DNA of 64,000 nt from Sideroxydans sp. CL21 (GTDB lineage Bacteria > Pseudomonadota > Gammaproteobacteria > Burkholderiales > Gallionellaceae), in contig NZ_LR699166.1 of NCBI RefSeq assembly GCF_902459525.1, positions 1,996,501-2,060,500 of the forward strand. Reading direction: 5' to 3'. Shown piece by piece: positions 1 to 64,000 of the stretch. How positions within the stretch are numbered: the stretch's first letter is position 1; each line of letters starts with the position of its first letter. The position numbers and the translations under genes are program-made. The notes beneath the pieces were generated by a model. It ran no database searches and was not told the DNA's origin. It saw only the letters and a program-made list of their open reading frames with translations.

Positions 1-99
1 TGCCCAATGCACCGCAGCGATGATTACAATCACGGCAAATGACAACGCTGCCACCAATGAAGACAATGGCTGGAATGTTCCCATTGTTGCGGGGAGCAT
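1..99 (-). CDS. Partial membrane protein, N-terminal 33 residues
   Basis: A reading frame opens with ATG at position 99 and runs off the left edge. The 33 visible residues have a short polar start and then a strongly hydrophobic stretch rich in V, I, A and L, which looks like a first transmembrane segment or uncleaved signal. It lies 22 bases after the stop of the Rieske gene on the same strand, so it may be the next gene of the suf operon. The frame is open upstream of the ATG too, so the start is not certain. The family cannot be recognised from this fragment. Confidence 0.4.
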   Translation of the reverse strand, partial: MLPATMGTFQPLSSLVAALSFAVIVIIAAVHWA

Positions 100-121
100 G
101 AACGAGCCATGAAAAGACTTA

Positions 122-448
122 TCATGTTCGGTCAATCTCCACTTGAACCTTGCCTTGTGAGATTCGCACAGGAAATGTGATCAAGTCTTCATAAGCAGGT
201 GGTCCCAGCACAGTACCAGTCCTAATTGAAAATCGCGCCCCATGTCGCGGACATATGATCACCTCACCATCCAGTTCACCGTTGGACAACACTCCTCCAT
301 CATGGGGACACTCGTCCTTGATGGCAAAGTATTCGCCGCCGAGATTGAATACTGCGACATTGATCCCCTCCACATCGACCACGCGACGTGTACTCAGTGT
401 CAACTCATCGATATTTGAGACATCCAGCCAGTTGCTCACCGCGTCCAC
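122..448 (-). CDS. Rieske-type [2Fe-2S] ferredoxin
   Basis: A 108-residue soluble protein with the Rieske cluster motif CPH near residue 48 and CPRH near residue 67, i.e. two Cys and two His ligands of a [2Fe-2S] cluster. It has no signal peptide or membrane anchor, so it resembles the cytoplasmic Rieske ferredoxins of dioxygenase systems or NirD rather than the bc1 subunit. It is the last clear gene of the suf operon, 6 bases after sufT. Such small Rieske genes are known to follow suf genes, and a role as electron donor to Fe-S assembly is only an inference. Confidence 0.8.
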   Translation of the reverse strand: MDAVSNWLDVSNIDELTLSTRRVVDVEGINVAVFNLGGEYFAIKDECPHDGGVLSNGELDGEVIICPRHGARFSIRTGTVLGPPAYEDLITFPVRISQGKVQVEIDRT

Positions 449-454
449 CTTGGA

Positions 455-811
455 TCACATCAAACCGAGTTGCAATCGTGTTGCCTCCGACATACGTTCA
501 CGACCCCACGGTGGCTCCCAGACGAGCTCCACCGTCACGTCGCTGACACCGTCCACCAGCCACAGCGCGTTCTGCACGATATCCGGAAATCCGTCCGCAA
601 CCGGGCAGTTGGGCGCGGTCAGTGTCATGCGCACATGCACCTCGCCCGTTGCCTGCACATCCAATTCATAGATCAAGCCGAGATCATATATGTTCACTGG
701 AATTTCCGGATCGAAGATCGTGCGCAGTTTCTCGACGACACGCGCCTCAAGTGTCTTCGGGTCTATTGTCTTTTCTTGCAAATGTTCGTTCAATTTTTCG
801 AAATCAATCAT
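455..811 (-). CDS. sufT: SufT / MIP18 (DUF59) family Fe-S assembly protein
   Basis: 118 residues covering one DUF59 domain. The conserved DPEIPVNIYDLGLIY stretch lies near residues 34-48 and the TAPNCP motif holds the conserved Cys. The family takes part in Fe-S cluster maturation, and SufT in particular helps when demand for clusters is high. It lies 22 bases after sufU and 6 before the Rieske gene, all on the minus strand, so co-transcription is likely. PaaD, the phenylacetate oxygenase relative, is the other possibility, but no paa genes are near. Confidence 0.85.
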   Translation of the reverse strand: MIDFEKLNEHLQEKTIDPKTLEARVVEKLRTIFDPEIPVNIYDLGLIYELDVQATGEVHVRMTLTAPNCPVADGFPDIVQNALWLVDGVSDVTVELVWEPPWGRERMSEATRLQLGLM

Positions 812-833
812 GAACTACCCCTTGTAATTCAAT

Positions 834-1274
834 TCACTCCGTCGTCACCGGTTTGTCGATATTTTCGAGTGCAGCTTTCAGAGTGTGCCAAGCCAGCGTT
901 GCGCACTTGACCCGTTCCGGGAATTCATGGACGCCTGCCAAGACTTCCAGCTTTCCTGAATCTCCAGTTGTGGTGCCGCCCGTCACCATATTGTGAATCG
1001 TTTCCAGCAACTGTAATGCCTCATCCTCGCGTTTGCCTTTGATGCTTTCCGTCATCAGCGAGGCGGATGCAGTTGCGATGGCACAGCCAATACCTTCAAA
1101 ACGGACGTTTCGAATTACGCCATCCTCCACTTTTAAATAGAGCTTCACCCTGTCACCACACAGCGGATTGAAGCCTTCGGCCATGCGATTACTGTCGGCC
1201 AGTCGCCCGGAGTTGCGCGGCTTACGATAATGGTCGAGGATAGTCTCCTGATATAGTTCGCGTAGATCGGTCAT
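834..1274 (-). CDS. sufU: SufU-type Fe-S scaffold / sulfur acceptor
   Basis: 146 residues of the IscU/NifU-N fold. The three ligand cysteines are visible: C39 in NPLCGD, C64 in GIGCAIA and C124 in VKCATLAWH, with the conserved Asp at 41. SufU accepts persulfide from SufS and, in many bacteria, replaces SufE. The start ATG overlaps the sufS stop by four bases (ATGA), so translation is probably coupled. No sufE or sufA is visible in the operon, which fits SufU doing the sulfur transfer. Confidence 0.9.
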   Translation of the reverse strand: MTDLRELYQETILDHYRKPRNSGRLADSNRMAEGFNPLCGDRVKLYLKVEDGVIRNVRFEGIGCAIATASASLMTESIKGKREDEALQLLETIHNMVTGGTTTGDSGKLEVLAGVHEFPERVKCATLAWHTLKAALENIDKPVTTE

Positions 1275-2524
1275 CTCTTGAACAATTCCTTTGTCTTACA
1301 GATCGCTGCAACCAGCACATCCACTTCTTGCCTGGTGTTATACAGGGCAAACGAAGCACGCGCCGTGGCCGGCACACCGAATCTTTCCATCAGCGGCATC
1401 GTGCAATGATGGCCAGTGCGGATAGCCACGCCCTCGCGATCCAGTATCGTGCCGATGTCATGAGGATGCACTCCATCCAACACGAACGAAAGAATGCCGG
1501 TTTTTTCGGGCGCATTGCCGATTATGCGCAGCCCAGGAATATTGTTCACCAACTGCGTTGCGTAAGACAGTAAAGCTTGTTCGTGCGAGACAAGTGCCTC
1601 AAATCCGATACTGCTCACATAATCAACCGCCGCTCCCAGACCAATGACACCGGCAATGTTGGGCGTTCCGGCTTCGAACTTGTACGGCAATGTGTTGTAG
1701 GAAGTCTCCTCAAACCTGACGGAGCGAATCATGTCGCCTCCACCTTGATACGGGGGCATGGCATTGAGCAAGGCTGCCTTGCCATAAAGCACACCGACCC
1801 CGGTAGGGCCGTATAGTTTGTGCCCGGAAAATGCATAGAAATCGCAATCCAATTCCTGCACATCCACCGGCAGATGAGCGACAGCCTGCGCACCGTCCAG
1901 CAGTACTGGCACACTACGGTTATGGGCAAGGGCAATGATGGACTTGACCGGGTTGATCGTACCCAGCGCATTGGAGACATGCGTCACTGCCACAAATCGA
2001 GTACGTTCATTCAGCAACGCCTCAAAGGCGTCCATCTTCAGCTCTCCGATATCGTTTACCGGGATTACGCGCAGCCTGGCACCTGTTTGCTGGCACAACA
2101 TCTGCCATGGAACAATATTGGAGTGGTGCTCCATTTGGCTCAGAATGATCTCGTCGTCAGCCAGCAGATGGCTGCGTCCGTAGCTATGGGCGACCAGATT
2201 GATGGCCTCGGTAGTGCCGCGCACGAAAATGATTTCATCTGGGCTGGCAGCGTTGATCAGATGCTGAACCTTTGCCCGCGCCCCTTCATAAGCGTCAGTA
2301 GCAAGCTGGCTAAGAGAATGGATGCCGCGATGCACGTTGGCGTTGTAATGGCCGTAATAATCGTTCTCGGTCTGTATTGCCGCCAGTGGCTTCTGTGTAG
2401 TGGCCGCGTTATCCAGGTAAACCAGCGGCTTACCGTGGATATTGGATTTCAGAATCGGAAAGTCCGTGCGCCAGAATCGCGCCTGCAGATCATCGGGATG
2501 GCTATGCAACTCGGCCAGTTTCAT
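1271..2524 (-). CDS. sufS: Cysteine desulfurase SufS
   Basis: 417 residues, the usual length for a group II cysteine desulfurase. The PLP lysine is K236 in FSGHKLYGPTG and the catalytic Cys is C374 in RTGHHCTMPL, typical of SufS rather than IscS. It releases sulfur from cysteine for the SufBCD scaffold. The ATG overlaps the sufD stop by four bases, and the stop overlaps sufU in the same way, so sufD-sufS-sufU are a tight translational unit. Confidence 0.95.
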   Translation of the reverse strand: MKLAELHSHPDDLQARFWRTDFPILKSNIHGKPLVYLDNAATTQKPLAAIQTENDYYGHYNANVHRGIHSLSQLATDAYEGARAKVQHLINAASPDEIIFVRGTTEAINLVAHSYGRSHLLADDEIILSQMEHHSNIVPWQMLCQQTGARLRVIPVNDIGELKMDAFEALLNERTRFVAVTHVSNALGTINPVKSIIALAHNRSVPVLLDGAQAVAHLPVDVQELDCDFYAFSGHKLYGPTGVGVLYGKAALLNAMPPYQGGGDMIRSVRFEETSYNTLPYKFEAGTPNIAGVIGLGAAVDYVSSIGFEALVSHEQALLSYATQLVNNIPGLRIIGNAPEKTGILSFVLDGVHPHDIGTILDREGVAIRTGHHCTMPLMERFGVPATARASFALYNTRQEVDVLVAAICKTKELFKR

Positions 2525-3849
2525 AACAACTCCTTGATCTGTTCACCTAACGGTAAACGATCCAGCACTAGATGCTCGATTCGTGCGCGCATATCCGTCA
2601 TTTCGACCCGCCCAATGATATCGTTGGCAAAACCGTAAATCAGTAAGGAGCGCGCCGATTCTGCATCAATCCCTCGCGAGCGAAGGTAGAACAGACTGTC
2701 ATCATCCAATTGGCCAACCGTCGCACCATGTGTACATTTCACGTCATCGGCAAATATTTCCAATTGCGGCTTGGTATCCACCTCGGCTTGCCGAGACAGC
2801 AGAAGATTGCGGTTAGATTGGTGTGCATCCGTTTTGACGGCATTGGGATGAACGACCACTTTGCCATTGAAGACACCGTGCGACTCGCCATCCAGAATGC
2901 CCCGGTAATATTCCCGGCTGATGCCCGAAGGGGCGAAATGATCGATGCGGGTATGATGATCCACATGTTGCTTGCCCTCCAGCATGTACAAGCCGTTGAG
3001 AGCGCACTGGCATTCCGGCTCATTCAGATCGGATGTGGTGTCATTGCGTACAAGTCGTCCGCCAAGCACGAATGAATTTGAAACAAATCGGCTGCTAGTT
3101 GCCTGATTCACGTGAGTACCGGCAACATGAAAAGCATCTTTGCCTTCCTGTACCAATTTGCAGTGTTGCAATTCGGCACGAGCCCCGAGGTTGATCTGAG
3201 TCACGGCATTAGTGAAATTGTGTGAGTCCTGCATACCGAAATATTGCTCAATGACCGTAGCTCGAGCCCCCTCAGCGGCAATTATGATATTTCTCGGGTA
3301 GATTGCTGCACCGTGTCCACTCGCGACAAACAGCAGATAAAGTGGCTTTTCCAACTCTGTCCCGGGAGCCAGTTTTAGCACTGCCCCATCGGTAGCAAAC
3401 GCATTGTTAAGCGCAGCAAAGATAGTGTGTTCATGCTGCCGGTCAAAGAACGCTTCTGACAAATCGGGGGACATGTCCAACAAGTCTGCCAGACTTTCCA
3501 AGCGCACTCCTGTTGGTAGTTCACCTATGTTAGACAGTTCGTCGGAATAATGTCCATTCACGAATACCATCAGATGTATTTTTTCTTGAGACAATGTCCA
3601 TGCAAGTAGTGCAGCTTCAGATGGTGGATCAGGGGGAATATAGTCAGGTGCCAGGGTCTCGCGTTTGCCGATCGACGCAACATCGGTATATTTCCACTCC
3701 TCTTCTCGCCGGGTGGGAAAGCCATGTGCCACAAAACGTTCAAACGCGGACTGGCGTGCCATGGTTATCCACGGCACGCCAAAACCAGCCAAATGCTGCG
3801 GCACGTTTTCCAGCGCCATATTTTCCCAGGATTCAAGTTGAGCATTCAT
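2521..3849 (-). CDS. sufD: Fe-S assembly protein SufD
   Basis: 442 residues from ATG at 3849, chosen because it lies 10 bases after the sufC stop; a longer frame to 3939 would overlap sufC by about 80 bases with non-conserved sequence. The C-terminal half has the SufBD beta-helix region (CTHGATVGQLDDDSLFYLRSRG near the end). SufD binds SufB and SufC in the scaffold complex. The order sufB-C-D-S is the canonical one. Confidence 0.93.
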   Translation of the reverse strand: MNAQLESWENMALENVPQHLAGFGVPWITMARQSAFERFVAHGFPTRREEEWKYTDVASIGKRETLAPDYIPPDPPSEAALLAWTLSQEKIHLMVFVNGHYSDELSNIGELPTGVRLESLADLLDMSPDLSEAFFDRQHEHTIFAALNNAFATDGAVLKLAPGTELEKPLYLLFVASGHGAAIYPRNIIIAAEGARATVIEQYFGMQDSHNFTNAVTQINLGARAELQHCKLVQEGKDAFHVAGTHVNQATSSRFVSNSFVLGGRLVRNDTTSDLNEPECQCALNGLYMLEGKQHVDHHTRIDHFAPSGISREYYRGILDGESHGVFNGKVVVHPNAVKTDAHQSNRNLLLSRQAEVDTKPQLEIFADDVKCTHGATVGQLDDDSLFYLRSRGIDAESARSLLIYGFANDIIGRVEMTDMRARIEHLVLDRLPLGEQIKELL

Positions 3850-3859
3850 TTCAAACTCG

Positions 3860-4624
3860 CTAAGCCACTTTACGTGTTTTGTATAGATCTTCGACCCATC
3901 CGTAACCATGCTTCTCCAATTCCAGCGCCAGTTCTGCACCGCCGGATTTCACGATGCGACCTTGTGACAGCACGTGTACGACATCCGGGACGATAAAATT
4001 CAGCAGGCGCTGGTAATGAGTGACCAGCACGATGGCACGCTCCGGGGTGCGCATCCCATTCACGCCGTCTGCAACCAGCTTAAGCGCGTCAATATCCAGA
4101 CCCGAATCTGTTTCATCCAGAATTGCCAGCTTCGGCTCCAAAACGGCCATTTGCAAAATTTCATTGCGTTTCTTCTCACCACCGGAAAACCCTTCGTTGA
4201 CAGCACGAGGCAGCAGCAACTGATCCATTCCCAGCAATTTCATTTTGTCGCGTATCCAATAGAGGAAATCCATCGCGTCGAGTTCAGGCAATCCGTGATG
4301 TTTGCGTATGCTGTTAAGGGCTGTTTTGAGGAACAGCGCATTGCTCACGCCGGGAATTTCTACCGGGTACTGGAAAGCCAGGAATACACCTTCGCGCGCT
4401 CTTTCTTCGGGCGACATGGCCAATAAATCCCGCTCCAGATAACGCACCGTACCCGCAGTCACTTGATAACCTTCGCGCCCGGCCAGCAATTGTGCCAACG
4501 TGCTCTTGCCTGAACCATTTGGCCCCATGATTGCATGCACCTCGCCAGCCTGCACATTGAGGTCGATACCGCGCAGAATTTCCTTGCTATTAATACTTGC
4601 GTGCAAATTTGTTACGCTGAGCAT
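3860..4624 (-). CDS. sufC: Fe-S assembly ATPase SufC
   Basis: 254 residues from ATG at 4624, preceded by GAAGGAG six bases upstream; a longer frame starting with TTG at 4639 would consume this ribosome binding site. ABC ATPase signatures are clear: Walker A GPNGSGKST near residue 34, signature FSGGEKKRNEI, and Walker B LAILDETDSGLD. SufC drives conformational change of SufBD. The gene sits 18 bases after sufB. Confidence 0.95.
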   Translation of the reverse strand: MLSVTNLHASINSKEILRGIDLNVQAGEVHAIMGPNGSGKSTLAQLLAGREGYQVTAGTVRYLERDLLAMSPEERAREGVFLAFQYPVEIPGVSNALFLKTALNSIRKHHGLPELDAMDFLYWIRDKMKLLGMDQLLLPRAVNEGFSGGEKKRNEILQMAVLEPKLAILDETDSGLDIDALKLVADGVNGMRTPERAIVLVTHYQRLLNFIVPDVVHVLSQGRIVKSGGAELALELEKHGYGWVEDLYKTRKVA

Positions 4625-4642
4625 GTTCTTCTCCTTCAATGG

Positions 4643-6100
4643 TCAGCCTGTGCTGCCCTCCAGGCTCACGCCAAGCAGCTTTTGTGCTTCCACGGCGAAC
4701 TCCATCGGCAAATTTTGGAACACCGCCTTGCAGAAACCGCTGACGATCATAGATACCGCATCTTCCGGTGCTATGCCACGTTGTGTGCAGTAGAACAACT
4801 GGTCTTCGCCGATACGTGAGGTCGAAGCTTCGTGCTCAACTTTTACGCTGGGATTTTTTACCTCGATATAAGGGAAGGTGTGTGCCCCGCAGCGATCGCC
4901 CAGCAACAGTGAATCGCATTGCGTATAGTTGCGTGCGTTTTCTGCTGTCGGCAGCACCTTTATCAGACCGCGGTACGTGTTCTGCCCGTGACCGGCGCTG
5001 ATACCCTTGGAAAGCACCGTACTCTTGGTATTGCGACCTATGTGAATCATCTTGGTGCCGGTATCGGCCTGCTGGTAATGGTTGGTGAGCGCGACCGAAT
5101 AGAACTCACCCACCGAGTTGTCGCCGCGCAGAACCACGCTGGGATACTTCCAGGTGATGGCCGAACCCGTTTCGACTTGTGTCCAGGAAATGCGCGAATT
5201 GGCACCGCGGCAATCACCACGTTTGGTGACAAAGTTGTAGATGCCACCCTTGCCTTCCTTATCGCCCGGGTACCAGTTCTGCACTGTCGCATACTTGATC
5301 TGCGCACCTTCCAGCGCGATCAGTTCCACCACTGCCGCATGCAACTGGTTTTCGTCGCGCATCGGCGCGGTACATCCTTCCAGGTAACTGACGTAAGCAT
5401 CCTTGTCGGCAATGATCAGGGTGCGCTCGAACTGTCCGGTGTTTTTTGCATTGATGCGGAAATATGTGGACAACTCCATCGGGCAGCGCACGCCCGGCGG
5501 GATGTAACAGAACGAACCGTCGCTGAACACGGACGAATTAAGCGTAGCGAAAAAGTTGTCTGTATAAGGCACCACGGAGCCGAGGTATTGCTTTACCAGA
5601 TCGGGGTGCTTTTGCAGCGCTTCAGAGAACGAACAGAAGATGATGCCGAGTTCGGCCAGCTTATCCTTGAAAGTGGTGGCCACCGAGACGCTGTCGAACA
5701 CAGCATCCACGGCCACACCTGCCAGCATTTCCTGCTCTTTGAGCGGGATGCCCAGTTTCTCGTAGGTACGCAGTAGCTCGGGGTCTAAATCCGTCAGACT
5801 GCGCGGACCATCCTTCTCCGATTTCGGTGCGGAGTAATAACTGATACTTTGGTAGTCGATGACCGGATGGTGGATGTTCGCCCATTGCGGTTCGGTCTTG
5901 GTCAGCCAGTAGCGATAGGCTTTCAAGCGCCATTCCAGCATGAATTCCGGCTCGTTCTTGCGTGCGGAAATCATGCGAACGATATCCTCACTCAAGCCAC
6001 GCGGTACCGTATCGGTTTCCAGTGTCGTGGAAAAACCGTGCCGGTATTCGCGGCCTATCAGTTCATCTAATTGTCTGGTTGCTGTAGGCACATTGACCAC
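4643..6100 (-). CDS. sufB: Fe-S cluster scaffold SufB
   Basis: 485 residues, the normal length. Conserved SufB regions include [16 protein letters not shown] and the C-terminal [21 protein letters not shown], which holds the Cys implicated in cluster assembly. The start is GTG at 6100. It is the first gene of the suf operon; no IscR- or SufR-type regulator lies immediately upstream, so the operon promoter should be in 6101-6200. Confidence 0.95.
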
Positions 6101-6202
6101 TCCAACCCAATATACTTACCCCCTGTAGACGTTCCAATCCAATAAGTTGTTTCTCATTTATTTTCGTTACGGTACTCTAAGCAAAGTGAAGTTCAATATA
6201 TT

Positions 6203-6382
6203 TCAAGAAATCTCTTGATCGTCTTCTGAAGGTAATGTCGTAAGTGCCAGTTCAAGGTTCGAGGCAAGATCGCTAGCATATTTTGCCGCCTCAAATAACC
6301 CAAGCGACTCGTAGTATTCAGCCTTCAACCGAAATATATCGACATCGTCCAACAGCATTTCTCTTATCTCGTCTTTGTTCAT
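6203..6382 (-). CDS. Small acidic hypothetical protein, 59 aa
   Basis: An ATG at 6382 is preceded by AGGAGTGACGAG, a good ribosome binding site. The 59-residue product starts MNKDEIREMLLDDVDIFRLK, is rich in D, E and L, and looks helical with no membrane segment. It ends about 100 bases before sufB on the same strand. The family is not recognised. The strong Shine-Dalgarno and amphipathic composition support real translation. Confidence 0.6.
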   Translation of the reverse strand: MNKDEIREMLLDDVDIFRLKAEYYESLGLFEAAKYASDLASNLELALTTLPSEDDQEIS

Positions 6383-6516
6383 CTCGTCACTCCTATGTCT
6401 GGCTGATATGGGAAGTGATCTACAAGAAACTCACGATTAAATTTGAACTTCAAGCATCCGCGGAAGCTATAGAAAACTATGCTTCTATTATTTCCCCCAT
6501 ACATCGCGGGTGGCCT

Positions 6517-6606
6517 TCAGTGTGCAGCAAAAAATAAAACGCCCACTATAAAAAGTGACAAAACAATAACGATGAAGGTCGAAACACTGAGCCACATGCT
6601 ACTCAT
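6517..6606 (-). CDS. Single-span membrane miniprotein, 29 aa
   Basis: An ATG at 6606 follows GAGGGAGACTGTC, a good ribosome binding site. The product has a polar start (MSSMWLS), one hydrophobic span of about 20 residues rich in V, I, L and F, and a short AAH end. Such miniproteins often join membrane complexes (for example oxidase subunits of the CydX or CcoQ kind), but nothing shows which here. It lies between two other small genes on the same strand. Confidence 0.5.
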   Translation of the reverse strand: MSSMWLSVSTFIVIVLSLFIVGVLFFAAH

Positions 6607-6678
6607 GACAGTCTCCCTCACAGAAATAACTTTACGAGTACATCCAAGCTGTAAACCGCGAATCATGACACTTGTGCA

Positions 6679-7074
6679 TTACCATTCTCTCGGCAATTGG
6701 TATTTTTCAGGCAACAAATCGATGATCTCTCTTTGCACCGAAATGTTGAACTCCTCATAAAGTGCTTCGCCGCATAGCGAAAGTACTTCATCCGTATTGA
6801 CGGGTACTTTTTCGCCTTGCCACAGCCATTTAACCGGCAGGCATGTTCCCAAATCGCTTTCGGTTGGATAGTTGGACTGCACAATGCCGACCGCTTTGAT
6901 ATGCAGACTAAGTTGAGGAGTGCAGTGTTTGATGAAAACGATGTCTTCGTTTTGGATGGGAGAAGCGACAGCATGCAAGTCTGTCTTGCCATCCGGCGTA
7001 AGTGGAAAACACACTACGCTCTTGTCGATGAAACCTTGCGACTTGAGTTCGTCTATACCGAAAAATGCTGCCAT
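6679..7074 (-). CDS. Hypothetical protein, possible PUA/EVE-like fold
   Basis: 131 residues from ATG at 7074, chosen because GGAGG lies 6 bases upstream; the frame extends to 7107 without a better site. The middle (EDIVFIKHC ... LHIKAVGIV ... VKWLWQGEK) has the alternating beta pattern and KWLW element that I associate with small PUA/EVE-like nucleic-acid binding domains, but this is a weak impression. No catalytic motif is seen. It stands alone, downstream of the fumC region on the minus strand. Confidence 0.55.
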   Translation of the reverse strand: MAAFFGIDELKSQGFIDKSVVCFPLTPDGKTDLHAVASPIQNEDIVFIKHCTPQLSLHIKAVGIVQSNYPTESDLGTCLPVKWLWQGEKVPVNTDEVLSLCGEALYEEFNISVQREIIDLLPEKYQLPREW

Positions 7075-7270
7075 ATCATCCTCCATTTCTGCAGCAGTTA
7101 TTATCAAAACTGCCCGGAGTCACTGGCACATGGAACACCTTGATTTTTCTAATTCATCGCTAAGAATCAGCCGCAACCAATCCAAAGCGTAGTACAGAAC
7201 GATGCATACTTGATAGTCTGAGTGCCGCTGCAGATTACGTGTATTCACTATACATTTCGCAGTGAATTAG

Positions 7271-8674
7271 TCAAGTATTGCCTTGGCTGGAAGGAGATGT
7301 CATGTTGGCAGGTACAACCCACCGGTCATATTCTTCATTTGTGACAAATCCAAGTGAAATAGCAGCCTGCTTGAGCGTGCATGAATCCAGATGGGCGCGT
7401 TTTGCAATTTCCGCTGCCCGGTCATAGCCAATATGCGGAACAAGAGCAGTAACCAGCATTAAGGATTGATCCATTAATTCGGCGAGCCGCAGGCGATTGG
7501 CTTCGATTCCACGCACGCAATACTGTTCAAAGCTCGTCATACCGTTCGCTAGCAAGCGGAGACTTTGCATAAAATTGTATGCGATGAGTGGTTTATAAAC
7601 ATTCAATTCAAAATTGCCAGATGCGCCACCGATCGTAATCGCCACATCATTGCCGATGACCTGACAACAAAGCATGGTCAAGGCTTCGCATTGCGTAGGG
7701 TTAATCTTGCCAGGCATGATCGAACTACCCGGTTCGTTTTCCGGTAACTGAATCTCTCCCAACCCGGAGCGTGGACCTGAAGCCATCCAGCGCACGTCAT
7801 TGGCTATTTTCATCAAGGCAACGGCGAGCGTCTTGAGTACGCCATGTGCATTGATCAATACATCGTGCGCGGCCAGCGCGGCAAATTTGTTCCGGGCGCT
7901 CCTGAACGGCAAGTGCAAACGTTCGGCCAATTCTGCTGCAACGCGCAACCCGAATTCAGGATGGGTATTTAAGCCAGTGCCTACCGCGGTTCCACCAATG
8001 GCTAAATCATATACAGGCTCCAAGCTATTCATAATTGCGGATTCAGCATGTTCCAGCTGTGCGACGTATCCGGAAAATTCCTGGCCTAGCGCCAGTGGAG
8101 TGGCATCTTGTAAATGAGTGCGTCCAACTTTAAGGATATCTGCGAATTCGTCGGATTTTTTGGTTAGACTTGCGCGTAATGAAATCAACGCGGGAATCAA
8201 CTTCCGCGTGATTCCGATTGCTACAGCAAGATGCATGGCCGTTGGAAAAATATCATTGGACGATTGTCCGAGATTAACTTCGTCATTGGGATGCACGAGC
8301 CTGCCGGTTCCACGTCCTCCCCCCAAAAGTTCGGATGCACGATTAGCCAGGACCTCATTCATATTCATGTTGCTCTGGGTGCCCGAGCCAGATTGCCAGA
8401 CAGCCAATGGAAATTCTTCCCGATGCAATTTCTCCAGTACTTCATCCGCGGCTTTGATGATGGCTTGGGATTTCTCAGCCTTTAGTAAACCCAAATCACG
8501 GTTGACGTGTGCACATGCACGTTTGGCTTCGGCAAGAGCGAGAATAATTTCATCTGGCATACGTTCGGAAGAAATGTGGAAATGAATAAGTGAGCGTTGG
8601 GTTTGTGCCCCCCATAGTCTTTCAGCGCTAACTTCGATGTCGCCAAACGAATCGCGCTCTGTTCTATTATTCAT
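7271..8674 (-). CDS. fumC: Class II fumarase
   Basis: 467 residues, full family length. The fumarase/aspartase signature [13 protein letters not shown] is intact near residue 320, and the N-terminal [17 protein letters not shown] and the [16 protein letters not shown] region are present in recognisable form. It interconverts fumarate and malate in the TCA cycle without iron. The gene stands alone, 138 bases from the DUF3341 gene. A truncated copy of its first 55 codons occurs at 9889-10068. Confidence 0.95.
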
Positions 8675-8812
8675 GACCGATCCCCAAAACGGTTGGAACT
8701 CGTAATACTCAGTTTCCTGAATCCGGAAGTAACAAATCCGTGGATCAAATGCTTCCGCACTGAGCGTCAGATTGAACGTATTCCCGCAATTACTGTGCCG
8801 AGCATATCGAAA

Positions 8813-9385
8813 TTATTTTCTTTCAGTTTCTTCTTGGATTTCAAAAGCATGGTGCTCGATGAAAATTGCCTTGAGTGTCCCCAAAGTTTCATTTTCACCC
8901 TTCACAAGCACGCCTATCTGCTCTACCGAAACATTGGAACTATATAGCGATGAACGTTTTGCCGGTAGGCCGGCACATATCAGGAATCCCACCACGGTAA
9001 AAAATATACCGCCCAATATGAACATTTCATATGTCAACACAAGGTCCGGTGGTATTGGCACGATTGGTTTGCCACCTTTCATCTGTGCGTAGAAGTTGGA
9101 TTGCGATCCAGCGATCAGCCAGAAACCCAACAAACCGCCCAAGATCGCTCCCACCAATGTAAACCATTGCACGTAGACAGACTTTTCGCCGAGCAATTCC
9201 TCCACTTCCGGAAGTTCAATCGGGGATTGGATCATCATGTCATTGACCGTATTGAACCCCTTTAGATCAGTATTGCGAATTTCGATGATCGCCGCTTCGG
9301 CATCTTCGACCTTATCAAACAAGGCAAGCAATTGACGTTGGCACATTTGAGAATGAACGGGATACTTTTTTGTGAAAGTTATCAT
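8813..9385 (-). CDS. DUF3341 membrane protein (ActD-like)
   Basis: 190 residues. An N-terminal soluble part (LLALFDKVEDAEAAIIEIR) with an ferredoxin-like alternation is followed by two transmembrane helices, about residues 75-96 and 121-141, joined by a loop, and a C-terminal soluble part. This is the layout of DUF3341, the ActD subunit of alternative complex III. No ActA, B, C, E or F gene lies near, so it is an orphan copy. The start codon is preceded by no strong Shine-Dalgarno. Confidence 0.75.
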   Translation of the reverse strand: MITFTKKYPVHSQMCQRQLLALFDKVEDAEAAIIEIRNTDLKGFNTVNDMMIQSPIELPEVEELLGEKSVYVQWFTLVGAILGGLLGFWLIAGSQSNFYAQMKGGKPIVPIPPDLVLTYEMFILGGIFFTVVGFLICAGLPAKRSSLYSSNVSVEQIGVLVKGENETLGTLKAIFIEHHAFEIQEETERK

Positions 9386-9690
9386 ATCAGTTGGTTGTGG
9401 TCTTGATTGTGTAACAGCTCAGGCCTTGCAAAGCTGCTACCGTCTACGTGAAACGGAATTCAGACAAATAAACACTTTGCTTGTTCGCTACCAAAACATC
9501 CAGTATCTGAACATCACTTGCAATTGTCAGTGGAAATTGTTGTTTGCTGCAGATTGTTGACTCACCTTTGCATTATTCCATTCAAAAATATTAGCGAACG
9601 TTGTAGTTTAATGTTGGAAAGTCAGAAAATGGCGTCAGTCTTCGCTGTCCGGCGACGGTTATGCTCGTCGAAATTAACGAGGAGGTAACC
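9386..9690. other. Intergenic stretch without clear gene
   Basis: About 300 A/T-leaning bases upstream of the DUF3341 gene. It should hold that gene's promoter. I see no RNA gene or convincing hairpin. Near its right end is GAGGAGGTAACC, a perfect ribosome binding site for the small plus-strand ORF that follows. Confidence 0.5.
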
Positions 9691-9837
9691 ATGGAAACCC
9701 TCAATGTTTCCCAAACACTTGTCAGCGGAGATTCTGCCTCTGGTATTGCGTCCGCAAGGTCACTCGTTTTTTCCTCGCCGAGTCCGAAGCTGAACTTCTT
9801 GACAATTGCAAGCAGCATGATGGCTTTTAAACTGTAA
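9691..9837 (+). CDS. Possible small protein, 48 aa, ideal ribosome binding site
   Basis: ATG at 9691 follows GAGGAGGTAACC, as good a Shine-Dalgarno as any in the window. The 48-residue product is rich in S, A and L (METLNVSQTLVSGDSASG at its start) and matches nothing I know. A competing minus-strand frame of 75 residues (9591-9818) covers the same DNA and has no ribosome binding site. Both may be remnants; this region also holds a broken fumC. Confidence 0.3.
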   Translation: METLNVSQTLVSGDSASGIASARSLVFSSPSPKLNFLTIASSMMAFKL

Positions 9838-9888
9838 ACTATGTCCTAAATGCGTCTCTAGCCGGAAATCTTTTGTTCTGCGCCAAGT

Positions 9889-10068
9889 TCACAGTTGACA
9901 CTGTGCGCGTGCACGTTTGACTTCTGCGAGAGCGAATATAATCTCCTCTGGCATCCGTTCAGTTGAAATATCAAAATGCAAGAGTGAACGCTGTGCCTGC
10001 GCGCCCCACAAATGATTTGCAGGAACTTCAATGTCGCCAAACGAATCTCTCTCTTTTCTGCTGTTCAT
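9889..10068 (-). pseudogene. fumC: Truncated, frameshifted second fumC
   Basis: The first 55 codons match the N-terminus of the intact fumC at 7271-8674 closely ([41 protein letters not shown]). Just after KRARA a one-base insertion relative to the intact gene changes frame and a TGA follows. The remaining 400 or so codons are absent. The start ATG overlaps the stop of the 89-residue gene upstream (ATGA). It is the relic of a diverged paralogue or a partial duplication. Confidence 0.85.
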
Positions 10069-10334
10069 GATTGTGTCCATGATCTGCCAAACAATTTTCT
10101 TTCGATATCTCTTTCGAATTCTTCAACCCATCTGGTTCCATCTCCGATCGGATATTGTGCTTTAAGATTTGTGGATCTTTGCGTGATTACGACAAAGCCG
10201 GTAAGCGCAAAGATTTCATCAGTTTTGGAGTCTGTGGTATCGGTCTCCGCCAACTCAAAGTCTTCCACAGATAGTTTGAATCGCTTCAATACCCTCTGGA
10301 AATCATCCTTCTCGTCCTGTTCGATGAGCTTCAT
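10065..10334 (-). CDS. Hypothetical protein, 89 aa
   Basis: A charged soluble protein beginning MKLIEQDEKDDFQRVLKRFK, with a central TGFVVITQRSTN segment and a C-terminal WVEEFERDIERK helix. The alternation suggests a small alpha/beta domain. It resembles uncharacterised proteins that I have seen in betaproteobacteria, but I cannot name a family. Its stop overlaps the start of the broken fumC, so the two were once a coupled pair. Confidence 0.55.
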   Translation of the reverse strand: MKLIEQDEKDDFQRVLKRFKLSVEDFELAETDTTDSKTDEIFALTGFVVITQRSTNLKAQYPIGDGTRWVEEFERDIERKLFGRSWTQS

Positions 10335-10725
10335 CTGATTTTCGACCTTCCTTTATTGATAGATAATCCTGCCACTACTCATATGGAAAGGCAATCGTGA
10401 ATGTGCAGTATCGAATGCCGCGCACGAACTGCTGCCATTAGCCCTTCTGCATCAGTAAGAACCGTACGAAGCAGCCTGTCACCAAACAGCTTCTTCGCAA
10501 ATATTCCTTATATGAGGAATCGCATGCAAAACAATACGCGACAATTTCATCAACGAGCCGAGGCATGCAAGAATGATGAGCGGTATGGTAGCCTTTGGGT
10601 TCCTAAGCTCCCATAATGGCTTTCCTGCGGCTCTTCGCAGGCTTACCGACTACTTGTTTTACAACAACGTTCGCCGCAGTTGGTCAGCCAAGAGGGTATA
10701 TGCGCTAATTGCAACGGGAGTCTCG
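10335..10725. other. Intergenic stretch before the polyketide synthase
   Basis: About 390 bases. On the minus strand, 10390-10500 has a frame reading KKLFGDRLLRTVL and onward to a stop, with no start codon or ribosome binding site, so it may be a decayed gene end. The promoter of the type III polyketide synthase operon should be in the right half. The frame of that synthase stays open back to 10573 but the extra sequence is not family-like. Confidence 0.4.
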
Positions 10726-11784
10726 ATGTTCATAAATGGATTAGGAACGGCAAACCCGCCGCGCAGCTATAACAAGGTCGAATGTTGGGAAGCTTTCAAG
10801 TCCTCCGAATGGTTTAGAAAACTTGACCCGCGGTCGCGCATGATTGCGGAAGCTGTTCTCACTAAAGAAAACGGGATCGAATTCAGATCTCTCGCCGTTG
10901 CATCACTGGATGAAGTGTTCAGCATTGACCCCGATACCCTGCACAGACGATTTTTGGACAACGCACCAACACTCGGAGCAGCGGCAGGCGCAGCCGCGCT
11001 TAGGGATGCAGGCATCGATGCCGATGCAATTGATGGATTGGTAGTCAGCACCTGCACGGGTTATCTTTGTCCGGGCCTGACCAGTTATATCGTGGAACGA
11101 CTGGGCCTGCGGGCAGATGTTCAAGCATTTGATCTGGTCGGACAGGGTTGCGCGGCAGCGCTGCCCAATTGGCGCCTCGCCGAAGGATTGCTGTCAACCG
11201 ACTCCTGCCAGAACGTGTTATCGATCTGTGTGGAAGTAAGCAGTGCTGCGATGTATCTTGATAATGATCCTGGCGTACTGATAAGCGCGTGCCTGTTTGG
11301 CGACGGAGCTGGCGCGGCTGTGCTTTCCAAGTACGCAGATCCGCTGCGGCGCAGCATCGAATGGAAAGAGTATGCTTCACTCGTTAATCCGGCTGAACGT
11401 AACACTCTGCTGTTCGAAACACGGAATGGAATGCTGCGCAACGTCCTTACACGGGCCGTTCCAAGACTGGCTGCCGAACACGCCGAACAGGTGCTTCACA
11501 AAGCATTGAGTGGGGCCGGACTGGTACCTGAAGACATCAGCGCCTGGATCATGCACGCAGGCGGACGCGACGTACTGATCGCATTGCAGAACCGCCTGAA
11601 GATCTCCGCTGAAGATCTGCGCTACAGTGCAGACATGCTGCACCGTTATGGCAACATGAGTAGCGCATTTGTCTATTTTGTATTGCAGGAGGCGCTCAAT
11701 GACAATGCGAAGCCAGGGTGGTGGTGGATGTCATCGTTCGGTGCCGGATTCAGCTGCCACGGTGCCTTGCTTAAAGTGGCGTAA
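10726..11784 (+). CDS. Type III polyketide synthase (chalcone synthase-like)
   Basis: 352 residues from ATG at 10726, which follows GGGAG and gives the normal family length; the open frame continues back to 10573 with unrelated sequence. The catalytic triad of the family is visible: C142 in VGQGCAAALPNWRLAEG, H277 in IMHAGGRD and N310 in YGNMSSA. Such enzymes extend acyl-CoA with malonyl-CoA to make resorcinols, pyrones or quinone-like products. Downstream genes encode a methyltransferase and an FAD oxidoreductase, a tailoring set seen with bacterial type III synthases. The product cannot be told from sequence. Confidence 0.9.
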   Translation: MFINGLGTANPPRSYNKVECWEAFKSSEWFRKLDPRSRMIAEAVLTKENGIEFRSLAVASLDEVFSIDPDTLHRRFLDNAPTLGAAAGAAALRDAGIDADAIDGLVVSTCTGYLCPGLTSYIVERLGLRADVQAFDLVGQGCAAALPNWRLAEGLLSTDSCQNVLSICVEVSSAAMYLDNDPGVLISACLFGDGAGAAVLSKYADPLRRSIEWKEYASLVNPAERNTLLFETRNGMLRNVLTRAVPRLAAEHAEQVLHKALSGAGLVPEDISAWIMHAGGRDVLIALQNRLKISAEDLRYSADMLHRYGNMSSAFVYFVLQEALNDNAKPGWWWMSSFGAGFSCHGALLKVA

Positions 11785-11808
11785 CCTGGTGGCGAAGGAG
11801 ATCCAATC

Positions 11809-12522
11809 GTGGACTTTAACCTGCTGCGACAAGTTGAGCCGGAACTGCTCGATGTTCTTGCCGCTGATGATCCGCGGGCGCTAAGGTCACGCAAGGATTT
11901 GCGGCGCGTTCACCGTGCAATGGCGACATTATCGATCGTACAAAGCGCGCTTGACCGAGGCACTGCAGGATTCATACCGCACACGCTGCTTGAGATCGGT
12001 GCTGGCGACGGTTCACTGATGTTGCGCCTGTCCAGGACGCGTGCAGATTGCTGGAGAGGAGTCGACGTTACTTTGCTCGACAGGATGAACCTGGTAGAGA
12101 CACCGACCCTCGAAGGGATTCACAAGTCAGGCTGGACACCCCGCGTCGTAGCGTTAGATATATTCAACTGGCTGGAACGCCCCATCGACTCGCGCACAGA
12201 TGTTGTCATCGCCAATCTGTTCATGCATCATTTTTCGTCATACAAGCTTGTGCAAATTCTGGCGGGAATCGAGGCGCGCAGTCGGGTATTCCTCTGCTGC
12301 GAACCAAGGCGTTCGGCTCTGTCTCTGCTGGGAAGCCACTGCATTGGTTTGCTAGGTGCGGGTTCGGTTACGCGGCAGGATGCGGTATCGAGCGTGCACG
12401 CGGGGTTCCGGGGGCAAGAGTTGTCGGCACTGTGGTCGAACCCGCACAATTGGATATTGCACGAATATCCAGCCGGCTTGTTCAGCCATTGTTTCCTCGC
12501 CATACGGAAAGAACATATATGA
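11809..12522 (+). CDS. SAM-dependent methyltransferase of the polyketide cluster
   Basis: 237 residues from GTG at 11809, preceded by GAAGGAG. The SAM-binding motif LLEIGAGDGSLMLRL lies near residue 64, followed by the acidic VDVTLLDR loop and a VIANLFMHHF motif of class I methyltransferases. It starts 24 bases after the synthase stop and overlaps the oxidoreductase start (ATGA). It probably methylates the polyketide product. Confidence 0.8.
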   Translation: MDFNLLRQVEPELLDVLAADDPRALRSRKDLRRVHRAMATLSIVQSALDRGTAGFIPHTLLEIGAGDGSLMLRLSRTRADCWRGVDVTLLDRMNLVETPTLEGIHKSGWTPRVVALDIFNWLERPIDSRTDVVIANLFMHHFSSYKLVQILAGIEARSRVFLCCEPRRSALSLLGSHCIGLLGAGSVTRQDAVSSVHAGFRGQELSALWSNPHNWILHEYPAGLFSHCFLAIRKEHI

Positions 12523-13757
12523 ACATCGGCTACGATGTGATTGTTCTGGGAGGAGGACCGTCAGGCTCTACCGCAGGCGTACTCCTGGCGCTGGCAGGAT
12601 GGAGGGTTGCCATCGTCGAAAAAGCGGAATTCCCGCGTCGCAAGGTTTGCGGCGAATTCATTTCGGAAACGACATGGCCGTTGCTGAGACACTTGGAAGT
12701 TGCCGCCCCCCTGATGGAGATCGCCGGACCAGTCGTGCGTCGCATTGGCATTTATTCTGGCGATGCGATGGTAACTGCCAAACTCGCTTCACAAACCGAT
12801 AGAATCGAGGACGGCGGCAGAGCAATCGGTCGCGAACACCTTGACTCGCTACTGCTCAAGCGTGCAGCTGAAGCCGGGGCTGAGGTATGGCAGCCTTTTG
12901 CACTCACGTCGTTTGTCGAAACCGACAGTGGCTACGTGTGCAGCATCCGCAACAAGCGTTCACGCGAAGAGCGCGCATTAAGTTCCCGACTGATCGTCGC
13001 CGCGCATGGCTCTTGGGAGTCAGGCGTAATGCCGACGCAGGACTTCCGCCGCCCGCGGCACGATTCAGATTTGTTTGGATTCAAGGCACATTTTTTCAAA
13101 AGTACACTTCCACAAGATTTGATGCCCCTGCTCGCATTTCCGGGCGGATATGGCGGAATGGTTTACAGCGATAGCGGCCGGGTCAGCCTTTCGTGTTGCA
13201 TACGGCGTGATCGACTTGAAAGTTGTCGACAACAATATTCTCACTTGAATGCCGGATCCGCGGTCCTTGCGCACATCGAGTCATCCTGCATGGGCGTATT
13301 ACAAGCACTGTCTTCCGCTAGCGTGGACGGAGCATGGCTGTCCTCCGGGCCACTCCGCACGGGCATTCATACCTTTGGTCGTGATGGCATATTCACTGTT
13401 GGCAATGCGGCAGCAGAAGCTCACCCCATAGTGGCCGAAGGCATCAGTATGGCCATTCAGTCTGCATTCCTGTTAAGCGAACAATTGAACGCGTGGCGCG
13501 TGTGCGGCGATCCGGATCTTTCAAATCAGACATTCGAAAGTATCCGGCATGAATATGAGATCGCCTGGCGCGACAATTTTTCACGGCGCATCAGACTTGC
13601 GGCACTATTCGCACATCTATTCATGCGTCCGGTTAGTTCACAGATCGCGACGGGATTGTTGAAGCGCTTCCCGCGACTCTTGACAGAGGGCGCGCGCTGG
13701 AGCGGCAAAGCGGAACCGTTTCGTCGTTCGTATCAGGCCGAAGCTGCGCGGTCGTGA
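12519..13757 (+). CDS. FAD-dependent oxidoreductase, geranylgeranyl-reductase family
   Basis: 412 residues from ATG at 12519, which overlaps the methyltransferase stop by four bases; the frame is open back to 12048 but that part is antiparallel noise within the methyltransferase gene. The Rossmann motif VIVLGGGPSGSTAG begins at residue 8, and FxVGNAAAEAHPIVAEGISMA near residue 300 is the second FAD motif of this flavin monooxygenase/reductase group. It likely oxidises or reduces the polyketide intermediate. Last gene of the three-gene operon. Confidence 0.85.
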   Translation: MNIGYDVIVLGGGPSGSTAGVLLALAGWRVAIVEKAEFPRRKVCGEFISETTWPLLRHLEVAAPLMEIAGPVVRRIGIYSGDAMVTAKLASQTDRIEDGGRAIGREHLDSLLLKRAAEAGAEVWQPFALTSFVETDSGYVCSIRNKRSREERALSSRLIVAAHGSWESGVMPTQDFRRPRHDSDLFGFKAHFFKSTLPQDLMPLLAFPGGYGGMVYSDSGRVSLSCCIRRDRLESCRQQYSHLNAGSAVLAHIESSCMGVLQALSSASVDGAWLSSGPLRTGIHTFGRDGIFTVGNAAAEAHPIVAEGISMAIQSAFLLSEQLNAWRVCGDPDLSNQTFESIRHEYEIAWRDNFSRRIRLAALFAHLFMRPVSSQIATGLLKRFPRLLTEGARWSGKAEPFRRSYQAEAARS

Positions 13758-14195
13758 CAACTGGCACTAACTCATGTCCTTTTCATTCATATTGGAATCA
13801 AATGATTAACTGAATATCCGCATGATTGGGTTGGTTGTATTAGCAATCTTATGTAAGAGTTTAGAGGTCGAGGGGAGATGCTAATCCACATCCGCTCTCC
13901 CAACCAAGAGGCAAACACAGATAGAGCCCTCCGACCCACACCACTCAGCGTCGATGAGAAGTTCAACTATGGCCAACGATTTGACCGCAAGTTCGCATAA
14001 AGTACCAGTACATCGAATCCACTATAGCCATCAAGGGAATAAACGAATACAACAAGAAATGAACTTGTGCAGACATGATCAAGTCGAAGTCATTGTAGCT
14101 GGTTGGTTAGGCGACAACGGTGCAGACAGGGTGAAGGCAGTTCAATGGAGGAATGAGATAGTTCGCTCGTGCTGCCGAACGACCGGGTTCTGAAC
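13758..14195. other. Intergenic stretch after polyketide operon
   Basis: About 440 bases. A plus-strand frame of about 75 codons (13969-14193) is open but has no ribosome binding site and an unremarkable, Arg/His-rich product, so I do not call it. No clear terminator hairpin follows the oxidoreductase stop. Confidence 0.4.
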
Positions 14196-14486
14196 ATGAA
14201 TCTGCTATCGAACATGGAACAATTGAATTCTCGTCCTTGGAATTCGTTAAGTCCAGGAGAGAAGCAGTTGTTGACCTTGAATTTAAGGCGCACCTTGGAA
14301 AATATGAAGTTTCGGTCGACCGATATCGATTACGTAGCTAGTCATGTTTGGATAACGCCGGAATTCCTGGCAAAACAAAATGAGTTAATCCGGCTGGAAT
14401 TTCAGCGCTTAAGAGAATTGCCACAATATCGAGACTTGAGCGATCTGTCTCTAATGGAGAGAGCGCAGGAATTCAGCAGGGTGTAG
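14196..14486 (+). CDS. Hypothetical protein, about 96 aa
   Basis: A soluble, helical, charged product (SPGEKQLLTLNLRRTLENM, then FLAKQNELIRLEFQRLREL). The start is uncertain: ATG codons at 14196 and 14214 and an upstream one at 14169 all lack a strong ribosome binding site. The residue pattern looks like genuine protein. No family recognised. It precedes the DUF2892 gene by 60 bases. Confidence 0.45.
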   Translation: MNLLSNMEQLNSRPWNSLSPGEKQLLTLNLRRTLENMKFRSTDIDYVASHVWITPEFLAKQNELIRLEFQRLRELPQYRDLSDLSLMERAQEFSRV

Positions 14487-14546
14487 TTCTTTCACACTTG
14501 GCGTGAGAGCGATGGGCACTGTAAGAAACATCCCCAGGAGGTCATC

Positions 14547-14759
14547 ATGAAATACAACGTAGGCGGAATCGATCGTGCGGCTCGACTGATTCTCGGGGTT
14601 ATTCTGCTACTGGTAGGGTTGCTTGCACCTGTGACCATGATATGGCGAATTGTGCTGTTGGTAATTGCCGCTATTGCACTGATAACTGCAACAGTGCGTT
14701 TCTGTCCGGCAAATGCCATTCTGGGAATCAATACCGCTGAAAACAAATATCAGAAATAA
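14547..14759 (+). CDS. DUF2892 (YgaP-like) inner membrane protein
   Basis: 70 residues starting MKYNVGGIDRAARLILG, the typical opening of DUF2892, with two hydrophobic helices (about residues 13-32 and 34-50) and the conserved RFCPANAILGINT tail. AGGAGGTCATC precedes the ATG, an ideal ribosome binding site. The domain is often fused or adjacent to rhodanese sulfurtransferases; here it stands alone. Confidence 0.88.
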   Translation: MKYNVGGIDRAARLILGVILLLVGLLAPVTMIWRIVLLVIAAIALITATVRFCPANAILGINTAENKYQK

Positions 14760-15139
14760 GAATAATCAATGCAGTTCGAGGCAATCGACCAATATTGAAA
14801 TTGATCTACAAGGTGATAGAGAGTTTCACTGCTCTTGGCGTCGCTGCGAACGATAATAAGAGTCAATTTCAATGCTCGTATTGATGAATCCCCCCAAAGA
14901 ATGATGATGCAAAGATTGGATATTTGGAATATAAAAAACACTATAATAGTTGATTATTTTACATGGTTATGTAATAATGTCCATACGGTTCGTTGATAAC
15001 TCTGTTATATCTCTCTGTTACCAAATTGGCACTTGCCGTGTCTAATTTGTTTTTCTAGCAAGCTAGAAAAACAAAGGGTGGAGAGTGTCGAAGTGACACT
15101 ATTCATAAGTCTCTTTTCAATTTTCGAAGGAGAACTAAA
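14760..15139. other. Intergenic stretch with perfect inverted repeat
   Basis: About 380 A/T-rich bases between the DUF2892 gene and the 44-residue ORF. The notable feature is the inverted repeat at 15046-15075, listed separately. Otherwise nothing clear is seen. Confidence 0.5.
15046..15075. repeat. Perfect 14-bp inverted repeat, 2-base spacer
   Basis: TTTGTTTTTCTAGC at 15046-15059 is followed by AA and then its exact reverse complement at 15062-15075. The stem is A/T-rich with T-runs at both outer edges, so it could act as a bidirectional terminator or as an operator for the small gene starting 65 bases downstream. Confidence 0.75.
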
Positions 15140-15274
15140 ATGAATTCATTCGAATTTTCAATACTAATGATCTCGATCATGTTAGGTTTAGCAGCAATTG
15201 CGATGTGGCTTGATGATGATGCAATGCACAAAGCTGAACATGACGATTTATTTCACGAGCACGCACATAATTAA
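15140..15274 (+). CDS. Small membrane protein with acidic/His-rich tail, 44 aa
   Basis: ATG at 15140 follows GAAGGAGAACTAAA. Residues 5-23 form one hydrophobic helix (SILMISIMLGLAAIAMWL) and the tail is DDDAMHKAEHDDLFHEHAHN, with five His and six Asp/Glu, which could bind metal. A strong terminator follows 25 bases after the stop, so this is a complete small transcription unit. Family not recognised. Confidence 0.65.
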   Translation: MNSFEFSILMISIMLGLAAIAMWLDDDAMHKAEHDDLFHEHAHN

Positions 15275-15298
15275 ATTGCTTGGTAATCAACCTTAATT

Positions 15299-15332
15299 AA
15301 AAGGATTGGCCGTTGTGCCAATCCTTTTCTTT
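15299..15332 (+). terminator. Rho-independent terminator
   Basis: AAAAGGATTGGC at 15299-15310 pairs perfectly with GCCAATCCTTTT at 15317-15328 around a six-base loop, followed by CTTT. It ends the 44-residue ORF transcript. Confidence 0.85.
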
Positions 15333-15676
15333 AGTGTAGCTATCTTCCGCGGGGTGCAAGTCACTTGTGACTCTGATTAATCTTCATTTTTGATTGTGAT
15401 GGGCATATTGAAAGTACAGCTGAAGGTGTATGCGCGATAGATAGCACATCCTAACAATTACAAAGCTGATCCGCGCAAAATAATGGCATTTCTCCTTTCA
15501 TCTGATGGAAAGGAACATTATCCTACGACATATCATGGATTTGGTCGAAAGCACGCGCTTAGCAAAGGTACCACATAGCGGTTCCTCATCATTTTTGGAA
15601 AATTACCATAATGTCTGAGACTTCCTTCTCTATGCATCGCTTTACGCAGATTTTTCCAAGCACCATAACCGTAAGA
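15333..15676. other. Intergenic stretch, about 340 bases
   Basis: Contains a perfect 14-base palindrome AGTCACTTGTGACT at 15359-15372 and a weaker hairpin (TCCTTTC/GAAAGGA) near 15495. No ORF with a ribosome binding site is visible. It separates convergent transcription units. Confidence 0.4.
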
Positions 15677-15697
15677 CTCCTTTTCCTGGAAAAGGAG
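15677..15697 (-). terminator. Hairpin after REC-PAS gene
   Basis: CTCCTTTT at 15677-15684 pairs with AAAAGGAG at 15690-15697 around CCTGG, starting 3 bases after the stop of the REC-PAS-PAS gene in its direction. The following bases are only weakly T-rich, so termination is plausible but not certain. Confidence 0.5.
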
Positions 15698-15699
15698 AG

Positions 15700-17037
15700 T
15701 TACTGCTTGACACGCTTGAAGTCGGTAATGTCAAAGATTATTGAACGGCTCATCACGAAGCGGCCGTTATCCTTGACTGCGTTGGCATTCAGCAACACAG
15801 GCAGTTTGTTACCATCCTTGCTTACGAACTCTAGCTCAAGATTGCGTATCCATCCGTTCTCTTTGAAGTGTGTGTAGTTCGCAAGAAATATTTCTGCACT
15901 TTCAGGTGTCAAAATATCATTCAGTCTGATTTTTCCTACAACCTCGTCACGCGTAAAGCCAAGCCACTTGAGCTCGGTGTCATTGATTTGGACAATAACG
16001 CCATCCAGATCGAGCGAGTGGTAACCGCAGGGGGCGTTGTTGTACAGGTCTGAAACTTGATCGGCATATTGCTTGAGTGCACTCCCTGCCTGTGTGCACT
16101 CTCCAAGCTTGCTGACAAGATTGGAATTGGCCGATTCAAGAATCGATGTCCTTTTCTCGAACTGCATTGTGCGATTGGCCACCAGCTCTTCGAGTCTTCG
16201 GCGATGCTGTTGCAACTCTTCTTCGACTTCTTTGTCCTTCGTGATGTCGATCAGAATTCCCTGCAGGAACATCGGATCCTCCAATTCGTGTCGTACAAGG
16301 ACGGCCTCATTAAGAAACCAGCGCACTTTGCCGTCACGGGTGAGCAGGCGACATTCGCAACGCAGAGGCTCACCGCTCTCGTAACAGAAAGCCACCTTTG
16401 CGTACGCTAGCGCTTTGTCTTCCGGGTGAAGCAGTTTGAGAAAACCTTCAGAATCCGCCAGCAACTCTTCTGGAGAAAAGCCGAGCTGGCGCACCTGAGG
16501 GCTTATATAAATCAGCTTGCCAGTTACATCCAGCGCGGTCGAGTAAGTGATTGCAGGAATCTGTTCTACGAGGAAACGGAACTTTGCTTCGGCCCGTGCC
16601 AGAGAAGATTCCATCAGTTGTTTTTCCTTCAACACCAGTTGCTCACGAAGCACACGCTCTATGACTGCGGGTAGAAGTTCCAGATATTGAAGGTTGGGAT
16701 CCTTGACTACGTAGTCTTGAGCGCCAAGTTTTATCGCCTCTACGGCGACCGCAGCATTGTCAGCACCCGTTAGCATGATGACCGGTATCGGAATTTCTCC
16801 AAGGTCGTCTTTCAGTTTGGATAGAAATTCCAGGCCATTCAAGTCCGGCAAGTTGTAGTCGAGTAGCACGCAGTCCAGCTTTTGTGTACGGACTAACTGC
16901 AACCCATCCAGAGCGGTTTCAGCTTCATGCAGTACAAATTCGTAATCATGAATATCCTGCGCAAAAGAGCGGCGGCAGGCCATTCGGTCTACAACATCGT
17001 CTTCAATAATGAGTATGTGGATCTGCGGTTTGGTCAT
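15700..17037 (-). CDS. Response regulator with two PAS domains (REC-PAS-coil-PAS)
   Basis: 445 residues. An N-terminal receiver domain (ILIIEDDVVDR, phospho-Asp in LLDYNLPD, KDP near residue 112) is followed by a PAS domain with PAC (about 150-270), a coiled coil (EEELQQHRRRLEELVANRT) and a second PAS domain to the end. There is no kinase, GGDEF or DNA-binding domain. Its start overlaps the stop of the single-domain receiver gene (ATGA). It probably forms a phosphorelay or scaffold with the heme kinase encoded upstream. Confidence 0.85.
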   Translation of the reverse strand: MTKPQIHILIIEDDVVDRMACRRSFAQDIHDYEFVLHEAETALDGLQLVRTQKLDCVLLDYNLPDLNGLEFLSKLKDDLGEIPIPVIMLTGADNAAVAVEAIKLGAQDYVVKDPNLQYLELLPAVIERVLREQLVLKEKQLMESSLARAEAKFRFLVEQIPAITYSTALDVTGKLIYISPQVRQLGFSPEELLADSEGFLKLLHPEDKALAYAKVAFCYESGEPLRCECRLLTRDGKVRWFLNEAVLVRHELEDPMFLQGILIDITKDKEVEEELQQHRRRLEELVANRTMQFEKRTSILESANSNLVSKLGECTQAGSALKQYADQVSDLYNNAPCGYHSLDLDGVIVQINDTELKWLGFTRDEVVGKIRLNDILTPESAEIFLANYTHFKENGWIRNLELEFVSKDGNKLPVLLNANAVKDNGRFVMSRSIIFDITDFKRVKQ

Positions 17038-17450
17038 TGCGGCACCTCGCTGATAGTCCAGTAGGCGTCGAGGGTGCGCATTACCTCGACGAATTGACGG
17101 TAATCCACCGGTTTAGCCATATAGCCCGCCACTCCCAAGTCGAAGCTGTTTATTTTGTCCGGTTGCTCCTCGGATGTGGTCAGCACAACCACCGGGATGC
17201 GCTTGAGTTGGGAGTCTTGCTTTACTACATGCAGAAACTCGATACCGTTCATGATAGGCATATTGAGGTCGAGCAGGATAATGCACGGTCGCTCATTGCC
17301 GGGATCGCGCAAGTATTTCAGAGCTTCCTCTCCATTTTCCCGATTGATCACCGGGTTAGTTACGTGGATTTCCTCCAGGGCGCGCTTGACCGTCATGACG
17401 TCCACCTGATCGTCCTCCACCAAGAGCATTGGTTTGTCTGCAACTCTCAT
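17034..17450 (-). CDS. Single-domain response regulator (Rcp1/CheY-like)
   Basis: 138 residues consisting only of a receiver domain: acidic pocket LLVEDDQVD, phospho-acceptor Asp in IILLDLNMP, TTS switch residue region and the AKPVDYRQF Lys. The long insert RDPGNERP after helix 2 is typical of Rcp1-like regulators found beside phytochrome-type kinases. It begins 3 bases after the kinase stop and overlaps the next gene. Confidence 0.9.
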   Translation of the reverse strand: MRVADKPMLLVEDDQVDVMTVKRALEEIHVTNPVINRENGEEALKYLRDPGNERPCIILLDLNMPIMNGIEFLHVVKQDSQLKRIPVVVLTTSEEQPDKINSFDLGVAGYMAKPVDYRQFVEVMRTLDAYWTISEVPQ

Positions 17451-17453
17451 TTT

Positions 17454-18827
17454 TTATCTTCCCTTGCTGGTTATTTGTGTTGCGGAAGTGCGCGGCAGAG
17501 TGAAGAAAAATGTACTTCCTTCCCCGATAGTCGAGTCAAGCCAGACCTGTCCGCCATACATTTCCACGATTTTCTTGACCAATGCCAAGCCAACACCTGT
17601 GCTTTCCACGCGATCGCGCGGCGCAAGCGTCTGGAATAACTGGAAAATCTTTTCAAAATGTTGCTCCTTGATGCCGGGACCATTATCTGAGACGCTAAAT
17701 TTCCATTGATTCCCCTCGGCGCTACAGCCGATACAAATTTTGCCCTCCGGCTTATCCATGTATTTTATGGCATTGGAGAGCAGATTCTGGAACACCTGCT
17801 GAATGCGCGTTGGCTCTGTCATGACGGTCGGTAAAGGATTTGTAATTGTGACGGTGATATTTGCTGGCGGTGCAAGCGAATCGATCACCTCCGGTACCAG
17901 ACGACTGAGATCGACTGCGACCATCGTCTCTTTCATCCGTCCTATCCGCGAGTACAACAAAATTCCGTCAATCAGACCGTCCATGCGACGCACCCTACTA
18001 ATCAAGAGGCGCATTTGCTCCTTGCCTTGATCGTCGAATTTATCCGCGTAATCCGTGGAAAGCCAATCCGCCAACGAGCTGATGGCACGCAGCGGCGCCT
18101 TGAGATCATGGGACACAACATAGGCAAAGTTCTTGAGTTCGTCATTTGCACTTTCAATTTCCCTCAACAGAAGATCGCGCTGCTTCCCAGCTCTCCGCCA
18201 AATGACAATCATGGCCAACATCATGGCGACGGCGAAATCTCCAATCCACACCCATCTTTTGATGAGATCGACCTTGGCTTCGTCACTCTGCATATCCAGG
18301 ACAATGCTGGCCGCCCCGTTAACGCTCCCCTCTTTTACATGGTGGCAGGAAAGACAATTTGTGCCCCGAAAATCCGTGCTTACGATAAATGGGATAACGG
18401 CCCTGAATTGATGTATCCCGTCTTCCGATTGGCTTTCGAGGTAGACGGGTTCTCTTGCTTCAATGGCTTTCCGATCCAACTCATCGACTGCCTGTTCCGA
18501 TGGCAGTCCCATGCCAAACTGATCTTGCACTTGCTTTGCCCGAATGATGCGCAATTCGACGATGCCTTTGGAATCCCCCATCTTGTGCACCAGTAATTTC
18601 CGGTTTTCGGGATCGCTGATCTTGCCGGTTACCATTAACATGTTCATGCCGTTGATCAAGCCATCCGCAATTTCTCCTGCATGTTGTTTTAATCCATTGA
18701 TAACTTGGCCTTGCACGTAATTGATGATGATCTGCTGGGCGAAAATGGACAGCAAAAGTAGCAGGCCCAGTGCGATACTGGAGCCTTTCCATCTGGTCCA
18801 CCTCTCTTGCCATAACAATAGGGTCAT
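17454..18827 (-). CDS. Membrane histidine kinase with periplasmic c-type heme sensor (Tll0287/DUF3365-like)
   Basis: 457 residues. TM1 about 17-38; periplasmic domain 40-192 with a c-type heme motif CLSCH (C158, C161, H162) in TNCLSCHHVKEG, as in the Tll0287/DUF3365 group; TM2 about 196-213; HisKA with H243 in VVSHDLKAPLR; HATPase with DNGPGIKEQ and TGVGLALVKKI. Such heme domains sense redox state or gases such as NO. The two following genes encode its likely receivers. No transcription-factor output is encoded beside it. Confidence 0.88.
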   Translation of the reverse strand: MTLLLWQERWTRWKGSSIALGLLLLLSIFAQQIIINYVQGQVINGLKQHAGEIADGLINGMNMLMVTGKISDPENRKLLVHKMGDSKGIVELRIIRAKQVQDQFGMGLPSEQAVDELDRKAIEAREPVYLESQSEDGIHQFRAVIPFIVSTDFRGTNCLSCHHVKEGSVNGAASIVLDMQSDEAKVDLIKRWVWIGDFAVAMMLAMIVIWRRAGKQRDLLLREIESANDELKNFAYVVSHDLKAPLRAISSLADWLSTDYADKFDDQGKEQMRLLISRVRRMDGLIDGILLYSRIGRMKETMVAVDLSRLVPEVIDSLAPPANITVTITNPLPTVMTEPTRIQQVFQNLLSNAIKYMDKPEGKICIGCSAEGNQWKFSVSDNGPGIKEQHFEKIFQLFQTLAPRDRVESTGVGLALVKKIVEMYGGQVWLDSTIGEGSTFFFTLPRTSATQITSKGR

Positions 18828-19459
18828 AAATATCTGTTCTTGAATTGCGATTATTTGGATACTTCAATTGAATAATGGACTCGCTTAATCGCTTGCCTTT
18901 TTTACAGCAAGCAACCTGAATATTCAAGGCTCGCGTGAAATCTTGCATCAAAATCCCTGATTCGCTTATTGGCCAGAATGAACATGCGTTCTTTTGTTAC
19001 GAAGGTTGCGCGGCGTCCCTGCCATTTTGCAGGGACGATACGAAGACGGCACTCTAGTGTTGATTACATTTCCGGAGCTAATGGAGTATTGACAAATGGT
19101 TGACAATTGATCAGGAACCCTATGATGCTGCCTGGATGTTTTGCCATACCGCGTTCCCTCATCCCCTAATGTTAACTGGACACCCAATGTGTCTGGCAAT
19201 CAATCATATTGCATCCCATCCTTGACCGCATGTGGCCGACTTGATCCCTTTACTGCATATTAATATTACGTTCCGCTTTAGCGTTTTGTCCCGTCCGAAA
19301 TAAATAGACCAAATGATCGGAAGTCTTGACCAACCGTAATTGTGCCGCTTAGCGATCGTTCCTTATCTTATCAGCGAACGACTGTTGTTCATTGCTGAGC
19401 CTTGAGCGCCCAGTTGAGTGCCTGAAAATCGTATTTGAAAACTTTTCTATCACAACAGA
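18828..19459. other. Long intergenic stretch with possible remnants
   Basis: About 630 bases between the heme kinase and the decayed DUF3079 gene. It contains a GTCCCTGC/GCAGGGAC hairpin near 19015-19036 and the promoter region of the kinase. A 77-codon minus frame (18966-19199) has no ribosome binding site and odd composition and is not called. I see no RNA gene. Confidence 0.4.
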
Positions 19460-19659
19460 TTATGGGGTTTCTTTTAACTTTTTCTCCAGTTCTGCATCTT
19501 CTTTGCCAAATTCAAGCCAGTCACTTCCAAACAATTCAACAGGATGCTGCGCCCGGTCTGAACCGTTGCCTCAATTCATGGAGTCAACAGAGCGGTATTT
19601 ATCGCCACCCCAGCATATCCGCTCTGGATGTGCTGGTTGTATTGGAAATTTTTTGCCAT
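19460..19659 (-). pseudogene. Decayed DUF3079 protein gene
   Basis: The start reads MAKN, then a frame change in the A-run near 19646-19651 leads to FPIQPAHPERICWGGDKY, RSVDSMN, a TGA stop, and GNGSDRAQHPVELFGSDW to the end. This follows the DUF3079 pattern HPERICWGCDKYC...CGNGS.RTQHP.ELFG.DW as I remember it. Compared with it, one Cys has become Gly, one Arg and one a stop codon, so a metal-binding Cys set is lost as well as the frame. It lies downstream of the TusE-like gene on the same strand. Confidence 0.75.
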
Positions 19660-19799
19660 TTCACACTCTCTGATTCGGCAATTGATCAATACTACTTATC
19701 AAACAGTTTTGTTTTCAGTCTATCTCTCCGAACGGTAAAACCATCCGCAAGCAATTGCTTGCGAAGACGTCTTGGTATTGCGTATAAGTGCGGCGGGGC

Positions 19800-20114
19800 T
19801 CAACCTGTACTCCATGCTCTAGGGCGTTTCATCCCGGCAATCTTGCAAGCCTGCTTTACATAGCCATATGGAAATAGTTCAAATATTGCATTTCTCGAAT
19901 CAGGACCCAATCGTTGTGCTAAATGTTTCGTAACATGACGAACATCGGGTGCGACTTGATGTTCCGAGTAATATTGGCGCATGAAATGAATCGCATCCCA
20001 ATGGTCATCGGTAAGTTGGATGCTCTCCTGCGTTGCGAATAACTTTGCCACCTCCTCATTCCAGGTTAAAGGTTCAATCAAGTATCCCTCTTCATCCATA
20101 TCAGGTAACTGCAT
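19800..20114 (-). CDS. DsrC/TusE-family sulfur relay protein lacking the C-terminal Cys
   Basis: 104 residues from ATG at 20114, chosen because GAGGAG lies 6 bases upstream; the frame extends to 20132. The DsrC/TusE fold is clear (DEEGYLIEPLTWNEEVA, LTDDHWDAIHFMRQYY, YGYVKQACKIAGMKRPRAW). The only Cys is C90. The penultimate Cys of the flexible arm that carries persulfide in DsrC and TusE is replaced by an end reading WSTG. So disulfide-trisulfide chemistry as in DsrC is not possible; a regulatory or one-Cys role is more likely. It follows cusF by 45 bases. Confidence 0.85.
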   Translation of the reverse strand: MQLPDMDEEGYLIEPLTWNEEVAKLFATQESIQLTDDHWDAIHFMRQYYSEHQVAPDVRHVTKHLAQRLGPDSRNAIFELFPYGYVKQACKIAGMKRPRAWSTG

Positions 20115-20159
20115 ATTTTTCTCCTCGCACATTTTAATAGCACACCAACATCGCCATGT

Positions 20160-20492
20160 TTACCTTACTTCCTTAACCACATAGGTGTTATGTTGCTTTA
20201 CGAATTGAAACTGAACTTTGTTCCCCACAACGAGCTTCTTGAAAAGCTTCTTATCTTCAACAGTAAAATCCATGGTCATGGCTGGCCAACCCAGACTAGC
20301 GATGGGTTCATGGCTCAAAGTTACCACTCCCTTGGCCTGGTCGACTGCGTCAACCACGCCAATTCCTTTATTAATATCCGTCTTTGTACTCATCCCGGCC
20401 ATTCCGCCCATGTCCATACTATCGTGCTCTGCAAACGCATTGTCGATTTGGAAAAATGCCAATGCTGCCAGTAAACAAACTACATTTTTCAT
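20160..20492 (-). CDS. cusF: CusF-like periplasmic copper chaperone
   Basis: 110 residues from ATG at 20492, with AAAGGAG upstream; the longer frame to 20567 overlaps cusA. A signal peptide (MKNVVCLLAALAFF to about residue 21) is followed by a Met-rich linker and a CusF domain. H61, W69, M72 and M74 have exactly the spacing of the Cu(I)/Ag(I) site of E. coli CusF. It hands copper to CusB/CusA. Located 35 bases after cusA. Confidence 0.92.
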   Translation of the reverse strand: MKNVVCLLAALAFFQIDNAFAEHDSMDMGGMAGMSTKTDINKGIGVVDAVDQAKGVVTLSHEPIASLGWPAMTMDFTVEDKKLFKKLVVGNKVQFQFVKQHNTYVVKEVR

Positions 20493-20527
20493 GCTAAGTC
20501 TCCTTTGTTTGGGTTGAAATATTCGAA

Positions 20528-23500
20528 TTAATGTTTGACGGTACGAGCCAGCTTTTGCTCCTGCCATCCAAGGTAAATAACCGGGATTACAATCAGGGAA
20601 AGCAGCGGAGCCGTGATCATTCCGCCAACTAGCGGTGCTGCAATCCGCTTCATCACATCGGTGCCGACCGCATCGCTGAACATGACGGGCAACAATCCGG
20701 CCACGATTACCGATACCGTCATCATTTTTGGCCGCAAACGCATCACCGCTCCACGCATTACTTCGCCGAGCAAAGCCTGACGATCAAGCACTCGGCCCGA
20801 TTGGTATAATGTGTCAATGGCGCGATCAAGATAGAGCAACATGACAATGCCGAATTCTGCTGCAACTCCGGCCAGCGCAATGAATCCCACAGTCACCGCA
20901 ACAGACAATTGGTATCCCAGCAAATAAACCAGCCAGACTCCACCAATCAGCGAAAACGGCAGGCACAACAGCACAAGGAGCACCTTGTCCCACTGCCCGA
21001 AATGAAGATAAAGCAGCAGCATCACCAGCAGAATGGTTAGAGGAACCAGCCAGTACAGCCGCTGTTTGGCGTGCTCCAGGTTTGCGTATTGACCGGACCA
21101 CTTGATCGCGTAGCCCGGACCGATCTTGACCGATTTTCCTATCGCCTCTTTGGCGTCTTCCACGTAGCCACCCAGATCGCGTCCTGCAACGTTGATGTAT
21201 ACATAACCCACCAGCCGCGCATTCTCGCTCTTGATCTCTGCGGGCCCATCTTGAATGCTGAGTTGCGCCAATTCGCGCAATGGTATCTGTTCTCCCTTCG
21301 GCAACGTCACCCGGCTCGCTGCCAGTTTCTCCAGCGATCCCCTGAGTTCGCGCGGGTAGCGCAAGTTGACAGAAAATCGCTCGCGTCCTGCAACCAGTGT
21401 GCTGACGTTCTCTCCACCGATCGCCCCCTGGACGAGATTCTCCACATCGGCAACGGTCACGCCGTAGCGCGCTGCATTGGAGCGGTTGACTTCAATATCC
21501 AGGTAATGTCCTCCAACCACGCGCTCCGCGAATACATTCTGCGTACCCGGTATTTTCTTGAGCGCCGCCTCGATCTCGACGCCCAGCTCGGCAATTCCTT
21601 TCAGATCCGGGCCGGTGATCTTGATACCGAGCGGAGTGCGTATGCCGGTCGCCAACATGTCGATACGGGTGCGGATAGGATAACCCCATGAGTTGGTCAA
21701 GCCCGGAAGCCGGACTTCGCGATCCAGCTTGGCAATCAGGTCTTCCACACTTTCGCCGTTTGGCCACTGGTTCTTCGGCTTGAGCAGGATGGTGGTTTCG
21801 AACATCGACAACGGTGCCGGATCGGTCGCTGTATCCGCCCGCCCTGCCTTGCCGTATACGCGCTCGACCTCCGGCATCGCTTTGATCATGCGGTCGGTGA
21901 TCTGCAGCAGATTGGCAGCCTCGTCCAGCGAGATGCCGGGCAGCGTGGTCGGCATGTAAAGCAGATCGCCTTCGTACAATGGCGGCATGAATTCGCTGCC
22001 GATCCGGCTCAAGGGATAAAGCGCCGATATCAGCAATGCGCCGGCCAGGACCAGCGTGAGCCTGCGATTCCTCAGCGCCCAATCCAGCGCCGGACGATAG
22101 CCCGCCTGCAGCATTCGGTTCAGGGGATTGCGCTGTTCGCCGGCGATTCTGCCGCGAATGAAATATCCCATCAGCACCGGCAACAGTGTCACCGCCAGCA
22201 TCGCGGACGCCGCCATGGCGTAGGTCTTGGTATAGGCCAGCGGCGCAAATAACTTGCCCTCCTGACCCGTCAGGGTGAATACCGGCAGGAATGAAACCGT
22301 AATGACCAGCAGGGAAAAGAACAGTGCCGGTCCGACCTCCAGCGCGCTCTGGCGCGCCGCTTCCCAGCGGTCGCCGCCCTCGCCCATGCGTTCAAGATGT
22401 TTGTGCATGTTCTCGATCATCACGATGGCGGCATCCACCATCGCGCCGATGGCAATCGCAATGCCGCCCAGCGACATCACGTTCGCCGTCACGCCTTGCG
22501 CTTGCATGATGATGAAGGCGATCAAAATGCCCAAAGGCAAGGTAACGACAGCGACCAGCGAAGAACGCAGGTGAAACAGGAACAGCAAACACACCAGCGC
22601 CACGGCCAGCGACTCCTCGATCAGCTTGCCACGCAGGGTATGCACCGCATCGAGAATCAGGCCCGAGCGATCATATGTCACCACCAGCTCGACGCCCTCG
22701 GGCAATCCGGAGCGAATCTCCTGCAACCGCTGCTTGACTGCATTCACGGTATCCAGCGCATTCTGGTTGTGGCGCATCACCACGATCCCGCCGACCGCTT
22801 CGCCCATCCCGTCCAGATCGGTTACGCCGCGACGCGGTTCCGGGCCGGTGCTGATATGCGCCACATCCTGCAGACGTACCGGCACACCCTGTTCATCCAC
22901 CGCCAGCGTGATGCCGCGAATATCGTCGAGATTCTTCAAATAATTTTTGGATCGCACCATGAATTCCGCACGCCCCAACTCCACAACCGATCCGCCGCTG
23001 GCAGAATTGCTCGCCCGGACGGCATCGGCCACTTGTTGCAGCGTGATCTTGTACGCCGCCAACCGATTCGGGTCCACCTCGATCTGGAACTGCCTGACCA
23101 TGCCGCCGACGCTGGCAACTTCGGATACACCGGGCAAGCTTTGCAACTCATATTTCAGGAAGAAATCCTGTACCGCCCGCAACTGGTCCGCATCGTAGCG
23201 ATGTCCGCGATCGACCAATACATATTCGAAAATCCAGCCTACCCCCGAGGCATCCGGACCCAGTGTAGGCACTGCACCTTTGGGCAGGCGTGCCTCAGCC
23301 TGACTCAGGTACTCCAGTACACGGGACCGCGCCCAGTAGGGATCGGTGCCATCCTTGAACAAGACATAGAGGTAGGATTCACCATACATCGAAAACCCGC
23401 GCACGGCAGTCGATCCGGGCACCGAAAGCAATGCTGTAGTCAGCGGATAGGTAATCTGGTCTTCGACGATTTCGGGCGATTGTCCTGCATAGGGAGTCTT

Positions 23501-23647
23501 GATGATGACCTGTACATCGGACAGGTCGGGAATAGCGTCCAGCGTCATTTCCAGTGTGGCGCGAATTCCCGCAACAGCGATCAGCAACGCCAGCGCAATG
23601 ACCAGCAGGCGGTTGTTAATTGACCAGTCGATGATGCGCCGGATCAT
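20528..23647 (-). CDS. cusA: Heavy-metal RND efflux pump, CusA/CzcA family
   Basis: 1039 residues, full length, with twelve predicted membrane segments in two groups and two large periplasmic loops. Heavy-metal RND signatures are present (LDAIPDLSDVQV near the start, ENMHKHLE after TM4, GIKITGPDL in the second loop). It exports monovalent copper or silver from the periplasm or inner membrane. Its neighbours CusF and the copper enzymes point to copper. It starts 2 bases after cusB. Confidence 0.93.
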   Translation of the reverse strand: MIRRIIDWSINNRLLVIALALLIAVAGIRATLEMTLDAIPDLSDVQVIIKTPYAGQSPEIVEDQITYPLTTALLSVPGSTAVRGFSMYGESYLYVLFKDGTDPYWARSRVLEYLSQAEARLPKGAVPTLGPDASGVGWIFEYVLVDRGHRYDADQLRAVQDFFLKYELQSLPGVSEVASVGGMVRQFQIEVDPNRLAAYKITLQQVADAVRASNSASGGSVVELGRAEFMVRSKNYLKNLDDIRGITLAVDEQGVPVRLQDVAHISTGPEPRRGVTDLDGMGEAVGGIVVMRHNQNALDTVNAVKQRLQEIRSGLPEGVELVVTYDRSGLILDAVHTLRGKLIEESLAVALVCLLFLFHLRSSLVAVVTLPLGILIAFIIMQAQGVTANVMSLGGIAIAIGAMVDAAIVMIENMHKHLERMGEGGDRWEAARQSALEVGPALFFSLLVITVSFLPVFTLTGQEGKLFAPLAYTKTYAMAASAMLAVTLLPVLMGYFIRGRIAGEQRNPLNRMLQAGYRPALDWALRNRRLTLVLAGALLISALYPLSRIGSEFMPPLYEGDLLYMPTTLPGISLDEAANLLQITDRMIKAMPEVERVYGKAGRADTATDPAPLSMFETTILLKPKNQWPNGESVEDLIAKLDREVRLPGLTNSWGYPIRTRIDMLATGIRTPLGIKITGPDLKGIAELGVEIEAALKKIPGTQNVFAERVVGGHYLDIEVNRSNAARYGVTVADVENLVQGAIGGENVSTLVAGRERFSVNLRYPRELRGSLEKLAASRVTLPKGEQIPLRELAQLSIQDGPAEIKSENARLVGYVYINVAGRDLGGYVEDAKEAIGKSVKIGPGYAIKWSGQYANLEHAKQRLYWLVPLTILLVMLLLYLHFGQWDKVLLVLLCLPFSLIGGVWLVYLLGYQLSVAVTVGFIALAGVAAEFGIVMLLYLDRAIDTLYQSGRVLDRQALLGEVMRGAVMRLRPKMMTVSVIVAGLLPVMFSDAVGTDVMKRIAAPLVGGMITAPLLSLIVIPVIYLGWQEQKLARTVKH

Positions 23648-23649
23648 GT

Positions 23650-24921
23650 TTAGTGCGCGTGCATACGTTCGGACGCGGCACTTAATGAAGATGCCGAATC
23701 CAGCAGGAACTGGCCGTTGACCGCGACTTCGGCATTTTCCTGCAGGCCATCCACGATCTCGATCTCATCCCCGCTTTCGACGCCCGTCGTGACAGGCACT
23801 GGCAGGAAATGTCCTGCGCCGCGCGACAGCATCACCATATTTCCGTCCCCGGTGTAAATGACCGCCGAGCGCGGCAACACCAAGGCCTTGTGCGGGTGAA
23901 TCTGAATCGTTACGTCGGCAAAGGTACCCGTTCGCAGATGGTAGCGTGCGTTGTCCAGTTCTACCCTTGCAATCACTTTGTTGCCACTCGCCAGCGGATT
24001 GATGAAGCTCAATCTGGAATAAATTTCCAGCCCGTTCGCATCCCTTATTGTCACTGCATCGCCGCGTTTCACCTGCGACACCTGATCCGGGTAAAGCACG
24101 ACATCTATCCATACACTGGAAACATCGGCCAACACAAGAATCGGATTCGCGGACATAACATAACTGCCTTCTTTAACATTGATCTGGCTGACCACACCGG
24201 AACGCTCCGAGATGATCTGAACCACTTCACTTGCCAATTTTTTTTCTTCAATGGCTTTGATATTCTCGACGCTGACCCCCTCTTCCTGATTCAGCTTGAG
24301 CCTGTCGTTAGCCGCATCCATCGCCATTTCCATTACATAATCGTTTTCGGTATCTGAAGTGGTCTGAATGGTCTGCAGAAGCTGTTTCCTGCGCTCGATC
24401 GAGCTTAGATAAGTCCGTTGCCGCACAATCAAATCGGGCGAATAGATTTCATACAATACCTGCCCGGCCTTGACCGGTTCCCCTACAGAATGGACATACA
24501 ATTTCTTGATCCAGCCTTCATACTTTGGGTGCACTGCAAACGTTTTGCTTTCGGCAATGACCACATTGCCGTAAGTCTGAACGGCTTGGCCGATGACCTC
24601 CTGCTTGATGCGTGCCAAACGAACGCCCATGCGCCGCTCGGTGGCGCTGTCGACCTGGATGCCATGCACATGCGTTTCTGCAGTACCGGCTTCGACAAGT
24701 TTCATTCCGCAAATCGGGCAGGTGCCCGGATGGTCCTGCGATATTTCAGGGTGCATGGGACAAACCCAATATTTGTGAGGTCCTGCACCGTTGATCTGGG
24801 GTAATGCTGAGACTTGTTTCGCCTCGTTGCCATGCGAGATTGGTGAACGAACAAGAAAAAATGACACAAAGACAACAGCGGCGATCAAGGCGACACTGAC
24901 GGCGACCTGCTTCCTTGTCAT
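23650..24921 (-). CDS. cusB: Membrane fusion protein of Cus efflux pump
   Basis: 423 residues from ATG at 24921 with an AGAAAG site upstream. A signal anchor (about residues 5-27) is followed by a heavy-metal binding domain YWVCPMHPEISQDHPGTC with PICGMKL, then the lipoyl, alpha-hairpin and beta-barrel domains of membrane fusion proteins. It links CusA to an outer membrane channel. No cusC-type channel gene is in this operon. It starts 58 bases after nirK. Confidence 0.9.
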   Translation of the reverse strand: MTRKQVAVSVALIAAVVFVSFFLVRSPISHGNEAKQVSALPQINGAGPHKYWVCPMHPEISQDHPGTCPICGMKLVEAGTAETHVHGIQVDSATERRMGVRLARIKQEVIGQAVQTYGNVVIAESKTFAVHPKYEGWIKKLYVHSVGEPVKAGQVLYEIYSPDLIVRQRTYLSSIERRKQLLQTIQTTSDTENDYVMEMAMDAANDRLKLNQEEGVSVENIKAIEEKKLASEVVQIISERSGVVSQINVKEGSYVMSANPILVLADVSSVWIDVVLYPDQVSQVKRGDAVTIRDANGLEIYSRLSFINPLASGNKVIARVELDNARYHLRTGTFADVTIQIHPHKALVLPRSAVIYTGDGNMVMLSRGAGHFLPVPVTTGVESGDEIEIVDGLQENAEVAVNGQFLLDSASSLSAASERMHAH

Positions 24922-24979
24922 GCTGTTTTCTTTCTGAAAAAAGGGGGAGGATTGGCCTCCCCCAAAGACCACAGATTAA

Positions 24980-25942
24980 CTACTTGAGGATGATCATCTC
25001 GCCGTGACCTTTTTTCGGATCGGCGTCCTTCTTGCTCACCAGGACCGTGATTGCACCGCGCAGAGCAGCATTCATGGAATGGTCAACGATTGCAATACCA
25101 GCCACGTCCTTGTCCTTGGGCGTTACCAGGTCGAAGGTATCAGCTTCGGCGACGGCTACGTTGTACGTTTGAATCCCGTACAGCGTATTCTTCGGGTTGC
25201 CGTTGATATACACGCGATCCCATATGCTGGCGATAGGGTGCAGGGCAACTGGCAGGTTGACGTTTGCATTCAGGAAGAAAATGCGCACGCGCTCTCCGGG
25301 CAGGGCTTCCAATACGTCATGACCGCCGTTTGGATCATGCACGGGATCGTAATGAAGTATCTTGCCGTTGATCAGAGAACCCTTCCAGGCGTTGGCATCA
25401 CCCAACATTGCGCCATAGTTCTCGACGTCCGGGAAATACTGAGATTGCACCAACACATACTCGCGATCAGCTTTCGGATAGTTCTTCTTATCCTTGGGCT
25501 CGACAATGATCACACCGTACATGCCCCGCGCGATATGCTGCACCATCGGGCTTGCACCGCAGTGGTACATGAACACGCCAGGAACCTTGGCGACATATTT
25601 GAAATGTTTCTGTTCGCCCGGTTTTACTGGAGCAAATTCGTCCAGCACGTTCACTTGCGCCGCATGGAAATCCATCGCATGTGAATTTTTGTTTTCTGCC
25701 GGATTGATCAAAGTAAAATCGACCGTATCACCTTCATTTACACGCACCGGCTTGCCTGGAATAGAGCCGTCGAATGTCCATGCTGCCATGGTATCCGCGC
25801 CACCAACCAGTTTGCCATTGACGGGAAGATCGACTTCCCTGGCCGTCATGGTAATTTCGACGGTCTTGGCAAATACGCCCGATGATGAAAGCAATGCCGC
25901 TGCAGCAAACGCTGCATAAGTCACTTTCGTAAGTTTTTTCAT
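24980..25942 (-). CDS. nirK: Copper-containing nitrite reductase NirK
   Basis: 320 residues: signal peptide to about residue 25, then two cupredoxin domains. Copper ligands are visible: H88 (type 1), H93 and H127 (type 2), C128, H136 and M141 (type 1); D91 in HAMDFHAA is the catalytic Asp, and H235 in VALHPIASIWDRVY is in domain 2. The GASPMVQH spacing resembles the compact NirK of ammonia and nitrite oxidisers. It reduces nitrite to NO in the periplasm. GGGAGAG precedes the ATG. Fourth gene of an ncgABC-nirK order. Confidence 0.9.
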   Translation of the reverse strand: MKKLTKVTYAAFAAAALLSSSGVFAKTVEITMTAREVDLPVNGKLVGGADTMAAWTFDGSIPGKPVRVNEGDTVDFTLINPAENKNSHAMDFHAAQVNVLDEFAPVKPGEQKHFKYVAKVPGVFMYHCGASPMVQHIARGMYGVIIVEPKDKKNYPKADREYVLVQSQYFPDVENYGAMLGDANAWKGSLINGKILHYDPVHDPNGGHDVLEALPGERVRIFFLNANVNLPVALHPIASIWDRVYINGNPKNTLYGIQTYNVAVAEADTFDLVTPKDKDVAGIAIVDHSMNAALRGAITVLVSKKDADPKKGHGEMIILK

Positions 25943-25975
25943 TCATGCTCTCCCTGTTTAGCTACGTTAAACACA

Positions 25976-26093
25976 ACTACTTCTGACCTACTTGCTTCTC
26001 CTCCTCTTACTGCCTACTTCTCTACTTCTTGATGCCTGCTTACTTCCCCTATTTCTCCCCTCCCACCTTGCGTTCCCTACCCCTCAACTTTTG
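25976..26093 (-). promoter_or_regulatory. Purine- and G-rich leader between ncgC and nirK
   Basis: Read on the coding (minus) strand, about 118 bases are almost all purines. Five G-runs of three or four occur at 26083-26080, 26077-26075, 26064-26062, 26060-26057 and 26049-26046, the pattern of a G-quadruplex, followed by repeats of the form AAGTAG. It lies directly upstream of nirK in an otherwise tight operon. Function unknown; it could tune nirK translation or RNA processing. Confidence 0.45.
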
Positions 26094-26450
26094 TCATGAT
26101 CCAAATTTGCATTTGCACAGCACTCGCAAGTACTGCACCAGATCCTTGATCTCTTCGTCGCTGAATGTGTCTCCCCACGGCGGCATGAGTATGGATTTGT
26201 CGATTGATGCCCCGCCTTCTTTAATCACTTTGAACAAGGCTTCGTCCGATCGTGCCGACATCGCCTTCGCGTCAGTGTGATCACGGGGTTGCACCGCCAT
26301 ATCGCGGACATTTACGCCATTGCCATTACCCTTGATTCCATGGCATTGCACGCAATAGGTTTTGTAATTGTCGGCGGCATTTTCATTTGCATATCCGGGC
26401 ACCGAAATCAGCAGCAGTGATAGTGCCAAGAGAATTTGGCTATTTGCCAT
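26094..26450 (-). CDS. ncgC: Monoheme cytochrome c (NcgC-like)
   Basis: 118 residues: signal peptide to about residue 21, one heme motif CVQCH (C33, C36, H37) and a likely distal Met at M89 in ILMPPWGD. A class I periplasmic cytochrome. It overlaps the end of the diheme gene by 11 bases and precedes nirK, the same order as ncgC in Nitrosomonas. A role as electron carrier to NirK or the multicopper oxidase is inferred. Confidence 0.8.
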   Translation of the reverse strand: MANSQILLALSLLLISVPGYANENAADNYKTYCVQCHGIKGNGNGVNVRDMAVQPRDHTDAKAMSARSDEALFKVIKEGGASIDKSILMPPWGDTFSDEEIKDLVQYLRVLCKCKFGS

Positions 26451-27126
26451 TTCCAGCTCCTGTCTTTATCTCTTCAAAGTAGTAACCCAGCTTTTGTATG
26501 TTGGCATCCGAAACATGCTTGTTCGGCATCCAGGTCTTGGGTTCCCAGGCTTGCGGACTGCGAATGAAACTCGCAATGTATTCAGGCTGCAGGCGTCGCG
26601 CAGCGGTATAAACCTCGGGGCCGGACAAGCCACCGTAATCCGGTTCGATCTGGTGGCAGGCCATACATCCCAGGAACTTGTCGAACATCATCTCGTCCAT
26701 CATTTTGGAGCCCTTGCCAGGAACGATTTTTTCCTTGGCGATCAGATCGTCGTGCTGTTTCAACTTCATCAACTCTGACGCAACCGCGGCTGCGTCGGAT
26801 TTGGATAAAGCCATGTGCTCACTGATCGTTGCGGGATCCACTACATCGTGCTTGTCGCCAGTCTTGATATGGTTGCCATAGAACTCTCCCGCCGGGCGTA
26901 TGTGCGTCGGCTTTTGTAGCCACTCCACCAGCCACTCCTTCCGGTATTTATTTCCGGCGTAGGCAAGGTTCGGCCCTTTCAGGCTCCAGACCTCTTTCAG
27001 CGTCTGCGGCGCCGGGCCGGACAGGTTATGGCAAGACTCGCAATCCTTTTTCAAAATCGTGGCTCCATCTTCTGCCCACGAGGGCAAGGCAAGGCCAAGC
27101 AATGCAATTAAAAATATTATTTTCAT
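26440..27126 (-). CDS. ncgB: Diheme cytochrome c (NcgB-like)
   Basis: 228 residues: signal peptide to about residue 19, heme motifs CESCH (C29) and CMACH (near residue 154), each in a cytochrome c-like domain. It starts 1 base after ncgA and overlaps ncgC. Position and pattern match ncgB of the Nitrosomonas ncgABC-nirK operon. Likely periplasmic electron carrier for the copper enzymes. Confidence 0.82.
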   Translation of the reverse strand: MKIIFLIALLGLALPSWAEDGATILKKDCESCHNLSGPAPQTLKEVWSLKGPNLAYAGNKYRKEWLVEWLQKPTHIRPAGEFYGNHIKTGDKHDVVDPATISEHMALSKSDAAAVASELMKLKQHDDLIAKEKIVPGKGSKMMDEMMFDKFLGCMACHQIEPDYGGLSGPEVYTAARRLQPEYIASFIRSPQAWEPKTWMPNKHVSDANIQKLGYYFEEIKTGAGNGK

Positions 27127-27127
27127 G

Positions 27128-28174
27128 TTATCTGTGCCTTCTGGTCTGTTCTATGGCCTGGCCCTGGAATGCAGTGTTGTTATACAAGCCATACCCCTGT
27201 TTGAGCGACTCGCTATAGAAGTAATTGGGATCGTAAACTTTGTCCTTCCACGCATAGAAAGTGTCGAATTTGATGCCCTCATATTCGATGACCGTCACCG
27301 GTCCGCCCAACATGGCGCCATTGTTCGTCATGTGCTTGTCCACATGGTCATGCATGATGAACAAACCTGGATTTTTCATCTCGACGATGGCGTCATAACG
27401 CTCTCCCGGGCCGACAGAAATCGTATCCACATAGTAAGGATGATCCAGCGGATAGCCGTCCTTGTGCGTAATCAGCATGTCGTGGCCATGCAAATGCATC
27501 TCATGGAACTCATCGCCCGCCCCGTAAAAACGCAACCTGAGCACATCCCCCTTTTTCACGCGGATCGGTTGGGTATACGGAAAGGATTTTGCGTTGACGG
27601 AAAAATAATCGGAAATATCTTGCGGTGCTCCCCCCTTGCCATAGGAGTTGGCATAGGCAGACTCCCATGTATTCATCATCAAGATCGCGTCTTTGGTTAC
27701 TTTCTTTTCAAGATCACTCGGATTTTTCGGATCAATGATCAACGGCCCCCACATGCCGCGAGTAGCCACGTGCTCCCAAACATTCACGTGGCAGTGATAC
27801 CAGAGACTGCCTGGACGATCGACCGTAAATTTGTAAGTAAACGTGTCGCCGGGCTGAATCGCATCCTGAGTAACTCCAGGCACTCCATCGTTGTGCCATG
27901 AACCTATCTGATTGACGCCGTGCCAGTGCATGGTATGTGGCAAAGTCGTGTTATTCGTCACATGCACGGTCACATCGTCCCCTTGCTTGACATGAATCAA
28001 CGGGCCGGGTACTTGCCCATTGAATGCAAATACTTTATTGACGAATCCTGGAGCAACTTCGATCGTGACCTCTTCGATCGTCATATTGAATTCGCGCGCT
28101 TCAGCCCAGGCAAAAGACGGCAACGCTCCAATCACAGAAAAAATCACCCCTGCTATTGCTCCCGACAATTTCAT
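27128..28174 (-). CDS. ncgA: Two-domain multicopper oxidase NcgA
   Basis: 348 residues: signal peptide to about residue 24, then two cupredoxin domains. Copper-binding motifs HTMHWHG, WYHCHVNVWEHVATRGMWG, HEMHLHGHD and MHDHVDKHM are visible; only the first domain has the Cys of a type 1 site. This is the small two-domain laccase type. In Nitrosomonas europaea the corresponding gene heads the ncgABC-nirK operon and contributes to nitrite tolerance. Two NsrR-like palindromes lie upstream. Confidence 0.87.
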   Translation of the reverse strand: MKLSGAIAGVIFSVIGALPSFAWAEAREFNMTIEEVTIEVAPGFVNKVFAFNGQVPGPLIHVKQGDDVTVHVTNNTTLPHTMHWHGVNQIGSWHNDGVPGVTQDAIQPGDTFTYKFTVDRPGSLWYHCHVNVWEHVATRGMWGPLIIDPKNPSDLEKKVTKDAILMMNTWESAYANSYGKGGAPQDISDYFSVNAKSFPYTQPIRVKKGDVLRLRFYGAGDEFHEMHLHGHDMLITHKDGYPLDHPYYVDTISVGPGERYDAIVEMKNPGLFIMHDHVDKHMTNNGAMLGGPVTVIEYEGIKFDTFYAWKDKVYDPNYFYSESLKQGYGLYNNTAFQGQAIEQTRRHR

Positions 28175-28185
28175 AATCGCCCCCG

Positions 28186-28208
28186 TAGATATATTTTAAA
28201 TACATGTT
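28186..28208. promoter_or_regulatory. NsrR-like operator, proximal, imperfect
   Basis: TAGATATAT, five bases TTTAA, then ATACATGTT: the 9-5-9 architecture of NsrR sites with three mismatches between the arms. It lies 12 bases upstream of the ncgA start codon. Confidence 0.45.
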
Positions 28209-28326
28209 ATAGAGCCAAAAAAATGCGCCATCAAATACAGCGCTTCTGTTCTTTTTATTCTGCGAATAAATGACGCATCAGACAGTTAGACGCACTATAA
28301 ATATCAAGTATTCAGGATGTCAACTG

Positions 28327-28349
28327 AATATGTATTTTAAATACATCTT
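28327..28349. promoter_or_regulatory. NsrR operator upstream of ncgA
   Basis: AATATGTAT, five bases TTTAA, then ATACATCTT. The right arm matches the known NsrR half-site AAGATGYAT (reversed) exactly and the left differs at one base. About 150 bases upstream of ncgA, so it fits control of the ncg-nirK operon by NsrR. Confidence 0.75.
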
Positions 28350-28541
28350 TAACGCAGGGATAACGTATATATAACGTTTTATTAACAGATAACAGCGTTA
28401 TGGTTATATTTAATGCGGAAAAAGGACTGGGAAATGACTAGAAATGATGAGCAGGCAACTCGGTTTATGTTAATTATTGCGCCACTATTGTTCGACAAGA
28501 ATTATCAAATCACTACTGCAAATTTCGATTGCTTGAATCGG

Positions 28542-28988
28542 TTAGGTGAAAGTCACATAAACCGGTTTTCCTGACTTAGATCTAGCAATCGGCTTAGCTG
28601 CATCGGCTAATGTGTATTTCTCAAGTACAGCCATAAAGGCTGCGCGCCCTTCGTACAACATCGACTTTAATCGGCAAGTCGGACTTATCACGCAGTTGTC
28701 CGTTTTGGGATTGAAACATTCAAGCAGATCCATATCAGCTTCAGTTGTTCTGACCACATCACTTAACAAGATATCTTCGGCAGGGCGCGCAAGTTTTACC
28801 CCTCCATTCTTGCCCCTGCTCGTAATTATGAAATTATGTATTCCAAGGTTGTGAACCACTTTAACCAGGTGATTCCGAGAAATGTTGTAGTAGTCGGTAA
28901 TTTCGGTGATGGTGGCCGTTGCATCTGGCTTTGATGCAAGGTACAAGAGAACACGCAACGAATAGTCCGTGTAAACAGTTAGTTTCAC
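28542..28988 (-). CDS. nsrR: Nitric oxide-sensing Rrf2 repressor NsrR
   Basis: 148 residues from GTG at 28988, preceded by GAGGAG. Rrf2 winged helix at the N-terminus (MKLTVYTDYSLRVLLYLA) with D8, and three cysteines C91, C99 and C105 for the NO-sensitive cluster. The sequence opening is typical of NsrR rather than IscR. NO removes repression. It is followed on the same strand by the ncg-nirK cluster and has its own palindrome upstream. Confidence 0.93.
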   Translation of the reverse strand: MKLTVYTDYSLRVLLYLASKPDATATITEITDYYNISRNHLVKVVHNLGIHNFIITSRGKNGGVKLARPAEDILLSDVVRTTEADMDLLECFNPKTDNCVISPTCRLKSMLYEGRAAFMAVLEKYTLADAAKPIARSKSGKPVYVTFT

Positions 28989-29338
28989 AATATCAACTCC
29001 TCAATTAATCTAAATTCTTTCCTTGGGATGTGTAAGCGTGACAAATCTTGCTCTGACATTATATGATGTATGTAGAATACATCATATAATTAATGACGAG
29101 TAAATCCACGTGTAACAAGGTTCTATAGAGTCTTCTGCAAGTTGTCATTCAATGCAAATAGCAATAATTGATTCCACCGTATAGCAGTACATGTGGACAA
29201 ACCGCAGTGGGAAATGGTCTTCGGAATGCACTTTCATATGCATAACAGCTCGAACACAAAGAATGCGAGTTACCACAGGAAGAAATCAGACGTTGTTCTA
29301 GTTCAATTATATATATCGTCGAAGATCGATCAGTCATT
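28989..29338. other. Divergent promoter region between nsrR and outer membrane gene
   Basis: About 350 A/T-rich bases. It holds the strong NsrR palindrome at 29061-29087 and must contain promoters for nsrR (minus) and the barrel gene (plus). No ORF is convincing. Confidence 0.55.
29061..29087. promoter_or_regulatory. Perfect 11-bp NsrR-type palindrome upstream of nsrR
   Basis: ATATGATGTAT, spacer GTAGA, ATACATCATAT: a perfect inverted repeat. Its core ATGATGTAT-N5-ATACATCAT differs from the NsrR consensus AAGATGYAT-N5-ATRCATCTT at a single base per arm. It lies 73 bases upstream of nsrR, which suggests autoregulation, and 252 upstream of the divergent barrel gene. Confidence 0.8.
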
Positions 29339-30382
29339 ATGAATGCGATTCACAACGCTTCAACTTTCAACAAATCATTTCGAATAGTGATTGCCGCTAC
29401 TCTCGTAATCATTCTGCTGTTATCGATGAATAAAGCGAATGCCTGTGCCGCCTGTGGAGACACCCTTTCCAGAGACTGGGAATCCCAGGGCATCTCCAGC
29501 AAACCCGGCTTCACTGCCGATGTTTCCTACGACTATCTCAACCAGAACAGGCAACGCTACGGCACGAGTGCCGCATCACCCGCGCTGATCAATAACCGGT
29601 TGGCAGCAGGCGAAGAAGTCGAGGACTACACCAGAACGCAGACGATGACAGCCTCGTTGCTCTATAACGAGGATACCTGGGGCATGGGCATCATGCTGCC
29701 CTATGTAATGCGCTCGCATGGCACCTTCGGCACCACTGCTCCTTTGGGTTCCAGCTATTCCACCTCGTCGGATGCCGGTATCGGTGATGTCCGCGTCGTT
29801 GGCCGTTATACCGGGTTCTCCGACGAACGCTCCTCCGGCATCATCGCGGGTATCAAGCTGCCCACCGGGAGTACCAGCAAGAATTTCGACTCCGGAACCG
29901 CGGTCGGCACGCCTCTCGATGCAGCACTGCAAATCGGCACCGGCTCCACGGACATTATTCTGGGGGGGTATACCACGGGTACCATCGATATCTACGGCTG
30001 GTTCCTGCAGGGGACCGTGCAGCATGCGGTGGCAACCAAACAGGCGCTGGGCAACCAGGACTATCGCCCAGGCGATGCCTATTTGCTGAATACCGGGATC
30101 CGCTACGCCGGTTTCGGTGCGAAGGTTTCACCCATGCTGCAGCTGAACGTCATCAGGCGCCAGGCGGACACCGGAACGCCGGTGACCGTGCCGATCGATC
30201 CGGTCACCGGCGTTCCTGTCACGGGCGGCACGCTGGCTTATCTGGCACCCGGCGTATCGGTGCGTGTCGGGGGTGGCGCCTCAGTCTACGGATTTGTCCA
30301 GATCCCGATTTACCAGAACGTCAACTCGCTCCAACTGACCCCGGGCTACACCCTGACGGTGGGCGTAAGACAATCTTTCTGA
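29339..30382 (+). CDS. Outer membrane beta-barrel protein with N-terminal CxxC
   Basis: 347 residues. A signal peptide (about 1-36) ends at NACAACGDTLSRDW, so the mature protein starts with a CxxCG pair. The rest alternates like beta strands and ends in F (VGVRQSF), typical of an outer membrane barrel. It looks like the family of poorly known transport-like barrels seen in metal- and sulfur-oxidising bacteria. The next gene encodes a TlpA-type thiol-disulfide protein, which may act on the Cys pair. Confidence 0.7.
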   Translation: MNAIHNASTFNKSFRIVIAATLVIILLLSMNKANACAACGDTLSRDWESQGISSKPGFTADVSYDYLNQNRQRYGTSAASPALINNRLAAGEEVEDYTRTQTMTASLLYNEDTWGMGIMLPYVMRSHGTFGTTAPLGSSYSTSSDAGIGDVRVVGRYTGFSDERSSGIIAGIKLPTGSTSKNFDSGTAVGTPLDAALQIGTGSTDIILGGYTTGTIDIYGWFLQGTVQHAVATKQALGNQDYRPGDAYLLNTGIRYAGFGAKVSPMLQLNVIRRQADTGTPVTVPIDPVTGVPVTGGTLAYLAPGVSVRVGGGASVYGFVQIPIYQNVNSLQLTPGYTLTVGVRQSF

Positions 30383-30421
30383 CGAGTCAGCAATAAAATG
30401 GCTGTGATATAGGTGCTATAA

Positions 30422-30934
30422 ATGAACGCGCAAGCAAAACAAAATTTGTCGGCCCCATTGAAAGGTGCGTTCCTGGCGCTCCTTCTGTCACTATGTTCGA
30501 CCCACATGGCACTGGCGGGTGATTGGAACCTGAAAGACAAAGACGGTGTGCATTACAAACTTTCCGAACAAAAAGGCAAATGGGTGCTGATCAATTTCTG
30601 GGCACCATGGTGTCCTCCTTGTCTCGAAGAATTGCCGGGACTCGATGCTCTGCAGAAACAGCACAAGGACTTGCTGGTAATTGGAGTCGCGGTACTGTAC
30701 CGAAAAAAACAGGAAGTCATCGATGCAGTTCGGTCAACGTCGATTTCTTATCCCATCATCTTGGGCAACGAGGATATCGCCAGTGATTTCGGCGAAATGA
30801 AAGGCATGCCGACCAGCTTTCTCTACTCTCCCTCAGGCAAACTTGTCGGCCACCATGACGGACCGCTTTCACAGACTGATATCGAGCAGGCGATTGCTCA
30901 AAAGCCTGCCTTAGCAGAACTGTTCAGTCAATAG
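30422..30934 (+). CDS. TlpA-like thiol-disulfide protein
   Basis: 170 residues: signal peptide to about residue 32, then a thioredoxin fold with WAPWCPPCLEELP active site and the cis-Pro region GMPTSFLY. It works in the periplasm as a reductant or isomerase. It begins 39 bases after the barrel gene and may serve it or the nearby cytochromes. Confidence 0.88.
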   Translation: MNAQAKQNLSAPLKGAFLALLLSLCSTHMALAGDWNLKDKDGVHYKLSEQKGKWVLINFWAPWCPPCLEELPGLDALQKQHKDLLVIGVAVLYRKKQEVIDAVRSTSISYPIILGNEDIASDFGEMKGMPTSFLYSPSGKLVGHHDGPLSQTDIEQAIAQKPALAELFSQ

Positions 30935-30974
30935 ATCCAATGCGATCTGCCAGCCAGACAAGGTGAAACAACTG

Positions 30975-31234
30975 AAGGGGACAGATTTCTAAACCATATT
31001 GTTCCAACGCCTGCGCGATCGTGAGGCGGTCACCGATGTCCAGTTGCAAGAGTTGTCCGGAACACGCGGCAATATCACGACTGCAGCGCTGCTGGCTGCC
31101 GGCATACCGCCAGAGCGTAAGCAGATCGCTGCTCCGGAAAAAGTGGAAGCCAAGGAACTTGATGTGCCATTGAAACTTGATCTCGGCACAACTTCCAAGT
31201 CGGCTATTCCCGCACCCAAATTATCCAGCATCTA
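30975..31234 (+). pseudogene. Remnant of a DUF748-like protein, C-terminal end only
   Basis: A 78-codon frame (30999-31234) has no ATG and no ribosome binding site and is preceded by an in-frame TAA. Its sequence (LRDREAVTDVQLQELSGTRG, then LAAGIPPERKQIAAPEKVEAK) looks like the tail of DUF748/AsmA-like proteins, where the residues around AALLAAGIP..R form the OmpA-like end. Just before it is GAAGGGGACAGATTTCT, a phrase often found in REP-type repeats. It is probably the stump of a gene lost by rearrangement. Confidence 0.5.
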
Positions 31235-31453
31235 GAATAGGATTTTCATCACGGTTCGACATAACCAAACCACTTGGCAACCTTCTGGTTGCTTTGCGGG
31301 ACGGCCAGTAGTGCCAGCTAGCTGCAAACACAATTGCTTGCCTTGCCTCAAGCAACTCATTTATTTCATGTGCCGAATAGTGCGATGTCAAGTTTCTTGT
31401 CGAAATTGTTGATGTATTGGCCGATATCGGAAGCTGAGAGTTCGATAGGCAAG
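31235..31453. other. Intergenic stretch downstream of candidate small RNA
   Basis: Minus-strand frames here contain protein-like phrases (LPIELSASDIGQYINNFDKK to a stop; INELLEARQAIVF in another frame) but no start or ribosome binding site. They may be decayed coding sequence. No clear feature on the plus strand. Confidence 0.35.
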
Positions 31454-31490
31454 AAAAAAATATGCCCCTGAACCTCACGGAACAGGGGCA
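31454..31490 (-). terminator. Rho-independent terminator of candidate small RNA
   Basis: On the minus strand TGCCCCTG pairs with CAGGGGCA (31490-31463) around a 12-base loop and is followed within two bases by a run of seven T. This is a strong intrinsic terminator, though no protein gene precedes it on that strand. Confidence 0.8.
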
Positions 31491-31547
31491 AATGTCTTAA
31501 CAAAGGGGGAGAGTTAAGACGGCACGTTCAGGGTTAGGACGTGCCAT
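31454..31547 (-). ncRNA. Candidate trans-acting small RNA, about 94 nt
   Basis: Three consecutive hairpins on the minus strand: GGCACGT/ACGTGCC (31545-31521), GTCTTAAC/GTTAAGAC (31520-31494), and a terminator stem (31490-31463) with a T-run. The second loop is TCTCCCCCTTT, complementary to strong Shine-Dalgarno sequences. A sigma-70 promoter is placed just right upstream (31555-31583). No ORF fits. It lies about 380 bases upstream of and divergent to glrK. I know of no named family that matches; antisense targeting of ribosome binding sites is inference. Confidence 0.65.
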
Positions 31548-31554
31548 GCCTATT

Positions 31555-31583
31555 AGAATATTATTAAACGCTTAAATAGTCAA
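31555..31583 (-). promoter_or_regulatory. Sigma-70 promoter of candidate small RNA
   Basis: TTGACT at 31583-31578, exactly 17 bases, then TATTCT at 31560-31555 on the minus strand. The -35 box matches at five of six bases, the -10 box at four of six. Predicted transcription start is near 31547. Confidence 0.6.
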
Positions 31584-31924
31584 CATGACATTCTATGGAA
31601 ACGGTCAGCGAGTCGGTCAAGAAAGGGGCCAAACCGCTTCCCCGGATCGATTCCGATTATTTTCAATCTGGGCAGGCAATCCACATATTCGGCCAGATGT
31701 TTGCCGCATGGGTGAATAATTTCCCCATCTTATCGGCGCTCGCTCATCCGTAATGTGCATAGCATGCAATAGATCAAATGTCGTTAAAGCCCGACAGTGA
31801 TGCAAATTCACTTGCTGCTTCACCGAGCCGATTATATAGTCACCAACAATCCTGCTTTTATATCTCCCTGCCAAAAATATGGCGTGTTTTCTCTGCGGTT
31901 ATCCAGGCCACGACACGATGCACG
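31584..31924. other. Upstream region of glrK
   Basis: About 340 bases. A possible sigma-54 element CGGCCA-N5-TTGCC at 31690-31705 has the right GG-N10-GC spacing but poor flanks. The glrK frame stays open back to 31778 without a good ribosome binding site. Confidence 0.3.
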
Positions 31925-33403
31925 ATGAGCAATAACTTTGTGGCGACTCTGAAAAAAAAATTATCAGGACTGCCCCCGAAATCTTTCGCCGGGTTAATTC
32001 TTGTCGGCCTGTTGCTTGTTGCCCTGCCCTTGATACTGCCGCTCATATACAGCACGGCATCGATCAGCCAACTTTCAAAACAAAGCAGGCAAGCCGTCTA
32101 TCAGGCAGAGCAAATCGCACATTTCAGCCGCATACTGGTCGATCAGGCTGCAGCGATGGAACGCAGCGTCAGGTTGTCGCTGATTTTGGCAGACAAATCT
32201 TTGCTTAAGGGGTATTACCAGGGCCATGGAAAGTTCCGGGAGATCCTGCAGAATCTCTCGACACTCCCTCTTACGGACAAGCAGCATCAGCTTGTAAGCA
32301 TCATGGATACATCCGAGTCAGCAATTTATTCCAGGGTGCAGAAAATTCATCTTCCACGAAAAAAGGCGGGGATACGGAATATCGATTTCACCCCACTGAT
32401 GGATTCTACGCAGGAGTTTCTGATCCACGGGGATGCCCCAGTCGAGCATGAAGTGGAGGCGATGCAGGAAATGGCCGGGCAGGCAAACAAAATCACATAC
32501 TGGTTGCTGATTGGCCTGGTGCCATTAGCCCTGTTGCTGGCTTTTGGATTTTCCATACTGATCACAAGGCCTATACGGCAAATTGACGATGCGATCAGGG
32601 CAATGGGAAATGGCGAACTATCGAATACCATCAAAATCGACGGCCCCCAGGATCTGCAGCAACTTGGGGATAGGCTGAACTGGATGCGCCTGCGCCTGCT
32701 TGAGATCGAGGAGCAAAAATCAACGTTCCTTCAGCATATTTCGCACGAACTCAAGACCCCGCTCACCTCGATCCGCGAAGGAGCAAATCTTCTCTCGGAA
32801 GGCATAGCCGGCAAGCTCACCGCCAAACAAAATGAAATTGCAAGAATACTTTTTGCCAACAGTATCCAATTACAGAAACGAATTGAAGACCTGTTAAACT
32901 ACAGCGCGTTGCAGGCTGGGAAAGCCGCCCTCCACATACAGAGAGTGGCATTGAGAATGGTTCTGGAATCGGTACTGCACGACCAATATCTGGCAATCAC
33001 AAATAAATCGCTGCAAATCGAACTCCTGTGTCCTGATTTAATGCTTGAATGTGACGAACAAAAAGTCAGGACTATTGTGGACAATCTTTTGTCCAATGCA
33101 ATCAAATATTCCCCTCAAGGCGGGCTGGTCAAAATTCATGCAGGCGTTATCGATAGCAGTGTCAGGCTGGAAGTTCAGGATTCCGGCCCGGGTATAGACC
33201 CTATGGACAGAGAAAAGATATTTGATGCGTTCTATCAGGGACGCAAGGCACCTCAAGGACATATCAGAGGTACCGGGCTTGGCTTGTCCATCGCCCGCGA
33301 ATATGTGCTGGCGCATGGAGGTTCAATCGAATTGCTGGAGATTCATCAAGGCACATGCTTCCGCATCACCCTTCCGCTGAATCGCGCCACAGCTACGCTA
33401 TGA
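31925..33403 (+). CDS. glrK: Sensor histidine kinase GlrK/QseE-like
   Basis: 492 residues from ATG at 31925, chosen because it begins with a polar stretch followed by TM1 (about 20-45). A periplasmic domain with helices, TM2 about 205-227, HAMP, HisKA with QHISHELKTPLTSIREGANLL, and HATPase with DSGPGIDP and GTGLGLSIAREYV follow. This and the next two genes match the glrK-qseG-glrR order, a sigma-54-linked envelope system. Its stop overlaps the lipoprotein start. Confidence 0.87.
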   Translation: MSNNFVATLKKKLSGLPPKSFAGLILVGLLLVALPLILPLIYSTASISQLSKQSRQAVYQAEQIAHFSRILVDQAAAMERSVRLSLILADKSLLKGYYQGHGKFREILQNLSTLPLTDKQHQLVSIMDTSESAIYSRVQKIHLPRKKAGIRNIDFTPLMDSTQEFLIHGDAPVEHEVEAMQEMAGQANKITYWLLIGLVPLALLLAFGFSILITRPIRQIDDAIRAMGNGELSNTIKIDGPQDLQQLGDRLNWMRLRLLEIEEQKSTFLQHISHELKTPLTSIREGANLLSEGIAGKLTAKQNEIARILFANSIQLQKRIEDLLNYSALQAGKAALHIQRVALRMVLESVLHDQYLAITNKSLQIELLCPDLMLECDEQKVRTIVDNLLSNAIKYSPQGGLVKIHAGVIDSSVRLEVQDSGPGIDPMDREKIFDAFYQGRKAPQGHIRGTGLGLSIAREYVLAHGGSIELLEIHQGTCFRITLPLNRATATL

Positions 33404-33945
33404 ACCACAAGACTCCGTTTATCCTGATGCTGAAAGTGCTTGCCATCGCAACATTGCTTTCTGCATGCTCGGTTGTGCCGACTTCCCTCCCCACGACAAA
33501 TCTCGTCGCTTGCCCTCCGCAGGCCCTTGCGCTCTCTGCCGATCGGGTTTTGCGCTACTACACCTGTCTGGGCACACTGCCAGCCTCCGACGTCGCCAGC
33601 GAATATCATGCGGTCAGCCTGAGCTTTTCTGAAACCGGCAGTAATTCGGACCGTCTCAAACTGGCAATACTGTTATCCTTGCCCGATACCGAGTTTCACA
33701 GTACCGCGGCGGCGCTCAATCTTGTAAAGAATATGCCTGCAGGGCCGGAACCTGTTCCCTCCACTCTGCCCGACCTTGCCCTTCTTTTGAGTGTGTTACT
33801 AGAACAACAGCAGCATGCGGATGACAGCATTTCCGAACTCAAAAAGGAACTTTCTGACGAAAAGGTGCATTCGGATTTCCTTCAAAAAAAGATCGATGCC
33901 GTCAAGGATCTTGAAATCAACCTGATACACCGGGATCAACCATGA
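33400..33945 (+). CDS. Lipoprotein of the GlrKR system (QseG-like)
   Basis: 181 residues from ATG at 33400, overlapping glrK by four bases. A lipobox LLSAC lies at residues 20-24, so the mature protein is a lipoprotein. The C-terminal third is a coiled coil (QQQHADDSISELKKELSDEKV). In enterics QseG sits between the kinase and regulator genes and binds the kinase. Sequence is poorly conserved, so the call rests on position and topology. Confidence 0.72.
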   Translation: MNHKTPFILMLKVLAIATLLSACSVVPTSLPTTNLVACPPQALALSADRVLRYYTCLGTLPASDVASEYHAVSLSFSETGSNSDRLKLAILLSLPDTEFHSTAAALNLVKNMPAGPEPVPSTLPDLALLLSVLLEQQQHADDSISELKKELSDEKVHSDFLQKKIDAVKDLEINLIHRDQP

Positions 33946-35330
33946 GTGCAACGCAATTGACGATGGCACCCGCGCGCAGAATACTGATCGTTGACGACGA
34001 TTCGGACCTGCTGCAGCTGCTATCCATGCGACTTGCCTCCGCCGGGTTCGAGGTGGATACGGCGAACAGCGCCGAGGCCGCCATCAACAGTCTGGACATT
34101 TCCAGGCCGCACCTTGTGATCACCGATATGCGCATGCAGGGCATGGACGGCATGGCCCTGTTCGATCATATTCACAAAAACATCCCGACGCTGCCCGTCA
34201 TCATGCTGACCGCGCACGGCACCATTCCGGACGCAGTCGATGCAACGCAGCGTGGATTGTTCGGCTATTTGACCAAGCCGTTCGACAGCAAGGTACTGCT
34301 GGATCAAGTCGCGAAGGCGCTCCAGATTTCATTCGCGACGGCAGCGCAACCCGGCGAGGCGGACGAGTGGCGCGCCGCCATCATCACCCAGAGCCCGGTG
34401 ATGGAAGACATCCTGAGCAAGGCGAAGCTGGTGGCCGAAGGAGATGCGAGCGTCCTGATCTGCGGCGAGAGCGGAACCGGCAAGGAGTTGCTTGCCCAAG
34501 CCATACACAATGCCAGCCCGCGTGCGCAACGGCCTTTCGTAGCCATCAACTGCGCAGCCATTCCTGAACAACTGCTTGAATCGGAACTATTCGGCCATGT
34601 CAAAGGTGCATTCACCGGGGCTGTGCGCGACCACAAGGGATTATTCCAATCGGCAACGGGTGGTACGGTCTTCCTCGACGAGATCGGCGACATGCCGCTT
34701 GTGCTGCAAGGCAAGCTATTACGGGTGCTGCAGGAAAAACAGGTAACTCCCGTCGGTGCAACACAACCCATTCCGCTCGATGTGCGCATCATCTCCGCGA
34801 CCCACCGCAACCTGAATGACGAAATCGCTGCCGGCAACTTCCGCGAGGATATCTATTACCGCCTGAATGTGGTGGAACTGGGAATCCCCCCACTCGCCAA
34901 ACGTCGTGAGGACATCCCGCTGCTGGCCAAACATTTCCTGTCCATCCTCGCCGAAAAATACAACAGGAAAACCAACGGTTTCTCCTCGGAAGCGATGGAA
35001 ACGCTGATCAGCGCACCCTGGCCCGGCAATATCAGGCAACTCTTGAACGTGGTCGAACGCAGTGTCGTGCTGTCCACCACTCCGCTTATCTCGTCTGTAC
35101 TCGTCCAGCAGACGATACACAAAGAAGAAGAAATACTGATGTCGCTTGAAGAGGCCAAGAGCCGCTTCGAACGGGACTATCTGATTCGCATCCTGAAGAT
35201 CACCGAAGGCAATGTCACCCAGGCGGCAAAGCTATCCAAGCGGAACCGTACAGAATTTTACAAGCTACTACAAAAACACCAGCTCAGCCCTTCATTGATC
35301 AGGCAGTCACAGGATACTCAACAAAACTAA
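33942..35330 (+). CDS. glrR: Sigma-54-dependent response regulator GlrR/QseF-like
   Basis: 462 residues. Receiver domain (ILIVDDDSDL, phospho-Asp in VITDMRMQG), AAA+ domain with Walker A GESGTGKE, the sigma-54 contact loop GAFTGA, Walker B GGTVFLDEIGD and the RxDxYYRLNV region, and a C-terminal Fis-type helix-turn-helix (NVTQAAKLSKRNRTEFYKLL). It activates sigma-54 promoters. The ATG overlaps the lipoprotein stop. Confidence 0.93.
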   Translation: MSATQLTMAPARRILIVDDDSDLLQLLSMRLASAGFEVDTANSAEAAINSLDISRPHLVITDMRMQGMDGMALFDHIHKNIPTLPVIMLTAHGTIPDAVDATQRGLFGYLTKPFDSKVLLDQVAKALQISFATAAQPGEADEWRAAIITQSPVMEDILSKAKLVAEGDASVLICGESGTGKELLAQAIHNASPRAQRPFVAINCAAIPEQLLESELFGHVKGAFTGAVRDHKGLFQSATGGTVFLDEIGDMPLVLQGKLLRVLQEKQVTPVGATQPIPLDVRIISATHRNLNDEIAAGNFREDIYYRLNVVELGIPPLAKRREDIPLLAKHFLSILAEKYNRKTNGFSSEAMETLISAPWPGNIRQLLNVVERSVVLSTTPLISSVLVQQTIHKEEEILMSLEEAKSRFERDYLIRILKITEGNVTQAAKLSKRNRTEFYKLLQKHQLSPSLIRQSQDTQQN

Positions 35331-35364
35331 TTGTTGGCTGTTTTGCCTTCAGCCAACAAAAAAC
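35331..35364. terminator. Hairpin between convergent glrR and thioredoxin genes
   Basis: TTGTTGGCTG at 35331-35340 pairs perfectly with CAGCCAACAA at 35350-35359. Placed between two convergent stops, it probably terminates transcription from both sides, although T-runs are short on each strand. Confidence 0.65.
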
Positions 35365-35384
35365 TTCCGCGTTAAGTTGTTAAA

Positions 35385-35759
35385 TCACACGTTGGCCTGA
35401 TGATGAGCGATCAGTTTGTCGATGAACTGGCGCAAAAAGTGGTCCGGTTGAGAACTGTGAAAACGGTCGATTTCCACGCCGCGACTATAGGCTATAACCG
35501 TCGGAAATCCTCGGACTTTATGCTTTCCCGCGATGCGCATGTTCTCGTCGGCATCCACTTTGGCCAGCAGGAACTTGCCGTTATATTCCTTCGCAAGCCT
35601 TTCCAGATGCGGCCCCAGAACCTTGCATGGCGCACACCACTCGGCGCCAATATCCAGCAGGACGGGTGATTCTTGTGAACGGGCGACGACACGCTCGTCA
35701 AAATTGGCTTCTTCCACTTCGAATGAAAAAGGATGGGGGTCGTGCATGTGCATGTTCAA
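35385..35759 (-). CDS. Thioredoxin-like protein
   Basis: 124 residues with the WCAPC active site in IGAEWCAPCKVLGP, the cis-Pro in GFPTVIAYS and no signal peptide. A His/Met-containing N-terminal extension (MNMHMHDPH) precedes the fold. Cytoplasmic disulfide reductase. It is divergent from hoxF with 80 bases between, so the two may share a control region. Confidence 0.88.
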   Translation of the reverse strand: MNMHMHDPHPFSFEVEEANFDERVVARSQESPVLLDIGAEWCAPCKVLGPHLERLAKEYNGKFLLAKVDADENMRIAGKHKVRGFPTVIAYSRGVEIDRFHSSQPDHFLRQFIDKLIAHHQANV

Positions 35760-35839
35760 TCACTTCCTTCTTGTACTGTTTATATTGAATAGGGGTAAAC
35801 TGCCGCAGTACGTTTCGGTCACGGACTAACGACGACGCT

Positions 35840-37654
35840 ATGCTACCAGACAACGAAATACGTTTTGATGCTTCCGGGCAGGTATGGCTGGAACAATTGG
35901 TACAGCATCATGGAAGCAATGCATCCAAACTATTGCAGATACTGCGGGAGATTCAGGAGCACTTCGGTCATATCCCGCATCAGATTGTTACCGAACTGGC
36001 CCAAAGATTATCCATTCCCCGCGCACGCATTGAAAGCGTGGCCTCTTTCTACTCATTCCTGCATCTGAAGCCACACGGCGAATACCGCGTCCTGTTCTCC
36101 GACAATATCACCGATCGCATGCTGGGTAGCCAGCCTTTGATGGAGCTGATGTGCCAGCAATTGTGGCTGCAGCCGGGCAAAGTCTCCGAAGACGGGCTGG
36201 TCAGCATCGGTACCACTTCCTGTACCGGCATGTGCGACCAGGGACCGGCGCTACTGGTCAACGGACGCGCCATCACAAACCTGAATCACCAGCGGGTACA
36301 GGAGATCGTCCAGCTGATACGCAACCGTACGCCGCTGGGAGACTGGCCCGCCGATTTTTTCCGCGTTGAAGACAATATCCGCCGCAGCGGCCTGTTGCTC
36401 GACAGCACACTGGCACCCGGGGAATTGCTGCGCGCTGCCCTGTCGTCTGGTGCGCAGCATGTCGTCGAGTCCCTCAAGGCGTCAGGCCTGCGGGGACGTG
36501 GCGGGGCAGGCTTCTCCACCGGTTTGAAATGGGAGGCCTGCCGCAATGCGCAGGGATCCGAACATTACGTGGTATGCAACGCCGACGAAGGTGAGCCGGG
36601 CACGTTCAAGGACCGCGTGCTGCTTACTCGGAAGGCCGATCTGGTCTTCGAAGGCATGACGCTATGTGCCCTGGCGGTAGGTGCGAGAAAAGGCTTTCTC
36701 TATCTCCGCGGGGAATACCAATATCTGTTCGAACCCTTGCAAGCGGCCTTGCAGCGCCGTCGTGAAAACAACCTGCTCGGCACAAGCATCCTCGGGCAGA
36801 CCGGTTTCGATTTCGATATCGAGATACATCTCGGTGCCGGCGCATACATCTGCGGCGAGGAATCGGCCCTGATTGAATCGCTGGAAGGCAAGCGCGGCGT
36901 GCCGCGCAATCGCCCGCCGTTCCCGGTGACACACGGCTATCTGCAGCAACCGACCGCCGTGGATAACGTCGAGACCTTCTGCCAGGCTGTGCTGGCACTG
37001 CACATGGGCGCCGAAAAATACCGCGCCATCGGCACGGCAAAATCCACCGGCAGCAAACTGATCTCTGTGTCCGGCGATTGCCAGCGCCCGGGCATCTACG
37101 AATACCCCTTTGGCGTTTCGGTGCGCGAGATATTGCAGGACTGCGGTGCGGTAAACACGCTCGCGGTGCAAGTCAGCGGGCCTTCCGGCGTTTGTGTTGC
37201 GGAAAGCGAATTCGACCGCAGATTGGGCTTTGAAGATCTGCCCACCGCGGGAGCGTTCATGATCTTCGACGACAGCCGTGACCTCTTCGAAGTGGCGCGC
37301 AATTTCGTGCATTTCTTCGCGCATGAAAGCTGCGGTTTCTGCACTCCCTGCCGTGTCGGCACCTCGATCCTGAAACAGACCATGGACAAGATCGCCGCCG
37401 GACATGGCACGCGTTACGACCTTTCCGAGATCGAGAATCTTGACCGCGTATTGCAGACAACTTCCCACTGCGGCCTGGGGCGTACGGCCTGCAACCCGGT
37501 GCTGCATACCCTCAAGCATTTCCGCCCCTCCTACGAAAGCAAGCTGAAATCGCTGATGTTCTCACCCGCCTTCGACCTCGACGGATCGCTGGCGCGCGCT
37601 AGGCAGATGACCGGTCGCGACGATGCCGGCGCCCATCTGAAGGAGATCGAATGA
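35840..37654 (+). CDS. hoxF: NAD-reducing hydrogenase diaphorase subunit HoxF
   Basis: 604 residues, a fusion of a NuoE-like domain (1-160) and a NuoF-like domain. The NuoF part has NAD and FMN sites (GRGGAGFSTGLKWEA, GAYICGEESALIESLEGKRG) and the [4Fe-4S] motif ESCGFCTPCRVGT with a later CGLGRTACN. In the NuoE part only C128 and C132 of the four [2Fe-2S] ligands are seen; the first pair is absent. It oxidises or reduces NAD(H). First gene of hoxFUYHW. Confidence 0.94.
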   Translation: MLPDNEIRFDASGQVWLEQLVQHHGSNASKLLQILREIQEHFGHIPHQIVTELAQRLSIPRARIESVASFYSFLHLKPHGEYRVLFSDNITDRMLGSQPLMELMCQQLWLQPGKVSEDGLVSIGTTSCTGMCDQGPALLVNGRAITNLNHQRVQEIVQLIRNRTPLGDWPADFFRVEDNIRRSGLLLDSTLAPGELLRAALSSGAQHVVESLKASGLRGRGGAGFSTGLKWEACRNAQGSEHYVVCNADEGEPGTFKDRVLLTRKADLVFEGMTLCALAVGARKGFLYLRGEYQYLFEPLQAALQRRRENNLLGTSILGQTGFDFDIEIHLGAGAYICGEESALIESLEGKRGVPRNRPPFPVTHGYLQQPTAVDNVETFCQAVLALHMGAEKYRAIGTAKSTGSKLISVSGDCQRPGIYEYPFGVSVREILQDCGAVNTLAVQVSGPSGVCVAESEFDRRLGFEDLPTAGAFMIFDDSRDLFEVARNFVHFFAHESCGFCTPCRVGTSILKQTMDKIAAGHGTRYDLSEIENLDRVLQTTSHCGLGRTACNPVLHTLKHFRPSYESKLKSLMFSPAFDLDGSLARARQMTGRDDAGAHLKEIE

Positions 37655-38403
37655 GGGAAACCTTCCTGCTCGACGGCTCGACCATTCCATTCGAACCGGG
37701 CCAGACCGTGATGCAGGCCGCACTGGCTGCCGGTCATTACATCCCGCACCTGTGCTATCACCCTGAATTCAAGCCGCACGGCAGTTGCAAACTGTGCACG
37801 GTCAAGGTCAACGGGCGTACTGTGGCCTCGTGCACCATGCCTGCCGAGGCCGGACTCGAGGTGGAAAGCGAGATCGAGGAATTGAACGCATTGCGCCGCT
37901 CGCTGGTGCAGATGCTGTTCGCCGAAGGCAACCATTTCTGCCCTTCTTGCGAGAAGAGCGGCAATTGCGTGTTGCAGGCACTGGGCTATGACCTCGAAGT
38001 ACACGCGACAGGTTTCCGCCACTTATATCCCGATCGCCCGCTGGATGCCTCGCATCCGGACATACTGCTGGACTTCAACCGCTGCATCCTGTGCGAACTG
38101 TGCGTGCGCGCCTCCGGCGAGGTGGACGGCAAGAACGTGTTTGCACTATCCGGGCGCGGCATCACCAAGCACCTTATCGTCAACACCGAGTCCGGCAAGC
38201 TCTCCGACACCAATATCGCGCTCACCGACAAGGCCATGCAGGTCTGCCCTGTCGGCGTAATCCTGCCCAAGCGTGTCGGCTTCAGTGTGACCATCGGCGA
38301 GCGACGCTATGACCAGCGCCCGATCAGCGCGCAGGCACTGGACGATGCACCAAGGCAGACCGATGCCAACGGGAACTGCGCAGCCTGCGAGGGTACGCCA
38401 TGA
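37651..38403 (+). CDS. hoxU: Hydrogenase electron-transfer subunit HoxU
   Basis: 250 residues related to the N-terminal part of NuoG. Cluster motifs: [2Fe-2S] in YIPHLCYHPEFKPHGSCKLC and VASC; [4Fe-4S] in HFCPSCEKSGNC; a further [4Fe-4S] in CILCELCVR with CPVG. It wires the hydrogenase dimer to HoxF. The ATG overlaps the hoxF stop by four bases. Confidence 0.94.
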   Translation: MRETFLLDGSTIPFEPGQTVMQAALAAGHYIPHLCYHPEFKPHGSCKLCTVKVNGRTVASCTMPAEAGLEVESEIEELNALRRSLVQMLFAEGNHFCPSCEKSGNCVLQALGYDLEVHATGFRHLYPDRPLDASHPDILLDFNRCILCELCVRASGEVDGKNVFALSGRGITKHLIVNTESGKLSDTNIALTDKAMQVCPVGVILPKRVGFSVTIGERRYDQRPISAQALDDAPRQTDANGNCAACEGTP

Positions 38404-38939
38404 GCAAGAAGCTGCGCGTCGCCACCACTTCGCTTGCCGGTTGCTTCGGTTGCCACATGTCCATACTCGACATCGACGAACGCCTGTTCCCTTTGCTCGA
38501 TCTCATCGAATTCGACCGCTCCCCGCTGACCGACATCAAGCATTGCGGACCGTGCGATATCGGTCTCGTCGAGGGTGGCGTATGCAATGCGGAGAACGTG
38601 CACGTGCTGCACGAGTTCCGCAAAAACTGCAAGATACTCATCGCCATCGGCGCCTGTGCCATCAACGGCGGACTCCCCGCGCAGCGCAATCACCTCGACC
38701 TGGGCAGTTGCCTGACCGAGGTGTATCTCACCGAACCGGGTCTGCTGCATGGCCACATCCCGAACGATCCCGAACTGCCGCTGCCGCTGGACAAGGTGCA
38801 CCCGCTGCACGAAGTGGTGAAGATCGATTATTTCATCCCCGGCTGCCCGCCTTCCGCCGACGCCATCTGGAAGTTCCTCACCGACCTCATCGCCGGCAAG
38901 ACGCCGGAACTGGGGCATGGCTTGATCAAATATGACTGA
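38400..38939 (+). CDS. hoxY: Hydrogenase small subunit HoxY
   Basis: 179 residues. Cys ligands of the proximal [4Fe-4S] cluster appear in SLAGCFGCHMS, IGACAINGG and IPGCPPSADAIW. No Tat signal, so it is cytoplasmic, as expected for the group 3d NiFe hydrogenases. Overlaps hoxU by four and hoxH by eight bases. Confidence 0.94.
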   Translation: MSKKLRVATTSLAGCFGCHMSILDIDERLFPLLDLIEFDRSPLTDIKHCGPCDIGLVEGGVCNAENVHVLHEFRKNCKILIAIGACAINGGLPAQRNHLDLGSCLTEVYLTEPGLLHGHIPNDPELPLPLDKVHPLHEVVKIDYFIPGCPPSADAIWKFLTDLIAGKTPELGHGLIKYD

Positions 38940-40428
38940 TATCAACGACAAACTGGAAACTGCCGCGCACCCCGAAAAACTGCGCCGTGTCACCATCGAT
39001 CCGGTGTCGCGCGTCGAAGGCCACGGCAAGGTGACGCTGTTGCTGGACGAGGATGACCGCGTGCATCAAGTACGCCTGCACATCGTCGAGTTTCGCGGCT
39101 TCGAGAAATTCATTCAGGGTCGCCCCTATTGGGAAGCGCCGGTCATGGTGCAGCGGCTGTGCGGCATCTGCCCGGTGAGCCACCATCTGGCGGCATCCAA
39201 AGCGATGGACATGATCGTGGGTGCCACACTCATGCCGACTGCAGAGAAAATTCGTCGCCTGATGCATTACGGCCAGATCCTGCAGTCGCACGCGCTGCAC
39301 TTCTTCCATCTGTGCTCGCCCGATCTTCTGTTCGGATTCGATTCGGAAATGGCCAAGCGCAATATCGTCGGCATCGCTGCCGCCTACCCCGAGATCGCCA
39401 GACAAGGCGTGCTGCTGCGCAAGTTTGGCCAGGAAGTGATCCGCATCACTGCGGGCAAACGCATCCACGGCACGGGCTCCATCCCTGGCGGAGTGAACAA
39501 GAACGTCAGCATCGAAGAACGCGATTACCTGCTCAAGGACATCGAACAGATCGTGGTCTGGAGTCGCGAATCGGTCGCCATTGCCAAACAACTGTTCGAG
39601 CAGAACCTCGATCTCTACAACAACTTCGGTCGCTTCAAGGCGCATACGCTCAATATGGTGCGCAGCGATGGTGCACTCGATCTTTACCACGGTGGCTTGC
39701 GTGCCCGCGACATGAATGGCAACACGCTGTTCGACCATTACGATTACAGCCATTACTGGGACGTGATCTTCGAAGACGTGAAGACCTGGTCTTACATGAA
39801 GTTCCCTTTCCTGCGCAGCCTGGGCCCGGAGACCGGCTGGTACCGTGTCGGACCGCTTTCGCGTGTGACACAGTGCGACTTCATTCCCACCCCGTTGGCC
39901 GAGCAGGCCCGCAAAGAATTCCTTGCCTTCAACGGCGGTTCGGCAACAGGCGCGACGCTGGGCTTCCACTGGGCGCGCATGATCGAGATGCTGCATGCCG
40001 CCGAAGTGATGCGCGATCTGCTGCACGATCCAGATCTGCAGGGCAACGACCTGGTCAGCAAGGGCGAGCGGCAGGAACGCGGTGTGGGCGTGATCGAGGC
40101 CCCGCGTGGCACGCTGATCCACCACTACAAGGTCGACGAGAACGACCAGATCGTGCGCTGCAACCTGATCGTCTCCACCACCCACAACAACCAGGCGATG
40201 AACGAGGCCATCCGCCAGGTGGCGCGGCAGTACATCGACGGACGCAAGCTCACGGAAGGCTTGCTCAACCACATCGAGGTCGCCATCCGTGCTTTCGACC
40301 CGTGCCTGTCCTGTGCTACCCATGCGCTGGGCAAGATGCCGCTGGAAGTGGAACTGCTGGATATCGAAGGTGACCGGGTCGATTTGCTGACGCGCTCATC
40401 CGATGGCTCGTTCTGCTCCATGGCCTGA
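38932..40428 (+). CDS. hoxH: Hydrogenase large subunit HoxH
   Basis: 498 residues. The NiFe site ligands are RLCGICPVSHH near residue 80 and DPCLSCATH near residue 460; about 30 residues follow the His and would be cut off by the protease HoxW. RVEGHGKV is the usual N-terminal motif. Group 3d bidirectional hydrogenase catalytic subunit. Hyp maturation genes are not in the window and must be elsewhere. Confidence 0.95.
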   Translation: MTDINDKLETAAHPEKLRRVTIDPVSRVEGHGKVTLLLDEDDRVHQVRLHIVEFRGFEKFIQGRPYWEAPVMVQRLCGICPVSHHLAASKAMDMIVGATLMPTAEKIRRLMHYGQILQSHALHFFHLCSPDLLFGFDSEMAKRNIVGIAAAYPEIARQGVLLRKFGQEVIRITAGKRIHGTGSIPGGVNKNVSIEERDYLLKDIEQIVVWSRESVAIAKQLFEQNLDLYNNFGRFKAHTLNMVRSDGALDLYHGGLRARDMNGNTLFDHYDYSHYWDVIFEDVKTWSYMKFPFLRSLGPETGWYRVGPLSRVTQCDFIPTPLAEQARKEFLAFNGGSATGATLGFHWARMIEMLHAAEVMRDLLHDPDLQGNDLVSKGERQERGVGVIEAPRGTLIHHYKVDENDQIVRCNLIVSTTHNNQAMNEAIRQVARQYIDGRKLTEGLLNHIEVAIRAFDPCLSCATHALGKMPLEVELLDIEGDRVDLLTRSSDGSFCSMA

Positions 40429-40901
40429 TGGTCGCTCCGCTCCTGATCTTTGCCATCGGCAACGAATCGCGCGGTGATGACGCGCTGGCACCGCTACTGA
40501 TTCGCCGAATTCAAACTGACAAAATCGCTGCCCAAGTCGAACTGATCGAGGATTTCCAATTGCAGGTAGAGCATGTCACCGATCTGCTCGGGCGCAGTGC
40601 GGTGCTGTTCGTCGATGCCGATATGTCCTGCGATGCCCCGTTTCATATCTCCGAAATCGCTGCCGCACAGGACCATAGTTACACCAGCCATGCCATGACA
40701 CCATTTGCGCTGTTGCACACTTTCAGGCAAGTTTATGGGACGAATGCCCCACGCAGTTTTCTGCTGCGCATACGCGGTTACGGCTTCGAACTGGGGGAAA
40801 GTATGAGCGACGAGGCATCGCTTAATCTGGAACTCGCAATGACCAAGGTGCGCAACTGGCTGGCATACCAACAACAGTTATATAGCCCCTGCACTACTTG
40901 A
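40428..40901 (+). CDS. hoxW: Hydrogenase maturation endopeptidase HoxW
   Basis: 157 residues starting IFAIGNESRGDDALAPLL, with the Glu/Asp nickel-binding motif of the HycI/HoxW peptidase family, and a later DADMSCD. It removes the C-terminal tail of HoxH after nickel insertion. It overlaps the hoxH stop by one base (TGATG). Ends convergently with the rRNA methyltransferase gene, 7 bases apart. Confidence 0.88.
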   Translation: MVAPLLIFAIGNESRGDDALAPLLIRRIQTDKIAAQVELIEDFQLQVEHVTDLLGRSAVLFVDADMSCDAPFHISEIAAAQDHSYTSHAMTPFALLHTFRQVYGTNAPRSFLLRIRGYGFELGESMSDEASLNLELAMTKVRNWLAYQQQLYSPCTT

Positions 40902-40908
40902 TTACTAC

Positions 40909-41694
40909 TTAACGCCGCTGTCTCACCGCTTCGAACAAACATACCGCCGTCGCCGCAGCAGCATTCAGCGATTCGACTTTGCCCGGCATGGGAATGATGA
41001 AATGCTGCTGCACCTCTTCCAGCAAGGCCGTGGACAATCCCGCCCCCTCGTTGCCGATGGCAAAGGCGAGTTTGCCGCGCAGGTTGCTATCGTAAAGGGA
41101 TCTGTCTGCCTGCAGTGAAGCGGCCATGATCTTGCCGGTAAATTTGGATGCAACCTCAAGCAGATCTATAGACTCCGTAACACTCAATGCAAAGTGCCCG
41201 CCCATTCCGGCGCGCATCACCCTGGGTGACCAGGCATCGGCACAGCCTGGCGAAAGGAACACCGCATCGCAACCTGCGGCCGCAGCCGAGCGCAGGATAG
41301 AGCCAAGGTTACCCGGATCCTGGATATCCTCCAGCAACAAGGCGAACTGGCTGTGCCCTGTTTCCACTCTGGCCTGCGGAATATCGATCAGCGCGAGCAA
41401 GCCGTTCGGCGTTTTGAGTTCGGACAGTTGTGCGAACAAGGCATCGTCAAGCCGGGTTCGCGGCACATCGCCGCAGGCATCGAGCAAGGCAGCAGTCTCG
41501 GCATCCTGCAATGCCGTTTCGTTGACCAGCAGATGTTTTGGCCTGCCTCCCGCATCCAGAAAGGCACGCAGCAAATGCGGGCCGTCGAGCAGCGTCTGCC
41601 CGAGTTCTCGCCGTTCACGAGCTGAAGATGAAAGTTTATGCAGCGACTTATAGAATGGATTGTCGCGCGAGGAAATGCGCTTGATCGCGGTCAT
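40909..41694 (-). CDS. TrmH/SpoU-family RNA 2'-O-methyltransferase
   Basis: 261 residues from ATG at 41694; the upstream frame to 41802 is not family-like. N-terminal substrate-binding domain (ISSRDNPFYKSLHKLSSS) and a knotted SpoU domain with LLEDIQDPGNLGSILRSAAA, IGNEGAGLS and PMPGKVESLNAAAATAV, motifs 1-3. It methylates rRNA or tRNA ribose; the 23S rRNA enzyme group is likely but not proven. No strong ribosome binding site at this start. Confidence 0.85.
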   Translation of the reverse strand: MTAIKRISSRDNPFYKSLHKLSSSARERRELGQTLLDGPHLLRAFLDAGGRPKHLLVNETALQDAETAALLDACGDVPRTRLDDALFAQLSELKTPNGLLALIDIPQARVETGHSQFALLLEDIQDPGNLGSILRSAAAAGCDAVFLSPGCADAWSPRVMRAGMGGHFALSVTESIDLLEVASKFTGKIMAASLQADRSLYDSNLRGKLAFAIGNEGAGLSTALLEEVQQHFIIPMPGKVESLNAAAATAVCLFEAVRQRR

Positions 41695-41807
41695 TGGAGT
41701 GAAATCCGCGAAGCGATTCGTTTGCTCTTTCTCCCGCGCGCGGGGGAAAGTTGGATAGGGGGGGGCGGACGTGGCGAGCATTACGCAGCAACTATTCGGC
41801 ATGTCCG

Positions 41808-42533
<726 letters not shown>

Positions 42534-43314
42534 AGATGTTCCCCAAGGTTTCGGTTTGTGTGATCTCGACCAGGTTCTCCTTGGCGAGTTCGAGGATGGC
42601 GATAAAGGTGACGACCAGCATCGGGATGGTGGCGTCCACTTCAAACAGGCTTTCAAACGAAACAAAATCGGTATTGCGCAACTGGCGCAGCACCTTGGTC
42701 ATCTGTTCGCGCACCGAGAGTTCTTCGCGGCGTACCCTGTGGTGTGCGTTAACCTTGGCGCGCGTAAGCAAGGCCAGCCAGGCATGGCGCAGGTCTTCCA
42801 CCGTAACGTAAGGCAGGCGCTCGATGACTGTGCGTTCGATCAACACCTGCACCAGTTCGAAATCGCGACTGGCTTGCGGCAATTCGTTCAGCTTCTGCGC
42901 GGCCGATTTCATTTGCTCGTATTCGAGCAGGCGGCGCATCAATTCGGCGCGCGGGTCCTCTGCGTTTTCTTCCTCGCTGGCCTTGGGCAGACGCGGCAAC
43001 AGCATGCGCGATTTGATCTCGATCAGTACCGCCGCCATCAGCAGGTATTCGGCCGCCAGTTCCAGCCGGTGCTGCTGCATCGCCTCGATGTAGACCATGT
43101 ATTGCTTGGTAAGCGACGCCATCGGGATATCGAGCACGTCTAGGTTGTGCTTGCGGATCAGATACAGCAGCAGATCCAGCGGTCCCTGAAAGGACTCCAG
43201 CACCACCTCCAGCGCGTCCGGCGGAATGTACAAATCCAGCGGCATCTCCATCATCGGTTCGCCGTGGACATGTGCCAGTGGCACTGTTTTCAATTCAGGT
43301 TCGGTCATATCGCA

Positions 43315-43527
43315 TCAGTGTTTGCAACAGTCTTGTTGTAACTGAATCGGCGGGCACGGCACCGTGCCGTATGAGCAGAAGACACAGCAGTCGCCGGATT
43401 TGGGACGCAGCACCGTGTTACAGGCAGTGCATTCATAAAAAAACTGGCAGGCATCGGTCGGCATGGTCTCTTCTTTCATCGCACCACAGTGCGGGCAGGT
43501 GAGTACCGATTGCAGGATCGCTTCCAT
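43315..43527 (-). CDS. Small zinc-ribbon protein with GDCC motif
   Basis: 70 residues with two Cys pairs CPHCG and CTAC and the characteristic GDCCVFCSYGTVPCPP. This GDCCVxC group is widespread, of unknown function, probably zinc- or copper-binding. It lies between trpS and scpA with 5-6 base gaps, so it is part of the operon. Confidence 0.85.
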   Translation of the reverse strand: MEAILQSVLTCPHCGAMKEETMPTDACQFFYECTACNTVLRPKSGDCCVFCSYGTVPCPPIQLQQDCCKH

Positions 43528-43532
43528 GGCGC

Positions 43533-44735
43533 TTAACTGTATCCCAGGCCCATCGCCTCGCGCACGTCACGCATGGTTTCGCCGGCCAGCTTGCGCGCTT
43601 TCTCGCAGCCGTCGGCAATGATGTTGCGCACCAGGCTAGGGTCGTCCAGATAGAGCTGCGCCCGTTCACGCATGGGTTTCTGTTCTTCCAGTACGGCGTC
43701 GATGACAGGCTGTTTGCATTCGATGCAGCCGATGCCCGCACTGCGGCATCCCTGCTGTGCCCACTGTTTGATGGCGTCGGTGGAATACACCTGATGCAAT
43801 TGCCATACCGGGCATCTGTCCGGATTGCCAACATCGGTGCGCCGGATGCGCGCCGGGTCGGTGGGCATGGTGCGGATCTTCTTGCTTACATCGGCCTCGT
43901 CCTCGCGCAGGCTGATGGTGTTGCCGTAGGACTTGGACATCTTCTGGCCGTCCAGCCCCGGCATTTTCGATGCGGCGGTCAGCATGGCTTGCGGCTCCGA
44001 CAGGATCATTTTGCCACCGCCCTCGAGGAAGCCGAACAAACGCTCGCGGTCGCCCAGACTCAGGCTCTGCTGCTCGTCCAGCAACGACTTGGCGGATTCC
44101 AGCGCTTCGCTGTCGCCCTGCTCCTGGAAGCGCGTGCGCAATTCTTTATAAAGTTTGGCTTTTTTGCCACCCAGCTTTTTGATTGCGGCTTCCGCCTTTT
44201 CCTCGAAACCCGTTTCACGCCCGTAGATATGGTTGAAGCGACGCGCCAACTCGCGGGTGAATTCGATGTGCGGCACCTGGTCTTCCCCCACCGGTACCTG
44301 GGTGGCGCGATAGATCAGGACATCCGAACTCATCAGCAGCGGATAGCCCAGGAAGCCATAAGTTGAAAGATCCTTGCTGGACAGTTTTTCCTGCTGGTCC
44401 TTGTACGTCGGCATACGTTCCAGCCAGCCCAGCGGGGTGATCATGGAAAGCAGCAGATGCAGCTCGGCATGTTCCGGCACGCGCGACTGGATGAACAGCG
44501 TAGCCTGTGCCGGATCGACGCCCGCACCGAGCCAATCGATGACCATGTCCCACACGTTCTGCTCGATGATTTGCGGTGTGTCGTAGTGTGTGGTCAATGC
44601 ATGCCAGTCGGCCACGAAAAACAGGCACTCGTACTGGTGCTGCATCTGCACCCAATTCTTTAACACACCATGGTAATGCCCCAGGTGCAGACTGCCCGTG
44701 GGGCGCATTCCGGATAAAACTCGATCAGCGAACAT
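43533..44735 (-). CDS. trpS: Tryptophanyl-tRNA synthetase
   Basis: 400 residues. Class I motifs: SLHLGHYHG (HIGH) near residue 15 and KMSKSYGN (KMSKS). An internal insert (KLGGKKAKLYKELRTRFQEQ) makes it longer than the E. coli enzyme, as in many betaproteobacteria. It charges tRNA-Trp. Second gene after the site-2 protease on the minus strand. Confidence 0.95.
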   Translation of the reverse strand: MFADRVLSGMRPTGSLHLGHYHGVLKNWVQMQHQYECLFFVADWHALTTHYDTPQIIEQNVWDMVIDWLGAGVDPAQATLFIQSRVPEHAELHLLLSMITPLGWLERMPTYKDQQEKLSSKDLSTYGFLGYPLLMSSDVLIYRATQVPVGEDQVPHIEFTRELARRFNHIYGRETGFEEKAEAAIKKLGGKKAKLYKELRTRFQEQGDSEALESAKSLLDEQQSLSLGDRERLFGFLEGGGKMILSEPQAMLTAASKMPGLDGQKMSKSYGNTISLREDEADVSKKIRTMPTDPARIRRTDVGNPDRCPVWQLHQVYSTDAIKQWAQQGCRSAGIGCIECKQPVIDAVLEEQKPMRERAQLYLDDPSLVRNIIADGCEKARKLAGETMRDVREAMGLGYS

Positions 44736-44749
44736 ATGCCTGCTTCAAA

Positions 44750-45406
44750 TTAAAAAATTGTTTCAATCATGCGGATGAATGAGCTCACCAGCGGCGAGAG
44801 TATCCAGCTCAGGATCGGCTGCCCTCCAACCGGTACCACTGCCAGCACGATCAGAATGACCATCCCGTAAGGTTCCATCTTCGCCAACTGGAAAGATTGC
44901 CGGTGCGGCAGCAGGCTTATTGCAACGCGTCCGCCGTCCAGCGGGGGCAGGGGCAACAGGTTCAGCACCAGCAAAATGGCGTTGATTGTAACTCCGAACT
45001 GCGCCATGCCTAACAATGGCTCGGCAAAATAACTGCCCGGCATGCTCAAAGCCACCTTGAACATGGCGCCCCAGAATAGCGCCATGACCAGATTGGCGGC
45101 GGGACCGGCCAGTGCGACCCACAGCATGTCCTTCTTGGGGTGGCGCAAGGCCGAAAAGTTGACCGGCACCGGCTTGGCCCAACCGAACAGAATGCCTCCC
45201 ACAAACAGGGTCAGCAGCGGCAACAAGATCGTGCCAATGGGATCGATATGGCGCAGTGGATTGAGCGAAATACGCCCCTGTGCGTATGCCGTCATATCGC
45301 CGAAATGGCGGGCCGCATAGCCGTGCGCTGCTTCGTGCAAGGTGATGGCAAACAGCACAGGTATGGCTGCAAGCGCTATGGTTTGGATCAGTGCGTCGAA
45401 ATTCAT
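44750..45406 (-). CDS. Site-2 protease family zinc metallopeptidase (M50)
   Basis: 218 residues with about six membrane segments. Catalytic HEAAHG near residue 24 and the second zinc motif LLPLPPLDGGRV near 158. It is a short PDZ-less M50 peptidase, commonly found just before trpS in betaproteobacteria. Substrate unknown. Confidence 0.9.
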   Translation of the reverse strand: MNFDALIQTIALAAIPVLFAITLHEAAHGYAARHFGDMTAYAQGRISLNPLRHIDPIGTILLPLLTLFVGGILFGWAKPVPVNFSALRHPKKDMLWVALAGPAANLVMALFWGAMFKVALSMPGSYFAEPLLGMAQFGVTINAILLVLNLLPLPPLDGGRVAISLLPHRQSFQLAKMEPYGMVILIVLAVVPVGGQPILSWILSPLVSSFIRMIETIF

Positions 45407-46036
45407 TTATTCCTCTATTCCCAAATGAGCGATGGGTCCCTTGCCGCGCCGCACCAATACCGGCGCATCGTTTGTCAGATCGATCACGGTGGTCGATTCC
45501 CCCCCTACTATTCCGCCTTCAATAACCAGTTCGACGAGTTTCTCCAGATGTTCGCGTATCTCCGCCACATCGGTCAACGGGTTATCTCCCCCCGGCAAGA
45601 TCAGCGTGGTACTGAGCAGCGGCTCCCCCAATTCCTCCAGCAACGCCAGCGCAACCGGGTGATCGGGTATGCGCAAACCTATCGTGCTGCGTTTGGGATG
45701 CTGCAAGCGCCGCGGGACTTCCTTCGTCGCTTCCAGAATGAACGTGTAACTGCCAGGCGTGTTGTTTTTCAGCAGCCGAAACTGCGCGTTGTCTACCCTT
45801 GCATAGTGCGCCAGTTCAGACAGGTCGCGACACACCAATGTCATCAGGTGTTTTTCGTCCAGGCCGCGTATCTGGCGTATGCGTGCGACAGCCTCCTTGT
45901 CGTCCAGATGGCAGCCGATCGCGTAGCCGGAGTCGGTGGGGTAAACGATCACCGCACCGTTGCGCAGCATCTCCGCTGCCTGTTTGATCAGGCGCGGCTG
46001 GGGATTGTCCGGGTGTATGGAAAAGAATTGCGCCAT
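45407..46036 (-). CDS. Sua5/YciO/YrdC-family protein
   Basis: 209 residues with the YrdC-domain RNA/ATP-binding signature (GAVIVYPTDSGYAIGC, then KRSTIGLRIPDH). The family makes threonylcarbamoyl-AMP for tRNA modification; the YciO subgroup has a less clear role, and the PSNPLT-like element reads GGDNPLTD here. It lies 3 bases after the PHP phosphatase gene. Confidence 0.87.
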   Translation of the reverse strand: MAQFFSIHPDNPQPRLIKQAAEMLRNGAVIVYPTDSGYAIGCHLDDKEAVARIRQIRGLDEKHLMTLVCRDLSELAHYARVDNAQFRLLKNNTPGSYTFILEATKEVPRRLQHPKRSTIGLRIPDHPVALALLEELGEPLLSTTLILPGGDNPLTDVAEIREHLEKLVELVIEGGIVGGESTTVIDLTNDAPVLVRRGKGPIAHLGIEE

Positions 46037-46039
46037 AAA

Positions 46040-46900
46040 TTAAGCCGCAGTCCCTTCCCAAAGCGTCCATACCGGGCGACACTCCAGCGGAAAATCCGGC
46101 AAACGTCCAAGGTCGCGGTAACTTTCTTCCGGACCGTGAAAATCCGAGCCGCAGGAACACAACAGATCGAATTCCTTGGCATAACGCGCGAACTCGGCAT
46201 ATTGAGGCGGCGTATGACTGCCGCTCACCACTTCGATGCCCTGCCCGCCCAGTTCGACGAATTCTTTCAGCAGTTCGAGCAAGGTCGTCTTGCCCATCGC
46301 GTTGCGTCCGGCGGTATAACGACCCGGATGTGCCAGCACGGCGACGCCTCCGCTGCCATTGATCCACGAGATTGCATCCTGCAAATCCGCCCAGGTATGC
46401 GGAACATAACCCGGCTTGCCCTTGACCAGATAGCGGTTGAAGACACTGCGCACATCCTTGCAGTGCCCGGCCTCGACCAGATAACGCGCAAAATGGGTGC
46501 GCCCGATCATGTCCGGATTGGAGGCATAGCGTAAAGCACCTTCCAGCACACCGCCGATACCGCAACGTGCCATCGAATCCGCCATCAGTTCGGCACGATG
46601 TCTGCGTCCGCTGCGTATGCCGCGCAGGCCTTCAGCCAATGCTGCATTTTGGGGATCGATGTGCAGGCCGACGATATGCAGGGTGTGCTTGCGCCAGGTA
46701 ACCGAGATCTCGACGCCGTTGACGAATTCGATGCCATGTTGTGCGGCAACCCCGGCGGCTTCCGTAAGTCCCGCCACGTCATCGTGATCGGTCAGCGCCA
46801 GCACTTTGACTTCGCGTCCGGCAGCACGCGTTACCAGTTCGGTCGGTGTCAGTGTGCCGTCCGAGACGTTGGAATGGCAATGCAGGTCGTAGTCCAGCAT
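46040..46900 (-). CDS. PHP-domain nucleotide phosphatase (RnaM/YciV-like)
   Basis: 286 residues. PHP metal motifs: DLHCHSNVSDG at the N-terminus, ALTDHDDVAG, EISVTW and GSDFHGPEE. The family hydrolyses 3',5'-nucleoside bisphosphates and matures rRNA 5' ends. Its start shares one base with the stop of rnfH (TGATG). Confidence 0.88.
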   Translation of the reverse strand: MLDYDLHCHSNVSDGTLTPTELVTRAAGREVKVLALTDHDDVAGLTEAAGVAAQHGIEFVNGVEISVTWRKHTLHIVGLHIDPQNAALAEGLRGIRSGRRHRAELMADSMARCGIGGVLEGALRYASNPDMIGRTHFARYLVEAGHCKDVRSVFNRYLVKGKPGYVPHTWADLQDAISWINGSGGVAVLAHPGRYTAGRNAMGKTTLLELLKEFVELGGQGIEVVSGSHTPPQYAEFARYAKEFDLLCSCGSDFHGPEESYRDLGRLPDFPLECRPVWTLWEGTAA

Positions 46901-47214
46901 CAGAGGTCACCGCCGCCCTTCTTCATGACTTTGCCCTCTTCGGCACGTTTGCGGCGTATTTCTTTCGGATCGGCAATCAGCGGACGATAGATTTCTACGC
47001 GATCCTTCTCGCGCAACACGGTGTCAGCCTTGCTCAATTTGCCGAAGATGCCGAACTTGTTTTTTCCAAGGTCAATCTCCGGAAACTTGGCCAGAATGCC
47101 GGAAAGTTTGACTGCTTCAGCAATGGTTGTGCCTTTGGGCACTTCCGACTTGAGCAGAACCTGCTCGGCAGGCAAGGCATAGACCAATTCCACGTATATT
47201 TTTTCGTCACTCAT
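46900..47214 (-). CDS. rnfH: RnfH-family ubiquitin-like protein
   Basis: 104 residues with the UPF0125 pattern (IYVELVYALPAEQVL, GIFGKLSKADTVLREKDRVEIYRPL). A beta-grasp fold. The C-terminal Lys/Arg tail (EIRRKRAEEGK) is usual. The ratA-rnfH pair next to smpB is a conserved neighbourhood. Overlaps ratA by eight bases. Confidence 0.92.
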   Translation of the reverse strand: MSDEKIYVELVYALPAEQVLLKSEVPKGTTIAEAVKLSGILAKFPEIDLGKNKFGIFGKLSKADTVLREKDRVEIYRPLIADPKEIRRKRAEEGKVMKKGGGDL

Positions 47215-47647
47215 TTTTTACATAGACCTTGTCGGCACGATGGATAAAGGCATCCACAAAACTGTTGGCGATATGATGAAACACCGGCCCCACCAGCTTT
47301 TCGAGCAATTTGTTGGAGAATTCATATTGCAAACGGAACTCTATTTTACAGGCTTCATCGTTCAAGGGGATGAATTGCCAACTGCCTTCCAGATGTTTGA
47401 ACGGGCCGTCCATCAAGGCGATGTTGATCTGGTGGGGCGGAGTACGCTGGTTTTTGGTGCTGAAATGCTGCCTGATATGGTGGTAGTCGATATGCAACGT
47501 GGCATGCATCGTCGTACCCTGCATTTCGTTGATGGTCGCCCCGCCACACCAGGGCATGAACTGCGGGTAATTTTCCACTTCGTCCACCAGCTTGAACATC
47601 TGTTCCGCCGTGTGCGGAACCAATACCGTTTTCTCTACCAGAGCCAT
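47207..47647 (-). CDS. ratA: RatA/COQ10 family START-domain protein
   Basis: 146 residues: LVDEVENYPQFMPWCGG motif and a C-terminal helix LVGPVFHHIANSFVDAFIHRA, typical of the Coq10/RatA START fold. In E. coli RatA binds the 50S subunit; a ubiquinone-related role is the other option. Divergent from smpB, as is common. Confidence 0.92.
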   Translation of the reverse strand: MALVEKTVLVPHTAEQMFKLVDEVENYPQFMPWCGGATINEMQGTTMHATLHIDYHHIRQHFSTKNQRTPPHQINIALMDGPFKHLEGSWQFIPLNDEACKIEFRLQYEFSNKLLEKLVGPVFHHIANSFVDAFIHRADKVYVKNE

Positions 47648-47712
47648 GCTTTACCGAGCCGCCAATCAAAGGCTGGTAGAATATCGCAACATCAAGCAAA
47701 ACACATCTTTAC

Positions 47713-48162
47713 ATGAGCATCATCCAGAACAAAAAAGCCTACCACGAGTACTTCATTGAAGAAAAACATGAAGCCGGCATCATGCTGGAAGGCTGGGAAG
47801 TAAAAGCCATCCGTGCCGGAAGGGCTCAACTCAAGGAAGCCTACGTCACCATCATGGACGGCGCGCTGTACCTGTTCGGCTCCCACATCAGCCCCCTGCT
47901 GAATGCCTCCACCCACATCCATCCCGACCCCGTTCGCACCCGCAAGCTGTTGATGCACAAGCATGAAATCGACAAGCTCATCGGCAAAGTGCAGCGCGCC
48001 GGCTATACCATCATGCCGCTGGACATGCACTACAAGGGCAGCCACGTCAAACTGGAAATCGGCCTGGCGAAAGGCAAGAAGGAGCATGACAAGCGCGCAA
48101 CGGAACGAGAAAAGGACTCGAAACGAGAAGCTGCCAACGCAATGAAGAAAGAACGGCGCTAA
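47713..48162 (+). CDS. smpB: tmRNA-binding protein SmpB
   Basis: 149 residues: [39 protein letters not shown] and the basic C-terminal tail [13 protein letters not shown]. It works with tmRNA to rescue stalled ribosomes. Starts 65 bases from the divergent ratA. I do not see ssrA within the window. Confidence 0.96.
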
Positions 48163-48177
48163 TCCGTATTTTTACAC

Positions 48178-48513
48178 ATGCGAAAACCATCCCTCCAGCA
48201 ACGCCTGAGAGCAAAGAATCGTAGCCAGTCATTCATCGTAGCCGTCACCTGGTACACCGAGGAATCCTGGGCTCAGGTGAAGGCCACCGCAACAGATCCT
48301 GAATGCTTTGAAGCGTCGTTTCCAAAATGGGAAGCAACGGCAGTCAAAGCCCGCAGGGAGTTCCAGCGTTCAGGTGTTCGCGCGATTGAATGCCAAATTG
48401 CCCCTGAAGAGTTCTTTGATTGGTGCGCGCTGAATAGCCAGAATAACAACTCCACATCAAGGGCCGAGTTTGTCTCGACAAAGTTGACTGAAGCCCTTGA
48501 GACCAAAGCCTAA
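48178..48513 (+). CDS. Hypothetical protein, 111 aa
   Basis: A soluble protein with conserved-looking core YTEESWAQVKATATDPECFE and a V-K-A-R-REF pattern. No signal, membrane span or known motif. It starts 15 bases after smpB. Family not recognised; real coding is likely from composition and position. Confidence 0.6.
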   Translation: MRKPSLQQRLRAKNRSQSFIVAVTWYTEESWAQVKATATDPECFEASFPKWEATAVKARREFQRSGVRAIECQIAPEEFFDWCALNSQNNNSTSRAEFVSTKLTEALETKA

Positions 48514-48564
48514 CCCTGCAAGGATGCGTGGCTTTGCTATATTGCCACCTCCATTACAGATAGA

Positions 48565-48624
48565 ATGGCTCGACTCACACTGTTTATCTTGCTGTTGCTC
48601 TTTGCAGCCAACGCCCAAGCCTAA
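48565..48624 (+). CDS. 19-residue signal-peptide-like ORF before msrA
   Basis: MARLTLFILLLLFAANAQA then stop. It is exactly a Sec signal peptide with an AxA cleavage end and nothing behind it. Its stop lies inside the msrA ribosome binding site (TAAGGACC), 9 bases before the msrA ATG. It may be the relic of a secreted gene, or a leader peptide coupled to msrA. Confidence 0.35.
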   Translation: MARLTLFILLLLFAANAQA

Positions 48625-48633
48625 GGACCAACC

Positions 48634-49143
48634 ATGAACGACGCGACTCAAACCGCCTACCTCTCCGGCGGCTGCTTCTGGGGAATGGAAGAACTGGTGC
48701 GCCAAATCCCCGGCGTGCTGGAAACTGAAGTCGGCTACACCGGCGGCAATACACCGAATGCCAACTATGACGTCGTAAAAACCGGAAACAGCGGCCATGC
48801 CGAGTCGCTGAAGATCGTATTCGATCCCGAACTGCTCTCCTACCGCCACTTGCTGTTCGAGTTCTTCCGCATGCACAACCCCACCACACTAAACCGGCAA
48901 GGCAACGACGTCGGCACGCAATACCGCTCGGCGATCTTCTATTTCGACGAAGCGCAAAAAAGTACCGCAGAGGAAGTCATTTCGACCGTGGATGCATCGG
49001 GCGACTGGAAAGCAAAAGTGATCACCGAAGTCGTGCCCTTCATCGCGTTTTACCGCGCGGAGAACTATCACCAGAAATACCTAGTCAAGCATCCCCAGGG
49101 CTACACCTGCCACTACATGCGCAGCATGAATCTGGGTGAATAG
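48634..49143 (+). CDS. msrA: Peptide-methionine (S)-S-oxide reductase
   Basis: 169 residues with the catalytic GGCFWGMEELVRQIPGV motif; the resolving Cys lies in GYTCHYMRS at the end. GTQYRSAIFY is the conserved middle motif. No signal peptide, so cytoplasmic. It reduces oxidised Met and protects from oxidative or reactive nitrogen stress. Confidence 0.95.
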   Translation: MNDATQTAYLSGGCFWGMEELVRQIPGVLETEVGYTGGNTPNANYDVVKTGNSGHAESLKIVFDPELLSYRHLLFEFFRMHNPTTLNRQGNDVGTQYRSAIFYFDEAQKSTAEEVISTVDASGDWKAKVITEVVPFIAFYRAENYHQKYLVKHPQGYTCHYMRSMNLGE

Positions 49144-49324
49144 CTTGTACAACCTCTTGGACTCAATGGAACTCCTTGACTTTCGGCTAGTCTGCTCCCA
49201 ACCGAGGAAGACCAAACCGTAGGTCTGTAGCAGAACAGTGACATTAAAGTAATGGGCAGGTCACACCCCGTTAGTCTAAAATGCGCCTTTGTTTTTTTCA
49301 GGCCTTATTGTGAGTTATCGCGAA

Positions 49325-50647
49325 ATGAAAAGATTCTTTGCATTCATCATGGTGGCAATAGTTACCATGTCTCTTGCAGGTTGCTTCGGGTCAGGCGCCT
49401 CCTCCGCTCCCCAACCTACCAATGTTGCGGTCGCAGCCAAGGACAGCAGGGTTGTCGTGACATGGGACTCAATCCCGGGTGTCACATACTGGGTATTTAC
49501 AGCGGCTGGAACCGGTGTTACGCCGACAAATTGCTCCTCAATGGCTGTTTGCGGTACGACGCTCTATGCGACGTCGCCCCAAACTGTCTCCTCGTTACCC
49601 GGAACCTACGGGACCTTCGGAACCGTGCCGTTGACTAACGGCGTACAGTATTCCTTTACCGTCAACGGAAGAATCAATGGCGGGCCCGGTGGTCCCGGCT
49701 CTCCCGCGATAGAAGCCACACCCCGGCTGGCAGGTAATATATGGAACACGGGGCCGAGCGCAGGTACAACCGATCTGCGCGGCGTTGCTTATGGTGCAGG
49801 TTGGTTTGTGGCCGCCGGATTAGGGGGTTCTTCGTTTTACAGTCTCGACGGGAATATTTGGACTGCTTTAAGTAATACATCCCAAACAGATTTTTACGCA
49901 GTGAATTTTAACGGTGCCGTCTTTTTGGGCATAGGGGCAAACGGGAATGTGATGTCCCTTTCGCCAGGTCAGACCTCATGGACGCAGCAATACAGTGGCA
50001 CAAACAACACCCTCTATGCCATTACAAGTAACGGCGCCGGTATGGTCATTGCCGCAGGGGTTGGCGGCACAATCATAACAACGAACAATAGCGGGGGAAC
50101 TTGGGGGGCTCCGGTCTTTCCCACGGGTAGTACCCTATATGGATTGGCCTATGGCTTGGTTAGAAATCTAACGCCCACCTATGTCGCAGTCGGGGCCGCA
50201 GGTACATTGCTCTACAGTACGGATGGAGTCACTTGGTACAGAACCCCCTCTCCTTTGCCTACCATCGACCTCAAGGGGGTGACCTATGGCGGGCTTGATT
50301 CAAACGGGTACGGTGTATTCGTTGCAGTTGGAAATAGTGGAACAGTTCTGACGAGCGAAGACGGAATTAACTGGACGCAGCAAACTTCAACAACCATTCC
50401 AAATGCCAGCAACTTGAATTCGGTTACCTATACCACTTATCGCCGCTTCATGGCTGTAGGTGCCGACGGCAATATCTACTACAGTGAATACTATTCAAAC
50501 CTCAACAGTCTTGTAGGCAATGGTGGAGCGGTTTGGACGCAAGTCACGCCGCCAGTTGCAACCAGCTCCATCAACGCAATTACAACCGGCGGCCTCTATG
50601 ACTATTCCGCAGTAGGCGCGGGCGGATTGAACCTGTACGCGGATTAA
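49325..50647 (+). CDS. Lipoprotein with FN3-like domain and beta-propeller
   Basis: 440 residues from ATG at 49325; the frame is open to 49289 without need. Lipobox MSLAGC at about residues 15-20. A fibronectin III-like domain (about 35-130) is followed by roughly six repeats of the form YGAGWFVAAGLGG..YSLDGNIWT, i.e. a BNR/sialidase-like propeller. Predicted surface or outer membrane lipoprotein; ligand unknown. Confidence 0.7.
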   Translation: MKRFFAFIMVAIVTMSLAGCFGSGASSAPQPTNVAVAAKDSRVVVTWDSIPGVTYWVFTAAGTGVTPTNCSSMAVCGTTLYATSPQTVSSLPGTYGTFGTVPLTNGVQYSFTVNGRINGGPGGPGSPAIEATPRLAGNIWNTGPSAGTTDLRGVAYGAGWFVAAGLGGSSFYSLDGNIWTALSNTSQTDFYAVNFNGAVFLGIGANGNVMSLSPGQTSWTQQYSGTNNTLYAITSNGAGMVIAAGVGGTIITTNNSGGTWGAPVFPTGSTLYGLAYGLVRNLTPTYVAVGAAGTLLYSTDGVTWYRTPSPLPTIDLKGVTYGGLDSNGYGVFVAVGNSGTVLTSEDGINWTQQTSTTIPNASNLNSVTYTTYRRFMAVGADGNIYYSEYYSNLNSLVGNGGAVWTQVTPPVATSSINAITTGGLYDYSAVGAGGLNLYAD

Positions 50648-50807
50648 CCATAAAGCTTTTTGTATCAAGCCGCACATATTAAATCGGCTGATGGAAAAAT
50701 ACGCGAAGCCGGCTCAGGTGATAAAATCCGGCAGTTCGTGGATGCTGGAGACGGTCAAGTTAAGCGGCCCCCAAGCCGACATATTCAAACAATGAAATGG
50801 AGAAAAA

Positions 50808-52103
50808 GTGAAACAACTATCAATATTCTTGCCGCTCCTGATGATACTGACCCTGCTGCAGGGCTGTTTTGGCGGTGGAGGTAGTGCGGCTGTCAGCACA
50901 ACGAACACGGTGCGCCTGGTAAACGGTACCGGCAGCACACTGAGCATGGTCACTGCTGGCAGCCAGCTTGCTACTGCTGTTGCTCCCGGTACTGCAAGCG
51001 CCAATGCCACCATTACTTCGGGTACATATCCCATCGCATTGGTCGCTAGCGGAGTCCCGTCGGCAGAAACCAATTTCTCGTTTTCAGCAACGGTGGCCTA
51101 TACGATGGTCGCCTATACATCGGATCAAAGCCTGCATTTAGTCCAGTTCATCGATAACGAACCCGCGCCCTTGTCCGGCGACGGTCAGATACGCATCGCG
51201 GACTTGTCGGCAGACGCGGGGAATCTGGACGTTTACATGGCACCGGTGAGCACACTCAGCGATGCTTACTCCCCCACGGTCGCTTCGCCCGCTCTACAAG
51301 CTGCCACTCTTCTGGCGCAAAATATTTCGGGAACCACCCTCTACAACGAAATGCTGGCCAACACTTATCACATTTGGGTAACAGGTGCAGGTAACCCTAC
51401 AGACCTGAGGCTGGACATCCCTTCGATCCAGATTGTTAACCAGCAAATTGTGACATTGGTGTTGACCAGCACAACAAGTGGGGGGTTGGTCGACGGATTG
51501 CTCGTCACACAACAAGGGGCAGTCCAGGCGCAAAAAAATACTAATGCACGCATACGCATCGCAGCAAATACAACAGCTAACCTTTCCTCCGCAACAGCTG
51601 GCGCGGGCAATCTATCCCTTATTGGTAGCTCAACTTCTTACAACTCGAATGTTGGTTCTTATGTCCTTGTTCCGGCAGGTAGCACAACAATAACCTTAAA
51701 TGGTAGCGTTGCCTGTACTCCAGTCACCACTCCCGGTGAAGATATGACCATTCTTGTAACTGGGGCAAATGTATGTAACCCTCCTCTTGTTGACGACAAT
51801 ACACGTCCTGTCAGCGGTTACGCAAAATTACGTTTGGTGAATGGCGTCAACGGTGGCGTGCCCGCATCTCTCGCTTTCAATGGTGTTCAGATAGCATCAA
51901 GTGTAACTTTTGGAGCCGCTTCAGTTCCAACTTTGAATAATCAGGGCATCGTAAGCAGCGGCATCTCTGCCAGCTTGGTGACAACACCGGCCACAGTTCC
52001 TCTTTTAACGACTGCAACTTTAAACTCCCAGGGTGTTTACAGTTTATTCATGCTGGGCGGTTCAGGTGTGGCGGTAACAGGTACTCTGATTCAGGACCAT
52101 TGA
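50808..52103 (+). CDS. Lipoprotein with DUF4397-like repeats
   Basis: 431 residues from GTG at 50808, preceded by ATGGAG. Lipobox LLQGC near residue 20, then a Gly/Ser linker. Three or so beta-rich repeats contain VRLVNGTGSTLSM, IRIADLSADAGNLDVYM and KLRLVNGVNGG, the DUF4397 pattern. Highly Thr/Ser-rich, lacking Cys except the lipid one and a C-C pair near 302-325. Surface protein, function unknown. It follows the propeller lipoprotein by 160 bases. Confidence 0.7.
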   Translation: MKQLSIFLPLLMILTLLQGCFGGGGSAAVSTTNTVRLVNGTGSTLSMVTAGSQLATAVAPGTASANATITSGTYPIALVASGVPSAETNFSFSATVAYTMVAYTSDQSLHLVQFIDNEPAPLSGDGQIRIADLSADAGNLDVYMAPVSTLSDAYSPTVASPALQAATLLAQNISGTTLYNEMLANTYHIWVTGAGNPTDLRLDIPSIQIVNQQIVTLVLTSTTSGGLVDGLLVTQQGAVQAQKNTNARIRIAANTTANLSSATAGAGNLSLIGSSTSYNSNVGSYVLVPAGSTTITLNGSVACTPVTTPGEDMTILVTGANVCNPPLVDDNTRPVSGYAKLRLVNGVNGGVPASLAFNGVQIASSVTFGAASVPTLNNQGIVSSGISASLVTTPATVPLLTTATLNSQGVYSLFMLGGSGVAVTGTLIQDH

Positions 52104-52203
52104 CGAACCCGGCCATGCAACCCCGACAATTCGAAACAGAATTGCGGGGGTTGCATGATTGCCGGTGGCAAGCAAGTTTTAGTAGTTGAATTTGAATGAC
52201 CCG

Positions 52204-52254
52204 TTAGCCCGATATCCCGCCTTCTGCGGGAATAAATATCGGGCTAATTTTTTT
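52204..52254 (+). terminator. Strong branched Rho-independent terminator
   Basis: TTAGCCCGATAT at 52204-52215 pairs perfectly with ATATCGGGCTAA at 52236-52247; inside is a second stem CCCGC/GCGGG; seven T follow. It ends the lipoprotein transcript. A further long hairpin with arms ATGCAACCCC/GGGGTTGCAT lies at 52115-52156. Confidence 0.9.
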
Positions 52255-52359
52255 GATATTTGGAGTGTTGCAGCGAAAATCGGTGTGGCATTACAAGTGC
52301 CGCAAAGCAATTTCCGGTTGACTGACCGAGCGTTCAGCCGAATCAGAATATTCTGTTCT

Positions 52360-52815
52360 TCAACCCCACAATTTACCGATCACCGCAACGCATACGGTAA
52401 CCAGGCCCAAGGTCACGTTCACGCCAATAAGCTTGCGTATCTTGCCCAGAATCGCACCGGCTTCTTTCCAGCGCTCCTTGGCAACATTCAGTTTGAATTG
52501 CACGTAACAGGCGAAGAATACGTAGACGTAGATACCCATCATCACCAGTCCCAGCAACAGCATGATGTGAATATAGCGCGGCACATGAGCCATGCCACCG
52601 TACAGGTAGATCATGTACAAACCGGAGGCGAGGATCGCGCCGATTGCACCCCAGACCCAGTTGAAGAAACGGTGGAACACGTTATCCCACAGGCGCAGGC
52701 GTTCAGGCGGTTGCAGCACATCCACGGCTGCCGGGCGCAACACAACATAGGCGAAGAACATGCCGCCAACCCAGATGAGCACGGCGAGCAGGTGTAATAA
52801 TCTGAAAAAGGTCAT
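52360..52815 (-). CDS. CopD-like four-helix membrane protein
   Basis: 151 residues with four predicted membrane helices, starting FFRLLHLLAVLIWVGGMFFAY, with conserved His near the first helix and in VPRYIHIMLLLGLVMMG. This resembles the CopD domain family of small membrane proteins. Whether it moves copper is unknown; some members bind heme. It follows rnhB by 5 bases. Confidence 0.72.
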   Translation of the reverse strand: MTFFRLLHLLAVLIWVGGMFFAYVVLRPAAVDVLQPPERLRLWDNVFHRFFNWVWGAIGAILASGLYMIYLYGGMAHVPRYIHIMLLLGLVMMGIYVYVFFACYVQFKLNVAKERWKEAGAILGKIRKLIGVNVTLGLVTVCVAVIGKLWG

Positions 52816-52820
52816 GGTAA

Positions 52821-53417
52821 TTACCTCGGGTTGTTTTGATGAGTGTACTGCAATGCTTCGCGCACCGGCCTGAAACTGCGGCGATGCACTTCTGAAACAC
52901 CGTGTTCGCGCAATGCGGCAAGGTGTCCGGCAGTGGGATAGCCTTTGTGACCGTCAAAACCGTACTGCGGATATTGCTCATGCAGGCGCAGCATGAGTTC
53001 GTCGCGCGCTGTTTTGGCCAGGATGGAAGCGGCGGAAATGGCGGCGATTTTGCTGTCGCCCTTGACGATGGCCTGGCTGGGAATGCCTGTCTGCGGGCAA
53101 TACAGGCCATCCACCAGAACTTGTTGCGGCCGGGTGTGCAGTGCGAGCACGGCCCGGCGCATGGCCAGCAGCGTGGCTTGCAGGATGTTGAGCTGGTCGA
53201 TCTCGCCGACTTCTGCATAGGCCACGGCCCATGCCAGCGCGCGTTCACGGATGATGGGAGCCAGCCTGTCGCGTTGCTTCTCGGAAAGTTTCTTGGAATC
53301 GGCCAGCCCTTCGATGGGACGGGCCTCGTCCAGGATAACGGCAGCCGCACTTACCGGCCCGGCCAGTGGACCGCGCCCTGCTTCATCTACGCCGCAGACG
53401 AGCAGGATGCCGCTCAT
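52821..53417 (-). CDS. rnhB: Ribonuclease HII
   Basis: 198 residues from ATG at 53417, overlapping the lpxB stop (ATGA); the longer frame to 53705 is a shadow of lpxB. Catalytic motif [15 protein letters not shown], then [12 protein letters not shown] and the [11 protein letters not shown] motif. It removes ribonucleotides from DNA. Usual position after lpxB. Confidence 0.95.
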
Positions 53418-54565
53418 GCCAGATAAGGCAGGATGGCCGCGGCCGCCTTGTGCGCAGTATCCTGGCGCAGGGTCTGGTGTATTGCACTGAAGGTCTGTTC
53501 CAGCTCCGCCACGGCCTGTTTGTTGTTGACCAGATTGAGCAGTGCTTGTGCAAGGTTCTCCGCGGTCGCATCGTCCTGCAGGATTTCCGGCACGACAAAT
53601 TTTCCGGCAAGAATATTGGGCAGCCCGACATAAGGCAGGTATTGCTTGCGCTTGGCGATCCAATAAGTCAGCGCGGGCATCTTGTAAGTGATGACCATGG
53701 GGCATTTGAGCAATGCAGCCTCCAGCGTGGCCGTACCGGAAGCGACCAGCGCGCCATCGGCGGCGATCATGGCGTCGTGTGCATGTCCGAACAGCAAGGT
53801 GATGGGCAACTGCTGTGCTTCCTGTTTCCAGACTTCATTTTCAAAGATGGTGCGCGTCTCGCGGCTGGCCAGCGGAACAAGAAACTGCGCATCGGGCAGT
53901 TGTTGCAAAATCAGTTTGGCCGTCTCGACATAGGTCTTGGCCAGGCGCCGCACTTCTCCCTGGCGGCTGCCCGGCAGCAAGGCGAACACCTTGGCGTTCC
54001 TGGGCATGATGCGCATTTGTTCCCGCATCTCCATTTGCTTCGGGTTTTCCGGCAGGATGTCCGCCAGCGGATGTCCTACATAGGTCACCGGCACGCCTGC
54101 CTGCTTGTAGAGCGGCTCTTCGAACGGGAACAGGGCGAGGATGCGGGATACGGCCTGCTTGATCTTGTGGATGCGTTCGCCGCGCCATGCCCAGATGGAG
54201 GGGCTGACGTAATGCACGGTGGGTATGCCGTGCTGCTTCAAGGCCAGTTCCAGATCGAGATTGAAGTCGGGCGCATCGATACCGATGAAAAGATCGGGCG
54301 GCGTTGCAATGAAACGTTCACGCAAGTTGCGGCGGATACCGACGAGTTCGCGATAATGCCGCAGCACCTCGACATAACCGTTGACGGCCAGTTTTTCCAG
54401 CGGGAACAGGACATCCATACCGACGCCTTGCATCTTGGCGCCGCCGATGCCGATGAAACGCACGTTGGGTGCAGCTTGCCTGATGGCATCCATCAGCAGG
54501 CTGCCAAGCAAATCCCCCGATGCCTCGCCTGCCACGATGGCAATGGTTTTTACAGAGTCAGTCAT
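53414..54565 (-). CDS. lpxB: Lipid-A-disaccharide synthase
   Basis: 383 residues: [14 protein letters not shown] at the N-terminus and [38 protein letters not shown] are the family motifs. It joins two acylated glucosamine precursors in lipid A synthesis. Five bases after lpxA. Confidence 0.96.
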
Positions 54566-54570
54566 ACCGG

Positions 54571-55362
54571 TTACCGCACGATGCCGCGGCTGGCGTTATT
54601 CAAGAATGTCAGCATATTACCGATGTCCGCATCGGCTTCGGGAACCTGGCCGCGCAACGCCGCGATTTCCATTTTTGCAGTGTCAAAGCTGCTTCCTGCG
54701 CGATACAGCGTCTTGTACATCTGCTTGATCATGTCGAGGCGGGCAGGCGAATAGCCGGCCCGGCGCGGACCTTCCTGATGCGGGCCCTTGGCTTCGGCCG
54801 GATTGCCCACTGCCGTCACAAACGGCGGCAGATCTTGCGACAAACGCGTCATGAAGCCAGTCATGGCGTAATCGCCGATGCGCACAAACTGGTGGATACC
54901 GCTCATGCCGCCGATCAGCGTGTTGCTTCCAACAGTCACGTGTCCGGCAAACTGCACCGAGTTGGCGATGGTGTTGTTGTCACCCAGCTCACACTCGTGC
55001 GCCACATGCACATAAGCCATGATCCAATTGTCACTGCCGATCCTGGTGATGCCGCCCTTCTGAGCCACCCCCAGATTGAAGGTACAGCTCTCGCGGATGG
55101 TGTTGTTGTCGCCGATGATTAACTGCGTCGGCTCGCCTTTGTAGGACTTATCCTGTGGTATTTCGCCGATGGAGCAGAATTGAAAGAATCGGTTACCACG
55201 ACCGATGGTGGTATGCCCGTCTATCACCACATGCGGGCCGACGACAGTGCCTGCACCGATCTCGACATGCTCGCCGATGATGGAATACGGGCCGACCGAG
55301 ACGTCATCGGCCAGCTTCGCGCCCGGATGAATAATCGCTGTTGGGTGACGCAAGCCGCTCAT
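54571..55362 (-). CDS. lpxA: UDP-GlcNAc acyltransferase LpxA
   Basis: 263 residues from ATG at 55362, overlapping the fabZ stop (ATGA). Hexapeptide repeats of a left-handed beta helix, starting [20 protein letters not shown], and the catalytic His region [13 protein letters not shown]. First step of lipid A synthesis. Confidence 0.96.
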
Positions 55363-55808
55363 TCCTTGGTCCGCAATGTGCAAATCAGATCCGCCTCCGC
55401 CGCAACCTGGCCATCCACTTCGGCCTTGCCGCTGAATTTCCACATGCCGCGTCGATTCATCGCAATGGACACCTTCAGGATCAACTGGTCGCCGGGGCCG
55501 ACAGGACGTTTGAAACGTGCATTGTCGATACCGACGAAGTAATACACGGAATCATCGCTCGGCAAGGTTCCCATCGTTTTGAACGACAGGATAGCCGCGG
55601 CCTGTGCCATTGCTTCGATCACCAGCACGCCCGGCATCACCGGATGGTGCGGATAATGGCCGGGAAAAAACGGCTCGTTCATGGAAACATTCTTCAGTGC
55701 CACGATACTTTCGTTCGGCACAACATCCAGCACGCGGTCTATCAACAGGAATGGATAGCGATGCGGCAGGTGTTCCAACACTTCATGAATATCCATCGTC
55801 GTACTCAT
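55359..55808 (-). CDS. fabZ: 3-hydroxyacyl-ACP dehydratase FabZ
   Basis: 149 residues from ATG at 55808, overlapping the lpxD stop. Hot-dog fold with catalytic His and Glu in [19 protein letters not shown] and the [13 protein letters not shown] motif. Fatty acid elongation. Confidence 0.96.
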
Positions 55809-56848
55809 ATTTTCTCCCCCTTCAATGATTCGATTTCTTTTTCCAGAGCTTTGACGCGTTTGACCAATTCGCCCAGATGCCGCAGATGCACTGCATTGTT
55901 GCGCCATTCGTCGTTCTTGCTGAACGGGAATATCCCCGCATAGCTACCCGGTTCCGTAATCGATTTGCCGATCAGGGTAAACGATGCGATCTCGACATGG
56001 TCCGCGATCTGCAGGTGCCCCAATATCCCCGCGCTGCCGCCTATTCGGCAATATTTGCCGATCGTGGCGCTGCCCGCGATACCGACACAGCCAGCGATGG
56101 CGGTATGTGCGCCGATACGGACGTTGTGCGCGACCTGTATCTGGTTATCCAGCTTCACATCTTCTTCAATCACGGTGTCGTCCAGTGCGCCGCGATCGAT
56201 GGTGGTGTTTGCGCCAATCTCGACATGGTCACCGATGACCACGCGACCGATCTGCGGGATCTTCAGCCATTTTCCCTCTTCCCATGCCATGCCAAAACCG
56301 TCGGCTCCGATCACCACTCCGGAATGTGCAATGACATGATTGCCGATAACGCATGCGTGATACACCGTCACATTGGGATAAAACAAAGTGTTCTCGCCCA
56401 ATATCGCACCTTCTCCGATGTTGCATCCTGCCATCACCACCGTGCCCGCGCCGATGACCGCTCCATCGCCTACCGTCACCAGCGGACCTATGTGGGCTTG
56501 CGGTGATATCGAAGTGTTTTTGCCTATGACAGCGGAAGAGTGGATGCCGGGAACGCATTCCGGCAAGGGGTTCAGGAAAGCGGAAAGCTTGGCAAAATAC
56601 GAATAGGGGTTGTCGCAAACGATGCGCGGCAACGCTGTTGAATCGGCATCGGTTGGGGAAAGAATCACTGCAGAGGCCTTGCTGTGATCTAGCTGATTGC
56701 GGTATTTGGCATTGGACAGAAAGGCAATCTGTCCGGAAGTTGCATGTTCCAGAGTACCTATCTGACGTACTTGCGTGTCAGCATCTCCAAGCACTTGCCC
56801 GCCGAAACGTGCCGCTATGTCTGCCAGTCGGTAGGCTGTACGTTCCAT
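55805..56848 (-). CDS. lpxD: UDP-3-O-acylglucosamine N-acyltransferase LpxD
   Basis: 347 residues from ATG at 56848; the frame begins 9 bases earlier with TTG. An N-terminal uridine-binding domain is followed by hexapeptide repeats ([39 protein letters not shown]). Catalytic His in VAHNV. Third step of lipid A synthesis. 17 bases after skp. Confidence 0.96.
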
Positions 56849-56865
56849 CGAATACAACTCTCAGA

Positions 56866-57390
56866 TCACTTATCGGACTTGTCGGACTTGTCAGGAGCCT
56901 CTTTGGAGAGGTACTTCAAAACTTTGTCGGTGATGTCCACTTTTGGATTGCGATAGACCGCTTCCTGCAAAATAACATCGTATTGTTCGCTCTCGGCAAT
57001 CGCACGAATCGCCTTATCAGCCTGCGCCAGTACAGCTGCCAATTCCTCGTTCTTGCGCAGGTTCAGGTCTTCACGAAATTCGCGTTGCAAGGTCTGTAAC
57101 GTCAGATTCATGTTGGCCAATTCGCGCTCTTTGCCGCGACGCACCGGTTCTGTCATGGTAGTGCCGTCTTTTTCCAGGGATGCCTGAAGATCCTTGCTTT
57201 GCTGGATCAGTTTTTTTATTTCCTGATCACGTGTGGAAAACTCGCGCTCGATCTTCTTTTCGGCACGGACTGCCTGATCCGACTCGCGCAGAATACGCTC
57301 GGTATCCACCACGCCAATGCGAAAATCGCCGGCGACGGCTTGTGTGATGGTTGTCAATAACATCAGACCCACACAAAATAACGTCTTCAT
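56866..57390 (-). CDS. skp: Periplasmic chaperone Skp (OmpH)
   Basis: 174 residues: signal peptide to about residue 20, IGVVDTERILRESDQA and a long coiled-coil middle (REFSTRDQEIKKLIQQSKDL). It holds unfolded outer membrane proteins for BamA. The tail ends with a DKSDKSDK repeat. 19 bases after bamA. Confidence 0.93.
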   Translation of the reverse strand: MKTLFCVGLMLLTTITQAVAGDFRIGVVDTERILRESDQAVRAEKKIEREFSTRDQEIKKLIQQSKDLQASLEKDGTTMTEPVRRGKERELANMNLTLQTLQREFREDLNLRKNEELAAVLAQADKAIRAIAESEQYDVILQEAVYRNPKVDITDKVLKYLSKEAPDKSDKSDK

Positions 57391-57409
57391 CTCAAACTCC
57401 TGGTAGGGG

Positions 57410-59704
57410 TCAGAACATCGAACCCATCGTAAACTGGATGTGTTGTATGTTGTCTTGCGGTTGCTGGTTCAGAGGCTTGCCCCAGCTCAGTTTAAGCGGT
57501 CCAGCCGGCGAAAGCCAAGTCATGGCCAGACCCGTAGAATAGCGCATTCCTGTGGAACCCGGAAGCTGCCCGCCGGTGCCGATAATCTCGCCGCCATCCA
57601 GGAAAACACTCAATCGCACCGATTTTTCTTTTTCCATTCCGGGCATGGGGAACAATAACTCGATATTGCCAACGGCTTTCTTGTTGCCGCCCAATGGTAA
57701 GTTATTGGCATCTCTGGGTCCCAGAGACATGGGGTCGTATCCGCGCACGGAGCCGACACCGCCTGCATAGAAGTACTTGAAGAACGGTAGCGGAGCGCCG
57801 CCATATCCGGCGCCCACACCGAAATCCCCGTTCAGCATCAAAGTGTAATCGCGATTGAGCGGGTAAAACACCTGGTGCTGGTAGGTCAATTTGTAGTAAT
57901 GCTGATCGGACACCGGCACGCTGACTTCAAGGGATGCACGCTGCATGGTTCCCTCGGTGGTGGTGATGGCGTTGTCGCGCGTATCGCGCGACCAGCCTAC
58001 TGTACCCAGCAGGTTGTCGACGGTTTCGCCGAACAAGTTGATATAGTCGATATATCGTTGCGGACTGAGAGGAGTCAACCCGATCGTCGTTTGCTCCACT
58101 GATGTGCCTACATGGAACATCTCATCGTCCGTGATCGGCAATCCAAAACGCACCCCGGCACCGTAAGTATCCGATGTGTAGGGGCTGATTGCGATCATCA
58201 TCGCATCGGTTCTGCGCTTGTAAACGTCAAAACCCCGGCTGATTCCGTCATCGGTATAGTAAGGGTTGGTGTAAGAGACCGAATAGACCTGATTGAATTT
58301 GCTGGTGTTCATTTGCGTGGACAAGGTACTTCCTGTTCCGAACACGTTGGTCTGGCTGACGCCGGCCATCAGCGTCACCTTTTCCAGGCTGCTGTATCCG
58401 GCGCCGATCTGGAAGCTGCCTGTCGACATTTCTGTCACCTTGAGGTTGACATCCATCTGGTCGCTGGTTCCCTGAACCTGCGATGTATCGATGTTGACTT
58501 CGGAGAAAAATCCCGTTCGATCGAGCCTTGTTTTCGATTTTTTGACCTTGGAAGTGGCAAACCAACTGCTCTCCATCTGCCGGAATTCGCGGCGTATGAC
58601 CTCATCCCGGGTCTTGTCGTTGCCGGTGATGTTGATACGGCGGATGTAGGCTCGCTGCATCGGATCGACCACAAAAGTGAATGCCACCTGGTGTTTATCC
58701 TTATCCACCTCCGGTGCTGCATTCACATTGGCAAATGCATAGCCCTCTTCCCCGAGACGCTCGCTGATTTTGCGTGTGGAATCGGTAATCGCATCCCGCG
58801 ACAACACATCACCGGGCTGGACGTTGATCATTTTGCGCATTTCTTCGTGCGTAAGTACGGCCTCAGTACCGACCACCTTGATGCCTGAAATAGTGTATTT
58901 CTCTCCCTCTGAGATATTCAGAGTAATGAAAATATCTTTCTTGTCCGGCGAAATCGATACTTGAGTCGAATCGATATTGAAATCCATATAGCCGGAGTTC
59001 ATGTAGTAGGTACGAAGGCTCTCCATGTCGGCAGACAACTTCTGCTTGGAGTACTGATCGTTTTTGCTGAACCATGTGAACCAGCCCGGCGTGGTAAGTT
59101 GAATTACGCCACGCAGTTCCTTTTCGGAATAGACATGATTGCCTACGATATTGACTTCCCGGATCTTTGAAACCGAGCCTTCATTTACGTCGAAACTGAC
59201 CGCCACACGGTTGCGCTCCAGTTCCTTGACAGTAGCCTTCACATCCACGGAATATTTTCCCCGCGCCACATATTGCCGCTTCAATTCCTGCACGGCTTTG
59301 TCCAGTACCGATTTATCCAGAATGCGACCTTCGGCCAATCCCACGATTTTCAGATTGTCGCTCAATTGAGTCTTGGGGAACTCCTTCACCCCGTTGATTT
59401 CGACGCTGGCGACTGTCGGCCGTTCCTTAACAACCACGACCAGCACGTTTTGGTCCACCCTCAATTCCACGTCTTTGAAAAACCCCGTGGAGAACAGCGC
59501 GTGCAGTGAGGCGGTCGCACGATCGTCATTCAGCGTATCGCCGACTTTCACCGGCAAATAGCTGAACACCGTACCCGGTTCAGTACGCTGGATTCCTTCA
59601 ACACGAATGTCCTTGATGACGAACGGTTCAAATGACCAAGCAGATGAGGCATGCAAAAGCGGGAGCAAGCCCACCCATGTTTTTAATTTCATTATTCTGT
59701 TCAA
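57410..59704 (-). CDS. bamA: Outer membrane assembly factor BamA
   Basis: 764 residues: signal peptide, five POTRA domains (first FVIKDIRVEGIQRTEPG) and a C-terminal barrel with the VRGYDPMSLGPR (VRGF-like) motif and a terminal F. Core of the BAM complex. Its start overlaps the rseP stop by four bases. Confidence 0.97.
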   Translation of the reverse strand: MNRIMKLKTWVGLLPLLHASSAWSFEPFVIKDIRVEGIQRTEPGTVFSYLPVKVGDTLNDDRATASLHALFSTGFFKDVELRVDQNVLVVVVKERPTVASVEINGVKEFPKTQLSDNLKIVGLAEGRILDKSVLDKAVQELKRQYVARGKYSVDVKATVKELERNRVAVSFDVNEGSVSKIREVNIVGNHVYSEKELRGVIQLTTPGWFTWFSKNDQYSKQKLSADMESLRTYYMNSGYMDFNIDSTQVSISPDKKDIFITLNISEGEKYTISGIKVVGTEAVLTHEEMRKMINVQPGDVLSRDAITDSTRKISERLGEEGYAFANVNAAPEVDKDKHQVAFTFVVDPMQRAYIRRINITGNDKTRDEVIRREFRQMESSWFATSKVKKSKTRLDRTGFFSEVNIDTSQVQGTSDQMDVNLKVTEMSTGSFQIGAGYSSLEKVTLMAGVSQTNVFGTGSTLSTQMNTSKFNQVYSVSYTNPYYTDDGISRGFDVYKRRTDAMMIAISPYTSDTYGAGVRFGLPITDDEMFHVGTSVEQTTIGLTPLSPQRYIDYINLFGETVDNLLGTVGWSRDTRDNAITTTEGTMQRASLEVSVPVSDQHYYKLTYQHQVFYPLNRDYTLMLNGDFGVGAGYGGAPLPFFKYFYAGGVGSVRGYDPMSLGPRDANNLPLGGNKKAVGNIELLFPMPGMEKEKSVRLSVFLDGGEIIGTGGQLPGSTGMRYSTGLAMTWLSPAGPLKLSWGKPLNQQPQDNIQHIQFTMGSMF

Positions 59705-61056
59705 CCCAAAATCAGGCGACTGATGTCGTTATACAACGCAAAAGCCATCATGGTAACCAGCAGTGCGATACCCACTTTCTGTCCCGCTTCCCACAGACCT
59801 TCCGAGACCGGACTGCCCTTGATCAATTCGACCGAATAATACAGCAAATGCCCGCCGTCCAATAAAGGGATGGGCATCAGGTTCAACACACCCAGACTGA
59901 TGCTGATCAGCGCAAGAAAGCCGATATACGCGCCCAACCCCATCTGCGCCGACTGCCCTGCGTAATCCGCAATGGTAATCGGGCCCGAGAGATTCTTCAG
60001 CGATACTTCGCCTTGAATCATCTTGCCCATCATTTTCAGGCTCACGGCAGCAGTATCCCACGTCTTGCGCAATGCCTCCGAAATTGCTGCCAACGGCGGG
60101 TAATGAACTTCATTCACCATCGCCTCAAATGCCGCTTTGTCGATATAAGCTGCCGCGCCGATACGGCCAATTGTCTTTCCATCCTCGTGGATTACTTCGG
60201 GAGTCAAACCAAATTTCAGGACCGTACCTGCACGTTCGATCTCAATATCCAACTTTGTGCCGGGGTGGCTGCGCACTGCGTTCACCCAATCTTCCCACAA
60301 GGCAAGTTCCTGACCGTTTGCCCGAAGAATACGGTCGTTTACTTGCAGTCCTGCACGCTGTGCAACACCCCCGTCGACCAGCTTGCCGATGATCGGATAG
60401 ATGGGAGGTTGATAGGGTTGCAAACCGAGTTTCTGCATGAAATCGCCGTCCAGGTCGGCTGCGGTCAGGCTGCTCATGTCCAGCATTCCGTACGATTTCT
60501 CACCCTGGGCATTATGCAATTCAAATTTTGCCGTTTTATGTTGCAGCACCATATCCAGCAATATCCAGCGTATCTCCTGCCAGCTGGGGGTCGCTTGCCC
60601 ATCGATACTGACGATTGTCTGTTTGCTTTGCAGCCCGGCTGCTGCAGCCGGCGTATTCGGCACGATCTCGCCCAACACCGGTTTGATGCCCGGTACGCCG
60701 TGTATGAACAGGATGAAATACAAGGCAACGGCCAATAACAGGTTCGCTATCGGCCCGGCCACGACGACAGCCATGCGCTGTAGCACCGGCTTGCGGTTGA
60801 ACGCACGCGGCAATTCGTGTTCAGGCACTTCGCCCTCGCGCTCGTCCAGCATCTTGACGTAACCCCCCAACGGGATCGCGGAGATCACCCATTCCGTTTC
60901 GCCCTTGCCAAAGCGTTTTGTGTAGAGGGACTTGCCGAAGCCGATCGAGAATTTCAGCACTTTCACGTCGCACAGACGTGCAACGGCGTAATGCCCGAAT
61001 TCATGGAATACCACGAGTATGGCAATGGCGACAACGAATGCGATCACGGTAGTCAT
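59701..61056 (-). CDS. rseP: Site-2 protease RseP
   Basis: 451 residues from ATG at 61056, overlapping the ispC stop (ATGA); the frame to 61068 adds four residues only. HEFGH zinc motif in TM1, two PDZ domains (about 115-190 and 200-285) and [14 protein letters not shown] near the end. It cuts anti-sigma factor in the envelope stress pathway. Confidence 0.96.
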
Positions 61057-62234
61057 CCTGCAATCCACTCCCGTGCTGCACCACGCGCCGAAGCATCCGC
61101 GTCCAGCAAGTCCTGTAACTTTTCCACTTCGGCGCTGGCAATTTTACCCAGCACAGTTTCAATCAGACGCGGGATATCGAGGAATGAAATACGCCGCTCA
61201 AGGAAAGCCGCAACCGCCTCTTCGTTTGCCGCATTCAACAGTGCCGGTGCGGTGCCACCTGCACGCAGCGCCTGGTACGCCAAAGCCAGACACGGGAAGC
61301 GGACAAAATCGGGCGCTGTGAAATCCAGCCTGGCCACCTGGAACAGATCCAGCGGTGCGACGCCAGCCTCGATACGCTCCGGATAAGCCAGTGCAAATGC
61401 GATTGGTGTGCGCATATCCGGATTGCCCAGCTGCGCCAGCACCGAACCGTCGACGTATTGCACCATTGAATGGATCACACTCTGCGGATGCACCACCACC
61501 TGGATATCGTCGGCTCCCGCATTGAACAGCCAGTGCGCCTCGATCACTTCCAGCCCTTTGTTCATCATGCTGGCTGAGTCAACGGATATCTTGCGCCCCA
61601 TGCTCCAGTTCGGATGCGCACAGGCCTGTTCCGGTGTGACATGCTGCAATTCGGATATGGGTGTATTGCGAAAAGGCCCCCCGGAAGCGGTAAGCAATAT
61701 CTTGCTCACCCCGCTCTGCTTCATGTCTCCGGCATAACCGCGCGGCAACGCCTGGAAGATGGCATTGTGTTCGCTGTCGATGGGCAACAATATGGAACCG
61801 CTGCGATGCACGGCTTCCATGAACAGGTGCCCGGCCAGCACCAGTGTCTCTTTGTTCGCCAGCAAGATCTTCTTGCCTGCTTGCGCCGCTGCCAGCGTGG
61901 ATTGCATGCCAGCCGCACCAACGATGGCCGCCATCACCGCATCCACCTCGGGCAACGTCGCAACACGTTCCAGCGCCGCAACACCGCATAGCACTTCAAC
62001 ATCCAGTCCCGCAGCAGCAATGCGTTTGCTCAACCGCTCACAGGCGGCTTCGTCCAGCAGCACGGCATAGCGCGGCTGGAAACGCTGGCATTGTTCGAAC
62101 AGGAGTTCGTCTTGTTGTTGCGCGGTCAGCGCAATGATGCGGTATTTGTCGGGATGACGCGAGACCACGTCCAGTGTGCTTTTGCCGATGCTGCCGGTTG
62201 AACCGAGCACGGTGAGTCGGGTGAGCTTGCTCAT
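61053..62234 (-). CDS. ispC: 1-deoxy-D-xylulose 5-phosphate reductoisomerase
   Basis: 393 residues from ATG at 62234, overlapping the cdsA stop; the longer frame to 62414 is a shadow of cdsA. NADPH motif [16 protein letters not shown], metal and substrate region [21 protein letters not shown], and [11 protein letters not shown] pathway of isoprenoid synthesis. Confidence 0.97.
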
Positions 62235-63055
62235 TCCAGCCTTTGCAGAATGAGCGCGATACCCGCGAATGGCAAGGTCGAAGTCAGGGCATCGATGCGA
62301 TCCAGCAGGCCACCGTGTCCGGGCAGCAACGCTCCGCTGTCTTTGACCCCGGCCTGGCGTTTGACAGCAGACTCGAACAAGTCGCCGATCACGGCCAGTG
62401 CCACCCACCACCATCCGGCGACGATGATACCGGGGAACAGCGGATAATGTTTGTACAGACCGCTCGCCCAGCCAACGACAAGCACATATACGGTCACACC
62501 GATCATGGCGCCGAGGACGCCCTCCCAGGTCTTGCCGGGGCTGATCGAGGGTGCCAGTTTGTTCTTGCCGAAGCGCTTGCCGGTAAAATAAGCCGAGATA
62601 TCAGCCATCATCACCATCGTCATTGCGAACAGCAATATCCACGGACTGAAAGCGCGCAGGTCGATCATTGCCAAACCGGTAGGCAAGAGCACAATCCAGC
62701 CAACCAATCCCATCAACCATCGATTCTGCGGGCGCCAGCCCAGCATCAACCAGGCGGGAACTACCAATACCCACAGCAACACAGCCATGGCATACCACGC
62801 CAGATGCAACATATTCTGCTGCTCCAGTGCGACACTGTTATCGAACCACAGTATGCCTGCCATGATCGCCAGGGTCAGTGCCCAATAGGCAGTGGCTGTA
62901 CGCCCGTTCAATCCGGACAACCTTGCCCATTCCACCGCACCTTGCCACATCACGACCAATATCAATACCTGCCAGCCCGCAGCTGGCAGGCCGAACAAGG
63001 CTGCAAGGAACAATACGAACAATATGATCGCAGTGATGATGCGCTGCTTAAGCAT
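62231..63055 (-). CDS. cdsA: Phosphatidate cytidylyltransferase
   Basis: 274 residues with about eight membrane helices and the CdsA signature with [18 protein letters not shown]. Makes CDP-diacylglycerol for phospholipids. Overlaps uppS by eight and ispC by four bases. Confidence 0.95.
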
Positions 63056-63815
63056 TGGTCTTGCCCTCGCTCAATTGTTCACTGGTGCGCCCGAAACGAC
63101 GTTCGCGTTTTTGATAGGATTGGATGGCTGATTCCAGCTCGGCGCGGTCGAACGCCGGCCACAAGGTATCGGTAAAATACAGCTCGGTGTAAGCCAATTG
63201 CCACAGCAGGAAGTTGCTGATGCGTTGTTCGCCGCCGGTGCGGATGAACAAGTCCGGCTCCGGCGCGTAGTGCATGGAAAGGTAAGGGGCGAGCTCTTCT
63301 TCTTCGAAAGCGGTGGCACGTTCGGGATGCGCCTGGCTCAGGGCATGCATCGCCTGCATGATATCCCAGCGCCCGCCGTAATTTGCGGCAATAGTCAGCG
63401 TCAGGCTCGTGTTATTGGCGGTGAGTTGCTCGGCCTCTTCGATGTAACGCACAAGCTGCGACTCAAACCGACTGCGGTCGCCGATGACTTTCAAGCGGAT
63501 GTTGTTCTCATGCAGCTTGCCGACTTCGCGTTCCAGCATCTTGAGGAACAGCTGCATCAGGAAAGATACTTCATCGGCAGGACGCCGCCAGTTCTCGCTG
63601 CTGAAAGCGAACAGCGTCAGGTACTCCACCCCCAGCTGGCGGCACGCCTTGACCATCTCGCGCACCGTTTCCACGCCGCGCTGATGTCCCATGACACGCG
63701 GCATGAAGCGCTGCTTCGCCCAGCGACCATTGCCATCCATGATGATGGCGATGTGACGCGGGACAGTCGTAATGTCGGGAATCGTGCGGGTGGAACTGAA
63801 AAAGGGCAGCGCCAT
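63048..63815 (-). CDS. uppS: Undecaprenyl diphosphate synthase
   Basis: 255 residues: [13 protein letters not shown] catalytic P-loop and the C-terminal [20 protein letters not shown] motif. Makes the lipid carrier for cell wall and O-antigen. The C-terminal tail ends [11 protein letters not shown]. 15 bases after frr. Confidence 0.96.
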
Positions 63816-63830
63816 TATCGATGGCCCGTC

Positions 63831-64000
63831 TTACACGGCCATTAAATCGGCTTCTTTAACCTGCAGGGCTTTGTCGATTTCGGCAACGAAGCGGTCGGTC
63901 AGTTTTTGAACATCGTCCTGCGCGCGACGCTCTTCGTCCTCGCCGACTTCCTTGTCTTTAAGCAGCTTTTTCAGTTGCTCGTTCGCATCGCGACGGATGT
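63831..64000 (-). CDS. frr: Ribosome recycling factor, C-terminal 56 residues (partial)
   Basis: The minus frame ends at TAA (63833-63831) with EADLMAV and runs off the right edge. Visible residues [18 protein letters not shown] and [17 protein letters not shown] are the C-terminal helix of RRF. The frr-uppS-cdsA order is the usual one. Confidence 0.93.

Follow-up and report, generated by a model that had tools for sequence, protein, structure and literature searches.

A predicted small RNA of Sideroxydans sp. CL21 is a diverged accessory paralog of anti-hemB

Background

In a 64-kb stretch of the Sideroxydans sp. CL21 genome (64,000 nucleotides; hereinafter, the window), a sequence-only reading had pointed to a small RNA gene on the minus strand at 31454-31583, held to be unrecognised and located beside an operon denoted glrK-qseG-glrR. 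Is this RNA indeed without known relatives, and does its place beside the kinase gene tell anything about its function?

Results and discussion

Predicted anatomy of the gene

The elements of the predicted gene are the following:

31555..31583, minus strand: promoter, TTGACT at 31583-31578, 17-nt spacer, TATTCT at 31560-31555 (pattern match)
31454..31547, minus strand: predicted small RNA of ~94 nt, accessory paralog of anti-hemB (match to the covariance model R1, described below, and fold)
31521..31545, minus strand: stem-loop 1, GGCACGU/ACGUGCC, 7 bp, loop CCUAACCCUGA (fold, alignment)
31494..31520, minus strand: stem-loop 2, GUCUUAAC/GUUAAGAC, 8 bp, with the C-rich loop UCUCCCCCUUU as candidate seed (fold, sister comparison, alignment)
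31463..31490, minus strand: stem-loop 3, the terminator hairpin, UGCCCCUG/CAGGGGCA, 8 bp, loop UUCCGUGAGGUU (fold, alignment)
31454..31460, minus strand: T7 run, intrinsic terminator (sequence)

The promoter (TTGACT-17-TATTCT), the stems of 7, 8 and 8 bp and the T7 run had all been described in the sequence-only reading, and all were found. As DNA letters, the stems read GGCACGT/ACGTGCC, GTCTTAAC/GTTAAGAC and TGCCCCTG/CAGGGGCA; the start near 31547 is deduced from the -10 hexamer. The RNA folds with a minimum free energy of -41.4 kcal/mol, whereas its shuffles average -18.6 (sd 2.96; z -7.70); none of 200 shuffles equals this value, which is far beyond chance expectation. The promoter pattern taken alone is at chance level (2 matches in 2 kb versus 2.2 expected). 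The hairpin is absent from the list of a terminator scan that covers loops of 3-8 nt, the loop here being 12 nt long. A coding reading was rejected: an 85-aa minus-strand open reading frame overlaps the terminator, and Pfam offers nothing for it up to E 0.1. The predicted anatomy looks like that of a small regulatory RNA gene.

Relationship to the anti-hemB family

A scan of the whole 64-kb window at the Rfam gathering scores found no family over its cut-off. A permissive scan of 401 bases, by contrast, matched the RNA end to end to RF02837 (anti-hemB) with 22.3 bits and E 0.0048, below the family's gathering score of 49.5 bits, together with one further, unrelated match at chance level (E 5.8). 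The search of Rfam that had been proposed as a check thus came out negative at the cut-off and positive beneath it. The same genome carries a copy linked to hemB (G000:C1:3701705-3701817) that scores 60.3 bits with RF02837, above the gathering score, and is the only one reported when this genome is searched with the family model at E <= 0.001, the window copy being passed over.

With the window sequence as a BLAST query, 30 loci were retrieved from 25 of 100 genomes, the source genome counted. Rfam was run on 20 of these loci: RF02837 matched 19 at E < 0.001, five of them over the cut-off, and the remaining one (L020) had no match. An alignment was then built from 25 relatives, leaving out the window copy (L001), its sister (L002) and three loci whose rows had shown long insertions or gaps in an earlier alignment (L017, L025, L030). 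In the alignment of 25, 95.0% of the cells pair in a four-helix structure, and 17 of the 28 base pairs have changed on both sides, a number as high being reached in none of 500 shuffles; when the structure is slid along the alignment as a control, pairing drops to 35-43%. Covariation in relatives, which the earlier reading had set as a check, is accordingly there. The covariance model R1, built from these 25 relatives and so without the window copy and its sister, matches the window at 31456-31568 with 86.6 bits and E 7.6e-20, a held-out test that is not fully independent because the relatives were retrieved with the window sequence. On the opposite strand there is a weak match (18.4 bits, E 0.0058), as is usual for hairpins. 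In the source genome, R1 finds two copies, that in the window and the hemB-linked one.

The held-out match indicates that the window RNA shares common ancestry and the three-hairpin structure with RF02837; being below the gathering score, it is not classed as a member of that family but as a diverged paralog. It is not located beside hemB, its neighbors encoding a redoxin-like protein and a histidine kinase, and in loop 1 the family motif CUCCUCCCUGA is missing, the loop being CCUAACCCUGA, diverged from the form UUCUCCUCCCUGA seen in most relatives. CCUCC is found within loop 1 in 56 of 58 hemB-linked and 21 of 25 accessory copies.

The named representative of the family (Burkholderia RNA 7; ncS04 of Burkholderia cenocepacia) has the same three-hairpin layout and terminator, and loop 1 of the window copy still ends in CCCUGA; the window copy differs in that it lacks the CUCCUCC core, lies away from hemB, carries its C-rich loop in stem-loop 2 and has the promoter TTGACT/TATTCT, which is not of the sigma-E type. 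According to the publications on ncS04, this RNA is 105 nt long, lies between BCAL0264 and BCAL0265, is expressed, being among the RNAs demonstrated by Northern blot, and is reported to bind Hfq (PMC5688073, PMC4603805). In the qPCR series described there, its level was unchanged across seven conditions (PMC5688073), so that any function is putative even in the parent RNA.

The RNA that had been called unrecognised is therefore, judging by its homology, a diverged accessory paralog of a catalogued family, anti-hemB, with a second copy in its own genome.

Two kinds of copy

Matches to R1 are present in 84 of the 100 genomes, the source genome included. In 150 genomes drawn from the order, RF02837 is over its cut-off in 105 and matches at E <= 0.001 in 120; in 14 control genomes there were weak matches in three and none over the cut-off. 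Some genomes have multiple R1 matches (four in G029, four in G037 and six in G058); two in G037 are weak and lie 80 bases apart on one contig (C74), and two in G029, with equal scores, are on separate contigs, one of them at the start of its contig. Named genomes, scanned by pattern, yielded 71 loci; R1 matched 66 of these, the exceptions being L032, L033, L035, L036 and L076. The labels of these loci are Gallionella, Sideroxydans, Sideroxyarcus, Nitrotoga, Ferriphaselus and Ferrigenium and, more broadly, Gallionellaceae, Gallionellales, Nitrosomonadales, Betaproteobacteria, Gammaproteobacteria and Proteobacteria, with one Methylophilaceae.

The second copy of the source genome (L132:7706-7818, minus strand) lies between a GTPase gene (MMR_HSR1), presumably engB-like, and hemB (porphobilinogen synthase, 509 bits), from which it is divergent. 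Among the 66 named loci, hemB is in the stretch in 45, only the GTPase gene in one (L059) and neither in 20. The copies without hemB, which we call accessory, are found in many different contexts, and only small groups of them have common neighbors.

For a tree, 61 of 87 copies were hand-picked (40 hemB-linked, 21 accessory); four of the 26 left aside (L034, L042, L045, L065) are second records, and the other 22 were aligned later. In this alignment (60 distinct rows), 95.1% of the cells pair and 17 of the 28 pairs change on both sides. FastTree placed 20 of the 21 accessory copies in one clade with a support of 0.993, nested among the hemB-linked copies if the tree is rooted on other families. 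We take this as one likely duplication and not as proof of it because the alignment has 143 columns, many of them gapped. Four of the 25 accessory copies known in all (L048, L073, L093, L101) fit the layout of the clade poorly and were outside the tree.

A copy away from hemB in L051 (1738-1858) falls just outside the accessory clade and has C-rich strings in both loops 2 and 3; it is possibly an intermediate. The copies in L048 (2664-2770) and L073 (3544-3642), also away from hemB, have the neighbor families F16 and F17 in common, show the short loop 2 typical of hemB-linked copies and possibly represent a second, separate relocation. Copies in L003, L004, L005 and L008 lie near matches to the cspA thermoregulator; we rejected this element as a general neighbor, the matches being sub-threshold (51-71 bits, cut-off 78) and confined to 4 of the 20 loci scanned.

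The place beside glrK

The earlier reading had drawn attention to the adjacent operon, the gene names glrK and qseG being its own. NCBIfam identified a GlrR-like regulator near the RNA (NF011695, 611.4 bits, below the cut-off of 763); among the matches listed, the other two operon genes were not named glrK or qseG. Divergent orientation from the kinase gene, with the glrR-like gene nearby, is what might be seen if the RNA were GlmY-like, belonged functionally to the glrK-qseG-glrR operon, was under the control of GlrR and acted on glmS. Yet there was no Rfam match to GlmY or GlmZ at the gathering score in the window, and none in 31300-31700 with E relaxed to 10, in line with the earlier reading, which had claimed no such homology; the homology is instead to anti-hemB, and the promoter, compared by eye with the sigma-54 promoter consensus, is not of the sigma-54 type.

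The position is not conserved either. When a 15.5-kb stretch of the sister genome (G029) was compared by blastn, the window matched only at 31429-31639, which is the RNA with its promoter, and, apart from it, at 31804-32305, which is part of the kinase gene; in the sister, the kinase gene is 7.1 kb from the RNA and in a different relative orientation. No match to the kinase part of the window segment 30500-33000 was found by blastn in the other loci (L031-L151 without L132), many of these stretches being short on one side. A tblastn search with a length filter listed a single kinase match (L035, 27%), at a locus without the RNA; since this filter concealed the genuine match in L133, blastn is the better test here. 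A GlmY-like RNA is thus highly improbable, and the location beside glrK looks accidental from these comparisons.

On the other side, L041 has the 347-aa and redoxin genes that neighbor the window copy, next to a copy whose orientation differs, so the redoxin side may be partly common to relatives. About 500 bases (30935-31450) separate the redoxin-like gene from the RNA; they contain a 78-aa frame (30999-31235) that by eye resembles a gene remnant but is without a counterpart in Pfam (E up to 0.1). Because the sister genome differs there, this segment may mark a rearrangement point.

Promoters and the C-rich loop

The two kinds of copy also differ in promoter. The pattern GAACY-N15-18-TCW, which follows the sigma-E promoter consensus, precedes the RNA in 55 of the 57 loci that were counted as hemB-linked, against an expectation of 0.46 from single-base shuffles; these 57 comprise 55 loci with hemB in the stretch plus L059 and L150 with the GTPase gene only. 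L134, where the contig comes to an end, was excluded. The pattern is missing from L063, in which GGAACT is still present, and from L150. In the source genome, the hemB-linked copy has GGAACT-N16-GTCTGA (L132, minus strand), of this type. Among the 25 accessory loci, nine have the sigma-E-type pattern, six, that of the window included, have TTGACN-N17-TANN[CA]T (0.016 expected) and ten have neither. TTGACW-N17-TATTCT is found also in the accessory loci L133, L135, L136, L139 and L140; L137 and L138, counted under neither pattern, have by eye TTGACA and TATTCT with an 18-nt spacer. A palindromic operator in the spacer of the accessory promoters, suspected by eye, found no support (mean shuffle p 0.62, 20 promoters).

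The source genome encodes RpoE (317.6 bits, cut-off 236.15). About 120 bases before its rpoE (L162) there is a GAACTT..GTCAA, which could reflect autoregulation, but approximately one such string is expected by chance in a locus of this size.

The second difference is in the loops, which were counted in 83 distinct copies, 58 treated as hemB-linked and 25 accessory. CCC..TT is in the terminator loop of 46 of the 58 hemB-linked copies versus 4 of the 25 accessory ones, and in loop 2 of 3 versus 20, respectively; a loop 2 of 9 nt or more is seen in 4 hemB-linked versus 23 accessory copies. The accessory clade, accordingly, has its second C-rich loop in the middle hairpin and not in the terminator hairpin. 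The window RNA follows this layout: its terminator loop UUCCGUGAGGUU lacks the C-richness seen there in most hemB-linked copies. The rule has exceptions: in several hemB-linked copies (e.g., L043, L062, L070, L079) the terminator loop is not C-rich, and in L048 and L073, which lie away from hemB, loop 2 is short and the terminator loop CU-rich.

Loop 2 of the window RNA contains the string CUCCCCCUUU, which recurs in the terminator loop of the copy beside hemB in this genome. This is compatible with a decoy or sponge, the C-rich loop competing with the hemB-linked RNA for mRNAs common to both or for Hfq, which we nevertheless regard as quite improbable.

Selection or decay

Comparison with the sister genome bears on whether the window copy, an accessory paralog of anti-hemB, is maintained. 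The promoter is identical in the two genomes (29/29), and stem-loop 2 (26/27) and the linker with stem-loop 3 and the T run (38/39) nearly so; identity is 23/27 in stem-loop 1 and 5/9 in the leader, and the flanks have 41/56 upstream and 22/25 downstream. Neither the window copy nor its sister (L133) retains the upstream mini-hairpin or, in loop 1, the CUCCUCC core, and the common branch of these two is long (0.37 in the 61-copy tree). These losses could be decay, and, together with the long branch, would fit a duplicate that has lost its first seed loop and its upstream hairpin and is turning into a pseudogene. Conservation of the promoter and of stem-loops 2 and 3 (64/66), against only 41/56 upstream, argues otherwise, as do the two differences in the stem of stem-loop 1, both of which retain pairing. 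On balance, a decaying duplicate seems unlikely.

Proposed origin and mode of action

The scenario that we consider probable is that a hemB-linked anti-hemB RNA gene was duplicated within Gallionellaceae and the duplicate was then moved and rewired, yielding a trans-acting regulator of the Hfq type. The duplicate would have been relocated away from hemB, acquired a promoter of another type, come to carry its C-rich loop in the middle hairpin and not in that of the terminator, lost the mini-hairpin upstream and diverged in the first loop. Homology, structure under selection, non-conserved position, promoter type, place of the C-rich loop and the losses are the parts that sequence supports. Transcription would depend on the housekeeping sigma factor and end at the T7 terminator, the RNA would bind Hfq (the gene for which is present in this genome, 97.7 bits) through its U tail, and the loop UCUCCCCCUUU would pair with purine-rich ribosome-binding sites of mRNAs in trans and block their translation.

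Targets were sought in the source genome as near-complements of the loops with up to two mismatches, the reversed pattern serving as control. Loop 1 gave three sites, the gene itself included, versus three for the control, and loop 2 gave eight, again with the gene itself, versus two. Inspection of the two other loop-1 sites and the seven other loop-2 sites in this genome found no convincing target; among the latter, a site with two mismatches (L170) has its end 4 nt ahead of an ATG.

The C-rich middle loop was correctly likened, in the earlier reading, to RNAs known to block ribosome-binding sites, several of which invite comparison. The Neisseria sibling RNAs NgncR_162/163 (NmsR) likewise have three stem-loops and resemble each other; they obstruct ribosome-binding sites by pairing with them through the unpaired part of SL2 (PMC9973317). 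These siblings are adjacent in the genome, unlike the dispersed anti-hemB copies, and the likeness carries no claim of homology. The Rhizobiales RNAs SmelA075/SmelA099 have C-rich CCUCCUCCC hairpin loops described as anti-Shine-Dalgarno (PMC3927594), comparable with the candidate seed loop of the window RNA. They are alphaproteobacterial and are compared here by loop type, not homology. We take them to be of the 'cuckoo' type. The Betaproteobacteria toxic small RNA family (RF02278; double-hairpin RNAs) is described as occurring in several dispersed copies, with CU-rich unpaired segments for which masking of ribosome-binding sites is predicted (PMC5688073). It has two hairpins versus three in the window RNA; among the 20 loci scanned it had a single match, below threshold (27.5 bits, cut-off 50), and in the window none over the cut-off.

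Conclusions

The family itself is already known from Rfam (RF02837), and what looks new are the variant features of its copies. In the literature searched, there was no report of sigma-E-type promoters at the hemB-linked copies, of a dispersed accessory clade in Gallionellaceae or of the change of hairpin by the C-rich loop, nor any mention of RF02837, or of Gallionellaceae together with a small RNA. Since 55 of the 57 loci counted as hemB-linked carry a sigma-E-type promoter, anti-hemB, a barely studied but widespread small RNA (105 of 150 genomes drawn from the order have it above the cut-off), may be an envelope-stress RNA. Tentatively, and with somewhat less than even confidence, we propose that anti-hemB is an order-wide, sigma-E-dependent (envelope stress) Hfq small RNA, of a type with enteric counterparts in MicA and RybB, and that its Gallionellaceae duplicate was rewired by promoter replacement and by a shift of the anti-Shine-Dalgarno seed out of the loop of the terminator hairpin and into the middle one. 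If this is true, the rewired copy would be a regulator independent of envelope stress. What had been an isolated prediction can now be tested as an instance of a small RNA that was duplicated and rewired.
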